Of a DNA stretch of 64,000 nt, positions 1 through 64,000 are shown one piece after another. The stretch lies in assembly GCA_028283655.1 (NCBI GenBank), contig JAPWKE010000003.1:682001-746000 (forward strand). The letters are read 5' to 3'. Position 1 is the stretch's first letter. The number at the start of each line of letters is the position of its first letter. The translations under genes and the position numbers were made by a program. The notes below the pieces were generated by a model, which saw nothing but the letters and a program-made list of their open reading frames with translations, did no database searches and had not been told where the DNA came from. The DNA comes from Acidobacteriaceae bacterium (GTDB taxonomy: Bacteria > Acidobacteriota > Terriglobia > Terriglobales > Acidobacteriaceae).

Positions 1-28
1 GGGCGATTTTGCCGGTGAGGGTGCTCAT
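1..28 (-). CDS. 5' end of a probable short-chain dehydrogenase (partial)
   Basis: Only the first nine codons are inside the window. Read on the minus strand they give MSTLTGKIA, preceded by a good ribosome binding site (AGGAG, about 6 nt before the ATG). This opening is typical of SDR-family oxidoreductases, whose next residues would be the LVTG Rossmann motif. The assignment is an inference from nine residues and cannot be confirmed here. Confidence 0.35.
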
Positions 29-130
29 GTGTGCTCCTGAAGTAATGTACTCCGGTATTAGATCACCGCAGGTGGGGAGGATGTTGGGAGCACGAGCGAA
101 ACAGGCGGAGCAGAAGGGAATAAGGAGGCA

Positions 131-180
131 GAAGCGAACACGGAGGTCACAGAGAACCACGGAGGGGCACGGAGATGCGG
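131..180. repeat. Degenerate CACGGAGGTCACAGAG-type intergenic repeat
   Basis: The stretch has near-tandem units of the form CACGGAGG, CACAGAGAAC, CACGGAGG, CACGGAG. Such short purine-rich units are a familiar kind of dispersed intergenic repeat in soil bacteria. It lies in the 260-base space between the leftmost partial gene and the ThyX-like gene. I see no convincing gene there; an overlapping open frame is composed of this low-complexity sequence. Confidence 0.5.
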
Positions 181-289
181 TTGCTGCGGTGTTTTGTGTG
201 TGGTGCTGTACGACTTTTCGGCCTGTTTTCAACAATCGCCCAAATAGGCGAGAAGCCGCGCTGCCAAAGGCTATATTCTGCTTCCAGTT

Positions 290-1867
290 ATGCCCGACCC
301 AGAACTCGTCGCCCCTGCCGCCCCTGCCTCTGAAAACTCCACCGATGTTTACGCCATTTATGGTGCTGAACCCGAAGTGCTTGCGTACGCCATGGCGAAG
401 TATTCGCGCTCGGCGCTGACGATGCGCGAGTCGCTGGCGGAGATAAGCTCGCAACGTGCAGAGCAGTTTCTGAACACCTTCTACTTTCAGTACGGCCATC
501 GCTCGATTGCTGATCTGGCGCACCTGCCGTTTGCGATTGAGCGGTTGTCGATGCTGGCGGCGATTGCGCTGGTGGATGAGTCGCGCTGGGATGGTCAGGA
601 GCGGTCGACGCGGTACCAGGACTTCCGGCGCTCGGGTTGGTACACGCCTCCGCTCGAGGGCGAGCACCGCACGGCGTATACGGCGGCGATGGGCTCGTTG
701 TTCAAGAGCTATGACGACCTCAGCCTGGGGATGCTGGAGGCGCTGAAGCGCGTGGTTCCGCGGCCGGAGGAGATGCGCGAGGAGGCGTACGTGCGTACGT
801 TGAAGGCGCGGGCGTTTGACGTGGCGCGGTATCTGCTGCCGCTGGCGACGAACACGTCGCTGGGGCAGATTGTGAACGCGCGCACGCTGGAGACGCAGGT
901 TTCCCGACTGCTTTCGAGCCGTTTGACGGAGGTTCGCGAGTTGGGGGAGAAGCTGCGTTCGGCGGCCAGCGAGCCTGCCTGGAACGTGCAGCGCGACAAG
1001 CTGGAGCAGATGGCGGGCGAGGGCGTTGTGCCGCAGGAAGCGACGCGCGAAATTCTGCAGGACCTGATGCCGTCGGTGCGGGTTGCTCCGACGCTGGTGA
1101 AGTATGCGGAGCCGAACCAGTACCAGATGGAGTCGCGGCGTGAGTTGCGGCAGGCGGCGAAGGAGTTGATGGGCGATCAGCCGATCTACGGCGCGCCGCT
1201 GGTGGATCTGCTGGACGACGATGAGGCGATGGAAGTCGAGATTGCGACCTCGCTGCTGTACCCGTACTGCCACTACTCGTACCGCCAGATTCGCGGAACG
1301 GTGGGCGCGATGGGTGAGTTGCGGCGGAACGAGATTATCAAGCTAGCGGCACGGCATCGCGGCCAGCACGATGAGCTGTTGCGTGGCTTCCAGTCGGGTG
1401 ATGGCTTCCGTTTCGACATCTTGATGGATATTGGCGGCTTCCGCGATATGCACCGGCATCGCCGGTGTGTGCAGTTGATCCAGGACTTCAGCGATCTGCA
1501 CGGATATGAGGAGCCGACGTGTCCGGGGCAGCCGACGCTGGAAGAAGCCGGGCTTGCTGAGGCGTATCACGGAGCGATGCAGGCTGCGCACCTGGCGTAC
1601 CGCGAGGCGTTGACGAGTGATTCGGCCGACGCCGAGGCGAATGCAGCGTATCTGCTGCCGATGGGTACGCGCTGTCGGGCGATGTTCAAGATGGACTTTG
1701 CCGAGGCGCTGTATATCTCGGAACTGCGGTCGGGGGTGGCGGGGCACTATAGCTACCGGCGCGTAGCGTGGGAGATGTATCGGGCGGTGGCTCGCAGGCA
1801 CCCGGCTCTGGGTGAGCTGTTTCGGATTCAGGATGTGACGGAGCCGGTGGATTTGCTGAAGCGATAA
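290..1867 (+). CDS. FAD-dependent thymidylate synthase (ThyX)-like double-domain protein
   Basis: This 525-residue protein is about twice the length of a classical ThyX (roughly 220-250 aa) and looks like two ThyX-type halves. The first half has YGHRSIADLAHLPF and ERSTRYQ, matching the HxSxLEH and SxRY parts of the ThyX signature, but the usual RHR triplet there reads DES. The second half carries RDMHRHRR, which resembles the RHR motif, and a C-terminal region (ALYISELRSG...YRRVAWEMYRA) like the ThyX end. Classical ThyX makes dTMP from dUMP using methylene-tetrahydrofolate, NADPH and FAD. Whether this split-motif form does so is uncertain. The ATG at 290 follows a weak ribosome binding site. 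Its stop overlaps the next gene by one base. Confidence 0.75.
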   Translation: MPDPELVAPAAPASENSTDVYAIYGAEPEVLAYAMAKYSRSALTMRESLAEISSQRAEQFLNTFYFQYGHRSIADLAHLPFAIERLSMLAAIALVDESRWDGQERSTRYQDFRRSGWYTPPLEGEHRTAYTAAMGSLFKSYDDLSLGMLEALKRVVPRPEEMREEAYVRTLKARAFDVARYLLPLATNTSLGQIVNARTLETQVSRLLSSRLTEVRELGEKLRSAASEPAWNVQRDKLEQMAGEGVVPQEATREILQDLMPSVRVAPTLVKYAEPNQYQMESRRELRQAAKELMGDQPIYGAPLVDLLDDDEAMEVEIATSLLYPYCHYSYRQIRGTVGAMGELRRNEIIKLAARHRGQHDELLRGFQSGDGFRFDILMDIGGFRDMHRHRRCVQLIQDFSDLHGYEEPTCPGQPTLEEAGLAEAYHGAMQAAHLAYREALTSDSADAEANAAYLLPMGTRCRAMFKMDFAEALYISELRSGVAGHYSYRRVAWEMYRAVARRHPALGELFRIQDVTEPVDLLKR

Positions 1868-2256
1868 TGACAAGCGAGCGACTAAACGAGATTGCAAAAA
1901 ATGTGCTGGATGCGGCCTTTCGTGTCCACACAGCGTTTGGTCCTGGGATGCTTGAGAGTGCTTATGTGGCTTGCCTGATTTTTGAGTTGGCGAAGGCCGG
2001 GTTGGCTTTTAGGACAGAAGTGCCTGTGCCCGTGATCTATGAAGGCGTAAAGCTTTCGGATGTTGGTTTCAAGATTGACATCCTTGTCGAAGAGGAACTG
2101 GTTCTTGAGATCAAGTCCGTGGAAGCCATTGCCCCCGTCCACCTTTCACAGCTGGTGTCTTATTTGAAGCTTTCGGAGAGGCGGCTTGGGCTGCTGATCA
2201 ACTTCAACGTTGAACGGTTGCGGGATGGAATCTATCGTCGGGTAAATGGATTCTGA
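1867..2256 (+). CDS. GxxExxY family protein
   Basis: The 129-residue product carries the family signature around residues 25-33 (GPGMLESAY, i.e. GxxExxY). A central stretch with D, E and K (FKIDILVEEELVLEIKSVE) fits the PD-(D/E)XK nuclease-like fold assigned to this family; its biochemical role is not established. Its ATG overlaps the stop of the ThyX-like gene (TAATG), so the two are probably translationally coupled. Genes of this family are often found beside dispersed repeats, and one begins about 40 bases downstream. Unlike its neighbours, its codon use is less GC-rich at third positions, hinting at mobility. Confidence 0.8.
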   Translation: MTSERLNEIAKNVLDAAFRVHTAFGPGMLESAYVACLIFELAKAGLAFRTEVPVPVIYEGVKLSDVGFKIDILVEEELVLEIKSVEAIAPVHLSQLVSYLKLSERRLGLLINFNVERLRDGIYRRVNGF

Positions 2257-2298
2257 GTGACGGTCTCAGGCCATGGGGTCGTTGTGGTGAGGTGGAAT

Positions 2299-2398
2299 GA
2301 AAGCCTCGACGCAACGAGCGCCAAGAGCGCGAAGGATACGCGACGGAATCTTGGCGTAGCTTGGCGCTCCTTAGCGAACTTAGCGTCAAGGCTTTCCG
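2299..2398. repeat. Inverted pair of dispersed CCTYGACGC repeats
   Basis: Two oppositely oriented copies of an approximately 45-base repeat face each other. The left copy begins GAAAGCCTCGACGC and includes GAGCGCCAAG. The right copy, read on the minus strand, begins GGAAAGCCTTGACGC and includes GGAGCGCCAAG. Transcripts would form a long hairpin, so the pair may also serve as a bidirectional terminator between the convergent GxxExxY and transporter genes. The right copy overlaps the last codons of the transporter gene and contains its TGA stop. Related copies lie at about 10231 and 11342. Confidence 0.7.
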
Positions 2399-3096
2399 CT
2401 TGCGGAGCCGCCAAATCGAAACGGATTGAAGTTCGTCCGAGTGTCGAAGGTATCGATGCCCTCCGCCCGCTTCAGCCCATTGATTACGAGATAGGTGAAC
2501 GGTGTGGCAAGCACCTCGTAGGCGACCTTCAGCAGGTAGCCCGTGATGATGATGTTTGCGAGCTTGTGCCAGGAGACGCTGCCGCCGAACGCGATCAGGA
2601 TGACAAGGGTCGTGTCGACAGCCTGTCCGACGACTGTGGAGCCGACCGTACGCGTCCAGAGCCAGCGGCCGTTTGTGAGGACCTTTAGCTTGGCCATGGT
2701 GAAGCTGTTGGCGAACTCGCCCGCCCAGAACGCGGCGAGGCTGGCGATGAGCAGGCGCGGCAGGATGCCGAAGACTGTAACGAATGCCTGCTGGTGGTGG
2801 AACTCAGGGTCGGCTGGCAGCGCGATGACCAGCGCGGAGACGCCGTACATGAGCGCTGTGCCGCAGAAGCCCAGCCAGATGGCGCGGCGGCTGGCCGCGT
2901 AACCGTAAATCTCCGTGAAGATGTCGCCGAAGATGTAGGTAATGGGGAAGAGGACCATCGCGCCCGAGGTGGTGAACGCCGGGATGGGCCCGAACGGGCC
3001 GATGCGGACAAGCTTCTGCGCGACGAGGTTCGCGACAAGAAGAATGACGACGAAGGAGGTCGTGAGCGCGTCGAGATAGCGGAAGCGGGTCTGCAT
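2386..3096 (-). CDS. Queuosine precursor transporter, YhhQ/VUT family
   Basis: The 236-residue integral membrane protein has about six hydrophobic segments. It contains the family hallmarks FPITYIFGDIFTEIYGY and, later, GQAVDTTLVILIAFGG. Members of the YhhQ/QueT (VUT_1) family import preQ0/preQ1-type deazaguanine precursors of tRNA queuosine across the inner membrane. Several other queuosine-pathway genes lie in this window (queG at 9.1 kb, two queD-like genes at 45 kb), which supports the role. Its 3' end runs into a dispersed repeat that provides the stop codon (GGAAAGCCTTGA), so the final residues SGKP may not be ancestral. I saw no convincing preQ1 riboswitch in the 150 bases upstream. 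Confidence 0.85.
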   Translation of the reverse strand: MQTRFRYLDALTTSFVVILLVANLVAQKLVRIGPFGPIPAFTTSGAMVLFPITYIFGDIFTEIYGYAASRRAIWLGFCGTALMYGVSALVIALPADPEFHHQQAFVTVFGILPRLLIASLAAFWAGEFANSFTMAKLKVLTNGRWLWTRTVGSTVVGQAVDTTLVILIAFGGSVSWHKLANIIITGYLLKVAYEVLATPFTYLVINGLKRAEGIDTFDTRTNFNPFRFGGSASGKP

Positions 3097-3167
3097 GGTT
3101 TGAGTGGATTTAGAGTATCGCGGGAGGTGGCCGGTGGGAATTTCCTTGGAAGACTTTCGCTTTTTAT

Positions 3168-3196
3168 TTGCTACTGCTCGGATTCGATGCTAGACT
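3168..3196 (+). promoter_or_regulatory. Candidate sigma70-type promoter of recA
   Basis: TTGCTA and TAGACT are separated by 17 bases and lie about 55 bases before the recA start codon. The region is AT-rich compared with its surroundings. The match to consensus is moderate and the assignment rests on position and spacing only. No clear LexA-type palindrome was recognised. Confidence 0.35.
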
Positions 3197-3251
3197 CCAT
3201 CTTGCTGACCCCACCCTGAGCTTTTACGTGGCAATAAAAGGAGAAATACCC

Positions 3252-4325
3252 GTGGCAGACGACCGCAGCAAAGCAATTGAAACCGCACTTTCGGCGCTGG
3301 AAAAGCAGTTTGGTAAGGGTTCCGTGATGCGGCTTGGCGCGAAGGATGCCGTCGTGCCGATTTCAGTGATTTCAACGGGTTCGATCTCGTTCGATGCAGC
3401 CCTGGGCGTGGGTGGCGTGCCGCGTGGACGCGTGATTGAGGTCTTTGGGCCGGAGTCGTCCGGTAAGACGACGATCACGCTGCAGATCATTGCTGAGGCG
3501 CAGAAGGCCGGTGGTCTGGCGGCGTTTGTGGATGCCGAGCATGCTCTCGATCCGGTTTATGCGAAGAAGCTTGGCGTGGACGTGGACAATCTACTGGTCA
3601 GCCAGCCGGATTACGGCGAGCAGGCGCTGGAGATTACGGAAGCCCTGGTTCGTTCGGGCGCGGTCGATGTGCTGGTAGTGGATTCGGTCGCTGCGCTGGT
3701 ACCGAAGGCTGAACTTGATGGCGAGATGGGCGATTCGCACGTTGGTCTGCAAGCACGACTGATGTCGCAGGCCCTGCGTAAGCTGACCGGAACTGTCTCG
3801 AAGTCGCGTACCTGTCTGATCTTCATCAACCAGATTCGCGAGAAGATTGGCGTGATGTTTGGCAATCCTGAAACGACGACCGGTGGCCGTGCGCTGAAGT
3901 TCTATTCATCGGTGCGTATCGACATCCGCCGTATTGGCGCGGTGAAGGAAGGCGACGTTGTCGTCGGTTCGCGTACGAAGGTGAAGATTGTGAAGAACAA
4001 GGTGGCGGCTCCGTTCCGCGATGCCGAGTTCGACATCATGTACGGCGAAGGCATTTCGCGTGAAGGCGATACGCTGGATCTTGCAGTGGTGAACAATATT
4101 GTGGACAAGTCGGGTGCGTGGTACTCCTACCAGGGTGAGCGCATTGGGCAGGGCCGCGAGAACGTTCGCAACTTCCTGAAGGAGAATACTGACACGTTTG
4201 CACGCATCGATGCAGAGCTTCGGAAGAAGCTTGGGATCAAGCCTGCGAACGTTGCGGATATGCCTGAAGCCCCGGCAGAAGGCGCTGCCCAGGCAGAAGC
4301 CGTGGTCCGTGGCCGCAAAGGATAG
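3252..4325 (+). CDS. recA: Recombinase RecA
   Basis: RecA forms ATP-dependent filaments on single-stranded DNA, drives homologous strand exchange and stimulates LexA-type self-cleavage. The 357-residue product matches the family length (E. coli 353 aa). The Walker A motif GPESSGKT is at about residues 66-73, followed by the conserved [10 protein letters not shown], the Walker B region [12 protein letters not shown] and the DNA-binding loops ([40 protein letters not shown]). The GTG at 3252 is chosen because AAAGGAG sits about 8 bases upstream and [10 protein letters not shown] is the usual family opening. An in-frame GTG at 3228 lacks this support. The C-terminal tail is Ala/Glu-rich, as often seen. 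Confidence 0.97.
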
Positions 4326-4373
4326 TCCGCTAACTTTTCTGCACAGGCAAGTTGCGGTAAAATAGCTGTAGAC

Positions 4374-4465
4374 GGACAGGTGGCAGAGCCCGGTTGAATG
4401 CACCTGACTCGAAATCAGACGTAGTCGTAAGGCTACCGGGGGTTCGAATCCCTCCCTGTCCGCCA
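4374..4465 (+). tRNA. tRNA-Ser(CGA)
   Basis: The acceptor stem pairs GGACAGG with CCTGTCC; discriminator G and an encoded CCA follow (4462-4465). The anticodon loop CTCGAAA places anticodon CGA at 4410-4412, closed by CTGA/TCAG. A long variable arm follows (about 4420-4440), as expected for a class II serine tRNA, and the T arm is GGTTCGAATCC. It lies 48 bases after recA and before a stem-loop terminator. Confidence 0.95.
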
Positions 4466-4490
4466 TTACTTTCAAGCAGTTATAACGATT

Positions 4491-4519
4491 GAGGCCCGCA
4501 AATGCGGGTCTCTCGTTTT
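4491..4519 (+). terminator. Rho-independent terminator after tRNA-Ser
   Basis: The stem GAGGCCCGC / GCGGGTCTC closes over the loop AAAT and is followed by a T-rich tail (GTTTTGT). It lies between the plus-strand tRNA and the convergent monooxygenase gene and may work for the recA-tRNA transcript. Confidence 0.7.
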
Positions 4520-4536
4520 GTCTGGATGGCTGTTCG

Positions 4537-5670
4537 TTACTGACTTTGCTGGCTGTTTTTGAAGAAGTCGAGCAGGCTTTGCGGGGCGTTGTCGCCGAAG
4601 AGCACTTCTTGCAGGCGGTTGGCTTCGACCGCTTCGGCAGAACTGCGTGGGAATAGTTCCCGTTCGTACGCAAGTAGCGCCGCTTCTATGTCATCAGGGG
4701 TGGAAGCGAGGACTCTGGCAAGCTCGGCGCCGTCGTACATGGCGAGGTTCGCGCCTTCGCCAGATGGAGCCATCAGATGTGCGGCATCGCCCAGCAGGGT
4801 AACACCGGGGATGCGTTCCCACCTGTGTTCGGTGGGTAGGGAGTAAATTGGGCGAACGGCGGGAGCAGTCTCGCCGTCGGTGATGAGCGCTGTCAGCTCT
4901 GGGGCCCAGTCAAGGAACTCTTCGGCAACACGGGACAGGGTCGCCTCTGGGGTGGAGATGTCGAGGCTTACAAGCCAATCTTCTGGCTTGCGTAACGCGA
5001 CATAGGTGTGGAGGACGCCGTTCGGCTCGCGGTGGGCGAGGATGCCTTTCCCGGGAGCTACGGCCATAAGCGCTCCTCCGCCGACGGCCTTTGCGCTTGC
5101 CTGATGACGGTGGTCGCAGTCGTGCAGGTACGTCTCTATGTAGGTGATGCCTACGTAGGTTGGCTTTGCGGGAGAGAGTAGGGGACGGACCTTTGACCAA
5201 GCTCCGTCCGCACCTATGAGCAGGTCAGCCGTCACAGTTGTGCCGTTCGTGAAGGTCACGAAGTGTCGTCCCTCGCCGAGGGAAGAGACTGTTGCGACTT
5301 TGTGTCCCCAGCGAACAGTGTTGTGGGGAAGAGATTCGAGGAGGATGCGGCGAAGCTCGCCTCGAGGCGCTTCCGGGCGGCCGCCTGAGCCGTCGTCGGA
5401 GTCTTCGAGCAGGACACGGCCTTGTTTGTCGAGCACCCGCGAAGCCTGACCGCCGGGATGGACGATTGCGAGGAGCTCGTCATAGAGGCCTGCGGCCTTG
5501 AGGGCGAGTTGCCCATTGTTTGTGTGGATGTCGAGCATGCCGCCTTGCGCGCGCGCTGTGGCCGAGGCTTCTGCTTCGTAGACTACGGCGGGGATGCCAC
5601 GAGTGTGGAGGACGCGTGCAAGCGTCAGGCCGCCAAGGCCGGCACCGATGATGGTAACTGGAGTGTTCAT
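4537..5670 (-). CDS. FAD-dependent monooxygenase, TetX-like
   Basis: A 377-residue group A flavoprotein monooxygenase. The N-terminal Rossmann motif TIIGAGLGGLTLARVL binds the FAD ADP moiety. DLLIGADGAWSKVR is the DG motif, and GVTLLGDAAHLMAPSGEGANLAMYDGAELA is the second FAD-binding GD motif. Length, the early AQGGMLDIH segment and overall arrangement resemble TetX-type tetracycline-inactivating enzymes, but the substrate cannot be read from sequence. The ATG at 5670 is preceded by AGGAGG; a longer in-frame extension lacks family similarity. It overlaps the upstream monooxygenase by ATGA, so the pair is translationally coupled and presumably controlled by the divergent TetR gene. Confidence 0.85.
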   Translation of the reverse strand: MNTPVTIIGAGLGGLTLARVLHTRGIPAVVYEAEASATARAQGGMLDIHTNNGQLALKAAGLYDELLAIVHPGGQASRVLDKQGRVLLEDSDDGSGGRPEAPRGELRRILLESLPHNTVRWGHKVATVSSLGEGRHFVTFTNGTTVTADLLIGADGAWSKVRPLLSPAKPTYVGITYIETYLHDCDHRHQASAKAVGGGALMAVAPGKGILAHREPNGVLHTYVALRKPEDWLVSLDISTPEATLSRVAEEFLDWAPELTALITDGETAPAVRPIYSLPTEHRWERIPGVTLLGDAAHLMAPSGEGANLAMYDGAELARVLASTPDDIEAALLAYERELFPRSSAEAVEANRLQEVLFGDNAPQSLLDFFKNSQQSQ

Positions 5671-7205
5671 GCTGCCTCCTTCGTGGATCGAGTCAACCAG
5701 CGGTCTGCTGCCTGTCGGAGAGAGGACTCGTTGGGTTCGCGATCGGAAGCCCATGCGATAAAGCCGTCCGGGCGTATGAGCAATGCGCTCATCCCGAAGG
5801 CTTCTTTCGCGTGACCAGCGACGTATTGCAGGGCTTCGCCGTACTCAGTTACCAGCGATTGCAAGGATGGGTTGGAGCCGAAGTCGAGCAGCAGGCTGCG
5901 ACCGTCGCGCAGGAGGTCGCTGACCTTGCTTCCGTCTTCCAGCTCAAAGTTGGGGACGCTGTGACCGGCTAAGGGATGGTTGTCGCCGAGGTCGTAATGA
6001 GCGGTGATGCCCCACACTCGCCCTGCAATGTAGGTGGCGCCATCGCTTGTGTTCAGCAGATCACGGAGTATCGCGTTCAGCGCACGTGCCGCTGGATCAG
6101 GGCGCATGACGGCGACCTGTGCGCGTGACCAGTCCAGCACGTTTGCGCCAAGTGGATAGCGTTCGGTGTAGTAGGTGTCGAGCAGGCCTTCCGGCGCGTT
6201 GCCGCGAATGGTCGCGGCGAGCTTCCAGCCGAGGTTCATGGCATCACCGATGCCGAGGTTCAGCCCCTGACCTCCGAGGGGAGCGTGGATGTGCGCGGCG
6301 TCCCCGGCCAGTAGCACGCGACCGTTGCGATAGGTTGTGGCCTGACGCGCGCGATCTGTCCAGGCGGTTGCGATGTGCAGGGCACTGAGCGTGACGTTGG
6401 TGTTCGAGATGCGACGCAGCACCATCTGAATATGCTCCAGTGTGATCGGCTCGCCCGAGCTGTGGAAGGCCCCGCCGTCAAAGTCCTGGATCACCAGAAA
6501 GTCCGGCTGGGATTGCAGATACATGCCTCGTTCGGTCACGTTTCGACCAGGGTTGAGCTTCTCGGGGTCGATGAGGTCCGCGTGAACCGAGTAGCCGGTA
6601 AACTCCGGTTCGGTGCCTGCGAACTCAAAGCCGCCGAGCTTGCGGACAACGCTCCGGCTGCCGTCGCAACCAACGAACCATCTTGCCTGGAACGTGTGCT
6701 GTTCGGAGTTCACGCTGACGGCGTTTTCCGTCTGGTGGAGACCGGTGATGGGAAGGCCGCGCCGAATCTCTACGCCAAGCTGCTGCGCGCGGCGGGCGAG
6801 CACCGTTTCCATCTCCTGCATCTCGGTGAGCAGGCTGGGGCTGGTGGAGCCGGGGAGCCGATACTTCCACTCCGTGGTGTCGATATTGCCAGAGTGAATG
6901 GGGATGCCGGCGAAGTGACCTACCTGTCGGCGTGCTCCTTCTACGGCGTTGGCGTGAGGGTTTTTGATGCGTTTGTGCAGCTCAAGCTCTTGCAACAGCC
7001 CACGGCGGTCGAGTGCTTCGATGGTGGGAGCGGAGAGACCTCGCAGACCGAAAGGACGTTGTTTCAGGGGCGAGTCCGGGTGGCTCATCTTTTCTAAAAC
7101 GAGAACGGAGCAGTTGGCGAGCGCGAGTTCGCAGGCGAGGAAGAGGCCGACGGGGCCGGAGCCCGCGATGACAACGTCGTAGACCGGGTTGGATGGTGTT
7201 TGCAT
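5667..7205 (-). CDS. FAD-dependent aromatic/polyketide hydroxylase-like monooxygenase
   Basis: The 512-residue protein has the three group A flavoprotein signatures: DVVIAGSGPVGLFLACELA near the N-terminus, FVGCDGSRSVVRKL (DG motif) and GRVLLAGDAAHIHAPLGGQGLNLGIGDAMNLGWKLA (GD motif). A C-terminal thioredoxin-like tail of about 120 residues follows, as in RdmE/PgaE and phenol hydroxylase-type enzymes. Such enzymes hydroxylate aromatic or polyketide substrates using NAD(P)H and O2. The start at 7205 (MQTPSNPVYDVV) is preferred; an upstream ATG at 7250 lies inside the operator region. It is the first gene of a two-gene operon with the TetX-like gene and is transcribed from the operator-bearing intergenic region. 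Confidence 0.87.
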   Translation of the reverse strand: MQTPSNPVYDVVIAGSGPVGLFLACELALANCSVLVLEKMSHPDSPLKQRPFGLRGLSAPTIEALDRRGLLQELELHKRIKNPHANAVEGARRQVGHFAGIPIHSGNIDTTEWKYRLPGSTSPSLLTEMQEMETVLARRAQQLGVEIRRGLPITGLHQTENAVSVNSEQHTFQARWFVGCDGSRSVVRKLGGFEFAGTEPEFTGYSVHADLIDPEKLNPGRNVTERGMYLQSQPDFLVIQDFDGGAFHSSGEPITLEHIQMVLRRISNTNVTLSALHIATAWTDRARQATTYRNGRVLLAGDAAHIHAPLGGQGLNLGIGDAMNLGWKLAATIRGNAPEGLLDTYYTERYPLGANVLDWSRAQVAVMRPDPAARALNAILRDLLNTSDGATYIAGRVWGITAHYDLGDNHPLAGHSVPNFELEDGSKVSDLLRDGRSLLLDFGSNPSLQSLVTEYGEALQYVAGHAKEAFGMSALLIRPDGFIAWASDREPNESSLRQAADRWLTRSTKEAA

Positions 7206-7220
7206 AGGTATCTGCTCGCG

Positions 7221-7257
7221 TGGAACGTCATTCCATTTAGATTGGAACATTGTTCCA
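7221..7257. promoter_or_regulatory. Twin palindromic operators between monooxygenase operon and tetR
   Basis: Two 15-bp palindromes, TGGAACGTCATTCCA (7221-7235, imperfect) and TGGAACATTGTTCCA (7243-7257, perfect arms), have centres 22 bp apart, about two helical turns. They fill the 70-bp region between the divergent start codons. The layout is that of a TetR-family repressor controlling both its own gene and a divergent monooxygenase operon. Binding is inferred. Confidence 0.75.
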
Positions 7258-7275
7258 TTTGTGTCAAGATGAGGT

Positions 7276-7953
7276 ATGGCTCAAAAGACACAGAGCGGCG
7301 CGCGGCGTGGAGACGCGCTCTCGCGGGAACGTATCGTGGAGGCTTCGATCGAGTTGCTGGACCGCAGCGGGGAGGGCGGTCTGACCTTCCGTGCGCTGTC
7401 AGAGCATCTGGCGACTGGGGCGGGAGCGATCTACTGGCACGTTGCCAATAAGAACGATCTTTTAACAGCTGCGTGCGATGCCATGATCTCGCGAATGATG
7501 AGCGCGGCTGTTGTGACGACGCCGGAGGCGACGATACGCTCTGTGGCGGCGGGGGTTTTCGATGTGATCGACGATCACCCGTGGGTAGGTTCGGCGCTTA
7601 CGAGCACTCCTGGGATGGCGCCTATTGTGCGTGTTCTCGAACGCATTGGACAGCAGGTTCGTGCGCTTGGCGTGCCGGAGGAGGAGCAGTGGGCGGCGGC
7701 TGGAACGCTGATGGCGTACATCCTTGGCGTCAGCAGGCAGAATGCGGCGAATGGCGAGCTTGGACGCGCGAAGGGGTTGGACCGTGCAGAGTTTCTGCAC
7801 TCTGTCTCGATGGCATGGTCGCAGCTTGATGCTGTGGAGTACCCATTTGCGCGCAGCGCTGCGGGGCGAATGCGTGATCATGATGACCGCGAGGATTATC
7901 TTGCCGGGATCGATCTGATCCTGCGCGGGATTCGATCAGCCGGGAGTGAATAA
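7276..7953 (+). CDS. TetR family transcriptional regulator
   Basis: The 225-residue protein has an N-terminal TetR helix-turn-helix at about residues 17-62 (RERIVEASIELLDRSGEGGLTF..., then RALSEHLATGAGAIYWHVANKNDLL). The larger all-helical C-terminal domain is expected to bind the ligand and form the dimer. It is divergent from the two flavin monooxygenases and separated from them by twin palindromic operators, so it most likely represses that operon and itself until an aromatic or antibiotic-like ligand binds. The ATG at 7276 has a weak AAGATGAGG site upstream. The ligand is unknown. Confidence 0.88.
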   Translation: MAQKTQSGARRGDALSRERIVEASIELLDRSGEGGLTFRALSEHLATGAGAIYWHVANKNDLLTAACDAMISRMMSAAVVTTPEATIRSVAAGVFDVIDDHPWVGSALTSTPGMAPIVRVLERIGQQVRALGVPEEEQWAAAGTLMAYILGVSRQNAANGELGRAKGLDRAEFLHSVSMAWSQLDAVEYPFARSAAGRMRDHDDREDYLAGIDLILRGIRSAGSE

Positions 7954-7981
7954 CCGTCTGCGCTGAGATCGCTCGTTCTGC

Positions 7982-8030
7982 TGCAAACACGATGGCCCAC
8001 GACTTGATTCGTGGGGCCATCGTGTTTGCA
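7982..8030. terminator. Long bidirectional stem-loop between convergent genes
   Basis: A 21-22 bp stem (TGCAAACACGATGGCC...CACGA paired with TCGTGGGGCCATCGTGTTTGCA, one bulged base) with a 6-base loop lies between tetR and the convergent beta-lactamase-fold gene. There is no strong T-run, so a role as a bidirectional terminator or transcript-end protector is inferred from position. Confidence 0.55.
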
Positions 8031-8042
8031 GGAAGGGGCGAT

Positions 8043-8984
8043 TTACTGTGCGCTGGTGTCGGGATCCTGGTAGACGCTGCGTACAACGCCGGAAGCATCG
8101 GTGCTGTGCCAGTCGGGATGCTCCTGCTTGAGTGTCGCGCTGACTTGCTTGCCTGCCTCGTCTGCGCTGACGCCGTGGGCTTTGAGCGCGAGAGCTCGGG
8201 TGCGTATCTCTGCGATGAGTTTGTGTTCTGAGGCGACGAGAGTTCCGTCACCGGGTTCGCTGTGATCAGGGACGACGTGGGTCGGGTGCCGTTCTGCAAT
8301 TTTGTCGACGACGTGCAGCCATGTGGTTGGTGTGCCGCCTTTGCCGAGGGCGGTGTAGATCGTCGGCATGGTGTCGTTCTGCACCACGTCGCCGGAGATC
8401 AGGGTTGCATCTGGCTCGACGAATGTGAGTTCATCGCCTTCTGTGTGTGCGGGGCCGAGCCACAGCAGGCTGACGATTACGCCACCGCCCAGATCGAGCT
8501 TTGCTTCGTTGTGAAAGGTGACATCGGGCGTGCGAAACGTTGTGCCCTGGAGGAGTTCACGGTTGTCGGCAGACCGGCTGGCGAAGAGTTTTACCATGTC
8601 CATACCGTAGCGCTCGACCTCCATTTGCTGGATGTCATTGCGAATCAGCGTCGTACTGGCAGGGAAGTCTTTGTCCCCGGCGGCATGTTCGGGGTGGAAG
8701 TGGGTCGTTGTGAGGAAGAGCTTCTTGCCGGGTGCAAGCTTCTCGGCAAACCCGGCGGCCATTGCGCCCATCTTCGGACCGAGGCCTGTGTCGACGACGA
8801 GCACGGAGCGCGCGCCGACCACGATGGCGATGTTCGGATTGCCTTTGATCATCCAGACATGCTCGGAGATATGAATGGGCGTGTCCGTGACTCTCATCTT
8901 CCACTGATGCGGGTCAGAGGATGTAGTCTGCGCGGCGGCAGGCAGGAACATCCAAGGCATGGCGAGGAGCAGAGCAAACGACAT
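8043..8984 (-). CDS. Secreted metallo-beta-lactamase-fold hydrolase
   Basis: The 313-residue protein begins with a signal peptide (SFALLLAMPWMFLPAAAQ, cleavage after AAAQ likely), so it should be periplasmic. The zinc motif at residues 95-100 is HFHPEH, followed by AAGD; the usual motif is HxHxDH, so Asp is replaced by Glu. Further ligands fit GPAHTEGD, ISGDVVQ and VVPDHSEPG. The fold covers beta-lactamases, quinoprotein-relay SoxH-like proteins and many other hydrolases; the substrate is unknown. ATG 8984 is chosen because AGGGG lies 7 bases upstream; the ATG at 8990 is too close to it. It is convergent with tetR. Confidence 0.85.
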   Translation of the reverse strand: MSFALLLAMPWMFLPAAAQTTSSDPHQWKMRVTDTPIHISEHVWMIKGNPNIAIVVGARSVLVVDTGLGPKMGAMAAGFAEKLAPGKKLFLTTTHFHPEHAAGDKDFPASTTLIRNDIQQMEVERYGMDMVKLFASRSADNRELLQGTTFRTPDVTFHNEAKLDLGGGVIVSLLWLGPAHTEGDELTFVEPDATLISGDVVQNDTMPTIYTALGKGGTPTTWLHVVDKIAERHPTHVVPDHSEPGDGTLVASEHKLIAEIRTRALALKAHGVSADEAGKQVSATLKQEHPDWHSTDASGVVRSVYQDPDTSAQ

Positions 8985-9029
8985 CTTCATGCCCCTACTG
9001 TACAAGTGCGTTCAAGAGGAAGTTGGCTG

Positions 9030-9086
9030 ATGAAATGGTTGCAACAACTTAACGAAGAGCTGCGTGAAATGATCGTTGGGAGGTGA
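9030..9086 (+). CDS. Possible 18-residue leader ORF upstream of queG
   Basis: An ATG at 9030, preceded by AGAGGAAG, opens the frame MKWLQQLNEELREMIVGR. It ends at TGA 9084-9086, eleven bases before the queG start. The queG ribosome binding site (GGGAGGTGA) is embedded in its last codons, which would allow translational coupling. It is short and without recognisable homology, so chance is a serious alternative. Confidence 0.25.
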   Translation: MKWLQQLNEELREMIVGR

Positions 9087-9096
9087 CGTGGAAGGC

Positions 9097-10236
9097 ATGA
9101 GGGCAGCGACGATCGACCGGGAAGGGCGCGAGTGGGTGGAAAGCAGTGCGCGCACTGCTGGCTTCGCCACTGCGGGTGTCGCGGGGCTGGAGTTGGATGC
9201 GGCCAGCGATCTTCGATTTGCCGAATGGGTGAGCGCGGGCCACGCGGGCGAGATGGAGTGGCTGAAGCGTGTGGATGACGCAGGCAGGCTGGTGCGCGGT
9301 GATCTGCGGCGGTCGATGCCGTGGGCGCGCAGCGTGGTGATGTGTGCGGCGAACTACAACGCGGAAGCACCGCGTTCGATGGATACGGCAAGCGAAACGC
9401 AGGGCTGGATCGCACGCTATGCGTGGAGCGGCGAGGCGTCGTCGGTGATGGGGGAGCCGGGGCGTGGGACGGATTATCACGATACGTTGCTGGCAAAGTT
9501 GCGGAGTGTGGAGGCGTCGATTCGCGAGCGTTGGCCGGCGGCCGAGACTCGTTGCTATGTCGACACGGGCCCGATGCTGGAGCGTGATCTGGCAGCGCGG
9601 GCGGGTGTGGGGTGGATTGGCAAGAACGCGTGTGTGCTGAATCAGCAGCTTGGCTCGTGGCTGCTGTTGGGAGTCGTGGTGACGTCGCTGGAGGTCGCGA
9701 AGGAAGCCGCGGTTCTGCCGGCGATGGATCGCTGTGGGAGCTGCACGCGCTGCATTGATGCGTGCCCGACAGATGCGTTGCTGCTGCCAACGCCCGAAAA
9801 TCCGACGCGACAGATGGATGCGACGCGCTGCATTGCGTACCTGACGATTGAGAAGAAGGGCGTGATTGACGAGGAGCTTCGGTCGAAGATGGGCAGGCAG
9901 GTCTTTGGGTGCGACATCTGCCAGGATGTTTGTCCGTGGAACCGGCGTGCGCCGGTTGTGGAGAGTCTGCCGGTGCGGCGTGGGCTGGTGAACCCGGAGC
10001 TGGAGTGGCTGGCGTCGATGGATGGGCCGACGTTCAACCGGTGGTTTCGTGGGTCGCCGCTGGAGCGGACGAGGAGGAAGCGAGTGCTGCGGAACGTGGC
10101 CATTGCGATGGGGAATAGTGGACTTCAGGAGTATGTTCCGCGGCTGGAGGAGTGGGCTGCGGGCGAGGATGAGGTGCTGGCAGAGGCTTCGCGGTGGGCG
10201 TTGGGGCAGTTGGCGCTTGGAGAGAGAAATCCTTGA
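9097..10236 (+). CDS. queG: Epoxyqueuosine reductase QueG
   Basis: QueG reduces epoxyqueuosine to queuosine in tRNA using cobalamin and two [4Fe-4S] clusters, the last step of Q synthesis. The 379-residue protein shows the N-terminal DUF1730 region (YVDTGPMLERDLAARAGVGWIGKN), the ferredoxin clusters CGSCTRCIDACPTDAL and CDICQDVCPWN, and a C-terminal HEAT-like repeat tail typical of the family. ATG 9097 is preferred; the alternative TTG (9076) and GTG (9088) overlap the ribosome binding site itself. The final codon pair plus stop (CCTTGA) comes from a dispersed repeat. The queuosine transporter at 2.4 kb and queD genes at 45 kb serve the same pathway. Confidence 0.93.
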   Translation: MRAATIDREGREWVESSARTAGFATAGVAGLELDAASDLRFAEWVSAGHAGEMEWLKRVDDAGRLVRGDLRRSMPWARSVVMCAANYNAEAPRSMDTASETQGWIARYAWSGEASSVMGEPGRGTDYHDTLLAKLRSVEASIRERWPAAETRCYVDTGPMLERDLAARAGVGWIGKNACVLNQQLGSWLLLGVVVTSLEVAKEAAVLPAMDRCGSCTRCIDACPTDALLLPTPENPTRQMDATRCIAYLTIEKKGVIDEELRSKMGRQVFGCDICQDVCPWNRRAPVVESLPVRRGLVNPELEWLASMDGPTFNRWFRGSPLERTRRKRVLRNVAIAMGNSGLQEYVPRLEEWAAGEDEVLAEASRWALGQLALGERNP

Positions 10237-10266
10237 CGCAGAGTTTGCGAAGGTCGCAATGCAATG
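10231..10266. repeat. Dispersed CCTTGACGC repeat at the queG 3' end
   Basis: The sequence starting CCTTGACGCAGAG and containing GCGAAGGTCGCAATGC closely resembles the copy at 11342 (CCTCGACGC..., GCGATGGCCGCAATGC). The TGA in CCTTGA is the queG stop codon, as in the transporter gene at 2.4 kb. Confidence 0.6.
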
Positions 10267-10371
10267 GGAAGAGATTCATGAGCGTGCGAGGTGGCAGTCG
10301 AATTTTTAGGGACGCCTGCTGTTTCACGCGGGGATGCGTCTTAGGCTAGGAGAGGTGGGGAGAGCGGGGCG

Positions 10372-11328
10372 ATGGCAGACGAGACGGTGGGAACGACGGT
10401 TCGCGAGTTGGTGAGTAAGCAGGAGGCTCCTGCGGCGGGCAGCGAGAAGCTGACGCCAAAGATGGAGGCTGCGACGGCCGCTCCGGTGGAGGAGAGCGGA
10501 ACGTGGGGGCAGGTGAAGGCGCTGGGCAAGTACATGACTCGCACCGAGGTGCATACCTATGCGTTCAGCGTGGCGGCGCAGGTGATCCTGAGCCTCTTTC
10601 CGTTCATCGTATTGTTGCTGACGCTGGCGAGGAAGGTGTTCCACTCCGAGCGCATGGTGCAGGTGGTGGGCGATATGATGAACCACTTTCTGCCCAACAA
10701 CCAGGACTTCGTGATGCGCAATATGCGGGTGCTGGCGTACTCGCACGCGAACGTGAAGGTCTTCTCGGTGGTGATGTTGTTCATTACCGCGACGGGTGTA
10801 TTTCTACCGCTGGAAGTGGCGCTGAACAGTGTTTGGGGAGTGAAGGAGAACCGCTCGTATCTGAAGAATCAGCTCGTCTCGATCGGGTTGGCGGTGGGTG
10901 TGGCGCTGCTGGCGATGGGGTCAGTGGCGATGAGCGCAGCGCAGCGTTCGGTACTGGATCTGATCTTCTTCGGGCATACGCAGAACATTGTCTTTCAACT
11001 GGTGACGAAGGGCTTCCTGACGATCTGCGCGCTGGTGGCGAGCGTTGGATTGTTCTTCCTGATCTATTGGGGGTTGCCGAACCGCAAGGTGCCTGCCCGA
11101 GCGGTGCTGCCTACGGCGATTGTGATGGGCATTCTGTGGGAAGTGGCGAAGTATCTCTATATCCTGGCGCTGCCGCACCTGGATTTCCGGTCGGTGTATG
11201 GGCCGTTTGAGGTCTCGGTGGGGCTGATGATGTGGGCGTTTATTTCGGGGCTGCTGCTGCTGGCAGGTGCGTACGTCTCCGCGACGCGGCAGGCCCTGCG
11301 CGAGGCTCGGGAAGCGGAGTTGTCGTAG
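10372..11328 (+). CDS. YihY/virulence factor BrkB family membrane protein
   Basis: The 318-residue protein has a roughly 55-residue Ala/Glu-rich cytoplasmic N-terminus. Six hydrophobic segments follow, including AQVILSLFPFIVLLLTLARK and FLIYWGLPNRKVPARAVLPTAIVMGILWEVAKYLYI; the latter carries the WGLPN...P motif of the family. The family was once called ribonuclease BN, but it is a membrane protein of unsettled, probably transport-related, function. It stands alone between queG and the YVTN gene, flanked on both sides by dispersed repeats. Confidence 0.87.
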   Translation: MADETVGTTVRELVSKQEAPAAGSEKLTPKMEAATAAPVEESGTWGQVKALGKYMTRTEVHTYAFSVAAQVILSLFPFIVLLLTLARKVFHSERMVQVVGDMMNHFLPNNQDFVMRNMRVLAYSHANVKVFSVVMLFITATGVFLPLEVALNSVWGVKENRSYLKNQLVSIGLAVGVALLAMGSVAMSAAQRSVLDLIFFGHTQNIVFQLVTKGFLTICALVASVGLFFLIYWGLPNRKVPARAVLPTAIVMGILWEVAKYLYILALPHLDFRSVYGPFEVSVGLMMWAFISGLLLLAGAYVSATRQALREAREAELS

Positions 11329-11341
11329 AGCTTGCGCTGGT

Positions 11342-11390
11342 GAGGAAAGCCTCGACGCAAAAGGCGCGATGGCCGCAATGCTACGCGACG
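11342..11390. repeat. Dispersed CCTCGACGC repeat after the YihY gene
   Basis: GAGGAAAGCCTCGACGC followed by GCGATGGCCGCAATGCTACGCGACG matches the copies at 2299 and 10231. It starts about 14 bases after the stop codon of the YihY-type gene. It belongs to the same gene-end repeat family. Confidence 0.6.
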
Positions 11391-11429
11391 AGAGCTGTGC
11401 GGCTGGGAGTAGCCAGCAGATCCTGCAGG

Positions 11430-12689
11430 CTACTTCTTGTTTTTGGTGGTTGAGGCTTTGATGACGATGTCGTTTGGCTGAAGACCGGCGGGAAGCAGGG
11501 TGACCAGGGTGGGCTGGCCCACGGGCTGGGTGCGGATGACCGCGACGTCTGCGGAGCCGGAGTCGGCGACGAGGAGCAGGTGCTCGTCGGCCGAGAAGGC
11601 GAGCGCATCAGGACGGGAGCCGACGCGGGCTGCGGCCATCATGCGGCCATCGCCGATCGAGTAAACGCTGACAGAGTCGGCTCCGAAGTTCGAGACCCAG
11701 AGCGTGTCGTCGTTGGGAATAACGGAGCTCTTGGACCAGCCGGTGGTGACGGAACGTGAGGGCTTTGCGCCGATCAGGTACGTGCCTTCGACTTCGTTCG
11801 TCCAGGTGGAGATCTCGGAGATGGAGTCGGAGTCGAAGTTCGAGGAGAAGATCTCTCCGTTGCCGGGCTTTAGTGCAAGGTGGACGGGCGATTTGCCAAC
11901 GTCGAGCATCGCGAGCTTGAAGTCGCGGGTCAGCGAAGGGTCCTGTTTGCCGCGGTAGGAGTCAGCCTGTGCGGCGAGCCAGACGTCCATAACCTGGTGG
12001 CCGGAGGAACAGGCGACGAAGACCTTGGAGCCGAAGGTCGGGTAGTCGGGTGAGTCGGCCTCGATGACGGCGTCGGTCGCGCCGGGGCAGCCGTCGAAGC
12101 TGGCGCGGAAGACCAGCGGGTGGTGCGAGTCATCAGGGTTGATGGTGTAGACGGAGATCGAACCGGCTGCGCGGTTCGTGACGACGAGCGTGCGGTTGTC
12201 CGGTGAGACGCGGGCGAGGCCGGGAGCTTCGCCGGTGGCAACCGTCGCGATTTCACGGCGCGTGTCGAGGTCGATGACTGAGACGGAGTTCGAGCCGGAG
12301 TTCGGCACGTAGGCGCGCTTGCCGTCGGGAGAAACCTCAATGGAGTACGGTTTGTGATGGACGCCGATGGTGGCTTCGACGCGGTTCAGGTCTGTGTTGA
12401 TGACGGTTACCGTGTCAGAGCCAGCGTTCACCGCGTAGACCTCGGGGCGCGTGGGGTTGAGCACCAGGCCGCTGGGGTTCTTGCCGACTTCGAGCGTGCG
12501 GTCGCGCCGCAGGTAGACGAGGTCGAGCACGGTGACCGTATTGCTGCCGCCGTCGGCCACGTAGGCGAACTCGCGGTAGTTGTCCGGATAGCTGGGAAAA
12601 CGGTTGCGACGGCACGCGGCTGTGGAGAGCAGCGTGGCAGAGAGCGCAACGAAGGTGCAGGCAGACCGGAGCTGAGAAGGGAACGGCAC
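11430..12689 (-). CDS. YVTN-type beta-propeller lipoprotein (YncE-like)
   Basis: From the GTG at 12689 the 419-residue product opens with a lipoprotein signal peptide (ACTFVALSATLLSTAAC, lipobox STAAC at about residue 26). Repeats of the YVTN/PQQ-like propeller follow: REFAYVADGGSNTVTVLDL, PEVYAVNAGSDTVTVINT, KRAYVPNSGSNSVSVIDL and similar. Such proteins form seven-bladed propellers on the periplasmic face and are often of unknown binding role. A longer reading frame (to 12863) adds 58 residues without family character, but the GTG lacks a clear ribosome binding site, so the start is uncertain. The C-terminus is lysine-rich (STTKNKK). Confidence 0.8.
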   Translation of the reverse strand: MPFPSQLRSACTFVALSATLLSTAACRRNRFPSYPDNYREFAYVADGGSNTVTVLDLVYLRRDRTLEVGKNPSGLVLNPTRPEVYAVNAGSDTVTVINTDLNRVEATIGVHHKPYSIEVSPDGKRAYVPNSGSNSVSVIDLDTRREIATVATGEAPGLARVSPDNRTLVVTNRAAGSISVYTINPDDSHHPLVFRASFDGCPGATDAVIEADSPDYPTFGSKVFVACSSGHQVMDVWLAAQADSYRGKQDPSLTRDFKLAMLDVGKSPVHLALKPGNGEIFSSNFDSDSISEISTWTNEVEGTYLIGAKPSRSVTTGWSKSSVIPNDDTLWVSNFGADSVSVYSIGDGRMMAAARVGSRPDALAFSADEHLLLVADSGSADVAVIRTQPVGQPTLVTLLPAGLQPNDIVIKASTTKNKK

Positions 12690-12789
12690 TTTGGGTAAGT
12701 CTATGGAGAGGCTGGCTGGGGCGCAATTCCTGAGTGGGAACCTGGCGTGGAAAAGTTTTTCAGATAGCGCCGCAACTTTGTTCGCTGGA

Positions 12790-12899
12790 CGAGGTTTATG
12801 CCAGTGACACGATGGACGCCTCAACCCTTTGAGGACGGCGTGTCGGTTTGACTCCTCGGACAACGAGGCCGGATTGCGACCCCGGCTTCGTTGCTTTTT
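12790..12899 (+). ncRNA. Candidate small RNA ending in a plus-strand terminator
   Basis: A strong stem-loop (CAACGAGGCCGG paired with CCGGCTTCGTTG, 12862-12894) followed by TTTTTT is oriented to end plus-strand transcription. No plus-strand gene lies upstream, because both neighbours are on the minus strand. A second hairpin, CCTCAA/TTGAGG, sits at about 12820. This suggests a short independent transcript started in the gap after 12690. A fragment resembles a tRNA T arm (GGTTTGACTCC), but no tRNA fold can be completed. Confidence 0.3.
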
Positions 12900-12914
12900 T
12901 GTTTGTGGAGGGCG

Positions 12915-13043
12915 CTATTGCGGCGGGCGGGTACGGCGCCAGGCGGCATACAGCCAGAGCGCATAACCGAATTGCAGAACCCAGACGACGACGTAGGCGT
13001 AGACCGTATGTTTCTGCGAGAGGGTGCTGAAGGGGATGGACAT
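12915..13043 (-). CDS. ccmD: CcmD-like small membrane protein
   Basis: A 42-residue frame starts at 13043, overlapping the ccmC stop (TAATG). It encodes one hydrophobic helix (YAYVVVWVLQFGYALWLYAA) followed by a basic tail (WRRTRP). Size, single N-out helix, position after ccmC and the AYxxxW pattern match CcmD, which holds CcmABC and heme-loaded CcmE together in the heme export complex of cytochrome c maturation System I. Confidence 0.75.
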   Translation of the reverse strand: MSIPFSTLSQKHTVYAYVVVWVLQFGYALWLYAAWRRTRPPQ

Positions 13044-13759
13044 TACCGGGCCTCCTCGGCGGTCAGCAGTTCGTAGTCGGCCGCTTTATTTTCGAGCTGA
13101 CGGCGGCGCTCGAGAGCGTAGCGGCAGCCGAGGATGAAGGCTCCCCAGAGAGCAAAGGCGGCCAGGTTCCAGAGAACGGCGCCGTACATCGAGGGATCGA
13201 TGCCGGAGTCTGCGCCTCCACCGAAGACCGGCGCGGGATGCTGGGTGCGCCACCAGCGGATGGACTCAAAGCAGATCGGGATGTCGACGGCGGCGAAGAT
13301 GCCAAGCACGGCGGCGAGCATCGCGGTGGAGTTTGTGTTCGAGAGGCGGCGCAGCAAGAGGTAGCTGACGTAAAGCAGCCAGAGAAGCAGGTAGGTGGTC
13401 AGGCGTGCGTCCCACGTCCACCAGATGCCCCATGCGGCGCGTCCCCAGAGCATACCCGTGGCGAGCCCGATGCTGGTGTAGAGCACGGTGATCTCGCAGG
13501 AGGCGATGGCGAAGGCGTCGGCCTTGGCTGCGCGTTCGGGGTTGTTCTTGCGCCAGGCCAGATAGAGCAGCGAAGCCGCGCAGTTCAGGTAAGGGAAGAC
13601 GAAGCTGAGGATGGTGTGGGGGAAGTGATAGAAGAAGACCCGGTAGAGATTGCCCATGGTTGCTTCCGTCGGGGCAGACATGGCTTTGTAGAAGCCGAAG
13701 GCCATGACAGCAAGGCACACCACGAGGCAAAAGGGTGCGAGTTTGGAGGCTTTTTTCAC
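13043..13759 (-). CDS. ccmC: Cytochrome c maturation heme protein CcmC
   Basis: The 238-residue protein has six predicted membrane helices and the tryptophan-rich heme-handling motif WGIWWTWDARLT at about residues 110-121. Conserved histidines lie in the flanking loops (FYHFPH and the later region before CFESIRWWRTQHP). CcmC binds periplasmic heme and passes it to the chaperone CcmE, forming the complex with CcmA, CcmB and CcmD. It lies in the operon ccmA-ybaK-ccmB-ccmC-ccmD. A 95-base gap separates it from ccmB, while its stop overlaps ccmD. Confidence 0.92.
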   Translation of the reverse strand: MKKASKLAPFCLVVCLAVMAFGFYKAMSAPTEATMGNLYRVFFYHFPHTILSFVFPYLNCAASLLYLAWRKNNPERAAKADAFAIASCEITVLYTSIGLATGMLWGRAAWGIWWTWDARLTTYLLLWLLYVSYLLLRRLSNTNSTAMLAAVLGIFAAVDIPICFESIRWWRTQHPAPVFGGGADSGIDPSMYGAVLWNLAAFALWGAFILGCRYALERRRQLENKAADYELLTAEEAR

Positions 13760-13854
13760 GCTGCCACTATTTTATCGGGTTCGTGGCGGGTGGGGCGGCT
13801 GCTAATCGGTCTGCGGGTGGTTCTTGTGGGCGGCTGCGGTCGCGCGAGGAAGCC

Positions 13855-14535
13855 TTAGTCGGCCTGCAGGATGAGGTCGAAGGTAAGGACGCAGACTGTG
13901 GTGAAGATGATCGCGTAGGCGATCAGCACCTTGAGCCAGAGGTTCGGGAGGAACTCGCCGGTGAGGACCGCCGTGGTGGCCTGCACGACTGCGAGCAGTG
14001 CGGGCATGGTGATGGGGAAGAGCAGCAGCGGCAGCAGGAGTTCGCGGTTGCGGGCGCGGAGGCTCAGCGCGGCGAAGAAGGTTCCGTTGCAGACGAGCGT
14101 CCAGGTGCCGAGCGGAAGGATGAAAAGCAGCAGCCATGTCTGGCCGAGCGGATGCAGGTTATAGAAGAGCGTGAAAACAGGGGCGAGCACGAGTTCGACG
14201 ACGGAGACGAAGAGGAAGTTCGCGATGGCTTTACCGATGAAGAGGGCGGAAGCTGGTGCGGGGACGAGCCTTTGCGCCTCAAGCGCGCCGTTGCGGACTT
14301 CGCGGGCCCATGACTGGTTGAGCGCGGTCATGGCGGCGAAGAGCAGGCCGACCCAGAGCAGGCCTCCGGAGATTTGCCGAGCGACTGTGGGGTACGCCGT
14401 GGGGTCGAAGGCCAGGGAGAAGACGACCGTAACCAGCAGAGCGAAGAAGATCATGCCGTTCAGCGAGTCTTTGGTGCGCCACTCGATGCGAAGGTCTTTG
14501 CGCAGGTGGGTGAGGACGTGGCTGGCGTAGTTCAT
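13855..14535 (-). CDS. ccmB: Heme exporter permease CcmB
   Basis: The 226-residue protein has six hydrophobic segments. The CcmB-like opening is LRKDLRIEWRTKDSLNGMIFFALLVTVVFSLAF, and the protein also contains WAREVRNGALEAQRLVPAPASALFIGKAIANF. CcmB is the membrane partner of the ATPase CcmA; their ATP hydrolysis releases holo-CcmE from CcmC. The start codon overlaps the stop of the ybaK-type gene (ATGA), indicating coupled translation. Confidence 0.9.
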   Translation of the reverse strand: MNYASHVLTHLRKDLRIEWRTKDSLNGMIFFALLVTVVFSLAFDPTAYPTVARQISGGLLWVGLLFAAMTALNQSWAREVRNGALEAQRLVPAPASALFIGKAIANFLFVSVVELVLAPVFTLFYNLHPLGQTWLLLFILPLGTWTLVCNGTFFAALSLRARNRELLLPLLLFPITMPALLAVVQATTAVLTGEFLPNLWLKVLIAYAIIFTTVCVLTFDLILQAD

Positions 14536-15044
14536 CGCGCGGCCTCCTCTGGGACGGGCAGCTTGGTCAGGTCGGCGAGTTCGGCTGAGGTGGCGCGCAG
14601 GTAGTCGGCTGGGGCGACAATGAGTTGCAGGCCGCGCTGTCCGGCCGAGAGGCTGATGGTGTCGAAGAGTTCGAGGGTTTCGTCGGCGAAGGCGCGGAAG
14701 GGCTTTTTCGCGGCTAGCACGGTAACGCCGCCACGGATGTATCCGGTGAGCGGTTCGACGTCCTTGAGCGCGGCAAGCTGGGCGTTTCGAGCTCCTGCAA
14801 CGGCGGCAAGCTTCTTCAGGTCAAGTTCCGCGTCCCCAGGCACGACGGCAAAGACGTACTCCTTGTCGGAGGTCAGGGTGAGGAGCGTTTTGAAGACCTG
14901 CTCGGGGGGCATGCCGATCTTGCGCGCGACGTTGGGGGCCGAAAGGTCTTCGAGGTCGATCTCGTAAGCGCGCAGCTCGTAGGAGATGCCGAGGGCGTCG
15001 AGAGCGCGTGCGGCGTTGGTCTTGGTGGGCTTCTTCGCGCTCAT
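14532..15044 (-). CDS. ybaK: Cys-tRNA deacylase, YbaK/EbsC type
   Basis: The 170-residue protein has the YbaK/ProX editing fold. It shows LDALGISYELRAYEID, then KIGMPPEQVFKTLLT, KEYVFAVVPGDAELDLKKLA, GYIRGGVTVLAAKK and a C-terminal GQRGLQLIVAPADYLRAT. The conserved lysine expected for editing is in VFKTL. Members hydrolyse Cys-tRNA(Pro) and related mischarged tRNAs in the cytoplasm. It overlaps ccmA upstream and ccmB downstream by ATGA at each end, so it is fully embedded in the cytochrome c maturation operon. A longer N-terminal frame to 15185 is rejected because it runs through ccmA. Confidence 0.9.
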   Translation of the reverse strand: MSAKKPTKTNAARALDALGISYELRAYEIDLEDLSAPNVARKIGMPPEQVFKTLLTLTSDKEYVFAVVPGDAELDLKKLAAVAGARNAQLAALKDVEPLTGYIRGGVTVLAAKKPFRAFADETLELFDTISLSAGQRGLQLIVAPADYLRATSAELADLTKLPVPEEAAR

Positions 15045-15730
15045 GCGGTGGCTTCCCCCGCAGAGATCAGGCGCCCGGCGTTCATCGTCAGGGTGAGCGA
15101 GGCCAGCGGACGCGCGAGTTCGTACTGATGCGTGGTGAGGATCAGAGTTCGCGGGGTGTTGCTCACGCCGGGCTGGAGCAGCCATGTCTGCAGGCTTTCG
15201 ACCATGGCGCGTGCGGAGCCGATATCGAGGTTCGAGAACGGCTCGTCGAGCAGGAGGAGATCGGGCGAGGTCATGAGCACGCGCGCAAGCGCCGCGCGCT
15301 GCCTCATGCCTTGCGAGTACTCGCCGACGCGGCGCGGGTTGGCGGGGTCGAGGCCAACGGAGCGGAGTGCGTCTTCAGGAGAAAGGAGAACGGTGTATCC
15401 GCTGTAGAGAGAGGCGAAGTACGCGAGGTTTTCTACTCCGGTGAGCTCGTCGTAGAGCATCGTCGAGTGGCTCATGTAGGCCAAACGTTCGCGGATGTCG
15501 CCCGGGGTTTCGCCGAAGATGTGAATCGTGCCGTGGGTTGGCGACGCAAGGCCTGCGATGACGCGCAGCAGCGTCGATTTCCCGGCACCGTTTTCGCCGA
15601 GCAGAACGACGGAGGAGCCCGCCTGAATGCTGAGCGTGACGTCTCGCAGGGCTGCAAAACGGCCGTAGAGCAGCGAGCATCGGTGCAGTTCGACGGCGGT
15701 GGTAGGCGTGGCTGGGCTTGCAGAAGTCAA
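15041..15730 (-). CDS. ccmA: Heme exporter ATP-binding protein CcmA
   Basis: The 229-residue ABC ATPase has Walker A GENGAGKST at residues 45-53, a Q-loop region YMSHSTMLYDELT, the signature YSQGMRQRAALARVL and Walker B LLLLDEPFSNLD, then the switch histidine in ILTTHQYELA. With CcmB it powers release of heme-loaded CcmE. It is the first gene of the operon, and divergent from the M20 peptidase gene 50 bases away. The CcmA assignment relies strongly on the following ccmB and ccmC. Confidence 0.88.
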   Translation of the reverse strand: MTSASPATPTTAVELHRCSLLYGRFAALRDVTLSIQAGSSVVLLGENGAGKSTLLRVIAGLASPTHGTIHIFGETPGDIRERLAYMSHSTMLYDELTGVENLAYFASLYSGYTVLLSPEDALRSVGLDPANPRRVGEYSQGMRQRAALARVLMTSPDLLLLDEPFSNLDIGSARAMVESLQTWLLQPGVSNTPRTLILTTHQYELARPLASLTLTMNAGRLISAGEATA

Positions 15731-15780
15731 CGAGTGCGCTCCATGCGAGTATAGAGCGACAACGAATGTGGAGGCAGAGG

Positions 15781-17214
15781 ATGCAGCGAAAGCAGATTGC
15801 AGCAGCGGCGCTGATGGTGTGTGCGACGACCAGTGTTTTGGCGCAAACGAAGGCTCCGGCAGGGCAGGATGCGTTTGCTCGCGACGTGTTGAAAACGTTG
15901 ATTGAGACGAATACGACGCACTCTACCGGCTCCACAACTGCGGCGGCAGAGAAGATGCGCGACTTGCTGCTGAAGGCTGGTTTTTCGCCGGCTGATATGG
16001 AAATTGTTGGGCCGAAGCCAAATCGCATGAACCTGGTGGTCCGCTATCGCGCCCCGAAGGCGGAGCAGAAGCCGCTGATGGTCATCATTCACCTGGACGT
16101 GGTGGAGGCGAAGCGTGCCGACTGGACGATGGATCCGTTTGTGCTGACGGAGCGGGACGGCTACTTCTATGGCCGCGGTACGCAGGACGTGAAGAGCGGC
16201 GATGCAGCGTTTGTGGTGGCGTTTGCGCAGTTGAAGAAGGGTGGCTGGCAACCGAGGCGGGACATCATTCTGGCGCTGACTGCGGATGAAGAGGGCGGCG
16301 CGAACAACGGCGTGGACTGGCTGTTGAAGAATCGCCGCGACCTGGTAAACGCTGATGTCGTGGTGAATCCTGATGCCGGTGGTCTGGTGCTGCGTGGCGG
16401 CAAACCCTCTGAGCTGGAGCTTGAGGCGACCGAGAAGACGTATGCGGACTTCACGTTGCGGGCGACAAATCCAGGCGGACACAGTTCGCTGCCGGTTGCC
16501 GATAACGCGATCTATGCGATCACCGATGGCCTGAGCCGGATTGAGCATTCGCCGTTTCCGGTGGAGTTGAACGCCGTGACGCGGGCGTACTACGAGGAAG
16601 AGCAGAAGCTTGCTCCCCGAGCCCGCGCCGCATTGATTGCGCGTGTGTTGAAGACGCCGATGGACGAGGCTGCAGCGACCGAGATTTCAGCGAAGTTCCC
16701 CGGAGATAACGCCATGCTGCATACGACGTGCGTGGCGACGATGATCAAGGGGGGCCATGCGCCGAACGCCTTGCCGGGAAGCGCGGAGGCGAACGTGAAC
16801 TGCCGTATTTTGCCGGGGCACTCGGTGGAAGAGGTGCGGAAGCATCTGGCCGAGGTCGTGAATGACGCGCGGGTGAAGGTGCTCTTCCGTGGCGATAATG
16901 ACAGCGAGACGATCGCCGCGCCGTCTAAGCCGCTGATGTCGCCTCCGGCGCCGCGTGCGGATGTGATGCAGCCGTTGCGAGCCACGGTGGACAGCATGTG
17001 GCCGGGGCTGCCGATCGTGCCGAAGATGGAGGCTGGAGCGTCGGACTCGATCTACACGATGGCCGAGGGGATTCCGAGCTACGGCTTCTCACCGATCGGA
17101 ATCGAAGCGGGAGATGATCGCGCGCATGGTCGCGATGAACGAATCCCGGTGAAGGGTTACTACGACGGCGTGGAGTTTACGCGGCGGTTCGTGAAGGCGC
17201 TTGGGGACCGGTAG
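15781..17214 (+). CDS. Secreted M20 family metallopeptidase
   Basis: The 477-residue protein starts with a signal peptide (QIAAAALMVCATTSVLAQ). The M20 two-zinc site is visible: HLDVV at about 104-108, GRGTQDVKSGDAAF with the bridging Asp at about 136, and the catalytic pair ADEEGGANNG at about 169-175. A dimerization insert and the C-terminal zinc region (MEAGASDSIYTM...) follow. Such periplasmic enzymes cleave dipeptides or acylated amino acids. ATG 15781 has GGAGG nine bases upstream. An in-frame ATG at 15718 would extend it into ccmA and is rejected. It is the last chromosomal gene before the putative mobile element. Confidence 0.88.
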   Translation: MQRKQIAAAALMVCATTSVLAQTKAPAGQDAFARDVLKTLIETNTTHSTGSTTAAAEKMRDLLLKAGFSPADMEIVGPKPNRMNLVVRYRAPKAEQKPLMVIIHLDVVEAKRADWTMDPFVLTERDGYFYGRGTQDVKSGDAAFVVAFAQLKKGGWQPRRDIILALTADEEGGANNGVDWLLKNRRDLVNADVVVNPDAGGLVLRGGKPSELELEATEKTYADFTLRATNPGGHSSLPVADNAIYAITDGLSRIEHSPFPVELNAVTRAYYEEEQKLAPRARAALIARVLKTPMDEAAATEISAKFPGDNAMLHTTCVATMIKGGHAPNALPGSAEANVNCRILPGHSVEEVRKHLAEVVNDARVKVLFRGDNDSETIAAPSKPLMSPPAPRADVMQPLRATVDSMWPGLPIVPKMEAGASDSIYTMAEGIPSYGFSPIGIEAGDDRAHGRDERIPVKGYYDGVEFTRRFVKALGDR

Positions 17215-17276
17215 CTAGTGCCTCAACGTCTGGGTCCTTTGGATTTCCTGCTATGCAAACAAAAGCAGGCCTTCAT

Positions 17277-17359
17277 CCGCTCAGGATGACAAATATATCG
17301 TAAATAATTGTAAATAAGCATCTTAATGTTTTGATATCATCTGTACAAAGCCTGCACAG
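17277..17359. other. Candidate left attachment region
   Basis: This AT-rich stretch before the integrase contains CCGCTCAGGATGACAAA (17277-17293) and TCTGTACAAAGCCTGCACAG (17340-17359); both recur with a few mismatches near 42.3 kb. Further CTGCACAG/CTACACAG units continue to about 17411 and could be integrase arm sites. Assignment is from repeat matching only. Confidence 0.4.
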
Positions 17360-17436
17360 ATATGCAGGATCAACATGTTACGAAAAAATCCTACACAGAA
17401 TCTGCACAGAACGAGTCTAAACAAGCAGAGGCGAAC

Positions 17437-18858
17437 ATGCCATTCGTCACGGATAAATCGGAACTCAAGCCGGGATTGGTCCTCTTCCGGCGAGGCGACG
17501 TAGACCACCGGATGTGGTATTGCCGGATGAAGATCCCCAAGGCCGACCGCTATAAGACAGTCTCCCTCAAGACGACCGACATCGACGTGGCGCGGGAACG
17601 CGCCTTCGATCAGGACGCAGACATCCGCTTCCGCCTGAAGCATGACGTCCCGGTGTTCAATCATCCCTTTCGCGAGGTGGGCCGAGAATACCTGCTGACG
17701 CAGGAAGCCCGGGCGAACCGCGGAGAGATCAGCGCGGCGCGTCCTAAGAAGATTCGCGCCATCATCGAAGGTGCTTTGGACAAATATGCCGGCTCTACTC
17801 AAGTTCATTTGATTGGGGATGAGCTCTGGGGCGGCTACCCGGCATGGCGGCGTGAGAACGGTGCGGGACGCAACCGTCGCAACGGAGTCCGCGAGGTCAG
17901 CGAAGAGATGGCCCGGGCTTTTGCCGATCAGGAAGCCGAGCGCCGCGCCAAGACGCAGCACTCCCTTGGCATCCGGGTTTTGAAACCAATTGAAGTCAAA
18001 CCGTCCGAGGAGCGAACGGTTCCTTTCATCAGTGATTCCACCATCCGCTTTGAGATGTCCATCTTCGGCGCGGTGATGAACTTCGCGATCAAGAAGCGCT
18101 ACGTCCCTGCCAGCCAGCGTTTCGATGAACGCCCCAAGCTCAAGTCCATGCGCCGGGATGAATTCACGCTGGAGGAGTACCGCAAGCTCCATACTGTCGG
18201 AAGGAAGTGGATTGTCGAGGCCGATAAGCCTGCCAGCATCTGGTATCGCACCGTCACCTACAACCTCATTCTCATAGCCTGCAATACAGGCATGAGGCCA
18301 TCGGAGATGAAGAATCTACGCTGGCGTGACATCATGCCTGCAAAGGACCGTGAAGGCCGCGAGATCGTAGTCTTATTCGTGCAGGGCAAGGGCAAATCCC
18401 GCAAGCTGGTTGCTCCGAAGAGCGTCGGAGAGTATCTGGAGCGCATCCGCGTGATCTCCAAATCTACCGAGCAAGAGGATCGAGTCTTCACCAACATCGC
18501 GGGCAAGCCCGCGAAGACTCTCTACACCTCTCTCATCGCCGATCTTCTCGACAGGGCAAACTTGCGCGAAGGCACGCAGGGCGTGCCTCGCTCCACCTAT
18601 TGCTTCCGTCATACCTACGCCACGTTGCGTCTGCAGGAAGGTGTGGACGTGTACTTCCTTGCCGAGCAGATGGGAACGTCCGTTCACATGATCGAGACGC
18701 ACTACGGCCACGTGAACACGATCAAACATGCAGACCGCGTGTTGCAGGGCATGACGGGTTGGGAAGTGTCCCATCTGGACGACGCCCAGGCCAGGGCGTC
18801 GAAGGCAGCAGAGACCCACGATAAATCCAAACGAGGTCAGCGCAACAAGCCACGTTGA
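17437..18858 (+). CDS. Tyrosine-type site-specific integrase
   Basis: A 473-residue tyrosine recombinase. The catalytic C-terminal domain shows box I ACNTGMRPSEMKNLRWRDI (active Arg), the beta-hairpin Lys region GKGKSRKLVAPK, box II YCFRHTYATLRLQEG (Tyr in place of the first His, as in many mobile-element integrases) and the nucleophile region MIETHYGHV. The N-terminal half would hold arm- and core-binding domains. It catalyses integration and excision of the element whose left edge lies just upstream. ATG 17437 with GAGG before it is preferred; an ATG at 17362 would add 25 residues over repeat sequence that may be att DNA. Confidence 0.9.
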   Translation: MPFVTDKSELKPGLVLFRRGDVDHRMWYCRMKIPKADRYKTVSLKTTDIDVARERAFDQDADIRFRLKHDVPVFNHPFREVGREYLLTQEARANRGEISAARPKKIRAIIEGALDKYAGSTQVHLIGDELWGGYPAWRRENGAGRNRRNGVREVSEEMARAFADQEAERRAKTQHSLGIRVLKPIEVKPSEERTVPFISDSTIRFEMSIFGAVMNFAIKKRYVPASQRFDERPKLKSMRRDEFTLEEYRKLHTVGRKWIVEADKPASIWYRTVTYNLILIACNTGMRPSEMKNLRWRDIMPAKDREGREIVVLFVQGKGKSRKLVAPKSVGEYLERIRVISKSTEQEDRVFTNIAGKPAKTLYTSLIADLLDRANLREGTQGVPRSTYCFRHTYATLRLQEGVDVYFLAEQMGTSVHMIETHYGHVNTIKHADRVLQGMTGWEVSHLDDAQARASKAAETHDKSKRGQRNKPR

Positions 18859-19148
18859 CACTGACTCCCGAAGCCGTTTTTAGCCGGAGCCGTGGCGGAG
18901 GCTGGCGAAGGAGAGTTCGATATCAAATGAAAATCTTCGGAAATGGGTTCTGATTTGCCGCTGCCCCGCCGGGGCGTTCTTGCGGCAAATCCCCCTTGCA
19001 CGTGCCGCCGCCAGCGGCTGTACATCGTGCGTGTGGATTATCGGGAAAGATTGACGGTAAACTTCAATGGATTGGCAATTTCCGTTTGCACGAGCATTGG
19101 AGTCCGCTCAAGACGGTCCAATGGGCATTGCCATGGCGTGCAAAGCTT

Positions 19149-21296
19149 ATGAACTCGACGATCCCTTCTCTCGGTAACGCAAGGCCATTTCGACTCGGTG
19201 TACTACTTGTAGAACCACCTCTTCGTCGCCTTGTTCGTGAGGACGGGCGCATTCAGGTCATTGAACCGAAGATGATGATGGTTCTTTTGACCTTGGTTGA
19301 AGCGCAGGAGCAGGTCGTCACGCGCGAGGATCTTCTTCGCGCCTGCTGGGAGAATCGTGCGGTAAGCGACGATGCCATCAATCGTGTCATCTCCCGGCTT
19401 CGCGCCTTGAGCCTCGACATCGGAGAAGGCTGTTTCCAAATCGAGACGCTTAGCAAGGTGGGTTACCGCCTGCTTGCAGCACCGCAAAATGTTTCAGTAG
19501 AGAAAACGCCGTTTGAGACTCCTTTAGCCGAAGCCATTCCTAGCGAACCGGCGCGCATCAGCCGCCGCGCCCTTCTGTTTGGAATCGGATCTGGCACCGT
19601 CGCTCTGGCGCTCGGAGCCGGATATGCGGCACTTCGTCATACACGCAGACAAGAGACAGTGCCGTCAGTGCTTGTCTTGCTTGTCCTGCCATTCAGCACT
19701 CTCAGTAACGACGCTGTCACGCCGCTGTTTGCGCGCAGCGTCACCGAGGCTTTACGTGGCGAACTTGGACGAGTCAGCGGAATTCAGGTGATTGCGGCCA
19801 TGTCGAGCCAGGCCATTGCGCAACAACAACTTTCCGCAGGGCTCATTCGACAACGCACGGGGGCAGACCTGCTTGTGGATGGCAGTATCGCCACCGCGAA
19901 TGAACGAGTAAATGTGTCGCTGAGTCTTACCGATACACATACAGACCAGCAAGTATGGTCGACGTTCCTCTCAGGCTCAGCCGATAATTTATTGCAGCTT
20001 CAGAACGATGTGACGGCGCAAGTTATCCAGCAGATAGCGAGTAAGATCCATTCCAACCAGCCCACGACAATAGGGCCAACTTACCATCGTGACCCCGAGG
20101 TTTACCGTCTCACCCTACAGGCTCAGGAGCTCCTGGAAAATGTCCGCGCGCTTCGAATGACTGATCAGGCCGAGCCGGCATTCGATGCTGCGGATGAGGC
20201 CGACAAACTTGTCCGGCAGTCGTTGAAAATAGACGGAAACGATCCCGAAAGTCTTCTCGTCCTGGCGCAGCTCACGCGGAACGGCTGGACGCGAACGCTC
20301 GCGGCACAACCCTTGACCACGATGCAGAGAGCCACCGCATCGCTGGAATATATTCGCAAAGCCTTGCGTTCCGATGCGGCTAACCCGGCTGCGCTTGTGT
20401 CCCTGGGTGATTACTATCGCAGGTTCGAGTGGCGGTGGGACGATGCCGAAGCGCTCTTCAAACGGGCCCTTGCAATCAATCAGAGCATGATCGAAGCTCA
20501 TTGGTCGTACGGATATCAACTGGGAGTTCTCGGCAATGCTTTGGAAGGGCTTGATCACGCATTGACACTATTCCAACTGGATCCCAAGAATCCGTGGCAT
20601 AGTGTGGCTCTGCCGCGGCTTCTTTACCTATGCGGGCAGTATGAAGGAGCCATGAAGCGATATGATATTGAAATTTCGGCTGCCCCCAATAACGTCTTCC
20701 TGCTCTACGAAGTCTATTTCACGCTTTTCACTAAGGGTGATAGCTCTGCATTGCAGAGGTATGCTTTCCGACTGGCAGGCTTGTGGTCTGGGAAGACGAT
20801 GCCTGACGGGATCTGCGCACTCCTGAAACGTATTCCTGCGGCTGTCGCCGCCCTCAATGGGCAACCCCAGGGATTGATTACGCAGCTAGATGCCGATCTC
20901 GTAGCCTTCAATGCGGGCGGCGCAGCAGCCGCTACTCTGCATGGCCGTGCACGCGACGATCTTCCGTACATCTTCGCCATGGAATATGCCTGGGCTGGCC
21001 GGTTCGATCAGGCAATTACCATGCTCGATAAGGCATTAGCCGCACGGTCGCTCTACTGGCCGGCTTGCCTACCCTACGGATCGACACCATTTCCCGCACA
21101 GATGCGCAGCGATCCCAGATACGAATCACTGTGGACTCGCGAAACGCGTCTTGCGGACGCCATCGAGCGCCGGCGAGTGGCTGTCGAAGCCAGACAGATG
21201 GCAGGTACGTTGCCGGACGGGCGTGATGTCGTGCCTGTGCTGCCGTCATCTTTGCAATATCGAATTGAGAAGATACTCGGTTCATCTTCCCTATAG
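19149..21296 (+). CDS. Membrane-anchored winged-helix regulator with TPR region (CadC-like)
   Basis: The 715-residue protein begins with an OmpR/CadC-type winged helix (about residues 10-105: LVREDGRIQVIEPKMMMVLLTLVEAQEQVVTREDLLRACWEN, ending FQIETLSKVGYRLLA). A single membrane helix follows (RALLFGIGSGTVALALGAGYAAL, about 142-164), then a TolB-like/adenylate-cyclase-associated domain (GADLLVDGSIA...) and TPR-like repeats. Such proteins sense periplasmic signals and bind DNA from the membrane. The roughly 290 bases between the integrase and this gene hold no recognisable feature. A related gene lies outside the element at 51.7 kb. Confidence 0.82.
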   Translation: MNSTIPSLGNARPFRLGVLLVEPPLRRLVREDGRIQVIEPKMMMVLLTLVEAQEQVVTREDLLRACWENRAVSDDAINRVISRLRALSLDIGEGCFQIETLSKVGYRLLAAPQNVSVEKTPFETPLAEAIPSEPARISRRALLFGIGSGTVALALGAGYAALRHTRRQETVPSVLVLLVLPFSTLSNDAVTPLFARSVTEALRGELGRVSGIQVIAAMSSQAIAQQQLSAGLIRQRTGADLLVDGSIATANERVNVSLSLTDTHTDQQVWSTFLSGSADNLLQLQNDVTAQVIQQIASKIHSNQPTTIGPTYHRDPEVYRLTLQAQELLENVRALRMTDQAEPAFDAADEADKLVRQSLKIDGNDPESLLVLAQLTRNGWTRTLAAQPLTTMQRATASLEYIRKALRSDAANPAALVSLGDYYRRFEWRWDDAEALFKRALAINQSMIEAHWSYGYQLGVLGNALEGLDHALTLFQLDPKNPWHSVALPRLLYLCGQYEGAMKRYDIEISAAPNNVFLLYEVYFTLFTKGDSSALQRYAFRLAGLWSGKTMPDGICALLKRIPAAVAALNGQPQGLITQLDADLVAFNAGGAAAATLHGRARDDLPYIFAMEYAWAGRFDQAITMLDKALAARSLYWPACLPYGSTPFPAQMRSDPRYESLWTRETRLADAIERRRVAVEARQMAGTLPDGRDVVPVLPSSLQYRIEKILGSSSL

Positions 21297-21349
21297 GGCA
21301 ATTCATGATATTCCAACCTACTGAGGGTCGATCAATCGCGGCTAGTGCT

Positions 21350-23137
21350 TCAATTGGTCGGCTTATGGTTTGTAAGCGGCGTTTGTTGCGTCTGTATCCA
21401 TGTATGTATCCGGGAATCTAGAAGGTCTAAGGGTAGCGAACCGGCAGCCAGGATTTCGTCATGGAAGGCCCGTAGATCGAAGTTTGGACCAAGCCGGGCC
21501 TTTGCGTCTTCTCGAAGTTTCAGAATTTCTAGTTCCCCCGTCTTGTACGCCAGTGCCTGCCCGGGCCATGAGATATAGCGGTCGACTTCAAGTGTCACAA
21601 AGGGGTCGTTTGGATCATCTCCGCCAAGTGTCTTGTTCATATACGCGATCGCCTGCTCGCGGGTCCAGCCACTGTGGTGGATGCCCGTATCGACGACGAG
21701 GCGGACGGCCCGAAACAATTCCGACTCCAGCCGCGACAGGTCCGAGGGAGCATCCCGGTAGAAGCCAACCTCCTTCCCGAGTTGTTCTGCGTAAAGACCC
21801 CAGCCTTCCACGAAAGCGAACTCATCCTCACTGGGCCGGAGGCGAAATTTGGGAATGCCGTGGATCTGCTCTTGGATCGAAAATTGTAGATGGTGGCCGG
21901 GAATGCCCTCATGGTAGGCAACAGCTTCATCGCCAAGAAGTGAGCCACGGGCGGGATCAAGCATTTGGACGATGACGCGTCCGGGCACCTTGCCGTCGGG
22001 AGTTCCAGGAAGATAGTGCGTCTGAGAACTTTTGTCGTACGACGGAGCAGCCTCCACCGTCACTGGAATGGTGGGGAAAACGGTGAACAGTTCCGGCAAC
22101 TTCGATTGCATCTGGGCGATGTGTTTGCGGAAGTCGTTGAGGACCTGATCTGCTGAAGTGGCTTGCCACGGTGCGGGATCGATCGAAGCGCCGAATTTCT
22201 CAGAGGACGGATACCCGGCCTTATGAGCAAGATCTTCTATCTCTCCGTTGATTCGCTCGACTTCGCGCAGGCCAAGCTCATGGACCTGTTCAGGAGACAA
22301 ATTCAAGCTGGTCAACTTTCTAACCGCGAACGCATAACGCTCCTTTCCGCGAGGAAGAGACTCGATGGAAATTGACTCTTGCGCGTGTGGGATGTATTCG
22401 ACCTTAAGAAACGTGGCGAACCTGCGATAGGCAGGAAGCACCTCATCGTTTGCAGCTTTCGTGATTTCTTCGGTCAGCTTCTTGCGATCTGCGGCAGAGA
22501 TCGCTGAAGGGTACCTCGTTGTGGGGGATAGGAATGGGCTCGCAGCCGCGATCCCCTCGCAGCGAACTTGAATTCTGCTGACAACTATTTTCGGCTGGGT
22601 CACACCTTCCCGTATGCCGGCCCGTAAAATGCCGATGGTCTGATCAAAGGCTCTGGGAATCTGGTGCAGCCGATGTATATAGTCCTCGTATTCCTTCAGA
22701 GAATCAAAGGGCACCGATTGAGGGAGATCCGCGAGAGTGGTGTCTATCCCGAATAGCGTACGGAGGGGAAGTTCGTAACTCTTCAGATCGTAATCTGTGT
22801 CTTCGTTCGTGAGATTGCGTTCCAGGATCGCATGGGAAAGACGATCAACTTCCGGCATTCCTTGCGTTGGGATGGCGTGCAAGCGGGCGAGAAAAGCGTC
22901 GCGCTGAATGTGTTGCCGTTCGATCGCGGCCAAGGACCGGTCGTCCAGCAGATCGTTGTAGCGCAGATCGCCGAACGTCGTCGCGAGTTCCGGAGAATCT
23001 TTGAGCATCTGTTCGTAGTACTGTTCAAAGAGTTGGTTCTGCGCGGCGATATTCTTGCCGATCGAAGCAGAGGGCTCTGAACCAGTCATCGCTAGTGCCC
23101 CGGTGAGAAGAGCGGTACCAAGCAGTTTTCTAATCAT
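21350..23137 (-). CDS. Secreted DUF885 metallopeptidase-like protein
   Basis: The 595-residue protein has an N-terminal signal peptide (LLGTALLTGALAMTGSEPSAS) and the DUF885 signature HEGIPGHHLQ at about residues 409-418, a zinc-binding HExxxxH variant. EGWGLYAEQLG supplies the third ligand region. The family is related to M32-like/gluzincin peptidases and is usually exported in acidobacteria; substrates are unknown. The C-terminal tail (TQQTPLTNHKPTN) is divergent. It is a lone minus-strand gene among plus-strand cargo and follows the debris of a penicillin acylase gene. Confidence 0.85.
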   Translation of the reverse strand: MIRKLLGTALLTGALAMTGSEPSASIGKNIAAQNQLFEQYYEQMLKDSPELATTFGDLRYNDLLDDRSLAAIERQHIQRDAFLARLHAIPTQGMPEVDRLSHAILERNLTNEDTDYDLKSYELPLRTLFGIDTTLADLPQSVPFDSLKEYEDYIHRLHQIPRAFDQTIGILRAGIREGVTQPKIVVSRIQVRCEGIAAASPFLSPTTRYPSAISAADRKKLTEEITKAANDEVLPAYRRFATFLKVEYIPHAQESISIESLPRGKERYAFAVRKLTSLNLSPEQVHELGLREVERINGEIEDLAHKAGYPSSEKFGASIDPAPWQATSADQVLNDFRKHIAQMQSKLPELFTVFPTIPVTVEAAPSYDKSSQTHYLPGTPDGKVPGRVIVQMLDPARGSLLGDEAVAYHEGIPGHHLQFSIQEQIHGIPKFRLRPSEDEFAFVEGWGLYAEQLGKEVGFYRDAPSDLSRLESELFRAVRLVVDTGIHHSGWTREQAIAYMNKTLGGDDPNDPFVTLEVDRYISWPGQALAYKTGELEILKLREDAKARLGPNFDLRAFHDEILAAGSLPLDLLDSRIHTWIQTQQTPLTNHKPTN

Positions 23138-23201
23138 GATCGCAACCTCCTGTTTTCATAGCAGAGAGAGTCAAGCAAGAACTTAGCAGCTTTCGCGTTT
23201 C

Positions 23202-23536
23202 TCAAGGTCTGGCCCAACGGTCGTTCTTGATGTTGCTGCCACCCGCACCCGGGCCGAAATACTCCGCCGAGCGTCCGCGTGAGCAGGCAACGCTATTCAG
23301 AAGCAGATCTCCATGACCTTCCGCCTGCGCCCATCCTGACCCTAGAAGATTTCCCTTAGCCGACTTGGCGGAGATGTGGGGAACACCCCAGTTGTCCCAC
23401 GGGATATCGACGCCAATGTCCGATATCGAGCCCGTGTCGGCGAGGAAAGGGATGGGAGGGAAAGCGTCAGCACAATCAGAAGGAAGAGCTTCCAACGCAA
23501 GGCAAACACCTCGAAAGTCAAGTTGTTGCTCTGCAT
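23202..23536 (-). pseudogene. Penicillin acylase family remnant (frameshifted, truncated)
   Basis: From ATG 23536 a signal-peptide-like segment (ALRWKLFLLIVLTLSLPS) is read in one frame. The family sequence then continues in another: IPWDNWGVPHISAKSAKGNLLGSG, WAQAEGHGDLLLNSVA, RGRSAEYFGPGAGGSN, DRWARP. These match the N-terminal A-chain of penicillin/AHL acylases (WGVPHIxAK, GxxxAQAEDxxxxL, RGRxAExFGPG). A frameshift near 23460 and a stop at 23202 leave about 100 residues of a normally 700-800-residue protein; the nucleophile Ser is absent. The rest of the 23138-23732 gap holds no other recognised gene. Confidence 0.7.
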
Positions 23537-23732
23537 TCTAGGGCGTGTCAGGTGCCCGGATTTGTGCAAACCGGAGTTCATCGGCAAGAAATCAGGTGTT
23601 CATCAGGAATCTTGAGCATAGGTTCCCATAATCTGGCGATACCGAAATGTCTCAAGCTCAGACGTCCTTGATCTTCCGATCCGGGACATCGTGCCGAATT
23701 GACCACGAGCGAGAGTCTGGACAAAACAAAAG

Positions 23733-24914
23733 ATGCAGCCCACCTCTTCCAGGCCCCCGCGCCTTCCATACATCGACGTCCTCCGAGGGTTTGTGATCGT
23801 GCTCATGGCGCTGGATCATGCGCGCGACATGTTTCACGATTCCGGATACGCTTATGACCCGCTCGACGCGTCTCACACGTCGATTGCGGTGTATCTGACC
23901 CGCCTGGCGACGCACCTGTGTGCGCCTACGTTCGTCCTGCTCGCCGGCGTGTCGTCATGGTTACAGAGGGGCCGGGGGAAATCGACCCGCGACCTGTCTG
24001 CCTTTCTTCTCCAGCGCGGGGTGTGGATGATCGTCCTTGAAGCTACCATCGTCAGCTTCGGTTGGGACTTCTCCATGCCCTACCTGATCCTCTTCCAGGT
24101 CATCTGGGGCATTGGCGTGGCAATGATCGTTCTTTCAGGGCTGGTCTGGCTTCCTCAGCCTCTTGTCTGTGGAATCGGTGTGGCTATCGTGGCGGGGCAC
24201 AATCTTCTGGATCACGTACCGGTTGCCGCCGGCTCGCGCCTCGGTGTCTTCTGGTCCATCGTCCACGTTGGAGGCCAATGGCCAGCCGGCAAGTCACCTG
24301 TCCTGATCATGACGTACCCGGTGCTGGCGTGGACCGGAGTCATTGCGCTGGGATATGGCCTCGGCCCGGTTTTCGTTTCGGCGTGGCGTCGCCGCTTTTT
24401 TCTTATTGCGGGCCCGGTACTGTTGATGTCTTTTGTTCTCCTGCGCTGGCATAACGACTATGGCGATCCGAACCCGTGGGTCGCCGGACCGAGCCTGAAA
24501 GTGACCCTCATGCACTTCTTTTTCGTGCAGAAGTATCCGCCTTCTCTGATGTACCTCTGTTTGACCCTGGGATTCACGTTCCTGCTGGCGGCGCTCTTCG
24601 ATAGCTGGCAGGCGCGCATCACTCAATTTTTCCGCGAATTTGGGAGGGTGCCACTCTTCGCCTATGTACTGCATCTCTATCTCCTTCACGCTGCAGATGT
24701 CATGGCCCTATTTGTAACAGGGAGATCAGTCGCGGCGAGTCTCGGCCAGAATCGCAAATCGTTCTTCGCCCCGGAGCAGCTTGCGGGTTCAGGCTTTCCG
24801 CTGCCGGTTGTCTATGCCGTGTGGCTCGGCATCGTTCTGCTGCTGTATCCGCTCTGTCGGTACTGGAGCGACATGAAGGCGCGCAACAGATCTTGGTGGA
24901 TGTCCTACCTATGA
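23733..24914 (+). CDS. DUF1624/HGSNAT-type acyltransferase-like membrane protein
   Basis: The 393-residue polytopic protein begins YIDVLRGFVIVLMALDHARDMFHD, the hallmark of the heparan-alpha-glucosaminide acetyltransferase-like family (R-GF then DHxR). Roughly ten hydrophobic segments follow, with VLHLYLLHAADV near the C-terminus. In this superfamily a membrane-embedded His transfers an acyl group to extracytoplasmic sugars; the substrate here is unknown. The 220 bases downstream hold no clear gene. It belongs to the cargo of the putative element, near a DUF418 gene of similar general type. Confidence 0.8.
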   Translation: MQPTSSRPPRLPYIDVLRGFVIVLMALDHARDMFHDSGYAYDPLDASHTSIAVYLTRLATHLCAPTFVLLAGVSSWLQRGRGKSTRDLSAFLLQRGVWMIVLEATIVSFGWDFSMPYLILFQVIWGIGVAMIVLSGLVWLPQPLVCGIGVAIVAGHNLLDHVPVAAGSRLGVFWSIVHVGGQWPAGKSPVLIMTYPVLAWTGVIALGYGLGPVFVSAWRRRFFLIAGPVLLMSFVLLRWHNDYGDPNPWVAGPSLKVTLMHFFFVQKYPPSLMYLCLTLGFTFLLAALFDSWQARITQFFREFGRVPLFAYVLHLYLLHAADVMALFVTGRSVAASLGQNRKSFFAPEQLAGSGFPLPVVYAVWLGIVLLLYPLCRYWSDMKARNRSWWMSYL

Positions 24915-25138
24915 CATCCGCTCTCCATCCTCGAAGAATTTCCACCCAAAAGGCTTCTCTGGGCAAGTGTGCTGTCACCCCGCTCGCAGATCAACAACAA
25001 GAGAGCAGCAATATCAGTAAATGATCCGCTAATTATCAGGATTTTTCGCCTTGTCCAACATAGTCTCGTCACCTACAGCAATTTCGCCTCAGACAAAAGC
25101 ATTACCTAACATCACGATTTTGAAAGAAGAGGACACTC

Positions 25139-25921
25139 ATGAAACTGATGAAACTGATTTGCCTTTGTGCGGCGATGCTTGTCTCTGCGCATCCGATCTT
25201 CGCTGCCGACAATCCATGGTTCGGAACGTGGAAGCTTAACTTTAACAAGAGCACGCTCACCGGCAACACGGTGACAGTCGGCAAGATTCCGAATGGCTAC
25301 CACTTCGACTTAGGCGCTGTGAAATACGACGTCTTCGAGGATGGACAGGATCATTCGACTGTCGGCAATCGGACCGAGAGCCTGAAATCTACGGGCAAAC
25401 ATGAGTGGCTGAGGGTCTACAAGGTGGACGGCAAAGAAGTGGGCCGCGCAACTCTGCGCCTGAGTGAAGACGGCACGAAGCTAACGGAAGACATCACCGG
25501 AACGGACGCGGATGGATCGACCTACAGCCAGCATGTAACTCTGGAACGGGCAGATTCGAGACCCGACTTGGCTGGCACATGGAAACAGACAAAGGCGGCG
25601 TTCTCTGCCAGACTTTTGATGGTCTATTCCGAGACGGACGGTGGCAAATGGAAAGTGGAGACGCCTTCGTCGCACTCAGTTATAGTGTTTTCGCTTGACG
25701 GCACACCGGCATCGGAATCCGGCCCTCGCGCAATTGCCGACGAGACCTATGCCTACACGAAAGTCTCGGACACGGAGCTCAAATACACGATATTCGAGAA
25801 AGGAGTGCCCTATGCTGAGGGCACAGAGACGGTATCAACCGACGGAAAGATGCTGAAGGATGTGAGTTGGTTGACTGTCAAGCCAGCGGAAAAGGAAATA
25901 GATGTCTGGGAGAAGCAGTAG
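25139..25921 (+). CDS. Secreted protein of unknown function, two similar beta-rich halves
   Basis: The 260-residue product has a signal peptide (LMKLICLCAAMLVSAHPIFAA, cleavage after FAA). NPWFGTWKLNFNKSTLTG then opens the mature part, and a similar motif DLAGTWKQTKAAFSA opens the second half, suggesting two lipocalin-like beta domains. The xGTWKLNxxKS opening is common among acidobacterial exported proteins without assigned function. ATG 25139 follows GAAGAGG; a second ATG lies three codons later. No catalytic motif was recognised. Confidence 0.7.
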   Translation: MKLMKLICLCAAMLVSAHPIFAADNPWFGTWKLNFNKSTLTGNTVTVGKIPNGYHFDLGAVKYDVFEDGQDHSTVGNRTESLKSTGKHEWLRVYKVDGKEVGRATLRLSEDGTKLTEDITGTDADGSTYSQHVTLERADSRPDLAGTWKQTKAAFSARLLMVYSETDGGKWKVETPSSHSVIVFSLDGTPASESGPRAIADETYAYTKVSDTELKYTIFEKGVPYAEGTETVSTDGKMLKDVSWLTVKPAEKEIDVWEKQ

Positions 25922-26202
25922 ATCACCGTCTACCGCCAGCAAGGCCGCACGTGCGACATCTTCTGAATCCGGCGAAACTCTGCATTGGTGACAGCACATT
26001 GGGCTTATCGCAGACAGTAAGTCCAATGTGAGTTTTTCATTTTGTTCTCACGCGTTATTCGTTGGTGACAAGCCGCACATGAGTTCTGGTTCGGTGTGTG
26101 ACGGGAAGATGCGTCCCGGCTGAGTCGCGAACCTGGAATATGGCTACGTTGCAAATCGTAGATAACCAGTCGTAGTTCATTTTTGGGACGAAGAGGAGAT
26201 GC

Positions 26203-27609
26203 ATGAGTTTTGTTTCCGGTAGTGCTCGCAGCGATCTGCAGGAGATTCCATTCGGAGCGAATGAAGAGGTGGCGGGGCCTGCGTATCAGGTGACGCGTCC
26301 TGTCCAGGCATCGGAACGCATCAGCAGCCTTGACGTGCTTCGGGGCTTCTCGCTGATGGGCATTCTACTCATGAACATCACCAGTTTTGCATTGCCGGAG
26401 TGGGATTACTATATTCCACTCACGACCGTGAAGCCGGTGTTCAGCGGACCTTACTGGAAGGTAAATACGGTCATGTGGTTCCTGCGCTGGGTTTTGGCGG
26501 AAGGCAAGATGCGCGCTCTATTTTCCATGCTATTCGGCGCCGGGGTCATCTTGATGACGTCGCGTGCGGAGGAGCGTGGCGCCGGTATCAAGACTGCTGA
26601 CATCTTCACCCGCCGCAACATGTGGCTGACTCTCTTCGGCATTCTCCACTGCTATCTCATCTGGAATGGAGACATCCTCTTCTTCTACGGTCTGATTGCA
26701 CTCCTGTTTCTCTTTCCCTGCAGAAATCTCCGGCCCAAAAAGCTGCTCTGGGCAGGCGTGCTGGTGCTTCTGTTGAACAGCGTCGTGTTTAACGGAGGAC
26801 GTTATCTTCAAGCGTTGTCCCAGAAGGCCGAAGCGGAGAAAGTGAACGCCGCTCTCGCGTCACACAGACGGATAGACGAAAAACAGGTGACGGCACTCCG
26901 TGAGTGGAAAAAGACCCAGGAGGACTGGCGGCCGAGCAATAAGATCATGTATGAAGACATTGCTGCCATGCAGCAGGGTTACTGGTCTTCGGTTGTTCAT
27001 TCAGCGCCGGTTAGCTACTTCATGGAGACCTTCAACGTCTACTTTGGCTTCGGCGACGTGCTGGGAATGATGCTGATCGGCATGGGCCTGCTGCGGAATG
27101 GCTTCCTGTCCGCCCGCTTGAGCCTACGGACCTATGCGCTTACGGCGATCGTCAGCCTTGGCATTACATGGCCGGTTGTCTTTGCGGGAGCATGGCATGC
27201 ATGGAGCAGCCACTTCGACCAGATGGAGAGCATGAAGGCCCTCTACTTCACATACGATCTGGGAAGAATCGGAGGTGCTCTGGGGAACGCAGCGGCGGTG
27301 CTGGTATTCGTCAAACTTGGAGCATTTCGCTGGCTGCTCGATAAGGTCGCGAAGGTCGGACAGATGGCGCTGTCGAACTACCTCCTCACCAGCAGCAGCA
27401 TGAAACTTCTGTTTGTCTGGAGTCCGCTGCACTGGTACGGATACATGGAATATTGGAAGCTCTACATCGTCGTCGCCTGCATGTGGGCGGTGAACCTGAT
27501 CTGGAGCACCCTCTGGCTTCGCCACTTCCGGTTTGGTCCGGTCGAGTGGCTTTGGCGTTCCCTGACTTACTGGAAACGTCAGCCCATGCTGCAATCCATC
27601 GAGTCCTGA
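26203..27609 (+). CDS. DUF418 (YeiB-like) membrane protein
   Basis: The 468-residue polytopic protein has the YeiB opening ISSLDVLRGFSLMGILLMNI. It continues with MRALFSMLFGAGVILM and the C-terminal DUF418 domain (VGQMALSNYLLTSSSMKLLF..., WSTLWLRHFRFGPVEWLWRSLTYWKRQP). A charged cytoplasmic or periplasmic loop lies at about residues 205-250. The family is related to acyltransferase-like membrane proteins and its function is not established. GAGGAG precedes ATG 26203. About 280 bases upstream hold no gene. It is followed, 130 bases later, by four tandem paralogues and may be cotranscribed with them. Confidence 0.85.
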   Translation: MSFVSGSARSDLQEIPFGANEEVAGPAYQVTRPVQASERISSLDVLRGFSLMGILLMNITSFALPEWDYYIPLTTVKPVFSGPYWKVNTVMWFLRWVLAEGKMRALFSMLFGAGVILMTSRAEERGAGIKTADIFTRRNMWLTLFGILHCYLIWNGDILFFYGLIALLFLFPCRNLRPKKLLWAGVLVLLLNSVVFNGGRYLQALSQKAEAEKVNAALASHRRIDEKQVTALREWKKTQEDWRPSNKIMYEDIAAMQQGYWSSVVHSAPVSYFMETFNVYFGFGDVLGMMLIGMGLLRNGFLSARLSLRTYALTAIVSLGITWPVVFAGAWHAWSSHFDQMESMKALYFTYDLGRIGGALGNAAAVLVFVKLGAFRWLLDKVAKVGQMALSNYLLTSSSMKLLFVWSPLHWYGYMEYWKLYIVVACMWAVNLIWSTLWLRHFRFGPVEWLWRSLTYWKRQPMLQSIES

Positions 27610-27738
27610 TTGATGCGTCCGACGCGAATTGCGCTGAAAAACAGGATCTGTTGACAGCAAACTGCCAAGCCTCATCGATAAGGATCGACATACGCGTTGC
27701 GATGACTAGGATTGATAGAGACGCCCGAGGAGGTCTAT

Positions 27739-28398
27739 ATGGAAGTTCATCCACCAGAACACGCAATTCACACCTGGCGGGATTTCTTCATACACATCGG
27801 CACGATCGTCGTCGGTCTGCTCATTGCAATCGGTTTGGAACAAACGGTCGAGCGTCTGCACCACCTTCACCAGATGCATCAGGCTCGTGAACGTATCCAC
27901 GACGAACTGCGGGTGAACCACCAGATCGTCCAGAGGAATCAGCAGCGCATGGTTGCCATGATCGCGAATCTTGACCGCAACATGCAGGAGCTGCGGCTGC
28001 TGGAGGGCAAGCCTCATCAGCAACTTCCTTCTCTTACTTACGCGTGGGACCTTCAGTTGCTTTACAAGGCTGGATATGAACGAGCGGCGGAAACGTCGGC
28101 TCTTGCGTTCTTGCCTTACGACGAATCCGCGATGTATGCCGACACCTACTCAGGAGTGGACATTACTTCAAAGGAGATTACGGATCTAGTTTACGGTTTG
28201 AACACCGCTCGCGCCGCCATGCGGGGCCGTTCCGTGTCCGAGCTTTCCCCTGCGGAAGTCGATGCGACGCTTTCCGCAACCGCGCTTGCGCGGGAACAGG
28301 CACTCTTGTTGCGAATCATGCTTGATGTCTATGCGAAGGAGATAGAGGCATCGCTTGCCGGAAATTACCGAACCGACTTCGACGCTCAGACTCACTGA
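27739..28398 (+). CDS. Tandem paralogue 1: membrane-anchored protein of unknown function
   Basis: A 219-residue protein and the first of four neighbours sharing the N-terminus MEVHPPEHxIHxWRDFxxHxG, then TIVVGLLIAIGLEQTVE, a single membrane segment at about residues 20-36. The remainder (HQMHQARERIHDELRVNHQ...) is helical and probably coiled coil at first. The C-terminal half differs strongly from its neighbours. Start ATG 27739 has GAGGAGG just upstream, and the MEVHPPE start is shared by all copies. It is the most divergent of the set. No enzyme motif is visible; the role is unknown. Confidence 0.75.
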   Translation: MEVHPPEHAIHTWRDFFIHIGTIVVGLLIAIGLEQTVERLHHLHQMHQARERIHDELRVNHQIVQRNQQRMVAMIANLDRNMQELRLLEGKPHQQLPSLTYAWDLQLLYKAGYERAAETSALAFLPYDESAMYADTYSGVDITSKEITDLVYGLNTARAAMRGRSVSELSPAEVDATLSATALAREQALLLRIMLDVYAKEIEASLAGNYRTDFDAQTH

Positions 28399-28421
28399 GA
28401 ATCTCACAGACAAGGACCGAT

Positions 28422-29201
28422 ATGGAAGTTCATCCACCAGAACACGGTATTCATAGCTGGCGAGATTTTCTCGTACACATGGGCACGATCACGCTTGGGC
28501 TGCTGATCGCCATTGGGCTGGAGCAGTCCGCCGAGTGGTTCCACCATCGTGAACAGAGAAACCGCCTCATAGAGCAAATGAGGGTAGAAGCCGATACGAA
28601 TGTTCTGATTTGCCGACATGTCATCGATCTACGTTTAAGACCCGAATCGCAGATACTCGGAAAATGGGGAGAGGTGCTAAGAGCCACTCCTGACAAGAAT
28701 AATCAGGTAGTGGTCCGCGTTCCCGAAGTCCTCCGCACTCTGGACAGCCAGATTGATGAAAACGCACTCCTTCCTACGATTCCCGTTTGGACGACTGCCA
28801 AACAAAGCGAACTGGTCCCGCTTCTGCCAGGGGAGACGACACAGTTCTACGACTCTCTCGACCACACGCTGGGTTGGATAGACACCATGGCACACTCTGA
28901 AGTCGAGTTGTCTTCAGAGTACGATGCCCTCGTCCGGAGCATTAGCGGTCGTCCTGTTGCAAAAGTTCTACCCCTCGCAGACACATTGCATATGACGGTT
29001 GAACAGCGTCAGCGCATAGTAGAGATGCTTGCAAATTTTCAGGTCCATAATGAAGGGCTCATAGCGGAAACCGTTGCCTTTCAGAGCATTTCCGAGAGCA
29101 TTCAGGCCGGAACGATGACCATGGAAGGGTATAAGGATCGGCTCAATCACCATCCCGACACTGGCATCACCGCGGTTTCTCAAGTGCATTCCAACAAGTG
29201 A
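28422..29201 (+). CDS. Tandem paralogue 2: membrane-anchored protein of unknown function
   Basis: A 259-residue protein beginning MEVHPPEHGIHSWRDF, followed by LVHMGTITLGLLIAIGLEQS (membrane anchor) and the basic/His segment AEWFHHREQRNRLIEQMR. A central segment, VWTTAKQSELVPLLPGETTQFYDSL, is recognisably shared with paralogue 3 (VWTIAKQSGLVPLLPPKTARFYDNL), so these two are the closest pair. It starts 23 bases after paralogue 1, in the same direction. Function unknown; the conserved N-terminus suggests targeting to a common membrane partner or site. Confidence 0.75.
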   Translation: MEVHPPEHGIHSWRDFLVHMGTITLGLLIAIGLEQSAEWFHHREQRNRLIEQMRVEADTNVLICRHVIDLRLRPESQILGKWGEVLRATPDKNNQVVVRVPEVLRTLDSQIDENALLPTIPVWTTAKQSELVPLLPGETTQFYDSLDHTLGWIDTMAHSEVELSSEYDALVRSISGRPVAKVLPLADTLHMTVEQRQRIVEMLANFQVHNEGLIAETVAFQSISESIQAGTMTMEGYKDRLNHHPDTGITAVSQVHSNK

Positions 29202-29279
29202 TTTGCTTCCGGCGACTCTTCAAAACTGTGAAGATCACAGGTACTAAGAGGCAGTGGTCAGCAAAAGGGGTAAAAGCCA

Positions 29280-30035
29280 ATGGAAGTTCACCCACCCGAG
29301 CACGGAATCCATAGCTGGCGAGATTTTCTTGTCCACATGGGTACCATTACGCTTGGATTGCTGATAGCAATCGGTTTGGAGCAGTCGGTCGAATGGGTTC
29401 ATCACCGCGAGCAGCGGCGGCAACTCATCGAGGACATTCGTGAAGAAGCCGCCGTGAACGCCAAGCGCTGCGAGCACTACGTCAAGGAAAGCATGGGCCC
29501 TCAGGTAAGGCTGAGAGACGAATGGCAGCAGGTCATCTGGAGCGCACCGGCACAACACGGCATAGTTACAGTGACCGTTCCGCAGACGCTCCGGGACAAG
29601 GAGAAGGACCTTCAGGAAGATACTGGCCAGCTTCCAGTACTGTCGGTATGGACGATCGCAAAGCAGAGCGGGTTAGTGCCGCTTCTGCCTCCGAAGACAG
29701 CGAGGTTCTATGACAACCTCAATTACGAAATGGGTTTGGTCGAAAGCACAGAGAGTCCACTTGAGAATGCGGATGCAGACTATACGGCTTTGCTACGCTC
29801 AGTTACGGGTCGCGCACCACGCATCCTGTTGCCACAAGCCGATGTCATGACCCTGACCCAGGAACAGCGGCAAGAGATGCTGAAAGACCTTGCGAAGGTG
29901 CAGAGCCATGAAGAGTTCTTCGTCTATGTGCTACGCGACCTGGGTACCTTTTCGCAGGGCGTTGCCGATGGAGTCGAAACGGGGGAGGAATACTGGCAAT
30001 GGCTGAAAGAACATCCTGGCGACCGCACCCATTGA
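29280..30035 (+). CDS. Tandem paralogue 3: membrane-anchored protein of unknown function
   Basis: A 251-residue protein with the shared opening MEVHPPEHGIHSWRDF and LVHMGTITLGLLIAIGLEQS, then VEWVHHREQRRQLIEDIREEAAVNAKRCEHYVKE. The first 45 residues are almost identical to paralogue 2, but their codons differ at many synonymous positions, which points to selection on the protein. The middle shares the AKQSGLVPLLP segment with paralogue 2; the last 100 residues are poorly conserved. No catalytic motif was recognised. Confidence 0.75.
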   Translation: MEVHPPEHGIHSWRDFLVHMGTITLGLLIAIGLEQSVEWVHHREQRRQLIEDIREEAAVNAKRCEHYVKESMGPQVRLRDEWQQVIWSAPAQHGIVTVTVPQTLRDKEKDLQEDTGQLPVLSVWTIAKQSGLVPLLPPKTARFYDNLNYEMGLVESTESPLENADADYTALLRSVTGRAPRILLPQADVMTLTQEQRQEMLKDLAKVQSHEEFFVYVLRDLGTFSQGVADGVETGEEYWQWLKEHPGDRTH

Positions 30036-30118
30036 CCAGGGACGCTATGCCACGTTGGCGCGGACGTATCCGCTGCCACGGCTCTTACCAGTTTCAGTTC
30101 AATGAGGGCAGATAAAGT

Positions 30119-30811
30119 ATGGAAGTTCACCCACCGGAACACGGCATTCACAGTCTTCATGACTTCCTCGTGCATATGGGTACGATCACGCTCGGTCTTC
30201 TGATCGCTATCGGGCTTGAGCAGTCGGTAGAGTGGTCCCATCATCGGCATCAGTTGCACGAACTCCATGAGGGTCTGCAAGAGGATACAGAAAAGGCCAT
30301 CCGAGATTCGCAGCACATCGAGACGCGAGTACAGGTGTCTGTAGAGTGGCTGGATCAGCAGGAGGCTGAAGTACGAGCCACGATTACGCGGAAGAAATCC
30401 ATTATCGATTTGCCGCCGCACCAGCACGTGGAAATCGATCTGCCAGGAGCCCCGTCCTGGAGAGCCGCCAAGGCTGGGGGATTATTGCAGATAGTCAGCC
30501 AGCAGGACATTCAGGCGTACTCGGAGGTGGACGATTTGATCGTCCAGGACGATGCCGCCTACGTAAGAAGTTCCGACACCGTGAGCAAGCGGCTGGCCTT
30601 TGAGAAGCAGTTTGCCACAGATGAGGAATCCAACCGTCATGACTTCGGACGCGCCACTGAAGCTCAACTCCAGGAATACATACGTCTGCTCGAAGAGGAG
30701 AAAAATGCATATCTCTGGTGGGGCTCGTGGGCCCATCAAATTCGAGGAGCAGAGACAGCGATCTCGCATGGAGAGCGCAATCTGGACAAGATACAGGCAG
30801 CGGAGAGATGA
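30119..30811 (+). CDS. Tandem paralogue 4: membrane-anchored protein of unknown function
   Basis: A 230-residue protein with MEVHPPEHGIHSLHDF, then LVHMGTITLGLLIAIGLEQS and VEWSHHRHQLHELHEGLQED. The C-terminal half is charged and helical (ATEAQLQEYIRLLEEEKNAYLWW...). The central PSWRAAKAGGLLQIVSQQDIQAY is a distant version of the W..AK..G segment in paralogues 2 and 3. It ends the array, with about 80-base intergenic spacers and no internal terminators seen. Confidence 0.75.
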   Translation: MEVHPPEHGIHSLHDFLVHMGTITLGLLIAIGLEQSVEWSHHRHQLHELHEGLQEDTEKAIRDSQHIETRVQVSVEWLDQQEAEVRATITRKKSIIDLPPHQHVEIDLPGAPSWRAAKAGGLLQIVSQQDIQAYSEVDDLIVQDDAAYVRSSDTVSKRLAFEKQFATDEESNRHDFGRATEAQLQEYIRLLEEEKNAYLWWGSWAHQIRGAETAISHGERNLDKIQAAER

Positions 30812-31057
30812 CGGCGCAGCACTCGGTCTGTTCCTTATTTCACGCTCTTCGTAAACCCAAAGCTCAATCTTGAGAATCATCAGTTTGTGTTCTCTCTACA
30901 GAAGGATTGTCATGCGCATTCGACTATGCCCTTTGGTGCAGTCTGTTTCGTAATGGCAAGGGTCGGATGCCGTCACTCTGTAAACGATGATCGGCGAACG
31001 ATCTTGGCAAACGAGGCAGCACTTTCATGTAATGGCACACTGATTTCAGGCGCGACG

Positions 31058-31201
31058 ATGCCCAAGAAGTTCTCATGCCCCAGATGCAAGGCGAACGAGT
31101 CAGAGCGAACGCGTCGGCGCAGTTGGGAGCGTTTGCTTTTCGGCGTTCGCGCTTTCCGTTGCCTGCGATGTGATCACCGGTTTCTTCGGCTCCTGCGTTG
31201 A
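31058..31201 (+). CDS. Micro zinc-ribbon protein (47 residues)
   Basis: MPKKFSCPRCKANESERTRR opens the protein, and it ends GVRAFRCLRCDHRFLRLLR. It has two CxxC knuckles (CPRC at 7-10 and CLRC about 36-39) separated by an Arg-rich segment with ERLLFGVRAFRC. This CPxC...RRSxxERLL...RCxxC plan is a recurrent small-protein type in acidobacteria; nucleic-acid binding is plausible but untested. The ATG at 31058 is chosen because upstream in-frame sequence lacks coding character. Confidence 0.55.
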   Translation: MPKKFSCPRCKANESERTRRRSWERLLFGVRAFRCLRCDHRFLRLLR

Positions 31202-31299
31202 GTGGAAATTGCGTAGTCTCCTCTGAGCTGAGACGGCGTAGTGCGTGAACCCGCTCCATGTCACCTGACTCCGGCACGCACCCTGTAACCCGGTGGAGG

Positions 31300-31485
31300 C
31301 GTGTACGCTGCTACGCAGCGGGAGGATAGTGACACGTCACCCCCAAATGGAAACTGTGGAGCGGTGCCGTGTTCACGGATGTGAACATGTTTGAAATGAA
31401 TCACTTGCTCCATTAGCGTTCACGTCTGTGAACGCGGTTCCCGTGCGTGATCCATATTGGCCGCTGTGCGTGAACATGTTGACTC
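31300..31485. promoter_or_regulatory. Palindrome-rich region upstream of the mobilization genes (oriT/operator candidate)
   Basis: In the 370-base gap before the mobilization genes there is a perfect hairpin CGCTGC-TAC-GCAGCG (31306-31320). Two 16-bp palindromes share identical arms, GTTCACggatGTGAAC (31371-31386) and GTTCACgtctGTGAAC (31418-31433), 47 bp apart. The 11-mer GTGAACATGTT occurs at 31381-31391 and again at 31470-31480. Placement directly ahead of MobC-like and MobF genes suggests an origin of transfer plus relaxosome-regulator operators. The nic site cannot be identified by eye. Confidence 0.5.
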
Positions 31486-31570
31486 GCTGGGATTTGTCGC
31501 AAAAGCCGCGTGCTGGCGTTTGACCCGTGGCCGCCGCCAGGTCTAGCCTTTGGGCAAGGCGGGTTCCCCT

Positions 31571-31996
31571 ATGGACACTCCCCGCAGCCCTATTCCGGCC
31601 ATGCCAGACGCTCCCGAGAGCGTACAGGAGAAGCCCGGCTTCCGCACTAAATCCATCGGCACCAGAGTTACACCGGAGGAGTTGCGGCTGATTGAGGCTG
31701 CTGCCGAACGCGACGGGAAGAAGTTCGCCGAGTGGATTCGGGAGGCGATTTTGAAGGCTGCGGCTGGGCCTCCTGCGGACACGGGTGAGCTACTTCTGGA
31801 AGAGCTGGCGGCACTCCGGTACATCGTCCTGAACCTCTCAGACGCGACCGCCCGCGCAGCCCAGAACAGTGAGAGCCTGCCGCCGGAAGTCGTACTCCGC
31901 ATCCGTGAGGCAGCCGACAGCCGCAAGCGGGCCACCGCTCGGAAGCTGCTGGAGGAGTTCCGTGCTTCCGTCACGCCGTCTGGAGACGGGCGATGA
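31571..31996 (+). CDS. MobC-like relaxosome accessory protein
   Basis: The 141-residue protein has a proline-rich N-terminus followed by a ribbon-helix-helix-like segment (KSIGTRVTPEELRLIEAAAERDGKKFAEWIREAILKAA, about residues 28-65). This is the pattern of MobC/relaxosome accessory proteins that bind near oriT and help melt it. It lies immediately after the palindromic region and ahead of the relaxase. Its stop overlaps the next start (ATGA). ATG 31571 is used; the TTG at 31550 lacks support. Family membership is inferred from the RHH pattern and context. Confidence 0.65.
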   Translation: MDTPRSPIPAMPDAPESVQEKPGFRTKSIGTRVTPEELRLIEAAAERDGKKFAEWIREAILKAAAGPPADTGELLLEELAALRYIVLNLSDATARAAQNSESLPPEVVLRIREAADSRKRATARKLLEEFRASVTPSGDGR

Positions 31997-32811
31997 AGAA
32001 ACTCCTCTTTGCCACGGTCGCCTTCTTCTTTTTCCTGGCCGCTGGGTTCGGAGTCTTTCTGCGGCCATTGCTGTACACCCTGACACCTCTTCAGAGGCAT
32101 TACTTGGGAGTGTATCTGGCCAGCTCCTGGCACGCGAGCGATCCCAAGGCTACCACCGGCATTCAGTGGATTTGGAAGTTCAAGCCTGCGGCAGAGTCAG
32201 ACGAGAAGAGGCCGGGGAAGAAGTCCGGCCCGAAGTTCCAGTACGAGTTGGCTCACGATGGTGATGTGTTGCCTATTCCGGCCCGTGAGTTGCTGTGGAA
32301 GGGCGACGTGCTCCCGTTCTGGATGACCCGTAAAGCAGAACTGGACGGCTGGGCCGGAGTCGAACAGGGACTCTCCACGGAGATGAATTCGTCCAAACTT
32401 GCGGCGTTGCTTCGCGATGGCTTCTTTGAGGGAGAACCGGCGTGGCGGTTCTTCGTGCAACCAATTATTTTGCTTGGCCTTGGCTGCGTGCTTTTGTGGA
32501 TGCTCCAGCGGTGGCGGGACGTAGGCCGAGAGCGTAACCGGTGGGAGCCGCCCGTCCCGCTGTGGCGGAAAGCTGGACAGAAGCTGATCGACTTCAGGGT
32601 TGGATTGAGGCTAACCCTGGCCTCTAAAACGAGGCCGCTGGCGCTCCCTCTGGCGGCTTCGGCGCGTGTCATTGAGGCCACCTCAGACCCGAAATCTGCT
32701 TTCAAAGCCAGCCCGGTTGAGCCATCCGCTGTGGTGGTTTCACCTGTTCCGAAAGTCTCCGAGCCAAAGGTGCAAGAAGTCATCTGGGATGAAGCTAAAG
32801 GTCTGGAATGA
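31993..32811 (+). CDS. Mobilization-region membrane protein, coupling-protein N-domain-like
   Basis: The 272-residue protein has a membrane segment at residues 4-22 (LLFATVAFFFFLAAGFGVF), a periplasmic-size loop (LTPLQRHYLGVYLASSW...), a second membrane segment near 155-172 (FFVQPIILLGLGCVLLWML) and a basic/proline-rich cytoplasmic tail ending EVIWDEAKGLE. The TM-loop-TM architecture resembles the N-terminal anchor of TraD/VirD4-type coupling proteins, but no Walker motifs or ATPase domain follow. It is coupled to the MobC-like gene by ATGA and sits 37 bases before the relaxase. Whether it is a truncated coupling protein or a separate adaptor is not settled. Confidence 0.55.
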   Translation: MKKLLFATVAFFFFLAAGFGVFLRPLLYTLTPLQRHYLGVYLASSWHASDPKATTGIQWIWKFKPAAESDEKRPGKKSGPKFQYELAHDGDVLPIPARELLWKGDVLPFWMTRKAELDGWAGVEQGLSTEMNSSKLAALLRDGFFEGEPAWRFFVQPIILLGLGCVLLWMLQRWRDVGRERNRWEPPVPLWRKAGQKLIDFRVGLRLTLASKTRPLALPLAASARVIEATSDPKSAFKASPVEPSAVVVSPVPKVSEPKVQEVIWDEAKGLE

Positions 32812-32848
32812 TGCCACGCCAGAAATCCAGAGCGAAGGAAGATGCCCT

Positions 32849-35626
32849 ATGTTGACGCTTTCCAAACCGTTGTCAGCGGGTCAGGTACGTTCGTACCACG
32901 AGCGGGAGTTTGCGTCGGAGCGGCAGAACTATTGGAGCCGCGACCAGCAGGGGCATAGCGAGTGGCAAGGCCAGCTTGCGAAAGAGTGGGGTATCTCCGG
33001 CGCTGTGGGTGACGAACAGTTTGCTCGGCTGACCGAAGGCAAGCATCCTTTTACTCAGCAGCAGATGGTGCAGCATCAGGTCTCACGCACCTATGAAGGT
33101 AAAGACGGTAAAGAAGTCACGAGCATGGAACACCGCGCGGGGTGGGATGCGACATTCTCCGCGCCGAAGTCCGTATCGCTGACAGCCTTGGTGGGAGGGG
33201 ATGAACGCGTGCGCATGGCGCACCGCGAAAGTGTCCGGGTGGCCCTGAGTGAGTTGGAGCATTACACACAAGCCCGCATCGGTAATGTCCACGCGCCTGA
33301 GACCACTGGTAAGTTCGCCGTAGCGACGTTCGAGCATGACACGGCGCGTCCCGTTGAAGGCTATGCCGCTCCGCAGTTGCATACGCATTCGGTGATCTTC
33401 AACGTAACCGAACGAGAGAACGGGCAGACACGTTCTCTACAGCCGCGTGAGCTGTACGCTTCGCAGCATTATGCCACGGCCATCTATCGCGCTGAGTTGG
33501 CGACCCGGTTGCAGCAGTTGGGCTATGAGATTGAGCGGGGCAAGTACGGCCAGCCCGAGATCAAGGGCTACTCCCGCGAATATCTGGAAGCATCCAGCCC
33601 GCGTCGGGAGCAAATTAAAGACCATCTGCGCGAACAGGGGTTGGATGGAGCCGGAGCTGCGCAGGTCGCAGCGCACCATACGCGCGACCGGAAGGAATTG
33701 CTGTCTCCAGAGGAAGTGCAGCGGCAGCATCGGGAACTGGCAGCCTCTTTCGGCTATCAGGCCGATCATGTTGTGGCGACAGCGCGGGAGCGCAGCCAGC
33801 AACACCACCAGGAGCGCAGTCCGGAGATCGTTGCGCGTCAGGCTGTCACGTATGCGCGTGACCATCTCTTCGAGAAGTCGGCTGTGCAGGATCACCGCGC
33901 TCTTTATGAGACTGCTTTGCAACGGGGCATGGGTGAAGTGACGTACAGCCAGGTGCGGCAGGAGGTCGATAGACGCTTTGAGTCGGGCGAGTTCCGTCAG
34001 GCTGCTACGTCAGTTCGTGGGTCGCAGATGACAACTGCCGCGATGCTGCGCACAGAGCGGGAGACTATTGGCATTCTTCTAAAGAGCAACGAGCAACCGC
34101 GTCCGATGTTGCTCAACAGCCAGAACCGCGTTGATACGCTGAGTCGTCATCCCGAGCTAAATGCTTCCCAGCACCGTGCTGTGGAGGAAGTGTCCGCTTC
34201 GTTCGAGAAGATCGTGGGAATCGACGGCGTAGCCGGTGCTGGCAAGACGACCACATTGTCAGTCATCCGTGAGGTAGCGGAACGAGACGGCTACGCGGTG
34301 GAGGGTTTTGCGCCGACATCCCGCGCAGCGCAAAAGCTGGGTGAAGCCGGGATTGAAACATCCACGTTCCAGATGCACCTTGCGCGTGGAGAAAAACCGG
34401 ACACCGGAGAAAAGCGACTGTACGTTCTGGATGAGTCTTCGCTTGCTTCCACGAAACAGATGCACGAGTTCCTGACGCGCCTGCACCCGAATGACCGTGT
34501 GTTGCTGGTAGGTGACAAGCGCCAGCATGAGGCTGTGGAAGCGGGCAGACCATTTGCTCAGTTGCAGCAGGCGGGTATGAAGACCGTTTCTCTGGACCAG
34601 ATCGTCCGTCAGAAAGACCCGGAGTTGCGGAACGTAGTCGAGCAGCTTGCGCGTGGCGAGGTAGGCGCAGCAGTAAAGAGCTTGGACGAGCAAGGGCGCG
34701 TGCATCAGCTCCCAGGCCGCGAGGAACGCATCGACGCGATAGCAAAAGAGTATACGAAGGCTCCAGAGAAGACGCTTGTCGTCTCGCCTGACAACCGCTC
34801 ACGTAGGGAGATCAACAGTCGTATCCACACTGAATTGCAGCAGCGTGGAGTCGTCGGCAAGGAAGAATATCCTGTGCAGACGTTAGTACAGCGTCAGGAG
34901 CTTACCGGCGCGGCACGCACATGGGCGGAAAAGTACGAAGTCGGCGATGTGTTGCGTTACAGCCGAGGTTCAAAAGAGACCGGCATTCAGAAGGGTGAGT
35001 ACGCCCGCGTGGTTGGTGTCGATGCGGCGCACAATCAAATCACGGTTGCTTTACTTGACGGACGGCAGCAGAGCTACGATCCACGCCGCCAGCAGGGTGT
35101 GTCGGTTTACCGTGAGGAGCAACGTGCGTTTTCCGTGGGCGACCGCATTCAGTTCAGCGCGCCGGACAATGAACTCAAGATCGCTAACCGTGAGCTGGCA
35201 ACTGTTGAACGAATCAGCGACGGCAAATTCAATCTGCGGATGGATGGTGGCCGTTCGGTTGAGATCGATCCTGTACAAAATCCGCATCTCGATCACGGTT
35301 ATGCCGTGACCAGCCACTCCAGCCAGGGACAGACCGCAGAGCGGGTGCTGGTGCATGTCGATACCGAACTCGGCGCAAAAGACCTGCTCAACAATCGCAT
35401 GGCCTATGTCTCCATCTCGCGCGGTGCGAACGATGCGCAGATATTTACCAATGACCGCGAGAAGTTGCCGATTGCCCTTGGACACGAAGTTTCGCAGCAG
35501 AGTGCTCACGCACCAAAGATGAATGTTGAGAAAGCTGTCTCTCCGCAACAGGACGTAGGCCAGAAGATAGAGCCGCAGTCTGTGCCGCAGCAAGAACTCT
35601 CGCAGGGTTTCTCCATCGGTCGATAG
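32849..35626 (+). CDS. MobF (TrwC/TraI/TraA-type) conjugative relaxase-helicase
   Basis: The 925-residue protein has an N-terminal TrwC-type relaxase domain (about 1-300): SYHEREFASERQNYWS, FSAPKSVSLTALVG, and the metal-binding histidines in PQLHTHSVIFN (about H178/H180). A helicase region follows, with Walker A GVAGAGKTTTLS (Lys466), Walker B LYVLDESSLAS, LLVGDKRQHEAVEAG and the C-terminal motif GYAVTSHSSQGQTAERV. It would nick at oriT, stay covalently attached to the strand and unwind it during transfer. ATG 32849 starts the conserved MLTLSKPLSAGQV. No type IV secretion genes accompany it in the element, so a helper would be needed. Confidence 0.92.
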   Translation: MLTLSKPLSAGQVRSYHEREFASERQNYWSRDQQGHSEWQGQLAKEWGISGAVGDEQFARLTEGKHPFTQQQMVQHQVSRTYEGKDGKEVTSMEHRAGWDATFSAPKSVSLTALVGGDERVRMAHRESVRVALSELEHYTQARIGNVHAPETTGKFAVATFEHDTARPVEGYAAPQLHTHSVIFNVTERENGQTRSLQPRELYASQHYATAIYRAELATRLQQLGYEIERGKYGQPEIKGYSREYLEASSPRREQIKDHLREQGLDGAGAAQVAAHHTRDRKELLSPEEVQRQHRELAASFGYQADHVVATARERSQQHHQERSPEIVARQAVTYARDHLFEKSAVQDHRALYETALQRGMGEVTYSQVRQEVDRRFESGEFRQAATSVRGSQMTTAAMLRTERETIGILLKSNEQPRPMLLNSQNRVDTLSRHPELNASQHRAVEEVSASFEKIVGIDGVAGAGKTTTLSVIREVAERDGYAVEGFAPTSRAAQKLGEAGIETSTFQMHLARGEKPDTGEKRLYVLDESSLASTKQMHEFLTRLHPNDRVLLVGDKRQHEAVEAGRPFAQLQQAGMKTVSLDQIVRQKDPELRNVVEQLARGEVGAAVKSLDEQGRVHQLPGREERIDAIAKEYTKAPEKTLVVSPDNRSRREINSRIHTELQQRGVVGKEEYPVQTLVQRQELTGAARTWAEKYEVGDVLRYSRGSKETGIQKGEYARVVGVDAAHNQITVALLDGRQQSYDPRRQQGVSVYREEQRAFSVGDRIQFSAPDNELKIANRELATVERISDGKFNLRMDGGRSVEIDPVQNPHLDHGYAVTSHSSQGQTAERVLVHVDTELGAKDLLNNRMAYVSISRGANDAQIFTNDREKLPIALGHEVSQQSAHAPKMNVEKAVSPQQDVGQKIEPQSVPQQELSQGFSIGR

Positions 35627-35676
35627 ATCGTCGCCCTTCTGAATCAATTCAATCCCACATTAAAGAGCGGTTTTTT

Positions 35677-35960
35677 GCGGAGGAAGTTTCCTCCGCGCTT
35701 CAACCGCTTCGCGTTCTCCGCTCCCACCTTGTATGTTGCGAATTGAGGCGTAACTATGAAGTTGCGCTTCGGCGGAAAGGCCGTACCCACCTGAGGCCGG
35801 GATCGATCCTGAGCCTGTCGCAGAGAACGGCCACTGTCCCTCTCTTATTACGCCGTGGAGAATCGAAGGCAGAAAGCCTGCATGTTCAAGGTTGGCGACA
35901 AGAGCGAGTCCGTGACCGCGGACCGGGATGGAGCCGAAGCGAAATATTAGCGCCGGAGGC
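35677..35960 (+). ncRNA. Candidate bridge-RNA region of the IS110 element
   Basis: IS110-family elements encode a structured bridge RNA in noncoding DNA beside the transposase gene. The 340-base stretch upstream of this transposase has no good gene, is rich in hairpin potential (for example GCGGAGGA-AGTT-TCCTCCGC at 35677-35696, and GAGCCTG/CAGGCTT-like pairs downstream), and is on the expected side for the IS110 subgroup. The fold and the target- and donor-binding loops were not resolved. Confidence 0.3.
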
Positions 35961-35965
35961 TGTCT

Positions 35966-36985
35966 ATGAGCAAGCGATCCATCCATATCCAGAAAACGCT
36001 GAATTGTGGAATTGATGTCAGTGCCAAGAGTCTCGTGGTGGCGATTCAAGGCGTGGATCAACCGGTAGAGCAAGGGAGCTTCGCTAACACTCCGAATGGA
36101 CACAGGGCTCTTATCGCTTGGCTACGGAAAGGCAGGACACCGGTTCGAGTGTCGTTGGAAGCGACTGGAAATTACTCGTTGGATCTCGCGTTTGCACTTG
36201 ATGCGGCGAAAGGGATTGAAGTCGCAGTCTTGAATCCCAAAGTTGCTAATCGATTTGCTCAAACTCTTCGGCGGTCGAAAACCGATGCCGCAGACGCCGA
36301 GGTGTTAGCTGAATACACTCATCGGATGCCGTTCACACCTTGGATCGCCCCTAGTTCCAGTTCAATGCGAGTGCGCTCGATTGTTCGCCACGTTGAGAGC
36401 CTCTCTGTTGAGAGCGCTCAGAATCAAAACCGTCTTCACGCGGCACAAGGCTCCACCTCCACTCCTGGCTGCATTCTTCAAGATTTGAAGCGCTCCGTGG
36501 CGTCTCTGGAGCATCGCATCCACAAACTTCGGCGCGAAGCGATGACGCTCATCCGACAGGACGATTTGCTGCACATGCGATATGAGCTGTTGGTCAGTAT
36601 TCCGGGCATCGCACAGGTGAGTGCGATGCAATTGCTCGCGGAACTTTCCACCCTGCCGTCAGACCTTACGGTGCGAGAATGGGTTGCACATAGCGGCCTT
36701 GATCCTGCTCATGAAATATCAGGAAGCTCAGTGAGGAAGGCGTCCCGCATCAGCCGCGCGGGAAATCGTCACTTGAGACGAGCGCTTTACATGCCAGCGC
36801 TCGTCGCATCCCGGTGTGATCCTCACGTAAAAACTTTTTTTGAAAGCCTCCTGGCTCGAAACAAAGCCCGTCTACAGGCACTCATTGCTGTTGCGAGGAA
36901 GTTGCTCCACGCCATATACGGGATATTTCGAAGCGGCCTGAAGTATGAGGGTGCAAAGCTGTTTCCACGGATCACTTTGTCCTGA
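35966..36985 (+). CDS. IS110 family transposase (recombinase)
   Basis: The 339-residue protein has the N-terminal RuvC-like DEDD site: Asp17 in GIDVSAKS, Glu65 in LEATGNYS, Asp107 and Asp110 in RSKTDAADAEVLAEY. A helical linker follows, then the C-terminal Tnp domain with the serine region SGSSVRKASRISRAGNRHLRRALYMPALVA. GGAGG lies seven bases before ATG 35966. Length and residues are complete, so it could be active. It would work with a bridge RNA from adjacent noncoding sequence. Confidence 0.92.
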   Translation: MSKRSIHIQKTLNCGIDVSAKSLVVAIQGVDQPVEQGSFANTPNGHRALIAWLRKGRTPVRVSLEATGNYSLDLAFALDAAKGIEVAVLNPKVANRFAQTLRRSKTDAADAEVLAEYTHRMPFTPWIAPSSSSMRVRSIVRHVESLSVESAQNQNRLHAAQGSTSTPGCILQDLKRSVASLEHRIHKLRREAMTLIRQDDLLHMRYELLVSIPGIAQVSAMQLLAELSTLPSDLTVREWVAHSGLDPAHEISGSSVRKASRISRAGNRHLRRALYMPALVASRCDPHVKTFFESLLARNKARLQALIAVARKLLHAIYGIFRSGLKYEGAKLFPRITLS

Positions 36986-37289
36986 CACGATCTCCGCCCT
37001 CATCAAAAGCATGGCTCTCGGTACGAACATGACTGACATCTTGCAATTCGAGATGCGTGCCCGACATCAAGCCTCTCCTTGTTATTTATCGAAATACCTC
37101 GCCGAGACGTCTTCCGACTGATCTATAATTGCTCCGAGCGGCAACCTGCTATTCGAGAAATCCCTCAAACTCCGGCTGTTGAGCGGGGGTTGATAATGCC
37201 TTTTGTTCTATCTGGTTGTCAGGTAGTTAGTTCCAGGATCAACGCGAATAGCTGGAAACCCGTTTTATGCAGAGTTTCGGGGAGTACAA

Positions 37290-38447
37290 ATGACCTCAAA
37301 CCGGCTTCTGGTTATTGACGATGAGCCCGCGAACTCTGCGACCATTGGTCGTATTGCGCGCGGGTGTGGTTACGACGTCATTATTACGACCGACGTGGAT
37401 GACTGCCGCTCCAGGATCATGTCCTGGAAGCCTACCGTCATTGTGCTCGATCTTGCCATGCCCGAGATGGATGGTATCCAACTCATGGAGTGGCTTGCGA
37501 AGCATGAATGTCAGGCTCAGATTCTAATCGTAAGTGGCAAAGGGCCAGAGATGCTGCAGCAAGCGGAGGCAAGCGGTCGCACACTTGGTCTGAACATGAC
37601 AGGGAGCTTGCCGAAGCCACTTCGTTTGGAGACGCTTCGTGCTGTCTTCAGCGAAATTTATGATGCTGCCGGCCTGCTCTCGATCCTGGATATCTCCAAG
37701 GCGCTAACTAATCAGGAAATCCTACTGATGTATCAGCCGCAGGTTGAGTTGAGAAGTGGAGCCGTTGTCGGTTTTGAGGCATTGGCTCGGTGGAACCATC
37801 CTCAGCGAGGTTCTATCCCCCCCGATACGTTCATTCCCATGATGGAGGTTGACGAGATCGTCAATGACTTCACGACCCAGATCGTGAAGATGGCATTGGC
37901 CGATATGTGCCTCTGGGAGGGCGCAGATGCTTTTAATGTTGCAATCAATGTATCTGCGGTCAACTGTGGTTCCATGGTGATGCCAGATATTGTGCAGGCT
38001 CAATGTGCCAGTAAAGACATCGCTTGCCAACGTATCACCATTGAAGTTACGGAGACCGCGGCAATGGCCGAGGCCTGTCACGTCAGTGCTTGTCTGGAAC
38101 GTTTGCATAGGCTTGGGATACAGTTATCGATCGATGATTTTGGTACGGGGTATTCTTCGCTTGTGAAACTGCACCAGCTTCCGTTTTCGGAGGTGAAGAT
38201 CGATAAATCATTTGTTCTGGATTGCGTTTCCAATCCCCAAAGCAGCGTTCTGGTGCAGGCTATGATCGATCTTGCCCACAAGATGAAGAAGAGAGTGGTG
38301 GCCGAAGGCGTGGAGAACAGGGAGACAATGCAGCAACTGCGCGAATGGGGTTGTGACATTGCGCAGGGTTATTTCATCAGTCGACCGATGCTTCCACGGG
38401 ATGTGTTGCCCTGGCTTCAGCAGTACGACTCTGGCCGCAGTGCATGA
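37290..38447 (+). CDS. Response regulator with EAL (c-di-GMP phosphodiesterase) domain
   Basis: The 385-residue protein has a receiver domain (1-120; IDDE acidic pair, phosphoacceptor Asp54 in VLDLAMPEMDG, Lys109 in LPKP). An EAL domain follows with GFEALARW (Glu163), the N-V-S-A segment, DDFGTGYSS, KIDKSFV and AEGVE. All residues expected for Mg-dependent hydrolysis of c-di-GMP appear present. GGGGAG precedes ATG 37290. Its stop lies two bases before the next start, which encodes a hybrid histidine kinase; the two probably form one signalling system. The 300 bases upstream, after the IS110 transposase, hold no other gene. Confidence 0.9.
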   Translation: MTSNRLLVIDDEPANSATIGRIARGCGYDVIITTDVDDCRSRIMSWKPTVIVLDLAMPEMDGIQLMEWLAKHECQAQILIVSGKGPEMLQQAEASGRTLGLNMTGSLPKPLRLETLRAVFSEIYDAAGLLSILDISKALTNQEILLMYQPQVELRSGAVVGFEALARWNHPQRGSIPPDTFIPMMEVDEIVNDFTTQIVKMALADMCLWEGADAFNVAINVSAVNCGSMVMPDIVQAQCASKDIACQRITIEVTETAAMAEACHVSACLERLHRLGIQLSIDDFGTGYSSLVKLHQLPFSEVKIDKSFVLDCVSNPQSSVLVQAMIDLAHKMKKRVVAEGVENRETMQQLREWGCDIAQGYFISRPMLPRDVLPWLQQYDSGRSA

Positions 38448-38448
38448 A

Positions 38449-40470
38449 ATGAATTCGGAGATGGATTTCTTTCCTACATCTTCTCAGGAACCGGATATGC
38501 CAAGTTTGGAAACCATAGCGAAGTTCTTCTCCGTCGTACCCGATTCGATGATTCTGGTTGATTCAGAAGGCATTATTGCGCTTGCAAACGCGCACACCTA
38601 CAGCCTCTTCGGATACACGCCAGATGAACTTACCGGCGTGTCAGTCGCATGTCTGCTGCCAGAGCGTTATCGCGCAACGCATGGACGGCACCTCGATAGC
38701 TACTTTCGCGCCCCGTCCGTTAGAGCCATGGGGACGGGCATGGAGCTTGCGGCCCGCCGGGCCGATGAATCGGAATTCCCCGTGGAGATAAGTCTCAGCC
38801 CTTACCGGGCAACGGATGCCGTCATGGCATTGGCGGCAATTCGTGATATCACCGATCGCAAGCATCTGGAAGAGGCTCGTAGAGAGAGTCAGAGACAAAA
38901 GGAAGTCGCAGAAGAGAGCGTGCGCGTAGCGCAAATACTCGCCAATAGGAACGAAGCTTTGCGTGCGATCTTCGAGGCCTCTCCGCTGGGAATGATTACA
39001 GCCACCCAGGACGGCATAATCGATCGTTGGAACCGTGCCGCTGAAAGAATCTATGGATATTCAGCTAATGAAGCTATAGGGGCAAGTATCTGGGACATCA
39101 ATAAGGCCATGGAGGCGAAAAAGGATTCTCATACAGACGAGATCTTCGCGGAGGTAAGCCGTGGCAGGGAGCTTAAGAACTTCCAGGTCCGGCAACGCAC
39201 AAAAGACGGCAAAAGCATCGACATCAGTCTTAGCTCCGCCCAGTTTCATGACACTAACGGAGGCAACTCCGGTTTTGTCTTTCTGGTAGATGACATTACA
39301 GAAAGACGAGCGATTGAGCAGCAGTTGCACCAGTCGCAGAAGATGGAAGCCATCGGCCAGCTAACTGGCGGCATTGCCCACGATTTCAATAATTTGCTCG
39401 GTATCATCATATGTAATCTGGAACTCTTGCGAGAAAATCTTCCCGCACAATCGGAAGATCTTGAGTTGAGCGATATCGCGCTTGATGCCAGTCTTCATGG
39501 TGCTGATCTCATCAAACAGATTCTCGCTTTTTCGCGGAAGCAAAATCTCGATCCACAGACGATTGAAGTGAATGAACTAGTTCGAACCATGATCAATCTG
39601 CTCTCAAGGTCACTAGGAGAGCAGGTCGAGATTGTTCTTGAGATAGCGCCCGAACTTTGGCGGGCAGTCGCGGATCCTGTGCAGTTGCAAACAGCATTGG
39701 TCAATCTGGCGACCAATGCCAGAGATGCAATGCCCGGTGGCGGCAAGTTGGTCATACAAACGGGAAACGCATCCTTGGATGAAGCCTACGTACAACAGTT
39801 CTCCGAACTCACAGCGGGAGACTATGTGATGATCTCCGTAACGGATAGTGGTGGAGGCATGGCGCCTGAGACGGTGGAGCGGGCATTCGATCCCTTCTTT
39901 ACGACCAAGCCTGTCGGTGAGGGCACCGGGTTGGGTCTCAGTATGGTCTTTGGTTTCGTGAAACAGACCGGAGGCCATGTGCGGATATACAGTGAAATCG
40001 GCTATGGCACGACAGTACGCCTTTATCTTCCTCGCGCGAACGCGAAACTGGCGGCCGCGTCTTCCCGAAGAGAGGTTCTGAAGGCGGCCAAATCCAAGGG
40101 CGCAAGCATTCTTATCGTCGAAGACAATATGTCCCTGGCGAAGACAGCTTACCGGGTGCTTAAAGACGCGGGATATGAAACGACATTGGCAACTGGTGCA
40201 GATGAAGCCTTGGATCTGCTTCGCAGCACGACCTTCGATGTTCTTTTCACCGACATTATTCTCACTCGTGGTGAGAACGGAATTGAGCTTGCACAGGAAG
40301 CGCTCAAGCTGAAGCCAGATATCAAGATACTATTTGCGTCTGGATTTTCTGAAGCGGCCTTGCGCGCTACCGGCAAAGCCGTTGTAGCAGATCGCTTTAT
40401 TGCGAAGCCCTATCGCAAGGAAGACCTCATCACTAGAATCAACAGCCTTGTAGCTGGTGGCGAGTCGTAA
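38449..40470 (+). CDS. PAS-domain hybrid histidine kinase
   Basis: The 673-residue soluble-looking protein (no clear membrane helix) contains PAS 1 (about 20-140, SMILVDSEGIIALANAHTYSLFGY), PAS 2 (about 165-290, GMITATQDGIIDRWNRAAERIYGYS), then HisKA with the phospho-His311 in GGIAHDFNNLLG. The HATPase_c domain (NLATNARDAMPGGG, DSGGGMAPE, GEGTGLGLSMVFGFV) and a C-terminal receiver with phosphoacceptor Asp602 in LFTDIIL follow. It would autophosphorylate in response to a cytoplasmic cue and pass phosphate to its own receiver and perhaps to the EAL regulator just upstream. It is followed by a 600-base gap before ardC. Confidence 0.9.
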   Translation: MNSEMDFFPTSSQEPDMPSLETIAKFFSVVPDSMILVDSEGIIALANAHTYSLFGYTPDELTGVSVACLLPERYRATHGRHLDSYFRAPSVRAMGTGMELAARRADESEFPVEISLSPYRATDAVMALAAIRDITDRKHLEEARRESQRQKEVAEESVRVAQILANRNEALRAIFEASPLGMITATQDGIIDRWNRAAERIYGYSANEAIGASIWDINKAMEAKKDSHTDEIFAEVSRGRELKNFQVRQRTKDGKSIDISLSSAQFHDTNGGNSGFVFLVDDITERRAIEQQLHQSQKMEAIGQLTGGIAHDFNNLLGIIICNLELLRENLPAQSEDLELSDIALDASLHGADLIKQILAFSRKQNLDPQTIEVNELVRTMINLLSRSLGEQVEIVLEIAPELWRAVADPVQLQTALVNLATNARDAMPGGGKLVIQTGNASLDEAYVQQFSELTAGDYVMISVTDSGGGMAPETVERAFDPFFTTKPVGEGTGLGLSMVFGFVKQTGGHVRIYSEIGYGTTVRLYLPRANAKLAAASSRREVLKAAKSKGASILIVEDNMSLAKTAYRVLKDAGYETTLATGADEALDLLRSTTFDVLFTDIILTRGENGIELAQEALKLKPDIKILFASGFSEAALRATGKAVVADRFIAKPYRKEDLITRINSLVAGGES

Positions 40471-40645
40471 CGACGAAGATTACGTATAGACGCTTATCAA
40501 TTCATCTCAGTGTGCTCCAAAGACTTGCGCCGGCGAGTGCGTTAACACATTTTAATCTTGCATCGCTTGTGTGGCGGGCAATTTAGAAGCAGCAGCGCCA
40601 AGCAATCGATGGCTCCATGACCGTCGCTCTCTTCAGAGTACAGAA

Positions 40646-40847
40646 TTGCTATTAGCAATAGATATCCCTCTGCTCGTCACCCTCAGTACAGCACCTTGAA
40701 GACAGTTCTCCCTCAGCCTGGGTAAAAAGAGAAGTTCCCCTCTGGACACCCCTGAAGAGAAAAAAGGCTTGCAAAGCCAGAGAGAATCTCTGCGGGAGGC
40801 TTCCTCCCGCAACGCCCTCCTTATAAATCCTGTGCGCTAATGCGCAC
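40646..40847 (+). promoter_or_regulatory. Multi-hairpin leader upstream of ardC
   Basis: Within the 605-base gap before ardC are a 13-base palindrome TTGCTAtTAGCAA (40646-40658), GGCTT-GCA-AAGCC (40766-40778), TGCGGGAGG-CTT-CCTCCCGCA (40791-40811) and GTGCGC-TAAT-GCGCAC (40832-40847). Plasmid leading regions place antirestriction genes behind folded single-strand promoters that work as soon as the transferred strand enters. The clustering here fits that idea but is only suggestive. No gene was recognised in the gap. Confidence 0.4.
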
Positions 40848-41075
40848 GAATGCGGTTGACAAGCCTTTGCTAAGGGGTCTCCCCTCTCGCTCTCCAAGGC
40901 CATTCGCCGTTCCGGTTTTGGCTCCCCCACGCTACGCGCGGTCCCCCCAAAAAGCTCCGCTCGAAGACCTTTCCGTTTGCTACCCCCGCCTTCGCCAGGA
41001 GGCGTTCGGCATGTACATGCCGCGTGTCAACGCGGACGTGCAAAAGCCAAACCCAAACCCAAAGGAGCAAACACC

Positions 41076-41975
41076 ATGAACACCATCGACAACACCAATA
41101 ACGTCGCCATCAACAGCAAGAAGCCTTCCACCAAGCAGGAACTCATCGCCGCCAACATCAAACTACTGATTGCGCAGTTGAAGGCAGGACGCTCCGAAGC
41201 CCTCACCAACTACCTCACCGCCATGAGCCGTTTTCGGACGTATTCTTTTGGCAACGTCCTCGAAATCGCGAGGCAAATGCCTTCGGCCACCAGAGTAGCC
41301 GGGTTCTGGACATGGAAGAACTTAGGTCGCTCCGTGAAAGCCGGACAAAAAGGCATCCACATCCTTGCCCCTATCGTCGGCGTCCGCCGCAAGAAAGACG
41401 AGGAAGCACAGAGGGACATCACCAAGCAGAATGAACGGGTTCTATTGGGATTCCGTAACGCTTATGTCTTCGATATCTCGCAGACCGACGGCGTCGACCT
41501 TCCAGCCTTGCAGCACGTTACTGGCAACCCCGGTCGGAACTTGGAACGTCTGGCCGCGTTTCTGCATGGCCGTGGCATCCAGCTAGCGTACAGCGACGAC
41601 CTGCACGGCGCGTTAGGCGCAAGTTATGGCGGACGCATCGCCATCCTCAACGGTCAATCGAAGGCGGAAACCTTCGCCACGCTTGTCCATGAAACGGCGC
41701 ACGAGATGTTACATCGAGCAGAACGCCGTACCGCCACCACCAAAACGGTACGAGAAACAGAGGCCGAGGCTGTGGCCTTTGTTGTCGGCAAAGCCGTTGG
41801 GCTGGTCAACGAAGAGGCCAGCGCTTCCTACATCCAGCTTTACCACGGCAACGCTTCATTGTTGGCCGAGAGCTTGGAAGTCATCCAGCAGACGGCCAGC
41901 ATCATCCTCGCCGCACTGGAGCAGCCTATAGCGGAGGACTGCATCCGCCATGAACTCGAAGCGGTAGCGGCATAG
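41076..41975 (+). CDS. ArdC-like antirestriction protein
   Basis: The 299-residue protein has the ArdC/TraC-primase-type N-domain (about 20-130; QELIAANIKLLIAQLKAG, FRTYSFGNVLEIARQMP, VAGFWTWKNLGRSVKAGQKGIHILAP). A zinc metallopeptidase-like domain follows with HETAHEMLH (His205, Glu206, His209) and downstream ETEAEAVAFVVGKAVGL. ArdC binds single-stranded DNA and protects incoming plasmid DNA from restriction. AAAGGAG lies eight bases before ATG 41076. It is the last gene of the putative element, near its right attachment candidate, and is followed by a terminator. Confidence 0.88.
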   Translation: MNTIDNTNNVAINSKKPSTKQELIAANIKLLIAQLKAGRSEALTNYLTAMSRFRTYSFGNVLEIARQMPSATRVAGFWTWKNLGRSVKAGQKGIHILAPIVGVRRKKDEEAQRDITKQNERVLLGFRNAYVFDISQTDGVDLPALQHVTGNPGRNLERLAAFLHGRGIQLAYSDDLHGALGASYGGRIAILNGQSKAETFATLVHETAHEMLHRAERRTATTKTVRETEAEAVAFVVGKAVGLVNEEASASYIQLYHGNASLLAESLEVIQQTASIILAALEQPIAEDCIRHELEAVAA

Positions 41976-42007
41976 ACGAAGCAGCTTCACGGAAACAACT
42001 CAACCAA

Positions 42008-42035
42008 GAGGCGGCGAACTTGCCGCCTCTTTTCT
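42008..42035 (+). terminator. Terminator after ardC
   Basis: The stem AGAGGCGGC / GCCGCCTCT closes over the loop GAACTT and is followed by TTTT. It is correctly placed 33 bases after the ardC stop. A second hairpin, GGGGAGAA...TTCTCCCC (42055-42081), lies just beyond; no gene is recognised from there to 42396. Confidence 0.8.
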
Positions 42036-42268
42036 ATGCGCTGAAAATCGCGCGGGGAGAACCCTTACCGGTTTCTCCCCGAACCCCTCATCCGCCCGAC
42101 TTCGGCCTCCGCTCGCCGACTGCGCGCCCGGACTCAAGTTCCTCCTCCGGGACCTGCCCCTTGACTCCACAGAGACTCAGGAGGGGAATCGGGCTGATCC
42201 GAAGCCCGCCCGTGCGATAGTAAAAACTGTCATTCTGCACTATCAACTTGAAGAGGCGGCACAAATCG

Positions 42269-42362
42269 TCTGCACAATTCCTGCACAGTCGAATTTGGCT
42301 GTCTTAGGTCAAATAAAATCAAGAGTTTTTGAAAGTTTGCTCACCCCGCTCAGAATGACAAA
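42269..42362. other. Candidate right attachment region
   Basis: TCTGCACAATTCCTGCACAG (42269-42288) and CCGCTCAGAATGACAAA (42346-42362) match sequences at 17340 and 17277 (17/20 and 16/17 identical). The order is reversed relative to the left end (inner repeat first), as expected if the element lies between them. The second motif resembles a common acidobacterial intergenic sequence, so it may be coincidental. Confidence 0.4.
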
Positions 42363-42396
42363 CCTGATGGTGGACGCAGGTAACAAAAGCAGACTG

Positions 42397-42432
42397 AAAA
42401 AGCGGCATGGCTTATAAGCCATGCCGCTTTTC
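42397..42432. terminator. Bidirectional terminator downstream of ccmE
   Basis: A perfect palindrome, AAAAGCGGCATGGCTTA followed by its exact complement, gives a 15-plus bp stem flanked by A-run and T-run. On the minus strand it ends the thioredoxin-HMA-ccmE operon; on the plus strand it would stop readthrough from the element. Confidence 0.85.
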
Positions 42433-42448
42433 TTACTCGTAGTGGGTT

Positions 42449-42916
42449 TTAGAGCTTGGCTGCTGCCGCGCTCGAAGCCATCGGGGCAGTGTTGCCCGTG
42501 GGGGCCTGTCCGGGCTTGGCTGGAGCGTATTTGCTGGCGCACTTGGCCTGAAGCTGGGTGGCGTGGAAGACGCCGTCGCGGCCGTAGGTGCCGATGGCGA
42601 GGGCCTGCGCGTCGTCCTTGAAGCTGTCCGGTGGCGGCTCTGCACCCATGTAGTTCACGCGTACGGTCTTGTTCAGTTCGACCAGCGTGAACGTCACGTT
42701 CGTACCCATGCGTTCAATCGTTCCCGGCTTGACGTTTCCGGCGACGCGCAGATTCCTGGTGTACGCCTTCGTACCCATCTTCTGCAGCTCCGCGATGGTC
42801 ACGTAGTAGCTCTTGGAGTCTTTTGCGCCCGAGACCGCAAGCCACGAGATGGTGGCGACGACGATCAAGCCGGCGATGATGAACTTTACGGGAGAGCTTT
42901 GCTTGCGCTTCTGCAT
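42449..42916 (-). CDS. ccmE: Cytochrome c maturation heme chaperone CcmE
   Basis: The 155-residue protein has an N-terminal membrane anchor (FIIAGLIVVATISWLAVSGA). The CcmE OB-fold segments follow: KAYTRNLRVAGNVKPGTI, VRVNYMGAEPPPDSFKDDAQALAIGTYGRDGVF. HATQLQAKCASKY follows; in CcmE proteins LLAKHxxxY carries the covalent heme His, but here the position reads KCASKY. A Cys in place of His is the carbon-monoxide-free CXXXY variant known from some archaeal and bacterial CcmE proteins. The C-terminus is Ala/Pro-rich. It is the distal gene of a thioredoxin-HMA-ccmE operon and is separated from ccmABCD by the mobile element. Confidence 0.88.
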   Translation of the reverse strand: MQKRKQSSPVKFIIAGLIVVATISWLAVSGAKDSKSYYVTIAELQKMGTKAYTRNLRVAGNVKPGTIERMGTNVTFTLVELNKTVRVNYMGAEPPPDSFKDDAQALAIGTYGRDGVFHATQLQAKCASKYAPAKPGQAPTGNTAPMASSAAAAKL

Positions 42917-42934
42917 GATGAGCCTTTGGTCCGG

Positions 42935-43204
42935 TTAAGCGGCGGGGGCCGCTTCGGGCGTGGGCTCGGGTTGCGGCGGGATAAGGGAGACACGCTCCTG
43001 GATGTCGAGGCCTGAGCGACGGAGCAAACCGTGCACGATGGCTTCGGTAAGGCGCGTGGCATCGTATTCGACACGCACGGTCTTGTCGGCAGGCTTGAAT
43101 TCGAGCTTGCGGATACCGTAGACCTCGCGGATGCGCGAGATGGCCATCATCGCCGCCTCAGAGGGGGCGGCTTCGTAGCGATAGAGGACGTCGAGCTGCG
43201 TCAT
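42935..43204 (-). CDS. Small HMA-like protein without CxxC
   Basis: The 89-residue protein shows a ferredoxin-like beta-alpha-beta pattern of the heavy-metal-associated type (TQLDVLYRYEAAPSEAAMMAISRIREV, LEFKPADKTVRVEYD, LTEAIVHGLLRRSGLDI). It lacks the metal-binding CxxC in the first loop, where it reads YEAAPSE. The tail is Pro/Glu/Ala-rich. It lies 18 bases upstream of ccmE and 45 bases downstream of the thioredoxin gene, so it is probably cotranscribed. A role in cytochrome c maturation is suggested by context only. Confidence 0.65.
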   Translation of the reverse strand: MTQLDVLYRYEAAPSEAAMMAISRIREVYGIRKLEFKPADKTVRVEYDATRLTEAIVHGLLRRSGLDIQERVSLIPPQPEPTPEAAPAA

Positions 43205-43249
43205 AGGTCTATTTTAGCAGCGCGGCGTGGCTGCCCTGTGTGATAACCG

Positions 43250-43750
43250 TCACGAGCCCTGCTGCAGCTTCTCGATGTAGCGGACGATCTCGGGGCTGGT
43301 CCAGGTTTGTGGGCCGATGAACTTGCGGCGGATCAGGCCGTGCTTGTCGATGATGTAGCTTTCGGGGGGGCGGAAGGTGCTGTAAAGAGCGTTCGTACGC
43401 TGCTCGGGGTCGATGACGGTGAGGAAGTCGACGTGCTGCGCGGAGAGGAACTCTTCGTAGGCCGAGGAGTCGGAGTCGATGGAGATGCCGACGATCTGCA
43501 GCGAGGGAATGTTGTGGTGCAGGGCTTCGAGGGTGGGCAGCTCTTCCAGGCAGGGAGCGCACCAGGAGGCCCAGAAGTTCAGCAAAATCACCTGGCCGCG
43601 CAGCTTGTTGAGGTCCACGGAGTTGTGCGCGTCTTTGATCGCGAACATGGGCGCGGGCTGGCCAAGCTGCTCGGGATGGACGTCGCGATCGCATCCTGCG
43701 GAGGCGGCGAGGAGGGCAACAGCGGCGAGTGCAGAGGAAAAACGCTTCAC
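43250..43750 (-). CDS. TlpA/ResA/CcmG-like thioredoxin lipoprotein
   Basis: The 166-residue protein begins with a lipoprotein signal (FSSALAAVALLAASAGC, lipobox ASAGC, Cys at about residue 20). The AhpC/TSA-type thioredoxin fold follows with NFWASWCAPCLEELPTL (active CAPC) and ESYIIDKHGLIRRKFIG. Such periplasmic thiol-disulfide proteins keep apocytochrome c CxxCH cysteines reduced. Position upstream of the HMA-like and ccmE genes supports a CcmG/ResA role. The GTG start at 43750 has AGGAA close by. It is divergent from the glycosyltransferase, whose start is only 19 bases away. Confidence 0.87.
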   Translation of the reverse strand: MKRFSSALAAVALLAASAGCDRDVHPEQLGQPAPMFAIKDAHNSVDLNKLRGQVILLNFWASWCAPCLEELPTLEALHHNIPSLQIVGISIDSDSSAYEEFLSAQHVDFLTVIDPEQRTNALYSTFRPPESYIIDKHGLIRRKFIGPQTWTSPEIVRYIEKLQQGS

Positions 43751-43769
43751 ACTTCCTATAATACGGAGC

Positions 43770-44894
43770 GTGAGCGAGAAGTTCAGTCCGTTGCTGGGTT
43801 TGCCAATTGATGAGGACGACGTGCCGGTGCGCGTGGAGTCCGCGAAACTGCCCGAAGGCCCTGAGCCGACGCTGGATGTTTCGGTGATTATTCCTGCGCG
43901 CAATGAAGAGCGCAGGCTGCCAGCGCTGCTGTTATCGCTGCTCGCGCAGGACGACGAACAGTTCAAGCTGGGACGCGACTGGGAGATTCTGCTCGTCGAC
44001 GACGCTTCGACCGACCGCACGCGGGAGGCGATGCGCGAAGCGGCCACGGGTCGAGAGGCTGTGGTTGTGTTGGAAGCGCCACCGCTTGATCCGAAGGTGT
44101 TTACGGGCAAGTCTGGGGCGTGCTGGTTTGGGGCGACGAAGGCGCAGGGACGCTACCTGCTGTTTACGGATGCGGACACGATTCACGAGCCGCGCAGCGT
44201 GCTCCACGCACTGTATGAGGCGAAGAAGCACCATGCGGAGTTGCTGTCATACTCGCCGAAGCAGATCGTAACGGGTATGGCGCAGCGCGTGTTGATGCCG
44301 CTCATCTTCTCCGAGCTTGCGAGCACGTACAAGATGAAGGACGTGAACGACCCCGAGAAGCGTGCGGCTGCGGCCAACGGGCAGTTTCTGATGATGGAGC
44401 GTGCTGCGTACTTTGCCGTGGGCGGTCATCGCGCGGTGGGCAACAAGGTGTTGGAGGACGTGGAGCTGGCCTGGAATGTGAAGGCCTCGAAGCGCGCATT
44501 GCGCTTTCGTTACGCCTCGGATGCGGTGTCAACGCGCATGTACGAAGGCTTCGGCGACATGGTCGAAGGCTGGACGAAGAACCTCGCCGTGCTGTTTCCG
44601 CAGGCGCTTGCGCTGGTCTTCTGGCGAATGCTGGACATCGTTCTGCTGCTGTTGCCGTTGTCGCTGGTGCTGTTTCCGAACCTCGTCCGCTGGCAGCAAC
44701 TGGCGATTCTGCTGGTGTGGGGGCGAACTCTGTTCCGTTACTACGGGCGCGTGGCGCGGTCGAACTTCAGCTGGGCCGATGTCGCGATTTCGCCGCTCGG
44801 ATTGCCGCTTTATGTCGTGTTGCTGTTGAGAAGCTGGGCGGACCATAACCTGTTTCATCGCGTGAGCTGGAAGGGCCGGGAGTATCGCGCCTGA
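43770..44894 (+). CDS. Family 2 glycosyltransferase, membrane-associated
   Basis: The 374-residue protein has a GT-A domain: SVIIPARNEERRLPALLLSLL, EILLVDDASTDRT, LLFTDADTIHEP (DxD-like) and a product-binding region GHRAVGNKVLEDVELAWNVK. Two or three C-terminal hydrophobic helices follow (ALALVFWRMLDIVLLLLPLSLVLF, SPLGLPLYVVLLLRSW). The layout resembles HpnB/CrtQ-type glycosyltransferases acting on lipid or carotenoid acceptors at the inner membrane. The acceptor is not identifiable. GTG 43770 has GGAG just upstream. The two queD-type genes follow 60 bases later, possibly in one transcript. Confidence 0.82.
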   Translation: MSEKFSPLLGLPIDEDDVPVRVESAKLPEGPEPTLDVSVIIPARNEERRLPALLLSLLAQDDEQFKLGRDWEILLVDDASTDRTREAMREAATGREAVVVLEAPPLDPKVFTGKSGACWFGATKAQGRYLLFTDADTIHEPRSVLHALYEAKKHHAELLSYSPKQIVTGMAQRVLMPLIFSELASTYKMKDVNDPEKRAAAANGQFLMMERAAYFAVGGHRAVGNKVLEDVELAWNVKASKRALRFRYASDAVSTRMYEGFGDMVEGWTKNLAVLFPQALALVFWRMLDIVLLLLPLSLVLFPNLVRWQQLAILLVWGRTLFRYYGRVARSNFSWADVAISPLGLPLYVVLLLRSWADHNLFHRVSWKGREYRA

Positions 44895-44954
44895 TGGAAG
44901 TGGCATCTCGCGTTCCGGGCGTGCATCCGATACAGTGAGAGGCTGGTCTGAACG

Positions 44955-45368
44955 ATGATTCTGCTCACACGAAAAGCCGATTTTTCCGCCGCGCACTTCT
45001 ACTGGAACGATGCCTGGAGCGAGGCCGAGAACCTGCGCGTCTTTGGCAAGTGCTCCAATCGCCAGGGACACGGGCACAACTACACGCTCGAGGTGACGGT
45101 TGCGGGCGAGGTGAACCCGGTCAGCGGCTTTGTCGTCGATCTGAAGCTGCTGAAGGAGATTCTTGAGCAGGAGGTGGTGAGCGTATATGACCATCGCCAC
45201 CTGAACTACGAGGTTCCCGAGTTTGCGACGGCTGTGCCGACGACAGAAAACATCGCTGTCGCGATCTGGCGGCGGCTTGAGGGGAAGATTCCGAACGCAA
45301 AGCTGCATCGTGTGCGCGTGTATGAGATGCCCGAGCTCTTCGCTGACTTCTACGGGGAGGGCTTGTAA
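44955..45368 (+). CDS. queD: 6-carboxytetrahydropterin synthase QueD / PTPS family, copy 1
   Basis: The 137-residue protein has zinc ligands His14 (FSAAHFY) and His39/His41 (GHGHNY), and the catalytic Cys33 in FGKCSNRQGHGHNY. PTTENIAVAIWRRL is the family TxEN motif, and RVYEMPELFADFYG ends the fold. QueD converts dihydroneopterin triphosphate to 6-carboxy-tetrahydropterin, the second step to preQ0. The stop overlaps the next start (TAATG). It forms a cluster with a second PTPS gene and folE, which makes the substrate. Confidence 0.87.
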   Translation: MILLTRKADFSAAHFYWNDAWSEAENLRVFGKCSNRQGHGHNYTLEVTVAGEVNPVSGFVVDLKLLKEILEQEVVSVYDHRHLNYEVPEFATAVPTTENIAVAIWRRLEGKIPNAKLHRVRVYEMPELFADFYGEGL

Positions 45369-45787
45369 TGGCTGCCCCCCGAGCCCATCTTTCGCGGCGA
45401 TGGACGTTTGTGGCTGCGCACCGTTTGCACGTGGATGCACTGTCTGCGGAGGCCAATCGCGAGGTTTTTGGCAAGTGCAACAACCCGTTTGGTCACGGGC
45501 ATAACTACATCGTGCAGGCGACGTTTTCCGGGCCGATCGACCCGGCGACGGGTATGGTCACGAACCTCGGTGATCTGGATGCTTTCGCAAGAGTGGAGCT
45601 TCTGGACCATTTCGATCATCAGAATCTGAATATGCTGGAGATCTTTCGCGACCAGGTGTCGACGACGGAGAACCTGGCCATCGAAATCTGGCGAATTTTT
45701 AAGGAATACCCTCATGCGAAGCTCAAGCGGATTCGCGTGGAAGAGACAGGGAATAACGCTTTCGACTACTTTGGCGAAGGCGAGTAA
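45368..45787 (+). CDS. 6-carboxytetrahydropterin / 6-pyruvoyltetrahydropterin synthase family, copy 2
   Basis: The 139-residue protein has His18 (FVAAHRL), catalytic-type Cys37 in FGKCNNPFGHGHNY, zinc ligands His43/His45, and STTENLAIEIWRIF. It is clearly a paralogue of the preceding gene but is not a recent copy: outside motifs the two are quite different (for example DLDAFARVELLDHFDHQNLN). The family includes QueD and true PTPS (biopterin) enzymes, so one copy may serve queuosine and the other another pterin. It is coupled to copy 1 by TAATG and ends 12 bases before folE. Confidence 0.87.
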   Translation: MAAPRAHLSRRWTFVAAHRLHVDALSAEANREVFGKCNNPFGHGHNYIVQATFSGPIDPATGMVTNLGDLDAFARVELLDHFDHQNLNMLEIFRDQVSTTENLAIEIWRIFKEYPHAKLKRIRVEETGNNAFDYFGEGE

Positions 45788-45799
45788 GGACAAAGAACG

Positions 45800-46453
45800 A
45801 TGAGCACGAAAGAACCAGTAGAGAAGCCTACGACAGAGCGTCCTGGTGAAGTTCCGGCGCAGATTGCTGCCGAGAGTGCGCAGGTCGCGCTGGGTGATGC
45901 TTCAATGCAACAGATTTACGCCGAGCTGTTGGCCCGCGTGGGGGAAGACCCCGCGCGCGACGGCTTGCTGCGTACGCCGGAACGTATGGAAAAGTCGATG
46001 GCGTTTCTGACGCGCGGCTACAACCAGACGGTGGAAGAAGTGCTGCACGGCGCACTGTTTGATGTGGACTACGACGAGATGGTGATCGTGAAGGACATCG
46101 AGTTTTACTCGCTGTGTGAGCATCATCTGCTGCCGTTCTTCGGCAAAGCGCACATTGCTTACGTGCCGAATGGCAAGGTATTGGGGCTGAGCAAGCTGCC
46201 GCGCATTGTGGACGTGTTTGCACGCAGGCTGCAGGTGCAGGAGCGCCTGACGCAGCAGGTTGCGGAGGCCGTGCAGGAAGCGATCAACCCGCAGGGTGTT
46301 GGCGTGGTGATGGAAGCTTCGCACCTGTGCATGATGATGCGCGGTGTTGAGAAGCAGCACTCTTCGACGGTGACGAGCTCGATGCTCGGCGTCTTCAAAA
46401 CCCAGTTGCAAACGCGAAATGAGTTTCTTTCGCTGGTAAGGCCGCCTCGCTGA
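45800..46453 (+). CDS. folE: GTP cyclohydrolase I
   Basis: The 217-residue protein converts GTP to 7,8-dihydroneopterin triphosphate, which feeds both folate and queuosine synthesis. The zinc ligands are Cys106 and His109 in [11 protein letters not shown] and Cys177 in [10 protein letters not shown]; the GTP-binding region [25 protein letters not shown] and the terminal [10 protein letters not shown] are also typical. An N-terminal extension of about 35 residues is low-complexity. It follows the two QueD-type genes, an arrangement that puts substrate supply and use together, and overlaps truB by TGATG. Confidence 0.95.
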
Positions 46454-47325
46454 TGAATGGTTTGATTGTGTTGGATAAGCCTGCGGGCATGACGTCGCAT
46501 GATGTGGTTTCGATTGTGCGACGGGCTACAGGCGAGCGGTCTGTGGGACATCTGGGAACGCTGGATCCCATGGCGACAGGCGTTCTGCCATTGCTGCTGG
46601 GCAAGTACACGCGCCTGGCGCAGTTCTTTGGGCAGGCCGAGAAGAGCTACACGGGCCACATCCGTTTTGGATGGGCAACCGACAGCTTTGACGCCGATGG
46701 CGTCGCAGCGGGGGAACCGCAGACGTTGGAGCGTTCCTACGAAGAGTTGCGGGAGTTATCCAAGCACTTCGCGGGCGAGATGGACCAGATGCCGCCGGTG
46801 TTTTCTGCCAAGAAGATCAACGGTGTGCCTGCCCATAAGCTTGCCCGGCAAGGCAAAGAAGTTGCCGTGAAGCCGGCGCGGATCACCATCCATCGTTTTG
46901 CACTGACTGGTATGGAAGGCGAGACCGCGAGCTTCGAGATGATGGTTTCGGCCGGTGGCTATGTGCGTTCAGTCGCGCATGAGCTGGGGCAGATGGCTGG
47001 CTGCGGAGCGCATCTTTCGTCGCTGCGCAGAACGCGTGCAGGAGCCTTTGACCTATCTCACTCGATCACCATCGAGGAGTTGAAGGCGCTGACTCCGGAG
47101 GAGATTGCCGCCCGGTTACCGCATCCTCGCACGCTGTTGCCGGAGATGCCGAGCGTGACGGTGGATGACAGCACGGCGACTCGTCTGCGCAACGGAATGC
47201 AGACGAACCTGGCAGAGTTTTCAACGGCCCCGCTGGTGAAGGTATTCACCAGCCCGCGCGATCTGCTGTGCATTGCACGGCGCGTGGCGGGCACGTTGAT
47301 GCAGCCGAACGTGGTGATGGGCTAA
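46453..47325 (+). CDS. truB: tRNA pseudouridine(55) synthase TruB
   Basis: The 290-residue protein shows NGLIVLDKPAGMTSHDVV at the start, the catalytic Asp38 in GHLGTLDPMATGVLPLLLG, QMPPVFSAKKINGVPAHKLAR(Q)GKE, and SAGGYVRSVAHELG(Q). TruB makes Psi55 in the T loop of most tRNAs. Its start overlaps the folE stop (TGATG). Its own stop overlaps that of the convergent arylesterase gene by four bases. It links the queuosine/pterin genes to general tRNA modification. Confidence 0.95.
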   Translation: MNGLIVLDKPAGMTSHDVVSIVRRATGERSVGHLGTLDPMATGVLPLLLGKYTRLAQFFGQAEKSYTGHIRFGWATDSFDADGVAAGEPQTLERSYEELRELSKHFAGEMDQMPPVFSAKKINGVPAHKLARQGKEVAVKPARITIHRFALTGMEGETASFEMMVSAGGYVRSVAHELGQMAGCGAHLSSLRRTRAGAFDLSHSITIEELKALTPEEIAARLPHPRTLLPEMPSVTVDDSTATRLRNGMQTNLAEFSTAPLVKVFTSPRDLLCIARRVAGTLMQPNVVMG

Positions 47326-48014
47326 CGCTTCAGCAGCGGTTTGATGAGGGCTTCAACGTTCGCGGCGACCTGCACGGCGCCTTGCGCCGTTGGGTGGATC
47401 CCGTCCTGCTGGATAGAGCCCGGTACGCCGTAGACGCCTTGCAGGACGAAGGGAAGCAGCGGTACGTTGTACCGCTTTGCCACGGCTGGAAAGATGGCGT
47501 CGAAGCGCGAGACGTATTGCTTGCCGTAGTCGGGCGGGATGGTGATGCCTGCGATGGCGACATCGATGTGGGCAGCCTGCAATTGGCCGACGATGGAGGC
47601 CAAGTTGGTCTGCGTCTGCTCGAGCGGAAGGCCGCGCAGGGCGTCGTTGCCGCCAAACTCTACGACCACTACTTGGGGGTGACGCGCGATGATGCGGGCG
47701 ACGCGGTCAACGCCGTCCTTGGTCGTGTTGCCGCTGACGCCAGCGTTGGCGACGCGGTAGGAGAAGCCGTCATGGTCGAGCTTTTGCTGGAGCTGCTGCG
47801 GGTAGGTGAGCCCGCTTTCGATGCCGTAGCCCGCGGTGATGGAGTCTCCAAAGCAGATCAGCAGCGGACGCGTATCGGCGGCTGCGGAGTGTGCGGTATC
47901 GTGCGCGACGCTGGTCGCGGAGGCACCGACGCCGGAGTCGGCTTTGTCGTTGTCAGTCTTGCAGCCGACGAGTAGAACGAGTGCCGATAAGATAACGGGG
48001 AGCGCACGCTTCAT
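47322..48014 (-). CDS. GDSL/SGNH lysophospholipase-arylesterase, TesA-like lipoprotein
   Basis: The roughly 230-residue protein has a lipoprotein signal (RALPVILSALVLLVGC). The SGNH blocks follow: ICFGDSITAGYGIE (block I Ser), the Gly block NAGVSGNTTKDG, the Asn block EFGGNDALRG and the C-terminal DGIHPTAQG (Asp-His). This is the TesA/arylesterase type, acting on lysophospholipids or thioesters in the periplasm. The start may be ATG 48014 or GTG 48020. The divergent ABC ATPase/permease pair repeats the tesA-ybbA-ybbP gene order known from E. coli. Confidence 0.88.
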   Translation of the reverse strand: MKRALPVILSALVLLVGCKTDNDKADSGVGASATSVAHDTAHSAAADTRPLLICFGDSITAGYGIESGLTYPQQLQQKLDHDGFSYRVANAGVSGNTTKDGVDRVARIIARHPQVVVVEFGGNDALRGLPLEQTQTNLASIVGQLQAAHIDVAIAGITIPPDYGKQYVSRFDAIFPAVAKRYNVPLLPFVLQGVYGVPGSIQQDGIHPTAQGAVQVAANVEALIKPLLKR

Positions 48015-48106
48015 CTTCACAGTATGTCGGATGCAATATCGAGGCGTCGGTTGCGTCTTACTGATTGAGGTGTGTGGCGCGAGGAGGCTGGACGGTGGGC
48101 GAAGCG

Positions 48107-48799
48107 ATGATTGCAGTGCGTGGTCTGCGCAAGAGTTTGCGGAGCGGCGCGTCGGCGCTGGAGATTCTGAAGGGCATCGAGTTCACGGTGGAACGCGGCG
48201 AGTTTGTCGCGATCATGGGCGCGTCTGGCTCGGGTAAGTCCACGCTGCTGGGGCTGCTGGCTGGATTGGATAATCCGACCTCGGGTACGGTGGCGCTGAA
48301 CGGCAAGGTGATTTCGTCGATGCCGGAAGATGAGCTGGCGCAGTTGCGCGGGCGCACGCTGGGCTTCGTTTTTCAGAGCTATCAACTTATTCCCACGCTG
48401 ACGGCGCTTGAAAACGTGTTGCTGCCGTTTGAACTGAACGAAGACTCCGGCTCGCGCAAGGCCGGGTTGGAGCGCGCTCGCGTGTTGCTTGGCTCGGTGG
48501 GGCTTGGCTCACGCGTGGATCACTATCCAATTCAACTCTCTGGCGGAGAGCAGCAGCGCGTGGCGCTGGCTCGAGCGTTCATGCTGCGGCCGCCGATCGT
48601 GCTGGCGGATGAGCCGACGGGCAATCTTGATTCTGCGAACGGGGAGCACGTACTCCAGTTGCTGTTGGAGTTGAACCGAGCCGAAGGCACGACGCTGGTG
48701 CTGGTGACGCACGATCCGGCATTGGCGGCGCAAGCTTCTCGACGCATCGTGTTGCGCGACGGTGTGGTTGTGGCTGACGAACGCAACGAGGTGGCCTAG
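48107..48799 (+). CDS. ABC transporter ATP-binding protein, YbbA/LolD type
   Basis: The 230-residue ATPase has Walker A GASGSGKST (Lys44), Q-loop FVFQSYQLIPTLTALENVLLP, signature LSGGEQQRVALARA, Walker B IVLADEPTGNLD and switch His in LVTHDPALAA. The sequence is of the MacB/LolD/YbbA subgroup that pairs with FtsX-like permeases. It ends 3 bases before the permease gene. The start is uncertain: ATG 48107 (MIAVRGLRKS) is preferred, a GTG at 48095 is possible. The tesA/ybbA/ybbP neighbourhood supports YbbA. Confidence 0.88.
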   Translation: MIAVRGLRKSLRSGASALEILKGIEFTVERGEFVAIMGASGSGKSTLLGLLAGLDNPTSGTVALNGKVISSMPEDELAQLRGRTLGFVFQSYQLIPTLTALENVLLPFELNEDSGSRKAGLERARVLLGSVGLGSRVDHYPIQLSGGEQQRVALARAFMLRPPIVLADEPTGNLDSANGEHVLQLLLELNRAEGTTLVLVTHDPALAAQASRRIVLRDGVVVADERNEVA

Positions 48800-48802
48800 G
48801 CG

Positions 48803-51412
48803 ATGGCGGCGCTGCGTTGGAGCACGGCATGTCGGATCGCTACGCGCGAGATGCGTTCGTCGCGTGGCAAGTTTGCGTTCGTGGTGCTGAGTGTGGCGAT
48901 CGGTGTTGCCGCGCTCACGGGCGTGCGTGGTTTCTCTGCGAGCTTTCGTAAGGAGCTTCTGTTGCAGGCCCGCTCGATTATGGCGGCAGACTTGTCTGCC
49001 CGCGCGACGCAGCCTTTGACGGCGGAAGAGGCTGCCGGGCTGACGAAGCTGAAGAACCACAGTGCGGACGAGACTGAAGTTACCGAATTGTTGTCGATGG
49101 CGTCGAACCCCTCGTCGTTCGATCCGCTGCTGGTATCGCTCAAGGCCGTGGACCCGGCGAAGTATCCGTTCTATGGCAGCGTTACGTTTGCGCCCGCTAT
49201 GCCTTTGCGGCAGGCGTTGACGGATGATTCTGTCGCTGTGGCTGACGATCTTCTTCTACGTCTTCATCTGCATGTGGGCGATTCTGTGCGGTTGGGCGAT
49301 CGTACCTTGCGCATCGCGGCGGTCGTGCTGGAAGAGCCGGACCGGTTGAGCGGAATGTTTGCTGCGGGGCCGCGTGTGCTGCTCTCGCAACATGCGCTGG
49401 AGATGACGGAGCTGCTGGCTCCGGGCTCGCATGCGACCAGGCGATACCTCTTCAAGATGGCCCACGCGTCGGGTGGTCAGGCGGCCAGCGATGCGGCTGT
49501 GGCGACGTTGAAGGCGGAGGCGGAACAAGCTCTGCCGGAAGCTCAGGTGCAGGATTACCGCGAGGCCAGTCCCGCGGTGACGAAGGCGCTTGATGGAGCG
49601 ACGGGCCTGCTTTCGCTGATGAGTTTGGTGTCGATGGTGCTCGGCGCGGTCGGCGTCGCGATGACGATGCGCGCGCACCTTCAGCAGCGGATGGAGTCCA
49701 TCGCGATCATGAAGTCGATGGGCGCGCAGAGCGGCCAGGTGATGAAGATTTATGTGCTGCAGACGCTGCTGCTGGGGCTTGCGGGCGCGTTGATCGGCGC
49801 GTTGCTTGGTCTTGGGGTGCAGGCTGCGTTGCCACTGTTTCTTGCGAAGTTGCTGCACCTGACGCCACACTTTGCATTGGATGGACGGTCGATGGCGCTT
49901 GGCGTCGCGGCAGGTTTGTTGACGACGTTGCTCTTCACGTTGCCGCCACTGTTGGACATCCGTGGCGTGCGGCCGATTCTGATCCTGCGTCGCAATGTGG
50001 AGGCGGGAGATGATCCGTTTGTGCAGCGGATGCGCGCAAAGCTGATGGGCTCTGGGGCGCAGGTGCTGGCCTCTGTGCTGCTGCTTGCGGGGCTAGCACT
50101 GCTGGCAGCAACCGTCTCGGACTCCAGGAAGATTGGATGGATCTTCGCCGGGGGGCTTGCTGTCGTGCTGGTCGTTCTGCTGGCGATGAGTGCGGCGACG
50201 CTATGGCTGGTGCGCGTCTTCCTGCGCGGAACGAAGATGTCGCTGCCTTCGAGTATTCGACATGGACTGGCGAATCTGTATCGGCCGGGCAATCCCAGTG
50301 CGGCGCTGCTGGCTGCGCTGGGGCTGGGCATCATGGTGATGTCGACGGTATACATCGTGCAGCACGCGATCGTGCAGGAGATGCAGGTGTCCACGGCGGA
50401 AAACCTGCCGAACCTCTTCCTGATCGACATCAGCCCGAAGGAAGTGGACGGTCTGCGAGCGTTGTTGAAGACCCAGCCGACCGTGCAGGGTGAGCCGGAA
50501 CTGCTGCCGGTGGTGGGGTCGCGGTTGCTCGCGGTAGATGGCGTTGCGGCGAAGGATTTGCACTTCGAGCACATGCCGAAGCGCGCGATGCAGTCGCTGA
50601 ATCTGACGTGGGCTCCAGACGAGAACTCTCCGCCGCCGGGGGACAAGATTGTTGAAGGGAAGTGGTGGTCAGCCGGTGACGCGGCACAGGCGATGGACAA
50701 GCCGCTGGTAGCAATTGAGCTTTTGCAGGCGCACAGAATGCACCTGCATGTTGGCCAGTCGATCACCTTCGCGGCACAGGATGAAGATATGACGGCGACG
50801 GTGGCTGCTCTGTTTGAAAGCGATGGCCGTCATGCATACGGTCGCGCCGCGTTTGTGATGCCGAAGGCTTCGCTCGATGGCCTACCCGTGATCTGGTACG
50901 GCGGCGTGCACTCAAAGCCCGACCAGACGGCGCTGCTGCGACGGGTGCTGTACGAGCACTACCCGACCGTGACGGTGATCGATGTGGCGGCGACGGTGGA
51001 GATGGTGCGGCAGGTGATTCTGCAGATCACGTACGTGATTCAGTTCCTTGCCGGATTCTCGATTCTTGCGGGCCTGATCATCCTCGCCAGCGCGATTGCA
51101 GGCACGCGCTATCGTCGTACGCGAGAGGTTGTGGTGTTGAAAACTCTGGGCGGAACGCGGCGGCGGATCGCCGCAATCTTCTCGGTGGAGTTTGCGGTGC
51201 TGGGGCTGGTCGCGGGCTTTGTGGGGCTGGTGTTTGCGAATGCGTTGGCACGTTTACTGCTGCATCGTGCGCTGCATTTCGAGTATTCGTTCCAGCCCTG
51301 GATGAGTCTGGGTTTCTGGATGGCGACGGCTGCGCTTGCTGTGATCGCAGGCTGGGCGGCAAGCTTCCGCGTATTGGGACAAAAGCCGTTGGAGGTTTTG
51401 CGCGAAGAGTAG
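48803..51412 (+). CDS. FtsX-like ABC transporter permease, YbbP type
   Basis: The 869-residue protein has an N-terminal helix (FAFVVLSVAIGVAALTGVRGFS) and a large periplasmic domain. Clusters of hydrophobic helices lie in the middle and at the end, with two FtsX modules (GLLSLMSLVSMVLGAVGVAMTMRAH...; FLAGFSILAGLIILASAIAGTRYRRTREVVVLKTLGGTRRRI). The repeated K-TLG/K-SMGA motifs are typical of this class. YbbA-YbbP type systems act on the outer leaflet or periplasm, probably moving lipids or lipoproteins. Export of substrate is inferred from family, not seen. Confidence 0.87.
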   Translation: MAALRWSTACRIATREMRSSRGKFAFVVLSVAIGVAALTGVRGFSASFRKELLLQARSIMAADLSARATQPLTAEEAAGLTKLKNHSADETEVTELLSMASNPSSFDPLLVSLKAVDPAKYPFYGSVTFAPAMPLRQALTDDSVAVADDLLLRLHLHVGDSVRLGDRTLRIAAVVLEEPDRLSGMFAAGPRVLLSQHALEMTELLAPGSHATRRYLFKMAHASGGQAASDAAVATLKAEAEQALPEAQVQDYREASPAVTKALDGATGLLSLMSLVSMVLGAVGVAMTMRAHLQQRMESIAIMKSMGAQSGQVMKIYVLQTLLLGLAGALIGALLGLGVQAALPLFLAKLLHLTPHFALDGRSMALGVAAGLLTTLLFTLPPLLDIRGVRPILILRRNVEAGDDPFVQRMRAKLMGSGAQVLASVLLLAGLALLAATVSDSRKIGWIFAGGLAVVLVVLLAMSAATLWLVRVFLRGTKMSLPSSIRHGLANLYRPGNPSAALLAALGLGIMVMSTVYIVQHAIVQEMQVSTAENLPNLFLIDISPKEVDGLRALLKTQPTVQGEPELLPVVGSRLLAVDGVAAKDLHFEHMPKRAMQSLNLTWAPDENSPPPGDKIVEGKWWSAGDAAQAMDKPLVAIELLQAHRMHLHVGQSITFAAQDEDMTATVAALFESDGRHAYGRAAFVMPKASLDGLPVIWYGGVHSKPDQTALLRRVLYEHYPTVTVIDVAATVEMVRQVILQITYVIQFLAGFSILAGLIILASAIAGTRYRRTREVVVLKTLGGTRRRIAAIFSVEFAVLGLVAGFVGLVFANALARLLLHRALHFEYSFQPWMSLGFWMATAALAVIAGWAASFRVLGQKPLEVLREE

Positions 51413-51483
51413 AGCCGTAGTACACTTAGCTCACGGCAGTTGATCGTGTGCCTGCAAGGGCCTGCAGCTGACGTCCAACCTGT

Positions 51484-51557
51484 GTTGCCCTCTCGTTCAA
51501 TGGTAGGACCAGCGACTCTGACTCGCTTAATTGGGGTTCGAATCCCTAGGGGGCAAC
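51484..51557 (+). tRNA. tRNA-Gln(CTG)
   Basis: The acceptor stem TGCCCTC pairs with GGGGGCA (one T-G wobble); discriminator A and an encoded CCA follow (51554-51557). The anticodon stem AGCGA/TCGCT encloses CTCTGAC, giving anticodon CTG at 51516-51518. The T arm is GGGTTCGAATCCC and the D loop has TTCAATGGTAGGA. U1-A72 is characteristic of glutamine tRNAs. Confidence 0.95.
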
Positions 51558-51570
51558 CAAAAGCTTTACT

Positions 51571-51594
51571 GAAACCCGCGCTCTGCGCGGGTTT
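51571..51594 (+). terminator. Terminator after tRNA-Gln
   Basis: The stem ACCCGCGC / GCGCGGGT closes over TCT and is followed by TTTTG and GTTTT. It lies 14 bases after the tRNA. The remaining bases up to 51743 hold no recognised gene. Confidence 0.8.
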
Positions 51595-51743
51595 TGTGTT
51601 TTACGTTGCTTCATTTCCCGGCATCTTGTTCTTCCTTCCACGTCTGCTCAAGTTTTGTGTGCAGATCTCTTTGCTGCAAAGCACCGAGCCTCTTCGTGTG
51701 CCACCACTGCGCTTAGGCGATGGTGTATTTTGAGAAGATTGAT

Positions 51744-53765
51744 ATGGCCAATGGAATAGAAGACACCAGGTCGGGGTCGCGAGAGGCCTATGCCTTTCAC
51801 CCGTTCCTCTTCTACCCCCTTTCGGGGGAGCTCCACATTCGTGGGCGTGTCATCCGCTGCCCGGTTCAGTCAGCGCGGACCCTTAGTCTTCTGCTTCGCC
51901 ATGCAGGAGAGGTTGTTACCCGGGAGCAGTTGCGTGCGGAGCTGTGGCCTGAGAATGTGGCGCTTGGATCCGATGATGCGATCAACAAAGCGGTCAGCTA
52001 TCTGAGGGATGTTCTGCGGGACAACTCTCGTTCGCCAAAGTACATTGAGACGCTACCAAAGCGGGGATACCGTTTTGTGGCTCCTCTGACGCAGGGGCCG
52101 GAGATCGCTCCTGCGGAAGTGCTCTCTACGCAGCAGAGTTCTCCTCTGGAACTGCCGACGGCTGCTTCAGTTGCGGTATCCGCTTTGGTTACGCCAGTGC
52201 TCATGCCTGTAAGGCCGGAGGGTGTGCCTGTCTCCGGGCGGAGTTTGCCGCGTATTTCACTCCTGTGGCTGGCGTTGGTTTGCCTCCTTTTCCTCTGCGC
52301 GGCGGGTGTGGGATGGTGGCACTTCCACGGTGGAGCAGGGCCGCAAAGTGATAGCGCCAAGAATCTACGCATAGGCATTGCTCCGTTTGAGGCGGAAGGG
52401 GACAACGCGGAGGGCCTGGCAGAAAGCTTTCGGCTGGATTTGACAGATGCCTTGGCGCAGATGCCGCACCTTCGCGTCAATGCAGCACATGGCACGCATG
52501 TGGACGCTGACGATCGCAAGGCGATGCTGGCGCTACAGGCGGATGTCCTGCTGTTTGGCAAACTGAGCGTGCATCAGGGGCATGTCACGCTGGAGTTGGA
52601 GCTGGCTCGCGGCAAAGATGCCACCCACCTGGCGACCTTCAAGTATGAGGTGGACCAGAAGCAGATTCTGATGTTGCGCGAGCAGGCGCAGAAGGATTTG
52701 CTGGATGCGCTCAAGTACTCGAATGCAGGGGAGGGGCCTGCGCTTGGCAGCACGGACAACGCCGAGGCCTACACGACCTTTCTGCAGGCGCGAGAGCATC
52801 TGCGGCAGTGGAACAACGATTCCTGGACGTTGGCTGCCTCTGAGTTTCGCCACACCCTTGAGATTGATCCGCACTTTGCCAGGGCGTACTCCGGGCTGGC
52901 TGCTACGTTGATCGCGATGGCAGAGCATAACTCAGTAGGCGTGGACCAGAACTACCAGCAGGCTCGAAAGATGGCGCAGAAGGCCCTCGACCTCGACCCA
53001 CAGATTGCCGAAGGCTACGCCGAACTTGGGAGCATCGCTTACCACCACGATTGGGATTTTGCCCACGCGGAGGAGCAGTACCGCCGAGCTATTGAACTGG
53101 ACCCCGCCCATAGCCAATACCATGTCTGGCTTGCTGACCTGCTTTGCGTTGAAGGTCACTATGAGGAGAGCATTCAAGAGGTGAATCTGGCACATGCGCT
53201 GGATCCGGTCTGGAAGTCCCCTTATCTTGCGGCCATGTTCATCTACTCCACGGCAGGACAGCCTGAGAGGAGCCTTGCTGTGGGCACCCAGCTTCTTGAA
53301 CGTGACCCCAGGGCAAGCCTTACCCATCTGCAGATCGGCTGGAGCTACTGGTACAACGGCCAATATACGCAGGCTGTGGAGGAGTGGCGCACGATGGCCG
53401 AACTCGACAAGGACTCCGACCGGTTGGAGCAGGAAGATATGGGAATGCGTGCTCTCCAAAGCGGCGGCATGAAAGCCTATGCGGAGCTGCGCCTCAAAGT
53501 CATCGAATCGGGCAAGCAGTGGCGGACCGGACACAACGATCTGGTTCCTTCGGAGTGGTTCGTGTACGCAGGTCAGAACGACAGTGCCATCGCAGCTCTT
53601 AACTCGCAGATCGAACGTCATGATCGGGCGGCCCTGCAGATTGCAGTGGACCCCGCCTACGCTGTTCTTCACCATGACCCCCGCTACCAGATGCTGGTGA
53701 AGAGGATGGGGCTGACTGTGCCATCTCCGCTCGGCCGACATGCCTGGCACAGCGTGTGGGAGTGA
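51744..53765 (+). CDS. CadC-like winged-helix regulator with TPR repeats
   Basis: The 673-residue protein opens with an OmpR/CadC winged helix (about residues 10-110: LHIRGRVIRCPVQSARTLSLLL..., REQLRAELWPEN, KYIETLPKRGYRFVAPL). A membrane helix follows (SLLWLALVCLLFLCAAGVGWWHF, about 172-194), then an AcsA-like/TolB-N periplasmic part (IGIAPFEAEGDNAEG...) and TPR-like repeats (DPHFARAYSGLAATLIAMAEH, DPQIAEGYAELGSIAYHH, DPAHSQYHVWLADLL). It is a paralogue in architecture of the gene at 19.1 kb. Being 290 bases upstream of two large secreted protein genes, it may regulate them. The stretch 53766-54055 holds no gene. Confidence 0.82.
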   Translation: MANGIEDTRSGSREAYAFHPFLFYPLSGELHIRGRVIRCPVQSARTLSLLLRHAGEVVTREQLRAELWPENVALGSDDAINKAVSYLRDVLRDNSRSPKYIETLPKRGYRFVAPLTQGPEIAPAEVLSTQQSSPLELPTAASVAVSALVTPVLMPVRPEGVPVSGRSLPRISLLWLALVCLLFLCAAGVGWWHFHGGAGPQSDSAKNLRIGIAPFEAEGDNAEGLAESFRLDLTDALAQMPHLRVNAAHGTHVDADDRKAMLALQADVLLFGKLSVHQGHVTLELELARGKDATHLATFKYEVDQKQILMLREQAQKDLLDALKYSNAGEGPALGSTDNAEAYTTFLQAREHLRQWNNDSWTLAASEFRHTLEIDPHFARAYSGLAATLIAMAEHNSVGVDQNYQQARKMAQKALDLDPQIAEGYAELGSIAYHHDWDFAHAEEQYRRAIELDPAHSQYHVWLADLLCVEGHYEESIQEVNLAHALDPVWKSPYLAAMFIYSTAGQPERSLAVGTQLLERDPRASLTHLQIGWSYWYNGQYTQAVEEWRTMAELDKDSDRLEQEDMGMRALQSGGMKAYAELRLKVIESGKQWRTGHNDLVPSEWFVYAGQNDSAIAALNSQIERHDRAALQIAVDPAYAVLHHDPRYQMLVKRMGLTVPSPLGRHAWHSVWE

Positions 53766-54055
53766 GTCAGGACTCTTTCTTTTGAGGCAGCCTGGCTCTA
53801 GATGAAGCCTGTATCTGTCTCATTGCAGGAGTGTTGCTCCAGTATGAAAAAAGAAGAATAAGGCAAGAGTTTGCGCCTTGGGAATCTTCTCGTGGCGGGA
53901 TATGGTTGCGTCATCTTCATAGAGCAATTGATGGATTTGTAACGAGTTGCAAGTCCTGAGCAGCGCACCGCTTTCACGAAAAAGCAGACCCGTGGGTATG
54001 GAATGGGGCCTCTCCTTTTGGGAGGAGGTCTTCCCGTACCTCCCTGGAGGAGACG

Positions 54056-57000
54056 ATGAAATTGCAACTTCAATTTGGACGGTGGGCGAAACCATGCCTA
54101 CTGACAACCATGTGCTTGCTGGCCTATGGCCGTTATGGTGTCGCGGACGCGCAGGTAACCGCTTCGGGCGCGAAGCTGCGCGCTCTCAAAACAGTCCCGG
54201 CACTGGCTACGGCAGCGACCTCCTCCTCCTCGGCGGATCACTGCCTTTCGATGTCTCAGATTGCTCATCAACATGCAACGGGTGAGTTGGCGAACGGCGC
54301 TCCGGTTGTTCTATGTCATCCTGCTGCCCCCCAGTCAAAGCTGTCGACGGTTGTGAGCAAGAGCGTCGCTCCTCTGGCTCAAGGGCAGAAGATTGATCCT
54401 TCGCCGAATGCGCCTCCTCCTGGGAACACTGCGGGAGGCTTTTCGGGCTTTCTGGATGCAGCTTCGTTCCCGACACAGCCGACGGTGACAAGTGGAATCG
54501 ACACGATGGTCACGCTGTCGGCAGATTTCATGAAGCACGGCAGCAAGGACCTGTTGACGATCGACAGCAAGGCCCAACTGCATCTGCTTTCGAACAATGG
54601 GGACGGTACGTTTGCGGCTCCGGTCAATAGCAGCGGATCCGTAACCGGTTCTTACTACACCGGATATATCGATGCGGTTGTTCACGATTACGACAACGAC
54701 GGTTATCCGGATGTAATCGCGCGCGATAACTCGGACTATCGTCTGACGTTCTTCCACAACAATCACGACGGCACGTTCACGCTGGCAAAGTACATTACGC
54801 TGCCTAGCGACTACAGTACGGCTGCGCTCCTGCTTGGAGATGCGACGGGCGATGGTGTTGACGATCTCATCACGTTTATCGACACCTATAGCTACTCGAC
54901 CGGCAATACGACGACCCAGGTCCAGGTGTATGCGGGCAATAGCAGCGGTGACTTCAACACCACACCTATCGTCACGACGTATACGTTCGAAGGCGCTGAG
55001 ATTGTTATCCCGAACCGCGGTGCTCTGATCGGTACCAATGCAGGGCACAAGGCGCTTTACATTGAGGCTCTCTCGCTGAACGGTCAGGGTGTTAACGGAG
55101 CGACCGTATTTGCCCTGGGGTTGAATGGCGATGGCACGTTTCAGGGAACTCCCTATACCCAGCAGGATTTTATCTCTGCCAGTATTTATGCCAATACCAA
55201 CAACGGTGGTCTTAGCGTTGCCGATCTGAATAATGATGGCGTTCCTGATCTCACGGTGTATTTCGGAGATGGCTACATCTATACCGCTCTGGGCGCATCG
55301 GATGGAAGCTTTCCTGCAGTCGTGACGGCAAGCCCGGCCTTCTCCATCCTGCCTGAAACGGTCGTTGAGTCGGATATAAACGGCGATGGCTACCCAGACC
55401 TTATTGTGAAGGATATCGATACGCTCGAAGTACTGCCAGGCTTGGGGAACGGCAGCTTTGGTAAAGCGTCCACGTACTACACCGTCTCGAATTCGAACTC
55501 CGGCGGCACCTCCAATTCGCCCGGCTTCAATATGGTCTACGACGACTTCACCGGTGACGGAGTTCCAGACCTTCTCTACATGGACACAGGTTCGAACGGT
55601 TATAACCGTGCTGTGCTAATGGCAGGTCAGGGTGGCGGCGAGTTTCAAGGGCCCGTCGGGCTGCCTGCTGACAATCAACTGGGGTACGACCCTGGCCATC
55701 TGTACGGCGAAGCCATGTTCGATACCAATGGCGATGGTCGTGCGGATCTGATCACGCTGGATACCTATGGCCTTGGACCGTATTACCTCCGTACGGCACT
55801 CAGCAATGGCAAGGGCGGATTCAATCTGATAACAGCACTTGCCGCGACGCATGGCAGTTACACGGTAGCGAGTGTCATGGCCTCTCACGATTTCAATGGC
55901 GACGGTCTTGAGGACCTTGTGCTCGAGGCCTACACCACGCCCGCCGCATACACCTATAACTTCACGCTGGCGGTGAGTCTTTCGAAGGGCGACGGGACCT
56001 TCAGCGAGCCAGTATTTCTCGATACAAATGGCGTAACTCTGACCTCTGCGCTTAGTTCCGTGGCTGTTGGAGATATCAATGGAGACGGTATTCCGGACAT
56101 TGTTGCTGTAACGCCGGGCGGCTATTACGCAACTGCCGCGATGCTGACTTTCCTTGGGAAAAGCGACGGCACCTTCCAGCCGGCTATGTACCAAACCTAC
56201 GGCCACTCCTACGCCTATGCAGGTATTACTCTCGCTGACTTTAATGGCGATGGTAAGCTCGACCTCTTCATCTCTGACGACGGCACCCTTGGCTCTGTGC
56301 TTCCGCAGGCCTCGATCATCTTCGGTGATAACAGTGGCACCTTCGACACAACCAAGGCCGTTCCTGTCGTCAGTGGCTTGATGATTCGCAAGGCCCTCGT
56401 CGGTGATCTCAACGGCGATGGAAAGCCCGATCTAGTGCTGCTTTCTGGCGGTCAGGTAAGTGGCTATACCATCACGACGACTGACCGCAACGTCATTGTT
56501 TATCTGAACAATGGAGACGGTACTTTCACACGTAGCACTACGACGTACGAAGCTGGAGCCATTGGAGGCACCGGACATCTGGCTGACTTCAACGGCGACG
56601 GCAAGCTTGATCTGGTCTTTGCTGTCGATTATCCCTGGGACCGTGATACTGCCAGCAATGCGGGCACACAGTTGCTCCTCGGCAACGGTGATGGCACCTT
56701 CGGTACGCCGAGCAACCTGACCCTGCCGCCGAGCGTAAGCTTCCTGGCTTCGGGTGATGTGGATGGTGACGGCTCACGAGACCTGATGAGCTTCTCCTAC
56801 TACGTTGGCAGCATCGCGGTACTGCGAAACATCTCCGGCTCGGGCCTTCAGTTGACCGCGGATCAGAGCACCGTCAACACGACGCAAGGCGTCAACCTGA
56901 CGGCTACGATTACGGCATCGGTGGACCATCGTCCTACACCATTGGGAACGGTAACGTTCTCTCTGGCAGGCAACACGCTGGGGACTGGAACGCTGCAGGG

Positions 57001-57634
57001 AGGCACCGCATCGCTCTATGTCAGCGGTCTTCCAGTTGGGTCGGATAAGATCACGGCCACTTACTCAGGAGATACAAACTACAGTGCGAACCAGATCGGC
57101 GCGTCTACGGTAGTGACCGTTACAAGCGCACCCGTGACGACGCCGGACTTTTCGGTAACTGTTCCTTCTGGTGCTGTCACGCTCTCCTCTGGAGGAACGT
57201 CGAGCACCACCTTCAGCCTTACCGCAAACTCTACGTACAGTGGCCTGGTCAATCTCTCTGCGGCCAATTTGCCTAAAGACATGACCATCAGCTTCTCGTC
57301 GACGAGCGTTATGCTCTCGCCGAACGCAACGTCGACGGTAACGGCCACCATCAACACAAACGCAAAGACAGCAGCGATCAAATCCGACAAGAACTTCTTC
57401 CTTGCGGGTTCGTGCTTCTGCCTCCTTTTCTGCTTCTCTCGGCGGCGTCGATCGTTTCGGATGCTGCACGCTGTGTTTCTTCTCGGAACGCTGACGACGG
57501 TCTTTGGGCTCGCCGGTTGCGCGTCTGACAGCACGACGACGGACCGTGGCGATTACACGGTGGTTGTAACGGCGACCCCAGCGGTCACCGGAGCGACGAC
57601 CAAGGCCTTCAACGTGACAGTTCATGTGGACTGA
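54056..57634 (+). CDS. Large secreted FG-GAP/VCBS repeat protein with Ig-like domain
   Basis: The 1192-residue exported protein has many FG-GAP/VCBS repeats between about residues 180 and 930, each with calcium-type DxNxDG loops (DYDNDGYPD, DLNNDGVPD, DINGDGYPD, DFNGDGKLD, DLNGDGKPD). A Big_3 Ig-like domain (QLTADQSTVNTTQGVNL... TYSGDTNYSAN) and a shorter beta domain follow. The last 100 residues hold a hydrophobic stretch, RRRR, a second hydrophobic stretch and GCAS (Cys1155), then a beta tail. GGAGGAG precedes ATG 54056. Such proteins are propeller-like adhesins or enzymes of unknown ligand. The protease gene starts 91 bases later. Confidence 0.82.
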   Translation: MKLQLQFGRWAKPCLLTTMCLLAYGRYGVADAQVTASGAKLRALKTVPALATAATSSSSADHCLSMSQIAHQHATGELANGAPVVLCHPAAPQSKLSTVVSKSVAPLAQGQKIDPSPNAPPPGNTAGGFSGFLDAASFPTQPTVTSGIDTMVTLSADFMKHGSKDLLTIDSKAQLHLLSNNGDGTFAAPVNSSGSVTGSYYTGYIDAVVHDYDNDGYPDVIARDNSDYRLTFFHNNHDGTFTLAKYITLPSDYSTAALLLGDATGDGVDDLITFIDTYSYSTGNTTTQVQVYAGNSSGDFNTTPIVTTYTFEGAEIVIPNRGALIGTNAGHKALYIEALSLNGQGVNGATVFALGLNGDGTFQGTPYTQQDFISASIYANTNNGGLSVADLNNDGVPDLTVYFGDGYIYTALGASDGSFPAVVTASPAFSILPETVVESDINGDGYPDLIVKDIDTLEVLPGLGNGSFGKASTYYTVSNSNSGGTSNSPGFNMVYDDFTGDGVPDLLYMDTGSNGYNRAVLMAGQGGGEFQGPVGLPADNQLGYDPGHLYGEAMFDTNGDGRADLITLDTYGLGPYYLRTALSNGKGGFNLITALAATHGSYTVASVMASHDFNGDGLEDLVLEAYTTPAAYTYNFTLAVSLSKGDGTFSEPVFLDTNGVTLTSALSSVAVGDINGDGIPDIVAVTPGGYYATAAMLTFLGKSDGTFQPAMYQTYGHSYAYAGITLADFNGDGKLDLFISDDGTLGSVLPQASIIFGDNSGTFDTTKAVPVVSGLMIRKALVGDLNGDGKPDLVLLSGGQVSGYTITTTDRNVIVYLNNGDGTFTRSTTTYEAGAIGGTGHLADFNGDGKLDLVFAVDYPWDRDTASNAGTQLLLGNGDGTFGTPSNLTLPPSVSFLASGDVDGDGSRDLMSFSYYVGSIAVLRNISGSGLQLTADQSTVNTTQGVNLTATITASVDHRPTPLGTVTFSLAGNTLGTGTLQGGTASLYVSGLPVGSDKITATYSGDTNYSANQIGASTVVTVTSAPVTTPDFSVTVPSGAVTLSSGGTSSTTFSLTANSTYSGLVNLSAANLPKDMTISFSSTSVMLSPNATSTVTATINTNAKTAAIKSDKNFFLAGSCFCLLFCFSRRRRSFRMLHAVFLLGTLTTVFGLAGCASDSTTTDRGDYTVVVTATPAVTGATTKAFNVTVHVD

Positions 57635-57725
57635 TGCGGGGTTTCGCTTCATTTCATCCGGCTCAGCGAGGCTTGTTCGCAAGCTCGCTGAGGCACCTTC
57701 AGCCAAGGATCGAAAAGAAAGAGAT

Positions 57726-60700
57726 ATGAGAATGAAATCTGCAATGTCGAAATTGTTGCGCCACTCGGCAACGCTTGCGGCCCTGTCCGCAGCCACCCTG
57801 GGTACGCCCTTTCTTCGGGCTCAAGCTTCTTCCACCGCGCATCCGCGACTGTCAGGCAACGTCGTAGATTCGAAGCTCCGTAGACCTTTGAACGGAGCAA
57901 CTCCTCTACTGGCGCGACAGGCTGTCGACAAGGGAAGCCTGGCTGCATCAGAACCGTTGAATGATATGAAGCTCGTGCTGCGTCGATCGTCAGACGCCCA
58001 GGCTGCATTAAATAGCTATCTCGACGATGTGCAAAACGCTGCGTCGCCAAACTTTCACAAGTGGCTTACACCGGAGCAGTTTGGAGAGCGCTTTGGCGCC
58101 AGCGATGCAGATATCGCCGCCGTCTCGCAGTGGCTGGAGGGAAATGGAATTTCAATTTCCTCCATCTCGAAGAGCCGCACGGTAATTACCTTCTCGTCGA
58201 CAGAAGCGCAGTTCGAGCACACGTTTGGCGCGCAGATGCACCACTATGACTTGCACGGCGAAGCACGAGTTGCTAACAGTGCCGTTCCGTCGGTGCCGTC
58301 GGCGTTGTCTCCCGCAATTGTAGGGATCGCAACGCTTGGCAATGCGACGTTCCGTCCTTTGCACACGAAGCCGACCCTGGCGAAGTTCACTGCAAACAGT
58401 GGATGGGCGAAGAGTGGCGCGGTGAAGAGTTCTGCACAGGATGTGCAGGGCACAACACCGCAGTTCACCAGCAATATTTCGGGCGCAAACTACCCGCTCG
58501 TTGGGCCCGCGGATTTTGGCTTGATCTATGGGGTCAACACACTCTGGAATAGTGGCGTTACCGGGACAGGGCAGTCAATTGCAATCGTCGCGGAGAGTGA
58601 CGTTGCCCAGAGCGACGTCGATGCGTTCCGTAAGGCTTTTGGTCTGCCAGCAACAACGGTGAGCCAGATCGTCCTTGGGGCCGACCCTGGTCTGGACGCA
58701 TCCAGCGGCGCAGAAGGTGAGGCGGTACTCGACGTAGAGTGGGCGGGTGCTATGGCACCGGCTGCAACGGTCAACCTTCTCATTGCTGAATCCAATGCGA
58801 CGCAGACGGGAATCCTTGTCGCTGCAGAGTATGCCATCGATCACAATTTAAGTCCGGTGATGGACGTAAGCTGGGGCGCTTGTGAGTTGGGTCTGGGGGC
58901 CTCCGGCAATCAGTACTTCGACGACCTGTGGTCGCAGGCTGCAGCGCAGGGAATCAGCGTCATGGTTGCCAGCGGTGATGCCGGCTCGGTGGGTTGCGAT
59001 CAGAATGAGTATTACTCGGACTATGGCCAGCAGGTAAATGGTATGGCTTCGACGCAATACAACACCGCTGTTGGCGGAACCGACTTCTATGGCAATGCCG
59101 ATGGCGCAAACAGTTACTGGACGCTTGCGAATGATCCCACTACGTTGCAGTCGGCGAAGTCCTATGTTCCTGAATCCGCATGGAACGATAGCTGCGTGAG
59201 CCCCCTTCTCCTGGCGCACGCTGCTGACTTCGGTTTGACCGAAACTACCTCAGGAGCGATCTGCGACAACGAATACGCATTCCTGGATACAACGGGTGGT
59301 GGAGGAGGTGTTAGCCAGTGCACGAGTTCGGACCAGTCAACCCAGGGATCATGCACTGGTGGCCATCCCGCGCCGGTATGGCAGCAAAGCGTAAGTAGCA
59401 TTGGGGCCACCGGCAAGCGTCACCTTCCAGACGTTTCTTTCTTTGCTGGTGCAGGTCTATGGGGTTCTGCCTACGCATTCTGTGAGGCAGATGAGGCAAC
59501 CTCGGACATGTGTGTCAACAATAGTGGCACCATGACTACACTGAGCGCAGGTGGAACCAGTTTTGCCTCGCCAGCGTTCGCAGGTATTGTTGCTCTCTTG
59601 AATCAGCAGCAAGGGGCTCGACAGGGCAACATCAACAAGTACCTCTATGCTTTGGCTGCCAAGCAGTTTGCTAATCCGACTCTGGCTGCAAACTGTCAGT
59701 CAGGTGCAGGAGCGGATACAAGCGGCTGCATCTTCCATGACGTTGTGGATGGAACAATCAGCGAACCCTGTGCCGTGGGCATCATCGTTGATCCGAGCAC
59801 AGGTGCGCTCTGCATCACGATCGATTCTTACAACTATGTCGGTGCGACACCGGGGTACGCTGCAACCGCTGGTTACGATATGGCTACCGGGCTTGGTTCG
59901 CTCAACGCTGGCCTGCTCGCTTCTAATTGGGCCTCCGTTACATCGAACGATGGAGCTACGCTGACATCGCATACGATCTCTGGACCAACCAGCATCGTCT
60001 ACGGAACAGCCACGCCCTCTTCGATTACGGTGAAGGCTTCAACCGGAACGAGTACGCCGAGTGGAACAGTTGCCATGCTCTCTACGGAAAGCGATGGCTC
60101 CACGCTGGCGATTGCTTCTGGCGTGCTCAGCAATGGCACGGCACAGGTAAGCTTCGACACATTGACGCCTGGATCGCACCAACTCTATGCGTCTTATGGT
60201 GGCGATGCTTCCTTCGGAGCTAGCTCCTCACAACCAACGTCGTTCGTTGTCGCAAAGGCTGCTACAACGATGACCGCAATCGCAAGCGCAGTAACGGTGC
60301 AAGCTCAGCACAGCTCCACCATAGTGGTGAAGGTACAGGCAAGCAGCCTGGCGCTCAACCCGACTGGAGCGATTGTGTTCACAAACCAGACCACAGGCAA
60401 ACTACTTGGTTCCACTGCCTTGTCGGCGCTGTTGGACACCAGCAGCGGCAACTCCTGGGCTCAGGCTTCGTTCCTTGTGCAGGATTCGATGCTGGCGGGT
60501 GGGAACAACGTGATCGTGGCTTCGTATGTGGGCGACTCCAACTATCTGTCTGCGAGCAGCCAGACGGTGAACGTGGCGTTCGTGCCTTTCTACGTAGTCA
60601 CGACGAGCGCGCCGTCGATTGATATCGCACTCAGCGATACCTCTCACGGTTCGGTCACGATCACGGTTGCGTCAAGCACGGGCGCGGCGGTCAATCCTGC

Positions 60701-61397
60701 CGTTCTTTCGCTCTCCTGCCCGGCAATCACCATCGGTGGCATAAGCTGCCAGTTTACAAATCCGGTGCAGAACGCTGACGGATCGATGTCCTACACCTTG
60801 ACGTTGACTGCTAACAACCTTCACAGCGCAGTCGTCAAAAACACTCTGCCGTTGCAAGATCAGCACGGACCAGGGAAGGAAATTTCCATGGCACTCCTGA
60901 CAGGTATGGCTCTCTTTCTGGGGCGGCGTAAGCGGTGGGCCCGCACTCGTTCTCTCGCAAGCATGGCGGTGCTTCTGCTTGGCATCGCAACGTTGAGCGG
61001 ATGCGCTGGCTCTCAGGCGGCGAGCACTTCGCCTGCTGTAACCAATCAGTTGTCGGTCTCTGCAACAAAAATTGGCTTTGGTAGCAGCCTGACGATGACT
61101 GCAACGCTTGTCCCGGTTTCCAACTCTGGAGCGCCGAGTGGAACGGTTCTGTTTTACGACGGAGCAACACCTCTTGGCTCTGCTCCAGTGGTTGGCGGAA
61201 AGGCATCGCTGACTGTGTCAACTCTTTCGATCGGAACGCACACACTGACCGGAAGCTACAGTGGCGACTCGACGTTTATGCCCTCAGCCTCATCCGCAAA
61301 TACGGTGAGTGTCAGCCTTGCGACCTCGCTGGGAGTGCAGGTACTCGATTCGTCCGGCAATGTGGCGACTCTGGCATTGCCGATCACGATTCACTAG
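57726..61397 (+). CDS. S53 (sedolisin/pro-kumamolisin) serine protease with Ig-like domains
   Basis: The 1223-residue secreted protease has a signal peptide (about 1-38), a pro-kumamolisin activation domain (about 75-215, SPNFHKWLTPEQFGERFGASDADI) and an S53 catalytic domain (about 255-740). In it ExxxD is Glu332/Asp336 (EGEAVLDVEW), the oxyanion Asp lies in VMDVSWGACE, and the nucleophile is Ser612 in GGTSFASPAFAG. A calcium-type tail (HDVVDGT) follows. Ig-like repeats then lead to the C-terminal hydrophobic-RRKRWARTR-hydrophobic-GCAG module (Cys1093) and one more Ig-like domain. Such enzymes act at acidic pH. ATG 57726 is chosen for the signal peptide. Confidence 0.88.
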   Translation: MRMKSAMSKLLRHSATLAALSAATLGTPFLRAQASSTAHPRLSGNVVDSKLRRPLNGATPLLARQAVDKGSLAASEPLNDMKLVLRRSSDAQAALNSYLDDVQNAASPNFHKWLTPEQFGERFGASDADIAAVSQWLEGNGISISSISKSRTVITFSSTEAQFEHTFGAQMHHYDLHGEARVANSAVPSVPSALSPAIVGIATLGNATFRPLHTKPTLAKFTANSGWAKSGAVKSSAQDVQGTTPQFTSNISGANYPLVGPADFGLIYGVNTLWNSGVTGTGQSIAIVAESDVAQSDVDAFRKAFGLPATTVSQIVLGADPGLDASSGAEGEAVLDVEWAGAMAPAATVNLLIAESNATQTGILVAAEYAIDHNLSPVMDVSWGACELGLGASGNQYFDDLWSQAAAQGISVMVASGDAGSVGCDQNEYYSDYGQQVNGMASTQYNTAVGGTDFYGNADGANSYWTLANDPTTLQSAKSYVPESAWNDSCVSPLLLAHAADFGLTETTSGAICDNEYAFLDTTGGGGGVSQCTSSDQSTQGSCTGGHPAPVWQQSVSSIGATGKRHLPDVSFFAGAGLWGSAYAFCEADEATSDMCVNNSGTMTTLSAGGTSFASPAFAGIVALLNQQQGARQGNINKYLYALAAKQFANPTLAANCQSGAGADTSGCIFHDVVDGTISEPCAVGIIVDPSTGALCITIDSYNYVGATPGYAATAGYDMATGLGSLNAGLLASNWASVTSNDGATLTSHTISGPTSIVYGTATPSSITVKASTGTSTPSGTVAMLSTESDGSTLAIASGVLSNGTAQVSFDTLTPGSHQLYASYGGDASFGASSSQPTSFVVAKAATTMTAIASAVTVQAQHSSTIVVKVQASSLALNPTGAIVFTNQTTGKLLGSTALSALLDTSSGNSWAQASFLVQDSMLAGGNNVIVASYVGDSNYLSASSQTVNVAFVPFYVVTTSAPSIDIALSDTSHGSVTITVASSTGAAVNPAVLSLSCPAITIGGISCQFTNPVQNADGSMSYTLTLTANNLHSAVVKNTLPLQDQHGPGKEISMALLTGMALFLGRRKRWARTRSLASMAVLLLGIATLSGCAGSQAASTSPAVTNQLSVSATKIGFGSSLTMTATLVPVSNSGAPSGTVLFYDGATPLGSAPVVGGKASLTVSTLSIGTHTLTGSYSGDSTFMPSASSANTVSVSLATSLGVQVLDSSGNVATLALPITIH

Positions 61398-61398
61398 T

Positions 61399-61489
61399 AA
61401 TAAGCCAATGAGGTTGGCTTATTGGCGGATGACAAACGAATAGCTACTTACAAACGCGAAGGATGCCTAAAGGCAGCCTTCGCGTTTGT
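61399..61489. terminator. Two consecutive stem-loops after the protease gene
   Basis: The first is AATAAGCCAA-TGAGG-TTGGCTTATT (61399-61423), two bases from the stop codon. The second pairs CAAACGCGAAGG with CCTTCGCGTTTG (61451-61489), with an inner TGCC/GGCA pair. The second ends in TTTGT and could be a bidirectional terminator. From 61490 to 61982 I see no convincing gene or RNA; short open frames there lack coding character. Confidence 0.6.
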
Positions 61490-61982
61490 CCGCATGTCCT
61501 TTCCATTTGTCGTGATGTGTCTAGCTGCGGGCGCTTCGAGAATCTTTTGCTCCAACGAAGTGTTCTAGATCATGAGGAGCCTGGTGCGACCGCGATGAAG
61601 GAGCAGAAGCTGCACACCTATCAATGGATAGAATCCACAACCGCGACCTCACCCTCGCGGTTCTGTCGCGCAAGTTGCGAACTATGGCGTTGACTCCGTG
61701 ATTGCTCTTGTTACCTGAGCACAGCGAGAGGATCCCCACTGGTTTGGCGGACGTATCCCTGAAGCTTCTGTGACTGGAGAGTTTGTTGCGGTGGGCGAAG
61801 AGGGACGCTCGCAGTGCAGGCGTTTTGATGGGAACGGTCTTAGCGAGACGCATCTCACACCGGAAGCTGCGCAGAAGCGGTCGTCCGAAATCCTGTAACT
61901 GAAGCCTGCTGCGCTTCCGTAGCTACATGTAACGAGCAGGGGAGTGCATTCTTCTTGGTCGAGATGGGGTTAGGCGATGCGC

Positions 61983-62906
61983 TTACGAAAGCAATTCTTC
62001 AGCTTTGGCGAGCGAGTACATGCCCTTAACCACGCTGAGCACCCTTGCTCCTGCGGGGTCCGCGACTGGGTTGACGGGGACATAAATCGAGTCGCCTTCT
62101 CGGCGGCAAATCACGTTGTTGGCCACGACCAACCGCATCATCCATATCGCAGAGCCAGCGCTTTGGCAGTCGATGCCCAGCCAGCCGCGGTACTCCATTC
62201 CCTGGCAGACAAGGCCGGTCTGTGACTGAAGTTCAGCGGCAATTGTGGCGCGCAGCGTTTCAGCATCAGGAGCATCGATCTCTTGCAGGGAGAAAGGTGC
62301 CTGGATGAACGGCGACTCTTCGTCCATCATCGCCAGAAGATTCGCGACCGCCCGGTGCTGAGCCGACGATGTGTGCTGTGACCAGTAATGCGTGGTCTTC
62401 GCGATGGACGTAATGACGTTCTTGACTTCCTTTTCCAGCCGGAAGTGTGGGCCTGCTGGGAGGTGAAGAACCATCCCTTGGCAGTGGGCGGAAACATTTT
62501 CCATGTTGATCGCGCGAGCAAGCCACGCAGCCATCGTCACCCCCGGACAGTCCACGTGGATCCATCCCGGCACGGTCGACGGTTCGGCAATCAATCTCGT
62601 CACCATCGAGATACCGCGACAGAGTTCCTTCACTACCTCGCGGTAGAGCGCGGGCTCGAGATCGATCTCAGGTTTGGTTGCGGGCTCAAGTAGCTTGCCT
62701 CGGTGTGGAGGGCCGCCAGCCATAGCGAGATCACAGAAGGAACCCCAAATGTCATTCCATGCGACACGCCCATCGGTGCCATACTTCAGACCGGCAGAGC
62801 CCATGGAAGTTGGCTGCACCGCCTCATAACGCTCCCGGTACTCTTCCGGTAGAAGCGTTTTGAGGCGGTTTTCAAAGAGTTGGTACTCGTTCCTTTGTTC
62901 TTCCAT
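61983..62906 (-). CDS. Conserved protein of unknown function (307 aa)
   Basis: A soluble-looking protein with no signal peptide or membrane helix, beginning MEEQRNEYQLFENRLKTLLP. Recognisable blocks are SAGLKYGTDGRVAWNDIWGSFCDLAMAGGPPHRG, PGWIHVDCPGVTMAAWLARAINMENV and MEYRGWLGIDCQSAGSAIWMMRLVVANNV. I do not recognise the family by name. The ATG at 62906 has AGGAG six bases upstream; a longer frame to 62972 lacks this. It lies 71 bases downstream of the Gfo/Idh/MocA gene in the same direction, so the two are probably cotranscribed, which suggests sugar metabolism by association only. Confidence 0.65.
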   Translation of the reverse strand: MEEQRNEYQLFENRLKTLLPEEYRERYEAVQPTSMGSAGLKYGTDGRVAWNDIWGSFCDLAMAGGPPHRGKLLEPATKPEIDLEPALYREVVKELCRGISMVTRLIAEPSTVPGWIHVDCPGVTMAAWLARAINMENVSAHCQGMVLHLPAGPHFRLEKEVKNVITSIAKTTHYWSQHTSSAQHRAVANLLAMMDEESPFIQAPFSLQEIDAPDAETLRATIAAELQSQTGLVCQGMEYRGWLGIDCQSAGSAIWMMRLVVANNVICRREGDSIYVPVNPVADPAGARVLSVVKGMYSLAKAEELLS

Positions 62907-62977
62907 GGGCTCTCCTGCGTTGCTCTCGCTTATTCGATCATGCCAGCACAAACGTAGAGCGAGTTCGTGCAAAAGAG

Positions 62978-64000
62978 TTAGCGAAGAAGAGCCTGTAGAC
63001 CGTTACGTTGGAAGTACTCCTGCATCACCACGGCGTTGCCGGTCCTTGAGCTTTCGATACCTGCAAAGCAGAGTGCAAGGGTGCGAAGATGATCACGCCC
63101 ATCACACGGTGCGGGCAGGTTGTTGTCGAGTGCGTTGAGGAAGTCGATGAGTAAGGCAGCGCTGTCATCATAGAAGGCTTCAGCGTCCGCGATCTCTACC
63201 GGTGTGAGTTCGGTGTCAGTGGTCTTGGCATAAGCGAGGTCAGAGAAGAGCTCGCGTTGCACGAAGACGCCGCCTTCACAGTCGGTGCGCCACTCGAAGC
63301 CTGGGACGTTCCAGCCACCGGACCAGGTGCCGAAGTAGTTGATGGCGATACCGCCCTCAAGCGTCAGCAGAGCGTGGACGTTAGCGTCGTCAGCGTACAT
63401 GCTCCACGCGGGGTTCCACGTGCGGCACATGATGCTTTCGACTTCGCGGCCATAGCAGAAGCGAATGAGGTCGAGGTGGTGGATGCTCTGCTCGAGCATC
63501 ATCGGCTGCTCCATCGTGAGCGGATATTTGTTGATGCCCGGACGACGGCCGTCGCGATGACGACGATAGATAAACTCACCAAAGCCAACGGTGCCGAGGA
63601 ACTCGCTGGTCAGCAACTCGCGATACTTCTGATGCACCGGCAGGTAGCGGAAGTTCAAGCCGACGGAGAGCGCGAGCTTGTGCTCTTCAGCGAGTTCGAG
63701 GATGCGTGCGGACTCTGCGAGATCGAGCGTGAGCGGCTTCTCGGCGAGGATGGGAAGACCTGCGTCGAAGAGGTCGGTGCATTGCTGCAGGTGGCCGTCT
63801 GGCGGCGTGACGAGCACGGCCGCGGTGAAGGTGATGCCTGCGCCGAGTGCTTCCTGATGTGTGGCGAAGACGGGCACGTCGGGATGCGCTGCAGCGAACT
63901 CCTCACGTGTCGGTGCGTGAGGGTCCACGGCGGCGGCGATACGGGCGTTCGGTGATGCGTCGATGACGCGTGTCCACATGCGGCCGCGCGTGCCTAGCCC
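62978..64000 (-). CDS. Gfo/Idh/MocA family oxidoreductase (partial, 5' end beyond window)
   Basis: The visible 340 residues begin inside the Rossmann motif (GLGTRGRMWTRVIDASPNARIAAAVDP), so the gene starts beyond the right edge. The family pattern follows: a substrate-domain EKPLTLDLAESARILELA (the conserved EKP), GLNFRYLPVHQKYRELL, EQSIHHLDLIRFCYG (catalytic His region), and a C-terminal beta-sheet domain. The family reduces or oxidises sugars and related compounds using NAD(P). Its substrate is unknown. It probably heads an operon with the unknown gene at 61983. Confidence 0.88.
   Translation of the reverse strand, partial: GLGTRGRMWTRVIDASPNARIAAAVDPHAPTREEFAAAHPDVPVFATHQEALGAGITFTAAVLVTPPDGHLQQCTDLFDAGLPILAEKPLTLDLAESARILELAEEHKLALSVGLNFRYLPVHQKYRELLTSEFLGTVGFGEFIYRRHRDGRRPGINKYPLTMEQPMMLEQSIHHLDLIRFCYGREVESIMCRTWNPAWSMYADDANVHALLTLEGGIAINYFGTWSGGWNVPGFEWRTDCEGGVFVQRELFSDLAYAKTTDTELTPVEIADAEAFYDDSAALLIDFLNALDNNLPAPCDGRDHLRTLALCFAGIESSRTGNAVVMQEYFQRNGLQALLR

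Follow-up and report, generated by a model that had tools for sequence, protein, structure and literature searches.

The window, a 64,000-nucleotide stretch of an Acidobacteriaceae genome, carries two neighbouring forward-strand genes for secreted giants, an FG-GAP repeat protein and an S53 (pro-kumamolisin) protease (Table 1). Pfam recognizes FG-GAP repeats and one Big_3_5 domain in the former, and Pro-kuma_activ plus three Big_3_5 stretches in the latter. ATG 57624, from which the S53 frame is open, overlaps the FG-GAP stop codon; ATG 57726 is the likely start, because a signal peptide follows there. Near their C-termini both proteins carry the shared module to which a preliminary description had drawn attention: a hydrophobic segment (TM1), an Arg-rich loop beginning with RRRR or RRKR, a second hydrophobic segment (TM2) and the residues GC. 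As also described, the module does not lie at the extreme C-terminus: 37 residues follow the Cys of the FG-GAP protein and 130 follow that of the S53 protein. The beta domain that was said to come next is real in the S53 protein, where the 130 residues form a whole Big_3_5 domain and then a short stretch, whereas the FG-GAP protein has two predicted strands there and no domain of their own.

The frame upstream of the FG-GAP gene (51720-53765, +; 681 residues) appears by eye to encode a winged-helix regulator that has TPR-like repeats and a TM segment. Before it, 48803-51412 (+) encodes an FtsX-like duplicated permease of 869 residues that presumably resembles the acidobacterial duplicated orphan permease family.

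Table 1. Features of the two genes, in positions of the window
Feature	Positions	Strand	Details
FG-GAP repeat giant with module	54056..57634	+	1192 aa
First part of interrupted Ig-like domain, FG-GAP protein	57173..57379	+	Profile A3 positions 2-70 (G000:C3:739173-739379), 65.4 bits; predicted structure
TM1, FG-GAP protein	57389..57439	+	
Arg-rich loop RRRRSFRM, FG-GAP protein	57440..57463	+	
TM2 and lipobox LAGC, FG-GAP protein	57464..57520	+	Cys1155 codon 57518-57520
Tail, FG-GAP protein: predicted closing strand pair of the interrupted Ig-like domain	57545..57631	+	Model strands 140-150 and 158-166; structure comparison
S53 (pro-kumamolisin) protease giant	57726..61397 (stop ends 61397)	+	1223 aa; frame open from ATG 57624
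First part of interrupted Ig-like domain, S53 protein	60609..60842 (ends approximate)	+	A1 profile match
TM1, S53 protein	60882..60923	+	
Arg-rich loop RRKRWARTR, S53 protein	60924..60950	+	
TM2 and lipobox LSGC, S53 protein	60951..61004	+	Cys1093 codon 61002-61004
Big_3_5 domain between Cys and C-terminal end, S53 protein	61050..61313	+	Pfam, residues 1114-1201 of the frame from 57711
Proposed final strand pair, S53 protein	61323..61394	+	Alignment with L222; tail profile against

The module recurs throughout its own genome

A search of its own genome with the C-terminal 167 residues of the FG-GAP protein (E up to 10) matched 22 places, 20 of them with hairpin and Cys; the remaining two were an uninterrupted domain (L021) and an unrelated sequence (L022). 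Profile A1, built from 19 of these sequences and omitting L019 and the S53 protein, found 35 places at E < 1e-9 and still recovered the S53 protein (1.4e-10). All 35 proteins have [GA]C after TM2. As picked, their frames sum to 39,883 residues, or ~120 kb of the 4.27 Mb genome, with script-selected start codons that are incorrect or questionable for at least six (L082, L083, L084, L099, L103 and L116). In an alignment of 34 of these proteins (A5, which omits L084) the module Cys is the sole invariant column of 3703, a descriptive result rather than a test given that the set was selected by profile.

Among the same 34 proteins, Big_3_5 domains occur in 27, NHL repeats in 12, the S53 pro-domain in 6, FG-GAP repeats in 4 and glycosyl hydrolase family 28 in 2. 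The module of L084 (G000:C3:3017828-3018307, -) sits in a 224-codon frame beside a 1600-codon frame on the same strand, perhaps as the result of a frameshift or a split gene.

The hairpin interrupts the last Ig-like domain

The hairpin is inserted inside the last Ig-like domain of these proteins, a domain that is continuous elsewhere. The hairpin-free profile A3 (26 of 51 rows, 97 positions) matches uninterrupted domains end to end (1-97). Among the matches listed for 46 genomes of the family, two kinds appear: full-length ones of ~270 bases, three of which stand in a row at G394:C8:528212-529087, and partial ones that stop at positions 64-76, where the hairpin starts. In loci L117-L148 a script tallied 35 full copies alongside 22 partial ones that carry a hairpin, and the tail, where found, resumes at A3 position 64-68. 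Some of these loci, for example L122, L134, L137 and L139, have several full copies, the interrupted copy being last. A search for intact copies in the bodies of the 35 own-genome module proteins gave one clear case, L097, with a full copy near the N-terminus (47 bits, 3.9e-15) and an interrupted copy at the end; L083 has a marginal intact copy (0.0072). A control profile with its halves swapped found four weaker domains, two of which are the two halves of L097 matched apart.

A structure predicted for the C-terminus of the FG-GAP protein from three sequences (mean pLDDT 74.3) has seven strands, helices at 88-103 and 112-126, and strands at 140-150 and 158-166; its later blocks reach 85-90, and the helices and the Cys region lie at a low ~44-61. 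With the low-confidence stretches left out, model residues 6..167 align with 594..700 of 8jmw_A (Z 12.3, rmsd 2.1, 103 residues) and residues 5..167 with 404..502 of 2ber (Z 11.7, rmsd 1.9, 98 residues), a sialidase domain that we take to be of the NEW3 kind. Both known structures are continuous in the aligned range, and the tail is therefore predicted to close the sandwich opened before TM1. The fold is placed by structure comparison only: PF10633 (NPCBM_assoc, NEW3) matches just 2 of the 19 A1 members (best E 0.0011), with the inserted hairpin lowering sequence scores, no Pfam family exceeds its cut-off for the domain, and a sequence search of solved structures returned nothing beyond E values of 0.014, 0.031 and 0.089. 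For annotation, the correction would be that the tail belongs to the domain that starts before the hairpin.

Alignment A2, which omits L019, L051 and seven near-duplicates, shows a pair of Cys columns, 35 and 59 (45/51 and 46/51 sequences), in the first half of the domain; they probably form a disulfide, and both are missing from the FG-GAP protein of the window.

The S53 protein has a variant order that it shares with L222 and L224: half-domain, hairpin, Cys, a whole Big_3_5-like domain and a short end. A tail profile recognizes the end of L224 clearly (0/500 shuffles as good) and that of L222 marginally (8/500), and it does not recognize the S53 tail of the window (0.4 bits; 276/500 shuffles as good). 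The final strand pair proposed for the latter therefore rests on its alignment with L222 (query 2-252, 37% identity, 8.6e-25). A further long form is L019, which represents the same gene as L051 and has a tail of 137 residues. A structure predicted for the S53 protein from its sequence without relatives was of low quality (mean pLDDT 47.5) and was set aside.

The Cys lies in a lipobox context

Because circularity was to be avoided, we also sought half-domains followed by a hairpin with no Cys required. This Cys-blind finder returned 117 distinct hairpins, including four pairs at least 90% alike, and most of the loci had been fetched with profiles that include the Cys column. It recovered 28 of the 35 own-genome modules and missed the S53 module. 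In 116 of the 117, [GSA]C follows the hydrophobic part of TM2; the one left out of the 116 is L152 (see below). The residue at -3 is Leu in 51 of these modules, Ile in 16, Met in 14, Thr in 8, Val in 8, Phe in 7 and Ala in 6; at -2 it is Ser in 44, Thr in 30, Ala in 16 and Val in 8; and at -1 it is Gly in 100, Ser in 8 and Ala in 8. After the Cys comes Gly in 72, Ser in 29, Ala in 6 and Asp in one, within a Gly/Ser-rich stretch, and the tail has a median length of 40.5 residues and a maximum of 53. Of the 5094 other hairpin residues, 86 are Cys. The loops contain 441 Arg and 91 Lys in all, and 112 of the 117 lack an acidic residue. In the 30 loci fetched with the hairpin-free profile (L119-L148), Cys is present in 22/22 interrupted copies read, 20 tagged by script and two (L130 and L147) by eye.

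Lipoprotein signals at N-termini encoded in this genome include ISILALSGC and LSLLALTGC, and TM2 resembles them; in the window LAGC and LSGC likewise place a lipobox Cys after a basic and a hydrophobic stretch. The position is not that of an N-terminal signal: the Cys are residue 1155 of 1192 and residue 1093 of 1223.

The preliminary description likened the pattern to a C-terminal sorting signal fused to an internal lipobox. The lipobox half of that comparison stands. The sorting-signal half is not supported: the module lacks a basic C-terminal end, and the 115 modules compared show no strong signature motif before TM1. A weak, non-random excess of A[AS][LIFM] is seen there (34/115; shuffle mean 16.9, highest of 300 shuffles 27). 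A positive-inside TM hairpin placed within one Ig-like domain is the more fitting description of the module.

Distribution

The preliminary description had suggested a search in other acidobacterial secreted proteins, and the module proved widespread in related secreted proteins; rarity outside the two genes, which would have counted against it, is contradicted by the counts in its own genome and family. At 0.001, A1 matches 126/396 genomes of the phylum, including 44/44 sampled Acidobacteriaceae, and no genome of the family is among the non-matching genomes listed, which are ordered by kinship; nine candidates per genome were scored, making per-genome copy numbers lower bounds. The hairpin-free profile matches 45/46 family genomes, with G414 as the sole exception. 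A copy is also found in an S53 protease (WP_013572891.1) of Granulicella tundricola plasmid pACIX901.

Outside the family we checked 30 loci of limited length from 25 chosen genomes. At 27 of them there is at least one uninterrupted domain copy and the finder detected no hairpin; most matches outside the family are therefore not the module. The other three have a hairpin, canonical in L149 and L150, which come from one family, and not in L152. The scan of viral contigs found no relative, and a single scan of genome contigs gave two loci.

Two of the outlying loci deserve separate mention. In L152 (G229:C115, family f47) the hairpin occupies the same position in the domain, there is no canonical lipobox, and another domain follows, so that the interrupted one is not last; it is possibly a precursor or a decayed form of the module. 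L117 lies on a contig labelled Verrucomicrobia (CAJCIP010000097.1) that is possibly mis-binned, and its module is 53% identical to a copy from the genome of the window.

A possible internal lipoprotein signal

We lean towards reading the module as an internal lipoprotein signal, carried on a TM hairpin in the last Ig-like domain of Sec-exported giants and processed at TM2 by Lgt and LspA. The lipid anchor would then probably be placed near the tail end of these giants instead of the front end. The positive-inside rule sets the topology of such a hairpin: TM1 would stop transfer, the Arg-rich loop would stay in the cytoplasm and TM2 would return the chain outward. With its LxGC, TM2 could be read as an ordinary lipoprotein signal peptide, Lgt lipidating the Cys and LspA cutting before it. 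The tail, as the last two strands of the sandwich, would remain non-covalently bound to the giant and give it a lipid anchor near the C-terminus. Since the chain would be cut inside a folded domain, the lipidated strands must then be retained through strand pairing if the anchor is to persist.

Both enzymes are present. LspA matches in 97 of 99 genomes, with one or two copies in nearly all those outside the family and a single match in each of nine family genomes (9/9), and Lgt has 1-4 copies in family genomes. With regard to the co-occurring protease or transferase that the preliminary description suggested testing for, these counts show no expansion of LspA. A dedicated lipoprotein peptidase was likewise considered and set aside, there being no sign of co-expansion of LspA and Lgt in the weak, one-family profiling of these nine genomes; another protease family may supply a dedicated enzyme for TM1. 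By simple patterns, 19 of the 35 module proteins, several of which have uncertain start codons, carry a signal peptidase I site of the xAQ type close to the N-terminus, and five have a lipobox-like string there, L112 most plausibly; judged from these strings, the five may be lipidated N-terminally. To our knowledge lipoprotein signals are N-terminal, and our literature search turned up no description of LspA cleavage at an internal hairpin. If LspA does act on the module, lipoprotein processing is not limited to N-termini, and housekeeping enzymes would suffice to lipidate a giant close to its C-terminal end; the retention on the cell of dozens of propellers, acid proteases and pectinases in soil acidobacteria would also be explained, and a simple design for lipid attachment via a split Ig domain would suggest itself.

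If TM1 and TM2 were retained, the protein would stay at the inner membrane, a poor fit for acid proteases, and the weak motif excess before TM1 could reflect another enzyme. A tentative and rather doubtful extension is complete removal of the hairpin, with LspA cleaving at the Cys and a second protease near TM1. The short lipidated strand pair of a two-chain Ig-like domain would then reach the outer membrane by the ordinary lipoprotein route and clasp the giant there. If true, one bacterial family has converted the final Ig domain in dozens of its secreted proteins to a lipid clasp that can be reused.

Somewhat unlikely, in our judgment, is an uncut hairpin in the inner membrane, with TM1 and TM2 tethering the last Ig-like domain and the Cys lipidated or not. 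The topology alone would suffice for this, TM1 has no strong cleavage motif, and the modelled fold closes with the hairpin in place; however, an invariant Cys in a full lipobox context would be left without a reason, and a periplasmic leash would be odd for cargo such as acid proteases and pectinases. We consider it improbable that the module is a C-terminal sorting signal, where a sortase-like enzyme (CPBP, rhomboid or exosortase type) would cleave at TM1 and link the giant to some other partner, with TM2 and the tail as the leaving group. A TM segment followed by an Arg cluster does resemble MYXO-CTERM-like signals, which are cut by a CPBP protease (PMC11980579), and the weak motif excess before TM1 agrees with such a cut, but a leaving group needs neither an invariant lipobox Cys nor strands that complete a domain. 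Finally, hydrophobic-Arg-hydrophobic strings are cheap in sequence and the two neighbours are otherwise unlike, yet a chance resemblance or frame artefact is refuted by the 35 own-genome copies, the full set of sampled family genomes, the fixed insertion point and the conserved Cys.

Comparison with known systems

The module region is already covered, as a putative anchoring domain, by NCBIfam model NF058595 ('invert_tail', lipo-invert putative C-terminal anchoring domain), which matches 17 of the 19 A1 members (best E 4e-19). It aligns over 2-112 of its 113 positions with the FG-GAP protein (1.4e-7) and over 4-109 with the S53 protein (1.5e-4), whose form differs by the extra domain after the Cys. 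Neither reaches the curated cut-off of 37 bits (31.9-32.8 and 22.0-25.1, respectively), which other own-genome copies pass. Across 99 genomes the cut-off is exceeded in ten, nine family members and G066; five of 14 control genomes match weakly at 0.001, and none of them exceeds it. In the open literature searched, part of it judged by title, we found no paper that uses the name 'invert_tail' and none that fits an internal lipobox of this kind. Beyond NF058595, the present analysis contributes the finding that the domain is interrupted, the counts, a test blind to Cys and the S53 form with its extra domain after the Cys.

With the lipoprotein signal peptides of the Lgt, LspA, Lnt and Lol route the module has in common a basic n-region, a hydrophobic stretch, a [GSA]C lipobox and a stretch rich in Gly and Ser after the Cys. 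It differs in its internal position, where TM2 forms the second half of a hairpin ~40 residues before the C-terminus, and its carrier proteins also have an N-terminal export signal. For the proposed two-chain state, GAIN domains offer an analogy only: they are cut before their last strand, which remains held in the domain non-covalently, but the cut is autoproteolytic and the strand is not lipid-linked.

PEP-CTERM, LPXTG and MYXO-CTERM signals place a helix and a basic cluster at the extreme C-terminus, whereas 37 or 130 residues follow the module Cys in the window. MYXO-CTERM with its myxosortase is the nearest studied system, and the paper itself draws the comparison with Lgt and LspA (PMC11980579). 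Exported proteins with MYXO-CTERM (PMC11980579) and those with the module alike have, close to the C-terminus, an invariant Cys, a TM helix and an Arg-rich stretch on the cytoplasmic side, and both signals occur in dozens of copies per genome. In MYXO-CTERM, according to that paper, the Cys precedes the helix, the Arg cluster is terminal, there is no defined lipobox and the topology is inverted (PMC11980579); the module runs helix, Arg, helix, Cys and strands, and its predicted topology is the opposite.
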